A DNA stretch of 35,407 nucleotides from Comamonadaceae bacterium (GTDB lineage: Bacteria > Pseudomonadota > Gammaproteobacteria > Burkholderiales > Burkholderiaceae_C): the NCBI GenBank assembly GCA_947487355.1, contig CANKXC010000003.1, positions 1 through 35,407 of the forward strand. Reading direction: 5' to 3'. Below are positions 1 to 35,407 of this stretch, in pieces. The stretch's first letter is position 1; each line of letters starts with the position of its first letter. Made by a program: the position numbers and the translations under genes. The notes beneath the pieces were generated by a model that saw nothing but the letters and a program-made list of their open reading frames with translations, did no database searches and had not been told where the DNA came from.

Positions 1-128
1 TCGCTCTCTACCCAGAAACGGCGATATTGCAGGTTCGGCAGGAACCGGCGCTTGGTTTTGTTGTTGGCGTGGGAAACATTGTTTCCGACCATTGGGCCTT
101 TGCCCGTTACGTCGCAGACGCGTGCCAT
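1..128 (-). CDS. rpmB: 50S ribosomal protein L28, partial (runs off window start)
   Basis: Reverse complement from ATG at 128 reads [43 protein letters not shown], the L28 N-terminus. Confidence 0.93.
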
Positions 129-363
129 GTGGACACTCCGATACTTTTATAAACAGCTGGTGCCTGATGGGCTTTGAAGTTAGACAAAACACTTCGCCAA
201 CAAGCGAAAGAGTTTGCCAATAAACAAAACCTTAGACGATCCAGCCTCACCTCGCCAGAAGGGTGGCGGTAACCCATTTGTAGAGCTTCAAGGGATGAAG
301 TACTCAGCAAAGCCTTGGATTATAGCCAGCTTTTTAGGCCGATGCCAAGCCAAAAAGGGCCAA

Positions 364-1377
<1,014 letters not shown>

Positions 1378-1451
1378 CTAAAACCCCATTGTAAGAAGCT
1401 TGTGAAACACGTGTTTGGGGAGGTCTATCGGGTAAGCTTGAGGGTTAGATC

Positions 1452-3875
1452 ATGACCTATTCTCTTCGCACCCTCAACAGCGCTAACGGCACACCTGAAT
1501 CCGACCTGCAAAACCAAACGTCGGAAGGTGTTGGCTTACTGCGTTTCACCCAAGAAATTGTTTTATTGATAGGCGCTGTCAGCTGGCTGGCCTTGGCCTT
1601 GGCCATGTTCAGTTACAGCCCCAAAGACCCCTCTTGGTCCGGTTCAGGTTTGGGCGGTCCCTTGGTCAATTGGATGGGGACTGCGGGGGCCTGGGTGGCC
1701 GATGGCATGTACTTTTGCTTTGGTTATTCCGCTTGGTGGTTGGTGGCTGTTTTGGGGCGTGCGTGGCTCAAGGCTTGGGCCTACTGGTTAAGAGGATCTG
1801 ACGCTGCGGCCAATCCTAAACTTCGCGAAGAATCTAATTGGCAGACGCGGCTTATTTTTTGGTTGGGCCTTTTTGTATTGATGTCCGCCAGTTGCGCCAT
1901 TGAATGGGGGCGCTTGGCGCGTTGGGATGCCATCATGCCGGGTACCAGTGGTGGTGCGCTGGGCTTAACGGTAGGGCACTTTACTGCCAAATGGCTGGGT
2001 GCCAACGGTGCCGCATTGTTTGAAATTGTGTGCTTGGCCTTGGGCATGTCTTGGGCATTTGGATTTTCATGGGGCCAGGTTTGCGAAAACCTCGGCGCCA
2101 AAATTGATTCTCTGATGCAGTCACGACAAGAAAAGCGCGAAATGCAAGAAGACTTGGCCATGGGCCAGCAGGCTTTGCGCGAGCGCGAGCAACTCCAATC
2201 GAACACGCCTGTTGAACCTCAACTGCATCCCTTTGGTGATGAGTTTGAAGAGAAGCCGCTGTTTGCTGCGGCAGGGGTGGCTGCGCCAGTTTTTGCTGAG
2301 CCTGTTCCTCCCATGGTCATTGAGTCGCCTGTGACCGAAGTGCCACGCAGCGAGCGAGTGGTCAAAGAGCGCCAAAAGCCATTGTTCTCAGAATTACCCG
2401 ACAGCAAATTACCGCAGGTTGATTTGCTCGACAGCCTCACGCAGCGACAAGAAGGGGTATCGCCAGAAACTCTGGAGATGACCAGCCGCATGATTGAAAA
2501 ACGCCTGAAAGATTTTGGCGTTGAAGTGCGCGTGGTCGCTGCGGCGCCGGGTCCTGTCATTACGCGTTATGAAATTGAACCCGCCACCGGTGTCAAGGGC
2601 TCGCAAGTGGTCAACTTGGCCAAAGACTTGGCGCGCTCACTCAGCTTAATTTCCATTCGCGTGGTTGAAACCATTCCAGGCAAAAATTTCATGGCTTTGG
2701 AGTTGCCCAATGCCAAACGCCAATCCATCAAGCTCAGCGAAATTTTGGGCTCTCAGGTTTACAACGAAGCCAAGTCCATGCTCACCATGGGTTTGGGCAA
2801 AGACATTGTGGGCAATCCTGTGGTTGCCGATTTGGCCAAAATGCCGCACGTTTTGGTGGCGGGTACCACGGGTTCTGGTAAGTCCGTTGGTATCAATGCC
2901 ATGATTTTGTCGCTGCTCTACAAAGCCGAAGCGCGTGATGTTCGCTTGCTCATGATCGATCCCAAGATGTTGGAAATGTCGGTCTACGAAGGTATTCCGC
3001 ACTTGCTAGCGCCGGTTGTCACAGACATGCGACAAGCTGCACACGGCCTCAACTGGTGCGTAGGTGAAATGGAACGCCGCTACAAGTTGATGAGCAAAAT
3101 GGGTGTTCGCAACTTGGCAGGCTACAACGCCAAAATTGACGATGCGACCGAGCGCGAAGAATTCATTTTGAATCCGTTCAGTCTCACGCCCGACGATCCT
3201 GAACCTCTCAAACGCTTGCCGCACATTGTGGTGGTCATCGATGAGTTGGCCGACTTGATGATGGTGGTGGGCAAGAAGATTGAAGAGCTCATTGCACGCT
3301 TGGCACAAAAAGCGCGCGCCGCTGGCATTCACCTTATTTTGGCCACACAGCGCCCCAGTGTCGATGTCATTACTGGCTTGATTAAGGCCAACATTCCAAC
3401 GCGCATCGCTTTTCAAGTCTCCAGCAAAATCGACAGCCGAACCATTCTGGACCAAATGGGTGCTGAAGCTTTGCTGGGCATGGGCGACATGCTTTACATG
3501 CCATCCGGTACAGGATTCCCCATTCGAGTTCACGGCGCTTTTGTAAGCGACGAAGAAGTGCACCGTGTGGTCAGCTATTTGAAGTCACAGGGCGAACCAG
3601 ATTACATCGAAGGTGTGTTGGAAGGTGGCACCACCGATGGCGAAGACACGGGTTACGGTGATGCCAGTGATGCAGAAAAAGACCCCATGTACGACCAAGC
3701 TGTCGAAGTGGTTCTGAAGAATCGCAAGGCCAGTATTTCATTGGTTCAGCGCCATCTCAAAATTGGTTACAACCGTGCAGCACGTTTGGTCGAAGAGATG
3801 GAAAAAGCGGGCTTGGTCAGTTCCATGAGCACCAACGGTCAGCGTGAAATTTTGGTGCCTGCGCGCACCGAATGA
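1452..3875 (+). CDS. ftsK: DNA translocase FtsK
   Basis: N-terminal TM segments, Walker [17 protein letters not shown]-terminal gamma winged helix ([29 protein letters not shown]). Confidence 0.97.
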
Positions 3876-3903
3876 CACTGCCACTGAATTGGAGTCACTG
3901 CAA

Positions 3904-4578
3904 ATGACAAGCTTTTTTAGAGGACTCATGGCATGTCTTTTTGCGCTGCATTTTTGTAGCGTCACGCTGGCCCAGGCCCCTAACGCAGAGGCCATGAACA
4001 GTCTGAGTCAGTTCCTCAAGCAAACACAAAGTGGACGTGCGCAATTTACCCAAATTGTGACCTCGCCTGCCAAAGCAGATCAAGCACCTCGCAAGAAAAC
4101 TTCGTCTGGCACATTCGAATTTCAAAGACCTCAACAATTTCGGTTTGCTTATCAAAAACCCTTTGTTCAAACCATGGTCTCAGATGGTCAATTCCTCTGG
4201 CTCTATGACGCAGACCTCAACCAGGTCACTGTCAGAAAACAAAGCCAGGCTTTGGGTCAAACACCAGCAGCGTTCATAGCATCCACAGGCGATTTAAAAG
4301 TTCTTCAGGCTGAATTCAACCTGATAGCCGAAGCAGATTCAGAGGGCATGCAATGGGTCAAGGCCATACCCAAACAATCGGAAGGGGCTGTGCAGGCCAT
4401 CCGTGTGGGCTTGAAAGTTCAAGGTCAAGCCATTCCTGTGTTGACCGCCTTGGAAATTGTGGATGGTTTGGGTCAAACCTCGCGCCTGAGCTTTCAAAAT
4501 TTTGAAGTCAATGCCAAATTGGCCTCCGAAACTTTTCAATTCAAAACGCCTGCTGGCGCGCAGGTAATCAGGCCATGA
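3904..4578 (+). CDS. lolA: Outer membrane lipoprotein carrier protein LolA (start trimmed from ORF 3844 to ATG 3904)
   Basis: Signal peptide MTSFFRGLMACLFALHFCSVTLAQA; FEFQRPQQFRFAYQKPFVQTMVSDGQFLWLYDADLNQVTVR is LolA-like; sits between ftsK and rarA. Confidence 0.92.
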   Translation: MTSFFRGLMACLFALHFCSVTLAQAPNAEAMNSLSQFLKQTQSGRAQFTQIVTSPAKADQAPRKKTSSGTFEFQRPQQFRFAYQKPFVQTMVSDGQFLWLYDADLNQVTVRKQSQALGQTPAAFIASTGDLKVLQAEFNLIAEADSEGMQWVKAIPKQSEGAVQAIRVGLKVQGQAIPVLTALEIVDGLGQTSRLSFQNFEVNAKLASETFQFKTPAGAQVIRP

Positions 4579-5903
4579 CCAGCCCAGACTCTTCAGGTCT
4601 ACAGTGGCAATCTTCTTTGCACCAACCCCTGGCCGAAAAATTACGACCCCGAAGTTTGGGTGAGGTCATCGGGCAGCAGCATTTGTTGGGCGAGGGATTG
4701 GCGCTGCGTTTGGCCTTTGAATCGGGTCAACCGCACAGTTGTATTTTGTGGGGTCCACCAGGTGTGGGCAAAACCACCATTGCCAGACTTATGGCCGATG
4801 CCTTTGATGCGCAGTTCATCAGCATCAGTGCCGTTTTGGGTGGTGTCAAAGACATTCGGGAAGCGGTTGAAAAAGCACAGACCGCATTGCAAAGTTTGCA
4901 GCCGCAACGCACCATCGTTTTTGTGGACGAGGTGCACAGATTTAACAAAAGCCAACAAGATGCTTTTTTGCCGCATGTCGAGAGTGGCTTGTTTACCTTC
5001 ATTGGCGCAACCACCGAGAACCCTTCCTTTGAAGTGAACTCTGCATTGTTGTCGCGTGCCGCGGTTTATGTGCTTCAAGCCTTAGGTGAAGAAGACCTTC
5101 AACAAATCATTCAACGGGCCTTGGCCATCGGTGCCATTGCGCCCCTTGAAGCAGAGGCTGCACAAAGATTGATTGCCTATGCAGATGGCGATGCGCGCCG
5201 CTTGTTGAACACCCTCGAGACTTTGGCGGTGGCTGCGCAACGAGAAAAGTTGAGTCAAATTTCTGACGCATGGCTCCTCAAAGTATTGGGCGAGCGCATG
5301 CGCCGTTATGACAAAGGTGGTGAGCAGTTTTATGACACCATCAGTGCCTTGCACAAGTCGGTCAGAGGCTCTGACCCCGATGCCGCGTTGTATTGGTTCA
5401 CCCGCATGCTCGATGGTGGTGCCGATCCGCGCTACATGGCGCGACGTTTAATTCGCATGGCTTCAGAAGACATTGGGCTGGCCGATCCCAGGGCGCTGCG
5501 ATTGGCGTTGGATGCTTCAGAAGTCTACGAACGCTTAGGCAGTCCAGAGGGCGAGTTGGCCTTGGCGGAATGTGTCATTTATTTGGCTGTGGCAGCCAAA
5601 TCGAATGCGGTTTATAAAGCTTTCAATGAAGCCAAGGCGTGGGTCAAAAAAGATGGCACGCGGCCTGTCCCTATGCATTTGCGAAATGCACCCACACAGC
5701 TCATGAAGAATTTGGACTATGGCAAGGGCTACCGTTACGCGCACAACGAAGAGGATGGCTTTGCAGCTGGCGAAAACTACTTGCCTGAGGGTATGCCTGC
5801 ACCGGGTTTTTACAGGCCTGTGAACAGAGGTCTTGAGTTGAAAATTGCAGAAAAAATGGCCAGCTTAAATTCATTGAATCAAGCCAAGTCGGTCAAAAAC
5901 TAG
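4575..5903 (+). CDS. rarA: Replication-associated recombination protein A (MgsA/RarA AAA+ ATPase)
   Basis: LAEKLRPRSLGEVIGQQHLLG, GPPGVGKTT, VDEVHRFNKSQQDAFLPHVE; ATGA overlap with lolA. Confidence 0.96.
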   Translation: MTSPDSSGLQWQSSLHQPLAEKLRPRSLGEVIGQQHLLGEGLALRLAFESGQPHSCILWGPPGVGKTTIARLMADAFDAQFISISAVLGGVKDIREAVEKAQTALQSLQPQRTIVFVDEVHRFNKSQQDAFLPHVESGLFTFIGATTENPSFEVNSALLSRAAVYVLQALGEEDLQQIIQRALAIGAIAPLEAEAAQRLIAYADGDARRLLNTLETLAVAAQREKLSQISDAWLLKVLGERMRRYDKGGEQFYDTISALHKSVRGSDPDAALYWFTRMLDGGADPRYMARRLIRMASEDIGLADPRALRLALDASEVYERLGSPEGELALAECVIYLAVAAKSNAVYKAFNEAKAWVKKDGTRPVPMHLRNAPTQLMKNLDYGKGYRYAHNEEDGFAAGENYLPEGMPAPGFYRPVNRGLELKIAEKMASLNSLNQAKSVKN

Positions 5904-5914
5904 GAATCAAGCTT

Positions 5915-6844
5915 ATGGATGTTTTCATTCAACAAGTCATCAATGGCTTGGTTTTAGGCAGCATGTATGCCCTCATTGCTTTGGGCTACACCATGGTCTA
6001 CGGCATCATCAATTTAATTAACTTTGCGCATGGCGAAGTTTTGATGGTGGCAGCGCTCACCAGTTGGTCTGTGATCGGCCTCATGCAAGAGTCGATGACT
6101 GGCACGCCAGGCTGGGTCATTTTATTAATTGCTCTGGTGATCGCCAGTGTGGTTGCGGCTTGTTTAAATTTCACGATTGAAAAAATCGCTTACCGACCTT
6201 TGCGTAACAGTCCCAAACTTGCGCCACTCATCACGGCCATTGGTATGAGCATCTTGCTGCAAACATTGGCCATGATCATCTGGAAACCCAATTACAAGCC
6301 CTATCCCACTTTGTTGCCAAGCACGCCATTCAACATAGGGGGTGCCGTTATTTCTTCAACCCAAATCATGATTTTGGCTGTCACTGCCATCTCACTGGCT
6401 GTTTTGATGTGGATCGTCAACGCCACCAAATTGGGACGCGCCATGCGAGCCACTTCTGAGAATCCAAAAGTGGCTGCATTGATGGGTGTTAAGCCCGACT
6501 TCGTTATTTCTGCCACCTTTGTAATCGGCGCTGTTTTAGCCGCCATTGCAGGCGTCATGTTTGCATCCAATTACGGCACTGTGCATCACAGCATGGGATT
6601 TTTGCCAGGCCTTAAAGCTTTCACGGCGGCTGTGTTTGGCGGCATTGGCAACCTCACGGGCGCTGTGGTTGGCGGCCTGCTCTTGGGCCTAATTGAATCG
6701 ATTGGATCAGGCTACATCGGTGCGCTAACTGGCGGTGTCCTAGGCAGTCACTATGCCGATATTTTTGCCTTTATTGTTTTGATTTTTGTTTTGACCCTGA
6801 GGCCTTCTGGCTTGATGGGTGAGCGTGTCGCCGATCGCGCTTAA
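5915..6844 (+). CDS. livH: Branched-chain amino-acid type ABC transporter permease LivH
   Basis: MDVFIQQVINGLVLGSMYALIALGYTMVYGIINLINFAHGE, canonical LivH N-terminus. Confidence 0.94.
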   Translation: MDVFIQQVINGLVLGSMYALIALGYTMVYGIINLINFAHGEVLMVAALTSWSVIGLMQESMTGTPGWVILLIALVIASVVAACLNFTIEKIAYRPLRNSPKLAPLITAIGMSILLQTLAMIIWKPNYKPYPTLLPSTPFNIGGAVISSTQIMILAVTAISLAVLMWIVNATKLGRAMRATSENPKVAALMGVKPDFVISATFVIGAVLAAIAGVMFASNYGTVHHSMGFLPGLKAFTAAVFGGIGNLTGAVVGGLLLGLIESIGSGYIGALTGGVLGSHYADIFAFIVLIFVLTLRPSGLMGERVADRA

Positions 6845-6863
6845 GCAAAGAGTGAGAATTTTC

Positions 6864-7949
<1,086 letters not shown>

Positions 7950-7950
7950 T

Positions 7951-8739
7951 ATGAATGCCCCTCAAAACGCTTCCAACACCGTTTTAAAAGTCGCTGGCAT
8001 TTCCAAGCGTTTTGGCGGTCTGCAAGCTTTGTCTGATGTTGGCATGACCATTGAGCGCGGCCAAGTGTATGGGCTCATTGGACCCAACGGCGCAGGAAAG
8101 ACAACCTTCTTCAATGTCATTACAGGCCTCTACACGCCTGACAGCGGAAGCTTTGAACTGGCTGGTAAGCCTTATCAGCCCTCGGCTGTGCATGAAGTTG
8201 CACAAGCTGGCATTGCGCGCACGTTCCAAAATATCCGTTTGTTTGCAGAAATGACGGCCTTGGAAAATGTCATGGTGGGACGACATGTTCGGACCTCCTC
8301 GGGTTTGTTGGGGGCTATTTTTAGAACCGCCAAGTTCAAGCAGGAAGAAGCTGAAATTGCCAAGCGCTCGCAAGAATTGCTCGACTATGTTGGCATTGGC
8401 CAATACGCCGATTACCGCGCACGCACTTTGTCGTATGGCGATCAACGCCGATTAGAAATTGCACGTGCCTTGGCCACCGATCCTCAACTCATTGCTTTGG
8501 ACGAGCCCGCTGCCGGTATGAACGCCACAGAGAAAGTCCAATTGCGCGCCCTCATCGATCAAATTCGCAAAGACAATCGCACCATTTTGTTAATTGAACA
8601 CGATGTGAAGTTGGTCATGGGCTTGTGCGACAGGGTGACCGTGCTGGACTACGGCAAACAAATTGCGGAAGGTACGCCCGCTGAAGTTCAGAAAAATGAA
8701 AAAGTGATCGAAGCCTATTTAGGCACCGGAGGACATTGA
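7951..8739 (+). CDS. livG: High-affinity branched-chain amino-acid ABC transporter ATP-binding protein LivG
   Basis: GPNGAGKTTFFNVITG Walker A, LSYGDQRRLEIARALA signature, LALDEPAAGMN. Confidence 0.95.
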   Translation: MNAPQNASNTVLKVAGISKRFGGLQALSDVGMTIERGQVYGLIGPNGAGKTTFFNVITGLYTPDSGSFELAGKPYQPSAVHEVAQAGIARTFQNIRLFAEMTALENVMVGRHVRTSSGLLGAIFRTAKFKQEEAEIAKRSQELLDYVGIGQYADYRARTLSYGDQRRLEIARALATDPQLIALDEPAAGMNATEKVQLRALIDQIRKDNRTILLIEHDVKLVMGLCDRVTVLDYGKQIAEGTPAEVQKNEKVIEAYLGTGGH

Positions 8740-8740
8740 G

Positions 8741-9457
8741 ATGGCGGCCACATTGTTGAAAGTCAAAGGCCTTCAGGTGGCCTACGGCGGCATACAGGCT
8801 GTCAAAGGTGTCGACTTTGAAGTGCATGAAGGCGAATTGGTTTCCTTGATTGGCTCCAACGGTGCGGGTAAAACAAGCACCATGAAAGCCATCACGGGTT
8901 CATTGCCACTGCATGCAGGCGACATTGAATACTTGGGTCAAAGTATTGTGGGCCAGGGTCCTTGGGATTTGGTGAAGCAAGGCTTGGCCATGGTGCCAGA
9001 GGGTCGGGGTGTTTTCACGCGCATGACCATCATTGAAAACTTGCTCATGGGTGCGTACATCCGAAATGACAAGGCGGCCATTCAAGATGACATGGAAAAG
9101 GTCTTCGAAACATTTCCGCGTTTGCGTGAACGCAAAGATCAGCTAGCAGGCACCATGTCCGGTGGAGAACAGCAAATGCTGGCCATGGGCCGTGCGCTCA
9201 TGAGTCGGCCCAAAGTTTTGTTGTTGGACGAACCCTCAATGGGCTTGTCACCCATCATGGTTGACAAAATATTTGAAGTGATTCGAGATGTTTTTTCTCA
9301 GGGTGTGACCGTGCTGTTGGTTGAGCAAAATGCAAGTCGCGCATTGGCCATCGCCAACCGAGGCTACGTCATGGAGTCGGGTTTGATCAGCATGACGGGT
9401 CGAGGTCAGGATTTGCTCAATGACCCAAAGGTGAGAGCCGCCTATTTGGGCGAATAA
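8741..9457 (+). CDS. livF: Branched-chain amino-acid ABC transporter ATP-binding protein LivF
   Basis: GSNGAGKTSTMKAITG, MSGGEQQMLAMGRALMSRPKVLLLDEPSMGLSP. Confidence 0.95.
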   Translation: MAATLLKVKGLQVAYGGIQAVKGVDFEVHEGELVSLIGSNGAGKTSTMKAITGSLPLHAGDIEYLGQSIVGQGPWDLVKQGLAMVPEGRGVFTRMTIIENLLMGAYIRNDKAAIQDDMEKVFETFPRLRERKDQLAGTMSGGEQQMLAMGRALMSRPKVLLLDEPSMGLSPIMVDKIFEVIRDVFSQGVTVLLVEQNASRALAIANRGYVMESGLISMTGRGQDLLNDPKVRAAYLGE

Positions 9458-9459
9458 AA

Positions 9460-9483
9460 AAAGGCACTGCGTGCAGTGCCTTT
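9460..9483. terminator. Bidirectional intrinsic terminator between livF and the convergent Bug receptor gene
   Basis: AAAGGCACTGC-GT-GCAGTGCCTTT: perfect 11-bp inverted repeat, A-run on its left and TTT on its right, just after the livF stop. Confidence 0.85.
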
Positions 9484-9502
9484 AAGGTGCTTGACAGCGC
9501 CA

Positions 9503-10525
9503 TCAGTCAACACGCGCGCCGCTGGCTTTAACCACTGGTTCGTATTTGGCCAGTTCACGTTTCATGAATGCCGAAAATTGTTCGGGTGTACTCACTACAG
9601 GCTCGGCCATCATCATGCCAAATCGGGTTTTGGTTTCGGGTGCATTCAAGGCGGCAGCAAAAGCTTGATGCAGTTTGGCAACCACAGCGGGGGGGGTAGC
9701 TGCAGGCGCGATCAAACCCCACCAAGTGTCAACTTCAAAACCTTTGATGGTTTCTGACATGGCGGGAATATCTGGCAAAGCAGCACTTCTTTGAGCAGTG
9801 GTCACTGCCAGCGCTTTCAGTTTGCCCGCCCTAATGTTGGCTGCTGCAGTGGCCAAGTTGTCAAAGTTGAAATCAACTTGTCCAGATAAAAGTGCCAACT
9901 GCGCAGGGTTGCCACCGTTGTAGGGAATGTGCACCGCAAAAATACCGGCATCGCGTTTGAACATTTCTGCTGCTAAGTGGCCCGCACTGCCATTGCCACC
10001 AGAGCCAACATTCAATTTACCTGGGTTGGCTTTGGCGTAGGCGATTAAATCGGCCAGTGAATTGATTTTTAAACGTTGTGCGGTTTCGGCATTCATGACC
10101 AACACATTGGGTACGCGAACCATTTGCGTGATGCCGACAAAGTCGCTGGCCGCATTGAATGGCATCTTGTTGTACAGCCAAGGATTGATGGCGTGGGTGG
10201 CTACCGCTGCAATGCCAATGGTGTAACCATCGGCGGGCGCTTTGGCCACAATGTCGACGCCCAAATTGCCACCAGCGCCTGGTTTGTTGTCGATGACGAC
10301 CGTTCCCAATGTGTCTTTGACCCGCTCGGCCAAAGCTCGGGCTGTGACATCAATGGGGCCGCCTGGTGCATAGGGAACCACCAACCGTATAGGCTTGGTG
10401 AGTGGGGCGTTTGCTGCCGTACTTGTTTGTGTCTGCGCATGCAACATGCAGGAGGCCAACGCGGTCACCAATACGCTCACTGTTTTGAGCAGCAAATTCT
10501 TTGGCTGAATTGTTGTCGACATCAT
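9503..10525 (-). CDS. Tripartite tricarboxylate transporter substrate-binding protein (Bug/TctC family)
   Basis: Signal peptide, KPIRLVVPYAPGGPIDVTARALAERV, GTVVIDNKPGAGGNLGVDIVAKAPADGYT. Confidence 0.94.
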   Translation of the reverse strand: MMSTTIQPKNLLLKTVSVLVTALASCMLHAQTQTSTAANAPLTKPIRLVVPYAPGGPIDVTARALAERVKDTLGTVVIDNKPGAGGNLGVDIVAKAPADGYTIGIAAVATHAINPWLYNKMPFNAASDFVGITQMVRVPNVLVMNAETAQRLKINSLADLIAYAKANPGKLNVGSGGNGSAGHLAAEMFKRDAGIFAVHIPYNGGNPAQLALLSGQVDFNFDNLATAAANIRAGKLKALAVTTAQRSAALPDIPAMSETIKGFEVDTWWGLIAPAATPPAVVAKLHQAFAAALNAPETKTRFGMMMAEPVVSTPEQFSAFMKRELAKYEPVVKASGARVD

Positions 10526-11568
10526 GCAGACTCCTTGGCCTTGTCGGCTTCTGAGGTGAATGAATCGGCAAAAAAGGCTTCTTCAGGCAAGCCCGCTTTG
10601 GTGGTGTAGTCGGCACGTGCAGAGTCCACCACAATCGGCGCGCCGCATGCATAAACTTGAAAGCCGCTTAAATCGGAATGGTCTTGCAAAACAGCTTGGT
10701 GAACAAAACCAGTACGGCCCGTCCAAGCGTCTTCTGGCAAGGCGTCAGACACAACCGGAATGTATGTCAAGTTGGGCATGGCTTCGACTTGGGCCTCTAC
10801 CCAATCGCTCATGTACAAATCGGACGGACGGCGACCTCCCCAATACAAAGTGGCGGGCCGTGTGATGCCTTTGTGTTGCATGTGCTCAATGAGGGCCTTG
10901 ATGGGGGCAAAGCCGGTGCCAGATGCCAACAAAATAATGGGTGCATTGGAATCCTCACGAAGAAAGAAGCTGCCGTAAGGGCCTTCAATGCGCAGAATGT
11001 CTTTTTCTTTCATGCTGCTAAACACCACATCGGTAAATTTGCCACCTGGCATGTGTCTGATGTGCAACTCAACTTTGGGCGCAGCTGCGTCCAAGGTGTG
11101 GGGCGCATTGGCCATGCTGTAACTTCTGCGCGAGCCATCGCGCAACAAAAATTCGACATATTGACCCGCATGAAATTTCATGACGTCGGTGGCTGGCAGT
11201 TGCATGACGATGGACATGACGTCATGCGATTTTTTTTCTAGGCTGACCACTCGCACAGGCATTTTTTTGATGGGGAAACTGCCTTCTTCAGTGACCTGGC
11301 GTGACTCCAAAACCACATCGCTCTGAGCGGTTGAGCAGCATGTCAAGATCAGACCTTGCGCCTCTTCCTCCGCGCTAAGTGCTTTGGCTTGATGGTCGCC
11401 ATGAATCACGGTGCCCGATATTTTTTTGCATTTGCAGGAGCCACAAGCACCATCTTTACAGCCGTAAGGCAGGCCAATGCCTTGACGAATGCCTGCCGCC
11501 AGCAAGGTTTCTGAGCTGTCTGCACTGAAAATACGGCCACTGGGTTGAACGCTGATTTGGAAGCTCAT
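10522..11568 (-). CDS. 2Fe-2S / FAD-dependent NAD(P)H reductase (CDP-6-deoxy-delta-3,4-glucoseen reductase-like)
   Basis: Plant-type ferredoxin motif LPYGCKDGACGSCKCKK...LTCC, FAD-binding RSYSMAN, NAD-binding ILLASGTGFAPIKALIEH. Confidence 0.9.
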   Translation of the reverse strand: MSFQISVQPSGRIFSADSSETLLAAGIRQGIGLPYGCKDGACGSCKCKKISGTVIHGDHQAKALSAEEEAQGLILTCCSTAQSDVVLESRQVTEEGSFPIKKMPVRVVSLEKKSHDVMSIVMQLPATDVMKFHAGQYVEFLLRDGSRRSYSMANAPHTLDAAAPKVELHIRHMPGGKFTDVVFSSMKEKDILRIEGPYGSFFLREDSNAPIILLASGTGFAPIKALIEHMQHKGITRPATLYWGGRRPSDLYMSDWVEAQVEAMPNLTYIPVVSDALPEDAWTGRTGFVHQAVLQDHSDLSGFQVYACGAPIVVDSARADYTTKAGLPEEAFFADSFTSEADKAKESA

Positions 11569-12576
11569 CTTTTCGGTATCCTAGGGGGGTCTGAAATTTG
11601 TGAATCCCTGATTTTGCCTTCAAACCAAACACCTTTGGGCGCTTTGCCCTCCCGCTTTCGAAAAGAACGGGTTTTGATCATCGGCTGCGGTGATGTGGGA
11701 CAGCGCGCTGCCAAACATTTGGTGGGAAGAGCCAGGGTGGTGGCCTTGACTTCCAGCCCAGTCAAGCAGGCCGATTTCAGGACTCAGGGAATTGTGCCTG
11801 TTCTGGGCAACTTAGACTTTCCAGAAACCTTGCAACGTTTAGCTGGGTGGGCCACTCGTGTCTTGCATTTAGCGCCCCCACCCTCTGACCGGGTAGGTGA
11901 GTGGTCAACCGATCCCCGAACCTTAAACTTAATCAGGGCACTGAAAAAAAGAACGCTACCGAGGTCTTTGGTCTATGGTTCAACCAGTGGCGTCTATGGC
12001 GACTGTCAGGGCCAATGGGTATCTGAATCGCAGCCAGTCAAACCGCACACCCCAAGAGCGATGCGCCGAGTTGATGCCGAAAAAGTAGTTCGGTTTTTAG
12101 GTCGCTCAGGCGTGCGTACATCCATTTTGCGAATACCAGGCATTTATGCGCCAGACCGTGTCAATGGCACGCCGCGCGAGAGGCTTCTAAAGGGTACGCC
12201 TGTGCTGGTGGAGGCAGACGATGTCTATACCAATCACATTCATTCTGATGATTTGGCCAGAGCCAGTGTGGCGGCAATTTGGCGCGGCAAACCACAGAGG
12301 GTTTATCACGTCAGCGACGACACGCATTTAAAGATGGGCGACTATTTTGATGCTGCGGCTGATTTGATGGGCCTCAAGCGCCCACCGCGTGTACCGCGCA
12401 GTCAAGCTCAGGAAAGTTTGCCGCTGATGTTGTTGAGTTTTATGAGCGAATCGCGTCGGCTTCGCAATGATCGACTTAAAAATGAATTGCGTGTGCCATT
12501 GAAGTATCCAAATGTCCAAATAGGTTTAAAGCCAATGGCGCAAAAGATCGAGCCAATTGAATTGGCGCCTTCATGA
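11545..12576 (+). CDS. SDR / NAD-dependent epimerase-dehydratase family protein (5' end uncertain)
   Basis: VLIIGCGDVGQRAAKHLV Rossmann motif, VYGSTSGVYGDCQGQWVSE, RVDAEKVV, RIPGIYAPDR, HSDDLARA; ATG 11545 overlaps the divergent gene. Confidence 0.85.
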   Translation: MNADLEAHLFGILGGSEICESLILPSNQTPLGALPSRFRKERVLIIGCGDVGQRAAKHLVGRARVVALTSSPVKQADFRTQGIVPVLGNLDFPETLQRLAGWATRVLHLAPPPSDRVGEWSTDPRTLNLIRALKKRTLPRSLVYGSTSGVYGDCQGQWVSESQPVKPHTPRAMRRVDAEKVVRFLGRSGVRTSILRIPGIYAPDRVNGTPRERLLKGTPVLVEADDVYTNHIHSDDLARASVAAIWRGKPQRVYHVSDDTHLKMGDYFDAAADLMGLKRPPRVPRSQAQESLPLMLLSFMSESRRLRNDRLKNELRVPLKYPNVQIGLKPMAQKIEPIELAPS

Positions 12577-12604
12577 TGAAGGCCTTGCGTGCCTTTGATT
12601 GCGC

Positions 12605-13159
12605 TTAGTTTTTGGACTGCGAAGGCTCTGAAAAATTAAAGCCTTTCTTTTCTAAATAGTCCAGACTTGCCTTGAAGAGATATGCGCCTAACAAAGCGCC
12701 ATTCAAGTCACCAATCAGCATCCAGAGCGTTGAGTTGGTTTCCATTAAATGTTCACTTCCGAACATCGACCAAATGGCATGGTGCAAAAGTGAATTGCAG
12801 ATGGCGTAGACCACGGTCGCAATGGCCAAATCTTTGAGTGAAGTGAGTTGAATGCGACGTTTGAAAAAAAATCTGAAACCCATCATGGCAATCAAGGGGC
12901 CAGCACAGGACGCAGCAATGTTCATCAGACCTAGAACCAATGGTTCATTGAACCAAAACAATAGGATGACGCCACCGATGAGGGTGGCCAAGGTGCCATA
13001 GAGAGGGCCCATGACCAAAATATTGAACATGCGCAAAAAGGCTGGTAAGTAAATTAAGGATACATGAGCTGTCAGGTTGGCAAACTCGAACAGCCAAGCG
13101 TTCAAGATATGAAGTGCTGTAAATAGCACCGCCAAGATAAGAATGAAAAGAAAATTCAT
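12605..13159 (-). CDS. Hypothetical multi-TM protein, possibly MASE1-like membrane domain only (start trimmed to ATG 13159)
   Basis: MNFLFILILAVLFTALHILNAW...LIYLPAFLRMFNILVMGPLYGTLATLIGGVILLFWFNEP; several hydrophobic helices and no soluble domain. Confidence 0.75.
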   Translation of the reverse strand: MNFLFILILAVLFTALHILNAWLFEFANLTAHVSLIYLPAFLRMFNILVMGPLYGTLATLIGGVILLFWFNEPLVLGLMNIAASCAGPLIAMMGFRFFFKRRIQLTSLKDLAIATVVYAICNSLLHHAIWSMFGSEHLMETNSTLWMLIGDLNGALLGAYLFKASLDYLEKKGFNFSEPSQSKN

Positions 13160-13195
13160 TTCGCAATGAGTTAGTTTCGACTTGCCAAAAATCGA

Positions 13196-13280
13196 TGGTG
13201 CCCGAGGCCGGAATCGAACCGGCACGCCTTGCGGCGGGGGATTTTGAGTCCCCTGCGTCTACCAATTTCACCACCCGGGC
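13196..13280 (-). tRNA. tRNA-Leu, anticodon CAA
   Basis: Reverse complement GCCCGGGTGGTGAAATTGGTAGACGCAGGGGACTCAAAATCCCCCGCCGCAAGGCGTGCCGGTTCGATTCCGGCCTCGGGCACCA; 7-bp acceptor stem (one G-U), long variable arm, GTTCGATTCC T-loop, encoded CCA. Confidence 0.97.
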
Positions 13281-13391
13281 GGATTGCGAAGACAGCGATT
13301 ATGACATATTTTTTTAATAAAAATTGAATTCATTTCTGTCCAATAACAGCTGCCTTCACCTTGGACATTTTATTTGGTTAGGATGTCCCTT

Positions 13392-15137
13392 ATGACCTCC
13401 TTGGAATTAACCCTTTTGTACTTGCTGGCCGCTGTGCTTGGCGTGGTGGGGTGCCGGTTCCTCAAACTGCCCCCCATGTTGGGGTATCTGGTGGTTGGCG
13501 TGGTCATTGGGCCCAATGCCTTGGCCTTTGCACAAAACTCAGAAGGCATTCGCCATTTGGCTGAGTTCGGTGTTGTGTTCCTGATGTTTGTCATTGGCCT
13601 TGAGTTCAATTTGCACAAATTGAAAGCCATGCGGCATTTTGTTTTTGGACTGGGATTTTTCCAAGTAGTGCTCACCATTTTCATCGTCACCACTGTTTCT
13701 GTTTTCCTCAGTGTGATGGCACCTACGTTGTGGGGCATGCGTTGGCAAACAGCTTTGACATTGGCGGGGGCCATGGCCATGAGCAGTACGGCCATTGTGA
13801 TCAAGCTCATGTCAGATCGGCTAGAACTTGACTCTGAACATGGCAAGCGCGTGTTGGGTGTGTTGCTGTTTCAGGATTTGGCTGTGGTTCCCTTGTTGGT
13901 GCTAATTCCAGCGCTGAATGCGCCGCCAGAACAGTTGATGACGGCCTTATTTTTTGCTGCTGCAAAAGCGCTTGTGCTGATCACGCTGTTGCTCACAGGC
14001 GGCCAGCGCTTCATGCGCTGGTGGTTGTTATTGGTGGCACGGCGTCAAACGGAAGAGCTGTTTGCATTGAATGTTTTGTTGATCACGTTGGGGCTTGCTT
14101 GGCTCACAGAATTGGCAGGCCTGAGCCTTGCGCTGGGCGCATTTGTGGCGGGCATGTTAATTTCCGAAACAGAATTCAAGCACCGTGTTGAGGCAGACAT
14201 CAAGCCTTTCCACGATATTTTGCTTGGCTTGTTTTTCATCACGATTGGCATGATGCTAGATTGGCGCATCATCTGGGATCGTTGGGGATTCGTTTTGTTC
14301 TTGGTCACTGTGCCGGTGGCCTTCAAGTTTGTCTTGATTGCGGCACTGACTCGAATGGGCGGTGCTACTGAAGGCATTTCTTTAAGGACCGGGCTTTACC
14401 TAGCTCAGGCTGGTGAGTTTGGATTTGTTTTGTTGACCCTGGGCAATCAAAACAACTTAATTCCCCCTGATTGGTTAAACCCTGTGTTGGCAAGCATGGT
14501 GCTTTCTATGATGGTCACCCCTTTCATCATCATGCGGGCCAATCAGTGGGTGATGAAATGGTCGGCTACAGATTGGCTGCAACAGTCGCTTGAGATGACG
14601 CAGTTGGCCCAAAAGAGCATCAACACAAAGAAGCACATCATCATTTGTGGCTATGGTCGATGTGGCCAAAATTTGGCCAAGCTTTTAAGGACCCAAGACA
14701 TCCCTTACCTTGCACTCGATTTAGACCCCGACCGCGTCAACCGCGCATTAGCGCACGGCGACCAAGTGGCATATGGTGATGCCGCAAGATTGCAATCATT
14801 GATGGCCGTTGGCTTGGAGCGTGCCAGTGCTGTTGTCATCACCTACTTGGACAATGCCTCCGCCTTCAAGGTATTGGCATTGGCGAAAGAACATGCACCG
14901 CACGTGCCCGTGGTTGTCAGAACACAAGATGACCATGACTTGGCGAAATTTCAGGCTGCGGGCGCTTCAGAGGTGGTGCCAGAAACCATTGAGGGGTCGC
15001 TCATGCTGGCCACGCATGCGCTTGCGTTGGTGGGGGTGCCGATGAAACGCGTCATTCGAATGGTTCAAGCGCAACGTTTGCAACGCTATGAGCTGTTGCG
15101 TGAATTTGACCCTGGCGAAAAAGGCGAAGAAAAGTAG
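13392..15137 (+). CDS. Monovalent cation:proton antiporter-2 family protein, KefB/KefC-like with TrkA-N domain (ORF 13374 begins TTG; ATG 13392 preferred, with AGGA upstream)
   Basis: Polytopic Na+/H+ exchanger domain (LPPMLGYLVVGVVIGP, EFGVVFLMFVIGLEFN), then HIIICGYGRCGQNLAKLL TrkA-N Rossmann domain. Confidence 0.93.
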   Translation: MTSLELTLLYLLAAVLGVVGCRFLKLPPMLGYLVVGVVIGPNALAFAQNSEGIRHLAEFGVVFLMFVIGLEFNLHKLKAMRHFVFGLGFFQVVLTIFIVTTVSVFLSVMAPTLWGMRWQTALTLAGAMAMSSTAIVIKLMSDRLELDSEHGKRVLGVLLFQDLAVVPLLVLIPALNAPPEQLMTALFFAAAKALVLITLLLTGGQRFMRWWLLLVARRQTEELFALNVLLITLGLAWLTELAGLSLALGAFVAGMLISETEFKHRVEADIKPFHDILLGLFFITIGMMLDWRIIWDRWGFVLFLVTVPVAFKFVLIAALTRMGGATEGISLRTGLYLAQAGEFGFVLLTLGNQNNLIPPDWLNPVLASMVLSMMVTPFIIMRANQWVMKWSATDWLQQSLEMTQLAQKSINTKKHIIICGYGRCGQNLAKLLRTQDIPYLALDLDPDRVNRALAHGDQVAYGDAARLQSLMAVGLERASAVVITYLDNASAFKVLALAKEHAPHVPVVVRTQDDHDLAKFQAAGASEVVPETIEGSLMLATHALALVGVPMKRVIRMVQAQRLQRYELLREFDPGEKGEEK

Positions 15138-15161
15138 TTAAAAATTTCTATGGACTGCGCA

Positions 15162-15974
15162 TCAGGGATTGCAAACATCACAGTTTTTTGCGGGCGCAAC
15201 TTCTATTAGCGGATGTACTTCAGAGAAATTACAGTGCAGACAATTCCATTTTTCTGCCTTTGGAATACGCGTTGGCGTACTGCATATTTCACACGGCGCA
15301 CCATTGAGCATCTCAGTTAAGCCATAACCCGGCAATTTGCAGTGAGGACAAAAGGATTGCAACAATGCAGATAGCTTTTCTGCCGTGTTTTGAATCGTTT
15401 GCATTCTGTTCGGGTTCATGTGTGCACGCATATCGGTCTCTAGCCATACCGATGCTGAAACTTTCAGCGCAGCGTGAATTCGATCGATCAATGTATTGGC
15501 GTCTTGGACGCCTTTTGCAAAAAAACTGTCTTGAGGCGTGCCAATGATGAGGCCATGAGATGGAAAACCAACCTTCTGTGCAAAGCTCAAAGCGTGATCG
15601 ATCGAGTTTATTTTTTCGGAAGAAAAATTGGTTTCTGAAGAGCCAAAAATTGCATAAATGGCGTGTTCATGCAAGCGATCCCAAAGCGCAAGAACTTCTA
15701 AATTCCATGGCAGTAAATAAACTTGTGGATGAGGTCCAAACGATCCCTCGCTGCCTAAGCCGTATCGGCAGTTTGTGAGTTCGGTTGCCAGTTGTGCTTT
15801 TTTCAGGGCTGTTTGAACTTGCGTCAGCGGTCGATCAACCTCACCCGTGAAGGTGCCCAAAGAGTCAGTGTCAAAGTTGTCGACCACACGAATTATGTAG
15901 CCTTGCTTTAGCAAGACAGGTGCGACAACCGTTTCTTTGTGATGGCAGGTTAAAAAAGCAACTTCTTTTTGCAT
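15162..15974 (-). CDS. Protein of unknown function, likely DUF6671 family, with C-terminal zinc-ribbon-like cysteines
   Basis: Four CxxC pairs (CPHC, CEIC, CLHC, CDVC) in the C-terminal third; distinctive GLGSEGSFGPHP and ETDMRAHMNPNRM motifs. Family name is from recall. Confidence 0.75.
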   Translation of the reverse strand: MQKEVAFLTCHHKETVVAPVLLKQGYIIRVVDNFDTDSLGTFTGEVDRPLTQVQTALKKAQLATELTNCRYGLGSEGSFGPHPQVYLLPWNLEVLALWDRLHEHAIYAIFGSSETNFSSEKINSIDHALSFAQKVGFPSHGLIIGTPQDSFFAKGVQDANTLIDRIHAALKVSASVWLETDMRAHMNPNRMQTIQNTAEKLSALLQSFCPHCKLPGYGLTEMLNGAPCEICSTPTRIPKAEKWNCLHCNFSEVHPLIEVAPAKNCDVCNP

Positions 15975-15983
15975 GGACAGGTC

Positions 15984-16946
15984 TTAATTGATGACCCATC
16001 TTGCCATAAAGTCATAAAAGGGGATGCCAAAAATGATGTTCAAGGGGAATGTCAGTCCGAGTGACAGACCCAGGTACAGAGAAGGCGAGGCTTCAGGAAT
16101 GGCCAGTTTGAGTGCGGCTGGAACAGCAATGTAGGACGCACTGGCCGCCAAAACCATGAGCAGCAAACTGTCTCCCAATGACATTCCCAGGGCTTGGGCA
16201 AGCATCAAAGCAATGAAGCTGTGGGCGATGGGCCCCAGAATGGCGTAGGCAATTAAAAAGGGTGAATTGCCTTTTAAGTTGTGAAAATTTCTAGCGGCTG
16301 TCAGGCCCATGTCTAAAAGAAAGAACGCCAACATGCCCTTGAATAAATCGACAGAGAAGGGCGCCATCATGGCCTTGCCTTGATCGCCAGACAGCATGCC
16401 CACCAGCATGGCGCCCAACAAGAGTAACTGAGCGCCGTCTGTCAGCGACTCGTGCAGCGTTTGTTTCAGCGTATGAACATGTGGCACTGCGCTGATTTTT
16501 TTTCTGATGCCATTCACCCAAAAAACTGCTAACAAAATGGCGGGCGATTCCATGACGGCCATTGCCGCTGACATGTGGCCTGAATATGGAATTTTTTGAC
16601 CATCTAAGTACTGCACAGTGGCCATGAAGGTCACCGCACTCACTGATCCGTAGGTTGCTGCAATGGCAGCAGCATCGAAGGGGCCGGTAATTCGTTTGAG
16701 AATTTGATAGCCCACAGCAGGAACTAAAAATGCCAAGAAAATGGCTGCACCTAAGCCCTTGGCGACATCTTGAGTTAGGCCCGATTGAGAAAGCGCAAAG
16801 CCACCCTTCAAGCCCAAGGCCATGAGCAGATAGAGGGAGAGAAACTTGGAGATCTGTTGAGGAATTTCCAAGTTGGATTTGATTAAGCCCGCGACGATGC
16901 CAAATATGAAAAAAAGAATGGCCGGGTCGAAGAAATTGTTAAGCAC
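15984..16946 (-). CDS. Sodium-dependent bicarbonate transport family permease (SbtA-like); GTG 16946 proposed as start (ATG 17000 is the ORF-track start)
   Basis: NNFFDPAILFFIFGIVAGLIKSNLEIPQQISKFLSLYLLMALGLKGGFAL, GPFDAAAIAATYGSVSAVTFMATVQYL, GLTFPLNIIFGIPFY match the SbtA/DUF897 pattern. Confidence 0.88.
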   Translation of the reverse strand: MLNNFFDPAILFFIFGIVAGLIKSNLEIPQQISKFLSLYLLMALGLKGGFALSQSGLTQDVAKGLGAAIFLAFLVPAVGYQILKRITGPFDAAAIAATYGSVSAVTFMATVQYLDGQKIPYSGHMSAAMAVMESPAILLAVFWVNGIRKKISAVPHVHTLKQTLHESLTDGAQLLLLGAMLVGMLSGDQGKAMMAPFSVDLFKGMLAFFLLDMGLTAARNFHNLKGNSPFLIAYAILGPIAHSFIALMLAQALGMSLGDSLLLMVLAASASYIAVPAALKLAIPEASPSLYLGLSLGLTFPLNIIFGIPFYDFMARWVIN

Positions 16947-17020
16947 AGCGCGATCGTAAAGATTTTTATCAATCGGAAAAAGAAGATAATTTCGAATCAA
17001 TAGTCTGGAATAAACTGAAT

Positions 17021-17905
17021 ATGAGCAGCCAATTCAATTACAAGCACCTTTATTACTTTTGGGTCGTTGCCAAAGAAGGCGGCATATCCAGAGCTGCCGA
17101 AAAGCTGGGCATGGCAGTGCAAACGGTCAGTGCGCAAGTCAGGGAATTGGAAAAGTCATTGGGCTACGGTCTTCTGAAACCCGCAGGTCGAGGCCTGGTC
17201 TTGACCGAAGCTGGCATTGCGGCCATGAAGCAAGCGGATCAAATTTTTCAGTTGGGTGAGGCGCTACCCACCAGAGTTAAAGACGCCGCAAGCGTCCCGG
17301 CTGTTCGCTTAACGGTGGGAATCTGCGACAGCCTACCCAAAATGGTGGCGCATCGACTTTTGCTCCCCGTCATTGGCGTTAAAAATTTAAAGCTAACTTG
17401 TTATGAAGGTCAGTTGGACGATCTGTTGGGTGACTTGGCTTTGCATCGACTGGATGTGGTCTTGTCAGACCGACCCGCATCATTCAATCCCAACATTAAG
17501 TTGTACAGCCATGCGCTGGGGGTGACAGACATTGCCTGGTACGGCAATTCAAAAATGGTGAAGGCAAGTCAGCGCAATTTCCCTAAATGCTTAGAAACTA
17601 TTCCGGTCTTGTTGCCGACGGCGCACACGGCTGTCCGCGATCGATTGGACCACTGGTTTGAACAGCGCGCCATCAAGCCAAATATTGTGGGCGAATTTGA
17701 GGACAGTGCACTCTTAAAAACATTTGGCGCCAACGGCATGGGTGTGTTTCCGGCGGCCGAATGGGTGTATGCAGATTTAACAGCGCATTACGCTGTGCAC
17801 CGTTTGGGCGCTTGCGAAGGAGTGAAAGAACATTTTTTTGCCATTGGTACAGAGCGTAAAGTTCAACACCCCCTGGTTCAACAATTGCTACAGCAAAAAT
17901 TGTGA
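17021..17905 (+). CDS. LysR-family transcriptional regulator, NhaR-like
   Basis: NYKHLYYFWVVAKEGGISRAAEKLGMAVQTVSAQVRELEKSLGYGLLKPAGRGLVLTEAG; divergent from the SbtA-like gene. Confidence 0.92.
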   Translation: MSSQFNYKHLYYFWVVAKEGGISRAAEKLGMAVQTVSAQVRELEKSLGYGLLKPAGRGLVLTEAGIAAMKQADQIFQLGEALPTRVKDAASVPAVRLTVGICDSLPKMVAHRLLLPVIGVKNLKLTCYEGQLDDLLGDLALHRLDVVLSDRPASFNPNIKLYSHALGVTDIAWYGNSKMVKASQRNFPKCLETIPVLLPTAHTAVRDRLDHWFEQRAIKPNIVGEFEDSALLKTFGANGMGVFPAAEWVYADLTAHYAVHRLGACEGVKEHFFAIGTERKVQHPLVQQLLQQKL

Positions 17906-17936
17906 GCCAGAAGGGTGAATTTTTAAAGCGCTTGAA

Positions 17937-18893
17937 TCAATCGGCCTCTGGTTTTGCAGTGCGAACACTCAATAGCATGGTAATTGCCAGAATACCCACC
18001 ACAACGCCCAATGACACCATTACAGGAATTTTGTAAAAATCGATCAAGCACATTTTGGTACCAATGAACACCAAGATGACTGCCAGTCCGTAGTTCAGCA
18101 AATGGAACTTGTTGGCCACCGAAGCCAGCAAAAAGTACATGGCGCGCAAGCCCAGGATTGCAAAAACATTACTGGTTAAAACAATGAAGGGGTCGCTGGT
18201 AATCGCAAAGATTGCGGGAATAGAGTCAACTGCAAAAATGACATCGGTCAAAGCAATCAAACAAATGACCATGAACAAAGGTGTCGCCACTTTTTTGCCA
18301 TTTTCAAGTGTCCAGAAATTTTCGCCATCGTAGTCTTTGCTAACTGGAATCATTTTTCGCAAAAGCTTAAGCGCAGGGTTGTCATCCAAGTCGGGTTCTT
18401 TACCAGCAGCCCACCACATCTTGATGCCGGTGAGAATTAAAAACGCACCAAACACATAAAGAATCCAATGGAATTCAGCCAGTAGCCAGCCCCCCACCAA
18501 AATCATGATGGTGCGCAAAACAATGGCACCGATGATGCCAATCATGAGCACCCTTTTTTGAAAGTGGGAGGGCACTGCAAAGTAGGTGAAGATCATCAAG
18601 AAGACGAAAATATTGTCGACGGCCAATGACTTTTCAATCAGGTAACCCGTTAAAAACTCAAGCGACTTGGTGTTGGCCAGTTCGGTGGACCCTGTGGTGT
18701 CTTTGATGGCCCACCAAAAAAGTCCATTGAACAAAAAGCTGAGGGCAATCCATACCAGGGACCAGTTCAATGCTTCTTTGACGCCAATTTCTTGAGCGCC
18801 TTGTTTGCGCAAGACAACAAAGTCAATGAACAAAGATGCCAGAACGATGACAACAAACGTGGCCCAAAGCCATAAAGGTGCGATGGTTTGCAT
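17937..18893 (-). CDS. TerC family integral membrane protein (Alx/TerC)
   Basis: LWATFVVIVLASLFIDFVVLRK, LTGYLIEKSLAVDNIFVFLMIFTYFAVP, IALTDVIFAVDSIPAIFAIT. Confidence 0.95.
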   Translation of the reverse strand: MQTIAPLWLWATFVVIVLASLFIDFVVLRKQGAQEIGVKEALNWSLVWIALSFLFNGLFWWAIKDTTGSTELANTKSLEFLTGYLIEKSLAVDNIFVFLMIFTYFAVPSHFQKRVLMIGIIGAIVLRTIMILVGGWLLAEFHWILYVFGAFLILTGIKMWWAAGKEPDLDDNPALKLLRKMIPVSKDYDGENFWTLENGKKVATPLFMVICLIALTDVIFAVDSIPAIFAITSDPFIVLTSNVFAILGLRAMYFLLASVANKFHLLNYGLAVILVFIGTKMCLIDFYKIPVMVSLGVVVGILAITMLLSVRTAKPEAD

Positions 18894-19019
18894 ACTTACC
18901 TTAATTGTGAAAATCCCTGATGGGAAAAAAGATGTGATGCAAAGTCTAATCTTATATGGTCAGTTTAAATTTGAATTAAATTGAATATTACTTCGTAAAA
19001 ATAGGAATAATTGAAGCCC

Positions 19020-19958
19020 TTATTTGCCTAATAAAAACAGCACAGGTATGGCCAATCGATCAGCCCATACTCTTTCGTTGTGGCCTGTTCCCTCAAAGAC
19101 CCGCGTTAAGAAATTGGCTTGAGAGCCGCTTTCAGAATAGCCTTTGTCGCGAATGATTTGATTGATGAAGTTTTGATAAGGCGCATACAAGGCATCCAGT
19201 TCAGTGGTGCCGTGGTCTTGGTAGATTTTGTTTGTTTGTGGATTGGCCAATTTGTCTCTCAAATAAATGTACGCAGCCAGTGGAATGTGAGAGTTGGGTT
19301 GGTGAATGCCCATCCAATGCGTTGAAAGGCCTGCAGCACCGCCAAAAACCGCTGGATACTCATTCAGTGCGTAGATAGAAATAAGCCCTCCCATGCTCGA
19401 GCCCATGATGGCTGTGTGGGCGGGGCCTTTGTGAGTTGGGTACTTCGTGTCGATGTAGGGCTTGAGCTCATCGACCAAAAAACGCAAATAGGCGTCGGAT
19501 TGGGGTTTGTCCCTTAAGCCCTTTTGAATCAGCGTCTGTCTTGGCGCCTCTGGCATGTGAGGCAAAAACTTTTCTGGGAAATATTCACTGTGCCTAAACT
19601 GGCCGTTGTTCCATACGCCAACAATGATGGTGGGTGCCAATTGGCCCGACTTCATCAAGTGTGTGATGGTTTGGTCGGCGTTCCAAGCCTGCTTGTTCCA
19701 AGTGGTTTTGGCGTCAAAGAGCATTTGACCGTCATGCATGTAGAGCACATTGAAGCGTTGGCCTGACAATTTAATTTTTTCAAATTCGTCAGGCAGCCAA
19801 ACATCGATATGACGTGCTTGGACATTTTTTGAAGGGAAATTTTCAAGCCGTTCAATTTTGCCGGACTGAGGCACAGGCAAAGGGGGCGTGCTTTGGGCAA
19901 AGACCTGCAAAGTTAAAAAAAACTGGCATAACAGCAGACTGAAAAAGTGTCTAGTCAT
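19020..19958 (-). CDS. Secreted alpha/beta-hydrolase esterase (putative esterase / enterochelin-esterase fold); start trimmed to ATG 19958
   Basis: Signal peptide MTRHFFSLLLCQFFLTLQVFAQS; VWLPDEFE...VLYMHDGQMLFDAKTTW; nucleophile motif GSSMGG; C-terminal GTGHNERVWADRL. Confidence 0.88.
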   Translation of the reverse strand: MTRHFFSLLLCQFFLTLQVFAQSTPPLPVPQSGKIERLENFPSKNVQARHIDVWLPDEFEKIKLSGQRFNVLYMHDGQMLFDAKTTWNKQAWNADQTITHLMKSGQLAPTIIVGVWNNGQFRHSEYFPEKFLPHMPEAPRQTLIQKGLRDKPQSDAYLRFLVDELKPYIDTKYPTHKGPAHTAIMGSSMGGLISIYALNEYPAVFGGAAGLSTHWMGIHQPNSHIPLAAYIYLRDKLANPQTNKIYQDHGTTELDALYAPYQNFINQIIRDKGYSESGSQANFLTRVFEGTGHNERVWADRLAIPVLFLLGK

Positions 19959-19972
19959 TTTCTGAGACCGAT

Positions 19973-20014
19973 TCAAGGGTTTAAAAATAATCATCAAGGG
20001 TATAAAAATACTCA
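19973..20014. repeat. Two tandem 21-bp direct repeats upstream of the esterase gene
   Basis: 19973-19993 TCAAGGGTTTAAAAATAATCA and 19994-20014 TCAAGGGTATAAAAATACTCA, 19/21 identical. Confidence 0.9.
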
Positions 20015-20022
20015 GCAAAATG

Positions 20023-20051
20023 TTGCATGAATGCTATATAGCATTTATACT
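20023..20051 (+). promoter_or_regulatory. Predicted sigma70 promoter with a palindromic operator in the spacer, driving XRE-TM-sppA
   Basis: -35-like TTGCAT (20023-20028), 17-bp spacer, -10-like TATACT (20046-20051); spacer holds perfect palindrome AATGCTATATAGCATT (20030-20045). Confidence 0.7.
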
Positions 20052-20057
20052 ACATGC

Positions 20058-20291
20058 ATGAGCCGCAACGAAGAAATACCAGTTTACAACCGCATTGCCC
20101 AGCAACGCGAGTTGTTGGGCATGTCTCGCCAGCAGCTGGCCGAGCTGGTGAGTGTGCATTATCAAACCATTGGTTATCTTGAGCGAGGCGAATACAGCCC
20201 CAGTTTGGTCTTGGCACTCAAAATTGCTGAAGTTTTGGGTCAAGACGTTCAAAGTTTGTTTTCAATCAAACCATTTCCGAAAGGCAAATGA
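20058..20291 (+). CDS. XRE-family HTH transcriptional regulator (ORF 20031 trimmed to ATG 20058)
   Basis: MSRNEEIPVYNRIAQQRELLGMSRQQLAELVSVHYQTIGYLERGEYSPSLVLALKIAEVLGQDVQSLFSI, a compact HTH_3. Confidence 0.93.
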   Translation: MSRNEEIPVYNRIAQQRELLGMSRQQLAELVSVHYQTIGYLERGEYSPSLVLALKIAEVLGQDVQSLFSIKPFPKGK

Positions 20292-20292
20292 C

Positions 20293-20823
20293 ATGAGCCA
20301 AAAGCCAGAGAAAAAGTTCTATTGGTCTACGGGTGTGACTCGAGACGAGGTTGTGAAAAGTTTGAATGACAGCCGTCATTCTGCATTGCATTCCCAAAGT
20401 AATCGGAGATGGCTGGTGTCTTTGACAGCGATTGCCTTGACCGTCATGGCCTTCACAACTTACATACCGCACCCTAAAGTTCGTTCCTACTTGGATATTC
20501 TCTTAATGGCCATTGTGTTGGTGGCTTATTTTCAATTGCGCAAATCTGTTCGCAATGTGGCAGATGCGCCCGACGAGTTGCTGGACGAAAGACAAATTTC
20601 GGTGCGTAATGCAGGTTACTTACACGCCTACCGTTACTTGGCCGCTATCGGTCTCCTGTATTTCTTAGTCTATTATTTCGTGAACCAAACTGAATTTTTC
20701 AAGTCAACCCTTGGATTGGAAAGTTCAAATTTGACGCAAGTGTTTTTTTCTTATTGCATGTGGGGAGCCTGCTTGCCCTCCATGGTTTTGGCTTGGTTGA
20801 TGCCTTCTGAAAATCAAAATTAA
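20293..20823 (+). CDS. Hypothetical membrane protein (about 4 TM) co-encoded with the XRE regulator
   Basis: ATG at 20293 in frame with ORF 20152; hydrophobic segments WLVSLTAIALTVMAFTTYI, YLDILLMAIVLVAYF, YLAAIGLLYFLVYYFV, CMWGACLPSMVLAWLM; starts immediately after the XRE stop. Confidence 0.85.
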   Translation: MSQKPEKKFYWSTGVTRDEVVKSLNDSRHSALHSQSNRRWLVSLTAIALTVMAFTTYIPHPKVRSYLDILLMAIVLVAYFQLRKSVRNVADAPDELLDERQISVRNAGYLHAYRYLAAIGLLYFLVYYFVNQTEFFKSTLGLESSNLTQVFFSYCMWGACLPSMVLAWLMPSENQN

Positions 20824-20835
20824 GGTGACTCAAAA

Positions 20836-22752
20836 ATGAAAAATTTATTTTCAAAAATCAAAGGATTTTTTCAACTGATCAATCAAGGACTTTTAAAAGT
20901 ATCAGATTGGATGACAAAAGGTCTTCGAATTGCGTTGGTCTTGGGTGTTCTGTTGTACGCCGTGGGCATTGGTTGGGTGGTTTTGTACTCAGACAAAGTC
21001 AACTTAGAAGACCCAACAGTTTTGGTGCTCGATCTGAAGGGGGTCTTGGTAGAGGAGTCGCCTGGTGGCTTAAAAGACCAAGTTTTGGGTGAAATTCAAG
21101 GCAATGCCACTGAAACCATTCGCTTGCGCGACCTGGCCATGACCCTGGAGTTGGCCGCCAAAGACAAGCACATTGACCGCGTCTTGCTCAAGCTAGACAA
21201 CTTCCAAGGTGGCGGTTTGGTCTCTCTCAGGGAAGCGGCCAGTGCCATTGAAAAATTCAAGGCCTCTGGTAAACCAGTTATCGCATGGTCGAGTATGTAC
21301 GACCAGCGTCAATACTATTTGGCAGCACAAGCCAATCAAATTTTGGTTCATCCCTTGGGGGGTGTCCTCATTGAAGGATTTGGCCGTTCACGCAATTACT
21401 ACAAAGATGCGCTGGACAAATTGGGCGTCAAAGCCAACCTCATTCGTGTTGGTCAATTCAAGTCTGCTGGCGAGCCCTATGTTTTGAATGCGCCATCAAC
21501 TGAAGCTTTAAAAGCGGAAGCGCATGTGTACGACGCCATGTGGTCTTTGTACACACAAGGTGTTGAAAAAGCCCGTAATTTGCCGCAAGGCAGCGTTTCC
21601 CAAAACATTGCCAAATTGCCCGATGCCTTGGTCAATGTCAAAGGCAACACTTCGCAATTGGCTTTGGATTGGAAATGGGTCGACAAGTTACAAACCTTTG
21701 AAGCCTTGCGTGAAACGCTCATGAAGGAAGTTGGCAAGAACGAAGATATTCAATCTTTTAGGCAAGTCCATTGGAAAGACTATTTGCGTTCTGAAATTCA
21801 AAAAGTCAAAGGCGACCACATTGCTGTGATTGTTGCTCAGGGCGAAATTGGCGATGGCCGTGAACCCGCTGGCAAAGTGGGTGGCCTGTCCACTTCTGAG
21901 CTCATTCGAAAAGCCACAGAAGACAAAGAAGTTAAGGCAATCGTCCTTCGCGTCAATTCGCCTGGGGGCAGTGTTTATGGCTCCGAATTAATTCGCGATC
22001 AGTTACAAATTGCGCGAGACAAAGGCAAGCCTGTGATCATTTCTATGGGTGACCTTGCGGCTTCTGGTGGCTATTGGATTTCCATGGCGTCTGACTTGGT
22101 CATTGCTGATCCGGCCACCATCACAGGTTCTATTGGCGTGTTTGCCATGTTGCCAACAGGCGAAGGTTTGATGAGCAAAATTGGTGTCAATACGGGTGGC
22201 TATAAAACCACTTGGTTGGCAGGCGCCTACGATCCTAGGAAGTCACTCGATCCTCGCATTCAAACCATGGTTCAGTCCAGCATTGAAAACATTTACACAG
22301 ACTTTATTGGCAAGGTATCTCAAACTCGCAAACTCGATTTGGCAAAGGTTGATGAATTGGCCCAAGGCCGCATCTGGACAGGCGCTCAAGCAGCTCAACA
22401 TCAGTTGGTCGATCGTTTGGGCAGCTTCTCCGATGCCATTCAAGAGGCTCGTCAACGCGTGGCCAAATTGGAGGGCCAAACAGAAGCCAGTGCAAAAGAC
22501 ATGCCTTTTAAATATGCAGGCCCCAAAAAATCAGCCTTTGAAAAGATTGCGCAAAAATTCATAGGCCAAATCGGTTCGACTGAAGCAGACCAATCTGGCC
22601 TGTCGCAGTGGGTTCAATTGACCGGATTGGTGGGCAGCGAAGCTGTGTTGTTTCAAACGCTGGGGCAAGATTTGTCTTGGTTGCAAACGGTCATTGCAAA
22701 GCAGCAACCATTCGGTGCTGCGGCACATTGTTTGTGTGAAATCACACCCTAA
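20836..22752 (+). CDS. sppA: Signal peptide peptidase SppA, 67K type (S49 peptidase)
   Basis: Tandem S49 domains; lysine region VGQFKSAGEPY and serine region MGDLAASGGYWISMASD; N-terminal TM anchor. Confidence 0.94.
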   Translation: MKNLFSKIKGFFQLINQGLLKVSDWMTKGLRIALVLGVLLYAVGIGWVVLYSDKVNLEDPTVLVLDLKGVLVEESPGGLKDQVLGEIQGNATETIRLRDLAMTLELAAKDKHIDRVLLKLDNFQGGGLVSLREAASAIEKFKASGKPVIAWSSMYDQRQYYLAAQANQILVHPLGGVLIEGFGRSRNYYKDALDKLGVKANLIRVGQFKSAGEPYVLNAPSTEALKAEAHVYDAMWSLYTQGVEKARNLPQGSVSQNIAKLPDALVNVKGNTSQLALDWKWVDKLQTFEALRETLMKEVGKNEDIQSFRQVHWKDYLRSEIQKVKGDHIAVIVAQGEIGDGREPAGKVGGLSTSELIRKATEDKEVKAIVLRVNSPGGSVYGSELIRDQLQIARDKGKPVIISMGDLAASGGYWISMASDLVIADPATITGSIGVFAMLPTGEGLMSKIGVNTGGYKTTWLAGAYDPRKSLDPRIQTMVQSSIENIYTDFIGKVSQTRKLDLAKVDELAQGRIWTGAQAAQHQLVDRLGSFSDAIQEARQRVAKLEGQTEASAKDMPFKYAGPKKSAFEKIAQKFIGQIGSTEADQSGLSQWVQLTGLVGSEAVLFQTLGQDLSWLQTVIAKQQPFGAAAHCLCEITP

Positions 22753-22756
22753 ATTC

Positions 22757-22775
22757 AACCCAAATTTGTTGGGTT
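22757..22775. terminator. Candidate hairpin terminator downstream of sppA
   Basis: AACCCAA-ATTTG-TTGGGTT stem-loop 5 nt after the sppA stop, followed by T-rich TAATAT. Confidence 0.5.
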
Positions 22776-22787
22776 TAATATGGCAAG

Positions 22788-23630
22788 TTAGAGTTGATAG
22801 AGCTTGATGGCGTTGAGACCAAGAATCAGTTCTTGGTCTTCGCCGCTGTAGTGCTCTATCTGCTTGAGACTGAACTCACGCCAACTTGCATAAGGCCCAG
22901 CCAGTTCCAAAACTGGCCAATCACTGCCCCAAATCAGTCTTTTTGGCGTCCAAATTTCAAGCAATGCTTGGCACCATGGACCCAAGGAGGTTACCGCGCT
23001 GCCTTTGCTTGCTTCAGTCCAGAGCCCCGACAGTTTGCACATAACCCGGTCTGCGTCGGTTTCTTGAGCGAGCTGTGCCATTGCATTTTTCCAACTCGGC
23101 AAATGGGCCAGTTCGATGATGGGCTTGGCGCCATGGTCGATGACCACTTTCAAATTCCGATGCGCACGAGTGACTTCCAAAATTCGTGAAATGTGAACAG
23201 GTTTGATGAGTGCGTCTAAAACCAAATTGTGCGCGGCCATGGCATTCAGGACGGGTTGAATTTTGGCTTGCAAAATCCAGTCGGCATCTTCAATGTCTTG
23301 CAACATGGGCCGAAGGCCCTTCAAAAGCGGTGATGCAGCGCATTGAACAACTTTTTCAACAGCGTCATCTGACAGCATGTCAATCCATCCCACCACCCCT
23401 TTGACCATGGGATGCGATTGGGCCTGTTCCAATAAAAACAGAGTTTCTTCAAATGTAGGCGCAGCTTGCACCAGTACGCCGCCCTTGATTTGGTCATTGC
23501 TTGCATGCTGAGCCCATTCACCCACTGTCACATCGCGGTAAATGGGAGAAAGCTCAGGCTTTAGCCAACCGTAATCACCACGATTCAATTGCCATGCATG
23601 AAAGTGCGCATCAATCATTGTTGGGTTCAT
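22788..23630 (-). CDS. Amidohydrolase family protein, probable sugar lactonase (fuconolactonase / rhamnonolactonase-like); start trimmed to ATG 23630
   Basis: MIDAHFHAWQLNRGDYGWL metal-binding N-terminus, VIDHGAKP, KLSGLWTEA, RLIWGSDWPVLELAGPYASW. Confidence 0.88.
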   Translation of the reverse strand: MNPTMIDAHFHAWQLNRGDYGWLKPELSPIYRDVTVGEWAQHASNDQIKGGVLVQAAPTFEETLFLLEQAQSHPMVKGVVGWIDMLSDDAVEKVVQCAASPLLKGLRPMLQDIEDADWILQAKIQPVLNAMAAHNLVLDALIKPVHISRILEVTRAHRNLKVVIDHGAKPIIELAHLPSWKNAMAQLAQETDADRVMCKLSGLWTEASKGSAVTSLGPWCQALLEIWTPKRLIWGSDWPVLELAGPYASWREFSLKQIEHYSGEDQELILGLNAIKLYQL

Positions 23631-23644
23631 TGGCTTAAAAATGC

Positions 23645-24655
23645 TTAAGGGGTTGGTGCTTCGTCTGGCAGCAGTTGGGCGTTTTTGAGTGCTTGCCAAA
23701 ACTCGCTTGGAATCGACTCTTTTTCCGAGGTCCTTGACTCTGTCCATTCAATTTCAGAACGAACACCCAACATGACCAAGTGAGTGGCTGGATGTGCCAG
23801 TGCAAATTGCAAAGCAGCCGAGCGCAAGTTGACGTTATACACATCAGCAACATCTTGAATTTTCAATGCCTTTTGTCGCCATTCAGTAGTTGCTGGGGCA
23901 TAGTTAAATGTGACATTTGAATCAGGTGTCAAACGCTTTGCCAAAATACCTGAGTTGTAAACACCACCCAATGCCAGCGCCACATTTCTTTCAATCAAGG
24001 TTGGCATGAGTTGCTGCAGTGCTCGCGTATCTAAGAGGGTGTAGCGACCTGCCAGCATCAGAGCGTCGATGTCTGCCTGCTTGAGGACCTCCAGTACAAC
24101 TTGGTGATCGTTGACCCCCAAACCAATGTGCGTCAGCAAACCTTCTTGCTTGAGTTTTTTGAGTTCGGGCAAGCTTTCAGATATAAGCTGCTGAAATATT
24201 GAGGGGTAGTTTTCACCATGCGTGGCTTGGTCAATGTCGTGCAAATACACGGTATCGAGTTGTGACAGCCCCATTCGCATCAAACTGTCTTCAATACTTT
24301 TCCGAATGCCGGCACGAGAAAAATCCCAGTGCTGGACAAATGGGAGGCCATCCACATAGCTGAATTGCTCACTGGGAACGTGGGAGGCGGGGGTCAGCAG
24401 TCGGCCAACTTTTGAAGAAATTTTGAAGCTGCTGCGATATTTGGTTTTTAAAAAATCGCCCAAGCGTTTTTCTGACAAGCCATGCCCATAGTGGGGTGCT
24501 GTGTCAAAACTGCGGCATCCATCATCCCAAGCACGTTTTAAGACGGATTGCACTTCGTACTCGTTCATGGCCCTGAACAAGTTTCCTATTGGGGCACCGC
24601 CAAAGCCCAAGCGCGCTCCGTCGTTGCAATTGAAATAGGCGGTGGGTTGTTGCAT
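23645..24655 (-). CDS. Aldo/keto reductase, possible L-fucose / D-threo-aldose 1-dehydrogenase (start trimmed to ATG 24655)
   Basis: LGFGGAPIGNLF, FDTAPHYGHGLSEKRLGDFL, DTVYLHDID, IGLGVNDHQ, LALGGVYNSGILA. Confidence 0.87.
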   Translation of the reverse strand: MQQPTAYFNCNDGARLGFGGAPIGNLFRAMNEYEVQSVLKRAWDDGCRSFDTAPHYGHGLSEKRLGDFLKTKYRSSFKISSKVGRLLTPASHVPSEQFSYVDGLPFVQHWDFSRAGIRKSIEDSLMRMGLSQLDTVYLHDIDQATHGENYPSIFQQLISESLPELKKLKQEGLLTHIGLGVNDHQVVLEVLKQADIDALMLAGRYTLLDTRALQQLMPTLIERNVALALGGVYNSGILAKRLTPDSNVTFNYAPATTEWRQKALKIQDVADVYNVNLRSAALQFALAHPATHLVMLGVRSEIEWTESRTSEKESIPSEFWQALKNAQLLPDEAPTP

Positions 24656-24764
24656 GGTTGACTTTGTGAAATCAGATCCTAGAGGGCATTCAAACAAAAG
24701 AAAAGTGCTGTGTTTGATTCTCACTAACAAGGGTAATTACCAGTGAATGGCTACCATCTTAGCA

Positions 24765-24778
24765 ACTAACATGTTAGT
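24765..24778. promoter_or_regulatory. Candidate GntR-type operator, perfect palindrome ACTAACATGTTAGT
   Basis: 14-bp perfect palindrome in the AKR/fucU divergent intergenic region, ending 5 bp before the fucU-like ATG. Confidence 0.5.
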
Positions 24779-24783
24779 CATTC

Positions 24784-25224
24784 ATGTTGAAGAACCTGTC
24801 ACCCCTTCTCACGCCTTCCCTTCTTTTTGGGCTTTCCAAAATGGGGCATGGCGATTGGGTGGCCATTGTGGATGCCAACTTCCCAGCACACAGAGTCTCT
24901 GAACAAGCTGGTGCAGCGCTCATTGAAATGCCTGGATTAAGTTCCACGCAGGTCCTTGAAGCCATTTTGAATGTGTTTCCCGTAGACGTTTTTGAAAAAC
25001 CCAGCAGTTTGACCATGCAGGTGGTCGGCGACGAAACTGCTGTGCCGGTGCCTGTTTCGGAATTTGGTCGTTTGCTGACTCAGCACGGCGAAAGCAATCC
25101 GGAATCCCTTGAGCGATTTGCCTTTTACGAATTGGCGCGATCGACCAGTGTCATTGTTCAAACCGGCGATTTGCGCAAATACGCCAATATCTTGCTTCGC
25201 AAGGGTGTCATTTCAGTTGATTGA
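24784..25224 (+). CDS. RbsD/FucU family sugar mutarotase
   Basis: LLTPSLLFGLSKMGHGDWVAIVDANFPAHRV and TGDLRKYANILLRKGVI are FucU-type motifs. Confidence 0.9.
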   Translation: MLKNLSPLLTPSLLFGLSKMGHGDWVAIVDANFPAHRVSEQAGAALIEMPGLSSTQVLEAILNVFPVDVFEKPSSLTMQVVGDETAVPVPVSEFGRLLTQHGESNPESLERFAFYELARSTSVIVQTGDLRKYANILLRKGVISVD

Positions 25225-25228
25225 AGCC

Positions 25229-25969
25229 ATGAACTGCGCCCCACTCAAACAATCTTTGCGAGCGCGCGCCTACGAAAATTTTCGTCAGCAAATTCTCAAA
25301 GCCAATGTGGTGCCTGGCCAGTTTGTTTCACAGCGAGAACTCACGCAACTCTTAGACATGCCGCTGGGGGCAGTGCGTGAATTAATTCCCCGTTTAGAAG
25401 CGGAAGGTTTGTTGCGAACCGTACCTCAACGTGGTTTGCAAATTGCCCATGTAGATTTAAATTTGATCCACAACGCCTTTCAATTGCGTGCCATGTTGGA
25501 GCGTGAAGCTGCGCTGCATTTTGTCAAGGCGGCAAGCGATGCCGAACTGCAAGCAATCGAGCAATCTCATTTGGCCATCGTGGATGCTGCAACCAATGGC
25601 CCCATAACTGATGAATTGCTAACTGAGGCCACCTCCGTTGATTGGGGGCTCCATGATTTGATGATCGATACCTTGGGCAATGATTTAATTTCTCAAACAT
25701 ATCGCATCAACAGCTTGCGTGTTCGGCTGATTCACTTAGAGCGCTCTACGCTGTCGGCTGATATTTTGTTGCCAGCTATGCAAGAACATCTGAATTTAAT
25801 TGCAGCGCTCAAGGCGCGCAATGACACTGCCGTGGCAGAGCACTTGGCTTTTCACATTCGAAGTGCGCATCAGCGTGTGCTGGGTCAAGATCGCAGGGTG
25901 CAAGCAAGCACATCCAATCAAGCGATGGGTCAGTCTATTTATTCTCAACCTCAAACGGAGTTCACTTGA
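25229..25969 (+). CDS. GntR-family transcriptional regulator, FCD subfamily (start trimmed to ATG 25229)
   Basis: RARAYENFRQQILKANVVPGQFVSQRELTQLLDMPLGAVRELIPRLEAEGLLRTVPQRGLQIA wHTH; helical C-terminal domain. Confidence 0.92.
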   Translation: MNCAPLKQSLRARAYENFRQQILKANVVPGQFVSQRELTQLLDMPLGAVRELIPRLEAEGLLRTVPQRGLQIAHVDLNLIHNAFQLRAMLEREAALHFVKAASDAELQAIEQSHLAIVDAATNGPITDELLTEATSVDWGLHDLMIDTLGNDLISQTYRINSLRVRLIHLERSTLSADILLPAMQEHLNLIAALKARNDTAVAEHLAFHIRSAHQRVLGQDRRVQASTSNQAMGQSIYSQPQTEFT

Positions 25970-26898
25970 GCATTCAAACTATCAACGCGCGCAATAGTTT
26001 CCAAGGCATTTGGCCAGCTATGCTAACGCCACTGGATGAAGCATTGAACATCGACCATGCCAAGTTGGCTGCGCATGCGCAGTCCTTATTGAAAGCCGGT
26101 TGCGGCGGCGTGACCATTTTTGGCACCACAGGCGAGGGCCCTTCTTTCTCGGTTCGAGAGCGCAAAGAAGCGCTTGAGCAACTCATTGCCAGCGGGTTTC
26201 CTGCAGACCGAATCATGGTCTCGACAAGCTGCGCTGCATTAGTGGAAACCACGGAACTGACACAACATGCTGTTGACCTCGGTGTTCATGGCTGTTTGGT
26301 TTTGCCACCATTCTTTTTCAAAGGTGTCAGCGATGAGGGCATCTTCAATGGTTACGTTCAAGTGATTGAAGGTGTCAACCGAAGCCAATGGCGTTTATAC
26401 CTTTATCACATCCCCCAAGTGATTGGCGTGTCACTCTCGCATGATGTGATTCAGAAACTCATCAACAGGTACCCCAAACTCATTGTGGGCATCAAGGACA
26501 GTGCATGCGATCAGGCGCACTCCGTCAGTTTGGCCAAAGCCTTTATGCCGCCTTTAACGGTGTACGTGGGGTTCGAGCCAGACCTGATCACCATGGGTCC
26601 TCTGGGTAGCACAGGGGCCATCAGTGGCCTGGCCAATTTCATGCCCAGAGTGGTGCACCGTATGGTGCTGTCATCCCAAGATACCCATACAGCCAATGAT
26701 GCAAATCGGGTTGACGATATGCTGGCCCTTTTAAAACCACATTCGTTGATGCCTGCTTTGAAAGGTGTCATGGCGGCCTTGAGCCATGATGTCAGTTGGT
26801 TGCGTGTAAGGTCACCGCTGGTGGCCATGACACCTGCTGCCTATACAGATTTTGCGAAACAAGTTGATGCCTTTAACATTGACTCACTTCACGAATAA
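25966..26898 (+). CDS. DapA / dihydrodipicolinate synthase family lyase (sugar-acid aldolase candidate); TTG start
   Basis: GGVTIFGTTGEGPSFSVRERKEAL, LYLYHIPQVIGVSLS, LIVGIKDSACD (Schiff-base Lys); TTG overlaps the GntR TGA stop, GGAG upstream. Confidence 0.92.
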   Translation: MSIQTINARNSFQGIWPAMLTPLDEALNIDHAKLAAHAQSLLKAGCGGVTIFGTTGEGPSFSVRERKEALEQLIASGFPADRIMVSTSCAALVETTELTQHAVDLGVHGCLVLPPFFFKGVSDEGIFNGYVQVIEGVNRSQWRLYLYHIPQVIGVSLSHDVIQKLINRYPKLIVGIKDSACDQAHSVSLAKAFMPPLTVYVGFEPDLITMGPLGSTGAISGLANFMPRVVHRMVLSSQDTHTANDANRVDDMLALLKPHSLMPALKGVMAALSHDVSWLRVRSPLVAMTPAAYTDFAKQVDAFNIDSLHE

Positions 26899-26928
26899 TC
26901 AAACTTTATCCACCCTAAGGAGACTCCT

Positions 26929-27948
26929 GTGAAAACTCAATCTATGATTCGTCGTCAAATTGTTGCTGCCTGTGCTTCTGCTGTTGCACTGTGTGGCGTG
27001 CTGGGTGTTAGCACTCAAGCTATGGCCCAAAACAAAATTCCCATGCGCATTTCAACGCCTGCCGTGCCAGACGATTGGCACGCCAAGATGTGGACTGTAT
27101 TTAAAGAGAATCTTGACAAATCTTCTGCCAATCAATTTGATGTGCAAATCAATTTGAATGCATCTTTGTTCAAGCAAGGTACTGAACCCGCTGCCATGGC
27201 GCGTGGCAACTTAGAGTTGTCGTCAATTTCCGCATTTGACATTGCCAAGTTGGTGCCAGATTTCTCGATCTTTACGGCTGGTTATGTCATTCGTGATCCC
27301 TCACATCAACAAAAAGTTTTCAATGGCCCGATTGGTGAAAACTTGTTTAAAACAGTTTCTGAAAAAATGGACGTGACCATTTTGTCAACGGTGTATTTGG
27401 GCACACGTCAAGTCAACTTGCGAGATGTGCGCAACGTCAGAACACCTGCAGATTTGAAGGGCGTTAAGTTGCGCATGCCTGGTACCAAAGAGTGGTTGTT
27501 CTTGGGTGAAGCCTTGGGTGCAACAGCCACACCACTGGCTTTTGGCGAAGTTTATTTGGGTTTGAAAACTGGCACCATTGATGGCCAAGACAATCCTTTG
27601 CCAACAGTTCGTGCGGCCAAGTTTTACGAAGTCACCAAACAACTCGTTTTGACCAACCACCTGGTGGACGGCATTTTCATTGCCATCTCTAACAAAACTT
27701 GGAATGCACTCACACCAGCACAAAAGCAAAACGTCAAAGCAGCTGCTTTGGCCGCAGCGCAGTACAACAATGAAAACCGAATCAAAGAAGAAGGTCAAAT
27801 CATTGACTTCTTCAAGAAAGAAGGTTTGCAAGTGACAACGCCTGACGTAGACGCCTTCCAGAAGTCGGTGCAAGACACTTATGCCAAATCCGATTACGCC
27901 AAGACATGGCCAACTGGCTTGTTGGACAGCATCAACAAGACCCGCTAA
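26929..27948 (+). CDS. dctP: TRAP transporter substrate-binding protein DctP
   Basis: Signal peptide; DLKGVKLRMPGTKEWLFLGEALGATATPLAFGEVYLGLKTGTIDGQDNPLPTVRAAKFYEVTKQLVLTNH. Confidence 0.95.
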   Translation: MKTQSMIRRQIVAACASAVALCGVLGVSTQAMAQNKIPMRISTPAVPDDWHAKMWTVFKENLDKSSANQFDVQINLNASLFKQGTEPAAMARGNLELSSISAFDIAKLVPDFSIFTAGYVIRDPSHQQKVFNGPIGENLFKTVSEKMDVTILSTVYLGTRQVNLRDVRNVRTPADLKGVKLRMPGTKEWLFLGEALGATATPLAFGEVYLGLKTGTIDGQDNPLPTVRAAKFYEVTKQLVLTNHLVDGIFIAISNKTWNALTPAQKQNVKAAALAAAQYNNENRIKEEGQIIDFFKKEGLQVTTPDVDAFQKSVQDTYAKSDYAKTWPTGLLDSINKTR

Positions 27949-27959
27949 TTTAAAGCGCA

Positions 27960-28439
27960 ATGAAGTTGTTTAAGAAAGTCGCCGACGCGTTCGGCGGCCT
28001 CATTTTTCTTTGCTTGTTTGTGACTTTTTTAATCCAAATTGCAGCGCGATTTGGATTTAATCGACCCTTGCCTTGGACCGACGAATTGGCTGTCATTTTG
28101 TACATCTGGGCCATCTTGTGGGCGGCTGCATTCATGGTGCCCGAAAAAGAACAGGTGGTGTTTGATCTGATTTGGAACAGTACAAGCAAAGCGACGCGGC
28201 GGTGGATGCGCATTGTGGGCAACGCCATGATCGGTAGTTTGGCTTTGGTGGCCATACCGGCCAGTTGGGACTATGTTCATTTCATGGCGCGTGAATCGTC
28301 TCCTGTTTTGAGTATTTCTTTTCAATGGGTCTTCTTGCCGTTTGTGCTTTTGTTAATCGCGCTTGTTTTTAGAAGTGCATGGGGCATCTACGGCGCCATC
28401 AAAGGCCAAGGCCTAGACGATCAAGGAATTTCAGTATGA
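27960..28439 (+). CDS. dctQ: TRAP transporter small permease DctQ
   Basis: 4-TM protein; RPLPWTDELAVILYIWAILWAAAFMVPEKEQVVFDL motif. Confidence 0.93.
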   Translation: MKLFKKVADAFGGLIFLCLFVTFLIQIAARFGFNRPLPWTDELAVILYIWAILWAAAFMVPEKEQVVFDLIWNSTSKATRRWMRIVGNAMIGSLALVAIPASWDYVHFMARESSPVLSISFQWVFLPFVLLLIALVFRSAWGIYGAIKGQGLDDQGISV

Positions 28440-29743
28440 CGATGGCACTTTGGGCCTTAGTGTCCGTGGTGGTGGTGGGCATGTTGCTTCGCATGCCCAT
28501 AGGCTTTTCCATGTTGATGGCGGGTGTGGCTTATTTGTTGGTCAAAGGCCAAGACTTAGGGCTGGTTGCAGAACAGGTTAGTAACGGCCTCTACAACAGC
28601 TATGTCTTGTTGGCGGTGCCACTCTTTGTTTTTGCGGCCAACATCATGAATGCCGGCACGGTCAGCGAACGTATTTTTGATTTTTGTCGCATCTTGGTCG
28701 GTCGCATGCGAGGTGGTCTGGCGCAAGTTGATATTTTGGTCAGTGTTATTTTTTCTGGCATGAGTGGCAGTGCCATTGCCGATGCCGCTGGACCCGGTTT
28801 GGTCACCATCAAGCAAATGCTTAAAAAACCAGAATACACCCCTGGATTTGCCGGGGCTGTGGTGGTGGCCAGTGCCACGCTAGGACCCATCATTCCGCCG
28901 TCTATCCCCATGGTCATTTATGCACTTGTATCGGGTGCTTCTGTCGGTGCTTTGTTTTTAGGGGGTGTTGTACCAGGCTTGTTCATGACCATCCTGTTCA
29001 TGACGGTGGTTCATTTCATTGCCACCAAGCGGAACATGCCGCGAGAAGATCCCATACCTTTGAAACAATGGCCTTCCATTATTTTCAGGGGTGCTTTGCC
29101 GCTTTCCATGCCTATTGTGTTGTTGGGTGGCATTTATTCTGGGGCATTTACGCCTACCGAAGCTGCCGCTGTTGCGGCGTTTCACGCACTCATCTTGGCA
29201 GCCTTTGTCTTTAGAGCTTTAAGTTGGCGCGCGTTTTGGGGTGTGGTTTTAGAGTCAACGCGTTCAAGCGCTGTCATCACCATCATTTTGGCGGGCTCGT
29301 TCATGCTCAATTTTGCATTTACCTCGGAGGGGGTGCCGCAGGCCATGGCCGCGTGGGTAGACAGTCTGCAGTTGAGCAAGTTGCAGTTCTTGTTCATGGT
29401 CAACGCTTTGTTTTTGATCTTGGGTTGTTTTCTAGATGTCTCAGTTTTGTTGTTGGTCTTTGTGCCGATGCTGCTGCCTGCGGCCAAATTATTGGGCGTT
29501 GATCTTGTTCACTTTGGGGTTCTGGTGGTCCTCAACATGATGATTGGTTTGATTCATCCTCCTTTTGGTATGTTGTTGTTTGTCATCAAGGCGCTCACGG
29601 GTATACCCATTGGCGACATGATGAAAGAAGGCTGGCTTTTCTTGGTCATGCTGCTAGGGTTGTTGGTGGCCATGACGGTGTTTCCTGAAATTGTTTTGTG
29701 GTTGCCTCAAACTATGGGGTATGGCGTTAAGGGCAGTGGCTAA
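28436..29743 (+). CDS. dctM: TRAP transporter large permease DctM (start trimmed to ATG 28436)
   Basis: VDILVSVIFSGMSGSAIADAAGPGLVTIKQM, ATLGPIIPPSIPMVIYA, GAFTPTEAAAVAAFHAL; ATGA overlap with dctQ. Confidence 0.95.
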   Translation: MTMALWALVSVVVVGMLLRMPIGFSMLMAGVAYLLVKGQDLGLVAEQVSNGLYNSYVLLAVPLFVFAANIMNAGTVSERIFDFCRILVGRMRGGLAQVDILVSVIFSGMSGSAIADAAGPGLVTIKQMLKKPEYTPGFAGAVVVASATLGPIIPPSIPMVIYALVSGASVGALFLGGVVPGLFMTILFMTVVHFIATKRNMPREDPIPLKQWPSIIFRGALPLSMPIVLLGGIYSGAFTPTEAAAVAAFHALILAAFVFRALSWRAFWGVVLESTRSSAVITIILAGSFMLNFAFTSEGVPQAMAAWVDSLQLSKLQFLFMVNALFLILGCFLDVSVLLLVFVPMLLPAAKLLGVDLVHFGVLVVLNMMIGLIHPPFGMLLFVIKALTGIPIGDMMKEGWLFLVMLLGLLVAMTVFPEIVLWLPQTMGYGVKGSG

Positions 29744-30720
29744 TGCTGGGCCATCGCCTTGAAGCCGGTCATCATCAGGCCGGTCATCAAGCCAGCACCG
29801 CTGTCAGTGTGGTCTGCGTTGCCAGCTGGAATGTTGACCTGATAGCCCACATCCCAGAACCTCTTCGACGCGGTCAAACCCAGTTGGCCACTGGCTTTGA
29901 AAGACAGCCCGGTGGCAAGGGCAGCAATGCCGCCATTGCGGCCGCCCGAATGGGGGCCAATGTGGGGCTGATTGCCAGAGTGGGCGGCGAAGACTTTGGT
30001 CAGATGGGTTTTGACTTGTGGCAGCGTGAAGGAATTGACACGTCTTTCGTTCAGCGTGCTGCCAATGAGACCAATGGCACAGCTCTCATCTTGGTGTATG
30101 CCGACGGCGATAATTCCATTGCGGTTTATCCAGGCGCTGGTGCAGGATTGACATCGGCGCATGTCGCCGGTGCTGGCGCCATGATCCAAGGTGCCAAAGT
30201 TGTCATGGCCTCCTGTGAAGTTCCGCTGACTGCAACACTGGCGGCGTTTCAGTTGGCCCGAGAGGCTGGGGTAATGACCTTGCTCAATCCCGCGCCAGCC
30301 ATTGCCTTGCCGGACGAGCTTTGGCCGCTCGTTGATGTGCTCACGCCCAACGAGGAAGAACTCTTCAAGCTGGCCAACTGTCAGACCCCAGACCTGAGCA
30401 TGGCGGCCAATCAATTGCTTCAAAAAGGCGTGGGTGCCGTGGTGGTGACTTTAGGCGACAAGGGTTGCGCCTTGTTTCGGCCTGGGCACGAGGGGCACTG
30501 GGTTGCTGGCCATGCTGTCACCGTGAAAGACACCATTGGTGCTGGCGACACCTTTACAGGTGCCTTGGCGGCCAATTTGTCCCAAGGTATTTCATGGCAT
30601 GCGTCTTTACAGTCGGCCAATGCAGCAGCTGCACTGTCAACGCAAGCCCATGGCGCGGTCAGTGCTATGCCTCAAAAGGAACAAGTGGCGTCTTGGTTAG
30701 AGACGATAATGGCGTCTTAA
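29743..30720 (+). CDS. PfkB-family carbohydrate kinase (ribokinase-like)
   Basis: RQPGGKGSNAAIAAARMGANVGLIARVGGEDFG; DTIGAGDTFTGALAANL signature. Confidence 0.93.
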   Translation: MLGHRLEAGHHQAGHQASTAVSVVCVASWNVDLIAHIPEPLRRGQTQLATGFERQPGGKGSNAAIAAARMGANVGLIARVGGEDFGQMGFDLWQREGIDTSFVQRAANETNGTALILVYADGDNSIAVYPGAGAGLTSAHVAGAGAMIQGAKVVMASCEVPLTATLAAFQLAREAGVMTLLNPAPAIALPDELWPLVDVLTPNEEELFKLANCQTPDLSMAANQLLQKGVGAVVVTLGDKGCALFRPGHEGHWVAGHAVTVKDTIGAGDTFTGALAANLSQGISWHASLQSANAAAALSTQAHGAVSAMPQKEQVASWLETIMAS

Positions 30721-30744
30721 AGGACATTTCAGTGATTGCAGAAA

Positions 30745-31647
30745 ATGACTTATCAGACGCTTGAAGACTCAATTGGCAATACCCCCTTGGTGCGTTTGCA
30801 ACGCATGGCAGCAGACCATTGCAAGGCAAAAAACAATGTGCTCCTAGGCAAACTGGAAGGCAACAATCCGGCTGGTTCGGTCAAAGACCGGCCCGCTTTG
30901 TCTATGATCAAGCGTGCTGAAGAGCGGGGCGAAATCAAACCAGGCGATACCCTCATTGAGGCCACTTCGGGCAATACCGGTATTGCACTGGCCATGGCTG
31001 CTGCCATCAAGGGCTATCGCATGATTTTGATCATGCCTGAAGACCTGTCCATTGAACGTGCGCAAACTATGAAAGCATTTGGCGCCGAACTCATCCTCAC
31101 CCCAAAGAGCGGCGGTATGGAATACGCGCGTGATTTGGCGGAAAACATGTCGGTGCAGGGCAAGGGCCGAATCTTGGATCAATTTTCCAACCCAGACAAT
31201 CCTCGCATTCATTACGAAACCACTGGCCCCGAAATTTGGGCTCAAACCGAAGGCCGCGTTACGCATTTTGTGAGTGCCATGGGCACCACTGGCACCATCA
31301 CAGGTGTGTCGCAGTTCCTGAAGGAAAAAAATCCCAAGATTCAAATCATTGGAGCGCAGCCCAGCGAGGGCTCTCGCATTCCAGGCATTCGCAAGTGGCC
31401 CGAAGAATACTTGCCCAAAATCTACAACCCTGCCAATGTCGACGAACTGATTTATGTCAGCCAAGACGATGCAGAAGACACATGCCGACAGATGGCGCGA
31501 GAAGAAGGTTTGTTTGCAGGCGTATCGGCTGCAGGCGCCTGTTGGGTGGCGCAGCAAATTGCAGCCCGTGAGTCCAATGCCACCATCGTTTTCATTGTTT
31601 GCGATCGGGGCGACCGATATCTTTCTACAGGTGTATTTCCAGCATGA
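30745..31647 (+). CDS. cysM: Cysteine synthase B (O-acetylserine sulfhydrylase, CysM type)
   Basis: TLEDSIGNTPLVRLQRM, EGNNPAGSVKDRPALSMI PLP lysine, EATSGNTGIALAMAAAIKGY. Confidence 0.95.
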   Translation: MTYQTLEDSIGNTPLVRLQRMAADHCKAKNNVLLGKLEGNNPAGSVKDRPALSMIKRAEERGEIKPGDTLIEATSGNTGIALAMAAAIKGYRMILIMPEDLSIERAQTMKAFGAELILTPKSGGMEYARDLAENMSVQGKGRILDQFSNPDNPRIHYETTGPEIWAQTEGRVTHFVSAMGTTGTITGVSQFLKEKNPKIQIIGAQPSEGSRIPGIRKWPEEYLPKIYNPANVDELIYVSQDDAEDTCRQMAREEGLFAGVSAAGACWVAQQIAARESNATIVFIVCDRGDRYLSTGVFPA

Positions 31648-32192
31648 TTGAATATCGTTTTTGCCCCTGCTGCGGTTCGCCTCTGGCATGGACACCGCAA
31701 ATGGAAGACGGCGGTGAAAAACTGCGCCTGCGTTGTACGGCTTGTGATTTCACACATTGGAACAATCCTACGCCTGTATTGGCTGGCATTGTGCAGGTGG
31801 GCAATCAAATTTTGCTGGCGCGCAATGCTGCATGGTCGGGCCGAAAGTTCGCTCTCATCACAGGTTTCATGGAAGCTGGTGAGACGCCCGAAGAAGGTAT
31901 TTCACGCGAAATTTTTGAAGAAACCAACCTGCAGGTCAGTGCCTTGAAACTCATTGGTGTTTATGACTTTCAGCGCATGAACCAAGTCATCATTGCTTAC
32001 CATGCAATGGCCAGTGGCACCGTCAAGTTGTCGCCCGAATTGGCGGAGTACAAGATGTACAACTTTGACGAGTTGGTGTGTTGGCCAGCAGGCACAGGCT
32101 ATGCTTTGGGCGATTGGCTGCGTACACAGGGCATTGAACCCAAGTTCATGACCTGGGAAGAGCGCGACGCTCAGGGCCGTGCAGCACCATAA
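31644..32192 (+). CDS. NUDIX hydrolase with N-terminal zinc ribbon (start trimmed to ATG 31644)
   Basis: CPCC...CTAC zinc ribbon; Nudix box GFMEAGETPEEGISREIFEETNL; ATGA overlap with cysM. Confidence 0.92.
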   Translation: MIEYRFCPCCGSPLAWTPQMEDGGEKLRLRCTACDFTHWNNPTPVLAGIVQVGNQILLARNAAWSGRKFALITGFMEAGETPEEGISREIFEETNLQVSALKLIGVYDFQRMNQVIIAYHAMASGTVKLSPELAEYKMYNFDELVCWPAGTGYALGDWLRTQGIEPKFMTWEERDAQGRAAP

Positions 32193-32224
32193 CTGACCCA
32201 GTCAATTCAGAGGAAAAAAATCAA

Positions 32225-32458
32225 ATGAGTTTAGCGTTTGACATTGAACTAGACACCTGCGGCCTCAATTGCCCGCTGCCCATCTTGAAAGCCAAAAAAT
32301 CTTTAACATCCATGACTTCAGGTCAAGTACTTAAAGTGATGGCCACTGACCCCGGTGCACTTCGTGACTTTGAAGCCTTTGCCAAACAAACAGGCAATGA
32401 ATTGCTAGCCCAAGAAACCGAGGGCGATTGTTTTCACATTTGGATGAAACGGCGCTGA
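32225..32458 (+). CDS. Sulfurtransferase TusA family protein
   Basis: DTCGLNCPLPILKAKKSLTSMTSGQVLKVMATDPGALRDFEAF, TusA/SirA CPxP motif. Confidence 0.93.
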   Translation: MSLAFDIELDTCGLNCPLPILKAKKSLTSMTSGQVLKVMATDPGALRDFEAFAKQTGNELLAQETEGDCFHIWMKRR

Positions 32459-32502
32459 AGCATCCAAATCAGTGTATGAAGTTGGATGAGGATTTTCAAA
32501 GC

Positions 32503-33390
32503 TTAGAGACTGAGTGTCTTTAGGTAGGCCCTGAACGAATCACCCACTTGGGGATGCGCCAAAGCCAACTCAACTGTGGCCTCTAAGAAGCCTTCTTTGC
32601 TACCGCAATCGTAGCGTTTTCCTTCGTATTGGAAGGCGTACACCGCTTCACGCGACTTCAAGCGCGCAATGGCGTCTGTCAGTTGAATTTCGCCTCCGAC
32701 GCCGGTCGGTTGATTTTTGATTTCGTCAAAAATACCTGGTGTCAAAATATAACGGCCAGCGACACCCATGCGAGAGGGTGCTTTGTCGGGTGATGGTTTT
32801 TCCACAATTTGTTCAACGCGTATGAGCTGTTTTCCAGCTGATTCGCCCGCCACAATGCCGTAGCGCTTGACGTGATCCAAAGGCACTTCTTGAACGGCCA
32901 GAATAGAGCGGCCTTGCTGTTCATAGGCCTTCACCATTTGCGTCAAAACAGAGGGGCCATCTTTCAGGCCCACCATCAAGTCATCGGCCAACAAAACCGC
33001 GAAGGGCTCACGACCCACCATGGCTTCAGCGCACAACACAGCATGTCCCAGTCCCAGAGAACGAGGCTGTCGAACATAAGCGCAAACCATGTCATCGGGT
33101 TGAACCGAGCGAACCAATTTGAGCAGTTCTTCTTTGTGTGCGCTCTCAAGTTCTGTTTCAAGTTCGTAGGCAGTGTCGAAGTGATCTTCAATGGCACGCT
33201 TGCTGCGGCCCGTGACAAAAATCATATGACGGATGCCCGCCGAGTAAGCCTCTTCGACAGCGTACTGAATGAGGGGTTTGTCGACAACCGGTAGCATTTC
33301 CTTGGGCGCTGCTTTGGTTGCGGGCAAAAATCGTGTTCCAAGTCCTGCAACTGGAAAAACCGCTTTGCGAATGCTGGGTGTCGTGCTCAT
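32503..33390 (-). CDS. galU: UTP--glucose-1-phosphate uridylyltransferase
   Basis: [42 protein letters not shown]. Confidence 0.96.
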
Positions 33391-33451
33391 GGCTTGATCT
33401 GCTTGGGTTAAGTCGTTCTAGAAAATAACACAAATTCTTGACAGCTTAATT

Positions 33452-35407
33452 TCAAGATTTTTGCGGGCTTGCTTCGAGTTGTGCCAGTTGGGCCTTCACT
33501 TTGGTCAAAGTGGCTTCAAAATCGGCCACTCGCTTGCGCTCTTGGTCAATGACCGCTGGCGGTGCTTTGGCCACAAAAGCTTCGTTGCTAAGTTTGCCAT
33601 TGGCTTTGCCAATTTCGCCCTCTAAGCGGGCCACTTCTTTACTGAGCCTGATTTTTTCGGCGGCCACATCCACTTCCATGAACAAACACAGACGGGCTTC
33701 ACCCACCACGGCCACTGGCGCTGCGGCAGCAGCCTTTGTCCATTCGGCTTCGTCGTCAAAAACTTTGACCTCGTTCAACTTGGCCAGAGCTTGCAACACA
33801 GGGCCGGCAGTCTTCATGAACTGCGCGTCTCCCAAGACATACAAGGGCAACTTGGTAGCAGGCGAGACGCTCATTTCACCTCGCAAATTGCGGCATGCAT
33901 CCACCAAGGTTTTGAGTTTGGCAACGTGAGCTTCAGCTTGTTCGTCAATGCGTTCGGGTTGCGACACAGGGTAGGCCGCGATGCTGACGGAAGGACCTGC
34001 ACGACCCGCCACCGGTGCCACTTTTTGCCACAACTCTTCTGAGATGAAAGGCGTGATGGGGTGAACCAAACGAAGAATGGTTTCTAAAGTACGAATGAGC
34101 GTACGGCGTGTGGCGCGTTGCTGAGATGCATCGCCGGTATTGATTTGCACTTTGGCAATTTCCAAATACCAATCGCAGAATTCGTTCCACACAAAGTCAT
34201 AAATGACGTTGGCCACGTTGTCTAAACGGTACTCTGCGAAGCCTTTGGCCACATCGGCTTCCACGCGCTGAATTTTGGAGGAGATCCAACGATCGGCTTG
34301 GCTGAAAGTCATGTAGCCATGTGCAGGGCCGCCAACAGCACACTCTTCTTTGGTGTGCTCTTTGAGACCACAGTCTTGGCCTTCGCAGTTCATCAGCACA
34401 AAGCGCGTGGCGTTCCACAATTTGTTGCAGAAGTTGCGATAGCCTTCGCAGCGCTTGCTGTCAAAGTTGATGCTACGGCCCAAAGAGGCCAATGCAGCAA
34501 ACGTGAAACGCAGGGCGTCTGCACCATAAGCTGGAATGCCATCGGGGAATTCTTTTTGTGTGTTCTTCCGAACTTGCGGTGCGGTCTCGGGTTTGCGCAA
34601 ACCTTGTGAACGCTTTTCAAGCAAGGGCTCTAAGGCAATGCCATCAATCAAGTCCACGGGGTCGAGCACATTGCCTTCCGACTTGCTCATCTTCTTGCCT
34701 TGAGCATCGCGCACCAAGCCATGGATGTAGACATGTTTGAAAGGCACACGCCCCGTAAAGTGCGTGGTCATCATGATCATTCGGGCGACCCAGAAGAAGA
34801 TGATGTCGTAGCCTGTGACCAATACAGAAGAGGGCAAGTACAGGTCGTAGTCTTGTGTTTGATTTGTGCCAGATGAGGCAACTGCTTCTGGCCAGCCCAT
34901 CGTAGAGAAGGGAACCAGCGCAGAGGAATACCAAGTGTCTAAAACGTCTTCATCGCGTTTGAGTTTTTTCCCTGGCCCTTTGGCATCAGCTTGCGCTTGC
35001 GCTTCAGCTTCTGACTTGGCCACGTACACATGACCTTCTTCGTCGTACCAGGCGGGAATTTGATGGCCCCACCATAGCTGGCGAGAAATGCACCAGTCTT
35101 GGATGTTGTTCATCCATTGGTCATAGGTGTTGACCCAGTTTTCAGGCACAAAACTGACCTGCCCGGTGTGCACTGCATCAATGGCTTTTTGCGCAATGCT
35201 CTTGCCGGTGGGGTCTTGAGGGCTGACTTTGTTCACAGCCACAAACCACTGGTCTGTAAGCATGGGCTCAACCACTTGGCCCGTGCGTGCACAAATGGGC
35301 AGCATCAGTTTGTGGGGTTTGATTTCAATCAGCAGACCCTGTGCTTCCAAGTCTTTGATGACGGCCTTGCGCGCTACAAAGCGGTCCATGCCTTGATAGG
35401 CTTTGGG
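33452..35407 (-). CDS. valS: Valine--tRNA ligase, partial (runs off window end)
   Basis: [74 protein letters not shown]-terminal coiled coil; frame stays open to the window end ([10 protein letters not shown]). Confidence 0.96.

Follow-up and report, generated by a model that had tools for sequence, protein, structure and literature searches.

Phage lambda cI, expressed from PRM, is a self-repressing regulator with a leaderless message, and operators of the 434 type have the form ACAA-N6-TTGT. C proteins bind as dimers to two quasi-palindromes on opposite sides of the helix, with about 4 bp between them (PMC4321490). The message of C.AhdI has no leader (PMC5333194; also PMC4824078). At the cytolysin locus of Enterococcus faecalis, a small HTH repressor (CylR2) is paired with a small multi-helix membrane protein (CylR1) that has been proposed to relay a signal; CylR1 has three predicted helices and is required for inducing the CylR2-repressed operon (PMC3709268).

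We analysed a 35,407-nt stretch of contig CANKXC010000003.1 (forward strand; hereafter the window) from Limnohabitans, a freshwater bacterium, in which the gene for a small XRE regulator is followed by genes for a membrane protein and an SppA peptidase (Table 1). Like controllers of the C.AhdI class, the XRE protein has a small, single-domain HTH_3 fold (top structure match 1y7y), and its gene has candidate tandem quasi-palindromic operators by its own promoter, with centres about 15–16 bp apart, and a predicted leaderless start. The half-site here is TAGCAT, whereas that of C proteins is GACT/AGTC. Unlike C proteins, which also activate, the proposed operators cover both the -35 and the -10, and plain autorepression would therefore be expected. 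Methyltransferase and endonuclease genes were absent among the window ORFs scanned, and since there are no restriction-modification genes we do not class the XRE as a C protein.

As in CylR2/CylR1, a predicted small HTH repressor, the XRE, is paired with a membrane protein, and the XRE scores as CylR2-like. Unlike that locus, this one has no cytolysin-like genes, the order is XRE then membrane protein, and the paired operon differs; the two proteins resemble the CylR pair rather than being classed as a proven one. The predicted arrangement also recalls lambda cI in placing repressor sites on the core promoter and the start codon at the 5′ end, but lineage, operator sequence and operon content differ. 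With 434-type operators it shares a 14-bp dyad whose half-site centres are 10 bp apart (TTGC-N6-GCTA and TAGC-N6-ACTA here), differing in the half-site letters and in a tandem spacing of 16 bp.

Table 1. Positions of the promoter elements, proposed operators and genes at the XRE locus in the window
Feature	Position	Strand	Basis or remark
Putative esterase, divergent; outside the unit	19020–19958	-	Kept in L005, replaced elsewhere
-35 hexamer TTGCAT; would double as outer half-site of OL (consensus TAGCAT)	20023–20028	+	Sequence and orthologues
Proposed operator OL, TTGCATGAATGCTA	20023–20036	+	Holds the -35; perfect palindrome TAGCATGAATGCTA, both arms, in L004
Perfect 16-bp palindrome AATGCTATATAGCATT; OL/OR junction in the favoured reading	20030–20045	+	Equals its own reverse complement
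Proposed operator OR, TAGCATTTATACTA	20039–20052	+	Holds the -10; arms perfectly paired (TAGCATTTATGCTA) in L017
-10 hexamer TATACT; all but first base within OR	20046–20051	+	Sequence and orthologues
Predicted transcription start on the A of the XRE ATG (leaderless)	20058	+	Spacing from -10, no Shine-Dalgarno
XRE/HTH_3 regulator, 77 aa, CylR2/C.AhdI-like fold	20058–20291	+	Domain and structure matches
Membrane protein, 176 aa, four long predicted helices, LDERQ motif	20293–20823	+	No Pfam family
SppA, 67K-type signal peptide peptidase, probably co-transcribed	20836–22752	+	12-nt gap, AAGG Shine-Dalgarno

Regulator and membrane-protein partner

The XRE protein belongs to HTH_3 (PF01381, 50.2 bits against a cut-off of 23). 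Its predicted model has five helices, with high pLDDT in the HTH, and the top fold matches of that model include C.AhdI (the top structure match), CylR2 and a Deinococcus regulator. CylR2 (1utx) is also the best sequence match among solved structures (E 1e-7; TM 0.83 by target length). The gene for the membrane protein begins one base past the XRE stop. This protein matched no Pfam or NCBIfam family, and its model, of moderate confidence, had no structural match.

Beyond the window genome, a class-level search with the XRE returned only generic CylR2-like XREs, and an order-level search with the membrane protein matched the window genome alone. The pairing of an XRE with an LDERQ/LDEW-like membrane protein recurs on plasmids of Sphingomonas, Streptomyces and Tsukamurella, for which profile comparison to the window family gave probabilities of 96%, 70% and 84%, respectively. 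Two other arrangements were seen among homologues. In an alphaproteobacterial locus (L040, genome G1496, reverse strand, about 1720–3220), three small membrane proteins are encoded in a row after the XRE, and all three have a DER(E) motif. In Nonomuraea, Nocardia and on a Rhodococcus plasmid (L022, L023 and L025), ABC transporter genes immediately precede a close XRE homologue; the starts overlap or are closely spaced, and no separate promoter dyad was seen for the homologue.

Promoter conservation and the start of the XRE message

A sequence-only reading had described TTGCAT and TATACT enclosing a perfect palindrome directly before the XRE start codon. On re-reading the sequence, the letters, coordinates and spacing of these elements and of the ATG are exact: the spacer is 17 bp, and 6 nt separate TATACT from the ATG at 20058. 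The XRE promoter is not among the listings of a consensus promoter scan of the window because its -35 fits TTGACA at just three of six positions.

The palindrome occurs once in the window even with three mismatches allowed, and TGCTATATAGCA occurs once in its own 1.66-Mb assembly even with one. Taken by itself the palindrome is weak evidence, and its significance comes from conservation rather than occurrence. A chance palindrome in an ordinary promoter could be entertained from the window itself, which holds three perfect 16-bp palindromes against 0.54 expected; the best inverted repeat within 75 nt before the XRE ATG has a local p of about 0.013. The orthologues refute chance, to which we give next to no weight. 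Across ten divergent promoters of the same XRE and membrane-protein cassette, in carriers found through both proteins, the 30-bp block TTGCATGAATGCTATATAGCATTTATACTA has a mean identity of 91%, compared with 33% for the 40 nt directly upstream and 56% at XRE third codon positions; the orthologues are mutually related, and these counts are not independent events. The block is thus conserved far beyond synonymous sites. Such an alignment had been put forward as a check by the earlier reading, and both the palindrome block and its spacing prove to be conserved.

The distance from the -10 to the ATG is equally steady, at 6 nt in nine of the ten promoters and 7 nt in the other (L016). No Shine-Dalgarno precedes the XRE in any of the ten, and its anti-Shine-Dalgarno pairing is the weakest among 21 window genes tested; the downstream genes have AAAGG (membrane protein) and AAGG (sppA). 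The steady gap and the missing Shine-Dalgarno support a leaderless start, defined as transcription beginning at the start codon or at most 10 nt before it. The leaderless initiation suggested for the XRE by the earlier reading is therefore well supported by comparison of sequences, and we infer it here on that basis. In Burkholderia cenocepacia, a betaproteobacterium with mapped transcripts, transcriptional regulators are enriched among leaderless genes (PMC4603805).

Another possibility is that the palindrome acts in RNA, as a terminator or 5′-UTR hairpin of a message begun farther upstream, with initiation at 20031 or 20058. A second ATG, in frame, does lie at 20031, upstream of the one at 20058. 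However, the DNA above the block is unconserved, the block itself fits a -35/-10 pair with a 17-bp spacer, there is no Shine-Dalgarno, the 20031 start is unconserved, and the palindrome stem has just two G-C pairs and no T-run. We consider an RNA role very unlikely. The ATG at 20031 was rejected as the XRE start, being missing in L008 and in another frame in L016, which makes 20058 the likely start.

In several alphaproteobacterial homologues the dyad lies farther upstream, with an apparent leader of about 20–30 nt, which means that not all of the wider family would be leaderless. It appears to be a trait of the Limnohabitans group, and perhaps of some actinobacteria, rather than of the whole family. 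Locus L038 has a short ORF (ATGATCGTGAAAACGCACTCATGA) ahead of the XRE. This ORF starts roughly 8 nt downstream of a possible -10 and its stop codon overlaps the start of the XRE, as though translation of the XRE were fed by a leaderless ORF upstream.

The proposed operator and its architecture

The site is confined to XRE genes. The ten cassette genomes hold nine exact ATGCTANNTAGCAT sites, every one in front of an XRE gene (control, 0), one of them serving the second XRE copy of G739, and in G692 (Limnohabitans sp. Rim11, the genus of the window) and G704 the site is present with one arm mismatch. Of 401 family genomes, 2 contain the extended pattern ATGCTAYRTAGCATNNATAMT with one mismatch allowed, and these two carry the XRE gene; the reversed pattern used as control is in none. 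A second CylR2-like XRE in the window genome (G000:C83:312-461, L002), with 48% identity over 50 residues, is without the operator. Viral contigs gave zero matches to the operator pattern and zero relatives of the XRE, and phage records gave weak XRE matches only. Upstream, the esterase is kept in L005 and other DNA takes its place in the other carriers, which assigns the site to the XRE gene. G739 carries two XRE copies (C4 and C25; L068 and L074), each with a full operator block, and no 67K SppA was found there.

Because the site is confined in this way, a dedicated self-regulator is the simplest reading, and autoregulation of the XRE is well supported by the comparison. That the XRE protein is what binds there is something we infer, which leaves room for an unlinked transcription factor to bind the site while the XRE regulates something else. 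We think this improbable: in the ten genomes the site co-occurs with the XRE gene, one per copy and none elsewhere, and homologues in other phyla have dyads of similar size in a similar place.

The conserved block is larger than the palindrome. It forms a 30-bp dyad of four 6-bp half-sites (TTGCAT, ATGCTA, TAGCAT and ATACTA, separated by GA, TA and TT), which follow one another in 8-bp steps and alternating direction, the outer two holding the -35 and most of the -10. The 40 half-sites of the ten promoters read T(A/T)G(C/T)AT with almost no exception. The -35 ends in CAT in nine of ten orthologues and in TAT in one, where the sigma-70 consensus would be ACA, and the C at position 5 of the -10 and the A that follows are invariant in all ten. 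In L004 the outer left half is an exact TAGCAT and in L017 the outer right an exact ATGCTA; both changes lead away from the promoter consensus and towards the half-site. In a simple simulation, with approximate hexamer frequencies, promoter demands alone would yield both outer half-sites with P of about 2e-4. These features suggest two operators, OL and OR, with the proposed consensus TWGCATNNATRCWA and, as read from the sequence alone, a separation of 2 bp.

A half-site pattern built from Limnohabitans alone, TWGYATNNATRCWA, was tested on the upstream regions of six alphaproteobacterial homologues, where it gave 13 mismatches compared with 23.6 expected (p = 0.001; for example, TTGTGTATATACAA in Sphingomonas). 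The opposite orientation gave 21 mismatches compared with 23.5 expected on the same six (p = 0.13). The sample behind this orientation test is small and its expectation comes from simple shuffles, and the two-operator reading was arrived at once the sequences had been inspected. A looser half-site pattern, TWGYRT, was dropped as post hoc in favour of the Limnohabitans-only pattern, and we base no claim on a comparison with generic XRE upstream regions, for which five controls were usable. The pattern fits actinobacterial homologues poorly, but two of them have 14-bp dyads of their own, TTGGGTTTTCCCAA in Tsukamurella and TTAGGTTTTCCTAA in Rhodococcus gordoniae, which end 9–11 nt before the XRE start codon.

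The perfect palindrome is therefore probably the junction of tandem OL and OR rather than the bound unit; we favour this reading because it explains more of the conservation and matches the operators of distant homologues. The alternative is a single operator, with one XRE dimer on the central palindrome occluding polymerase from within the spacer and the outer similarities arising as by-products of the promoter hexamers. The central dyad is perfect in the window, L005 and L007, its arms pair at six of six positions in eight of the ten promoters, which is as regular as OL and OR or more so, and the central half-sites are those nearest the consensus. Yet a single operator leaves unexplained the invariant AT of the -35 and the C and following A of the -10, its orientation is not found before the alphaproteobacterial homologues, and a central palindrome arises automatically from two tandem palindrome copies. 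We regard the single operator as doubtful. The earlier proposal of autorepression through the spacer palindrome thus holds up well as regards autorepression, whereas the palindrome itself is probably not the unit bound.

Residue 34 of the XRE recognition helix (20157–20159) varies within the family. Members carrying V-H-Y-Q-T go with TAGCAT half-sites in Limnohabitans and those carrying V-N-x-Q-T with TTGTGT-like ones in alphaproteobacteria, a possible specificity swap that is confounded by ancestry.

With tandem operators, the explanation we hold probable overall is an autoregulatory promoter of a small XRE repressor, with a leaderless mRNA, occlusion at OL and OR, and release through the membrane protein. 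Sigma-70 polymerase would start at the A of the XRE start codon or 1–2 nt from it, leaving the first gene leaderless. Two XRE dimers would bind the tandem 14-bp operators, one covering the -35 at OL and the other the -10 at OR; lying 16 bp apart, the two sites would be on roughly opposite faces of the helix. Bound dimers would exclude polymerase and keep the operon of XRE and membrane protein (with SppA where present) low. By analogy with CylR1, the membrane protein may release the XRE; it would probably do so, or sequester it, upon a membrane signal, as proposed for CylR1/CylR2.

SppA and the wider family

A regulator/membrane protein/SppA operon had been proposed from the window. Its two-gene core, the XRE and the LDERQ membrane protein, recurs, whereas SppA is attached only in the window clade. 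A 67K SppA above cut-off was found in five of seven cassette carriers and in none of eight non-carriers tested (one-sided Fisher p of about 0.007, for genomes that are not independent). The gene lies next to the cassette in the window, L005, L006 and L008, is unlinked in G162 and G773, and is absent in G695 and G739. Because this linkage is patchy, control of SppA would be a clade-level addition. We rejected a separate operator for SppA where the gene lies apart from the cassette, since G162 and G773 show no convincing site near it.

The locus provides a precise candidate operator for an unstudied cassette of XRE and membrane protein that occurs in several phyla and is linked in Limnohabitans to the SppA membrane protease. 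The circuit logic, self-repression with a leaderless start, has precedents in C proteins and phage repressors and for that reason is only moderately surprising in general; what is unstudied in this known type of circuit is the membrane-protein partner. As a more tentative possibility, the XRE and LDERQ-motif cassette of beta- and alphaproteobacteria and actinobacteria may be a widespread, uncharacterised CylR2/CylR1-like switch from membrane to DNA without a phosphorelay, in which the promoter hexamers of Limnohabitans serve as half-sites of two tandem operators and an inner-membrane protease comes under its control. Reading operators from single sequences holds a trap: where tandem operators meet, a perfect palindrome can form.

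Elsewhere in the window (15162–17000, minus strand), a DUF6671 protein lies beside an Sbt_1-family bicarbonate transporter, with a divergent LysR regulator at 17021.
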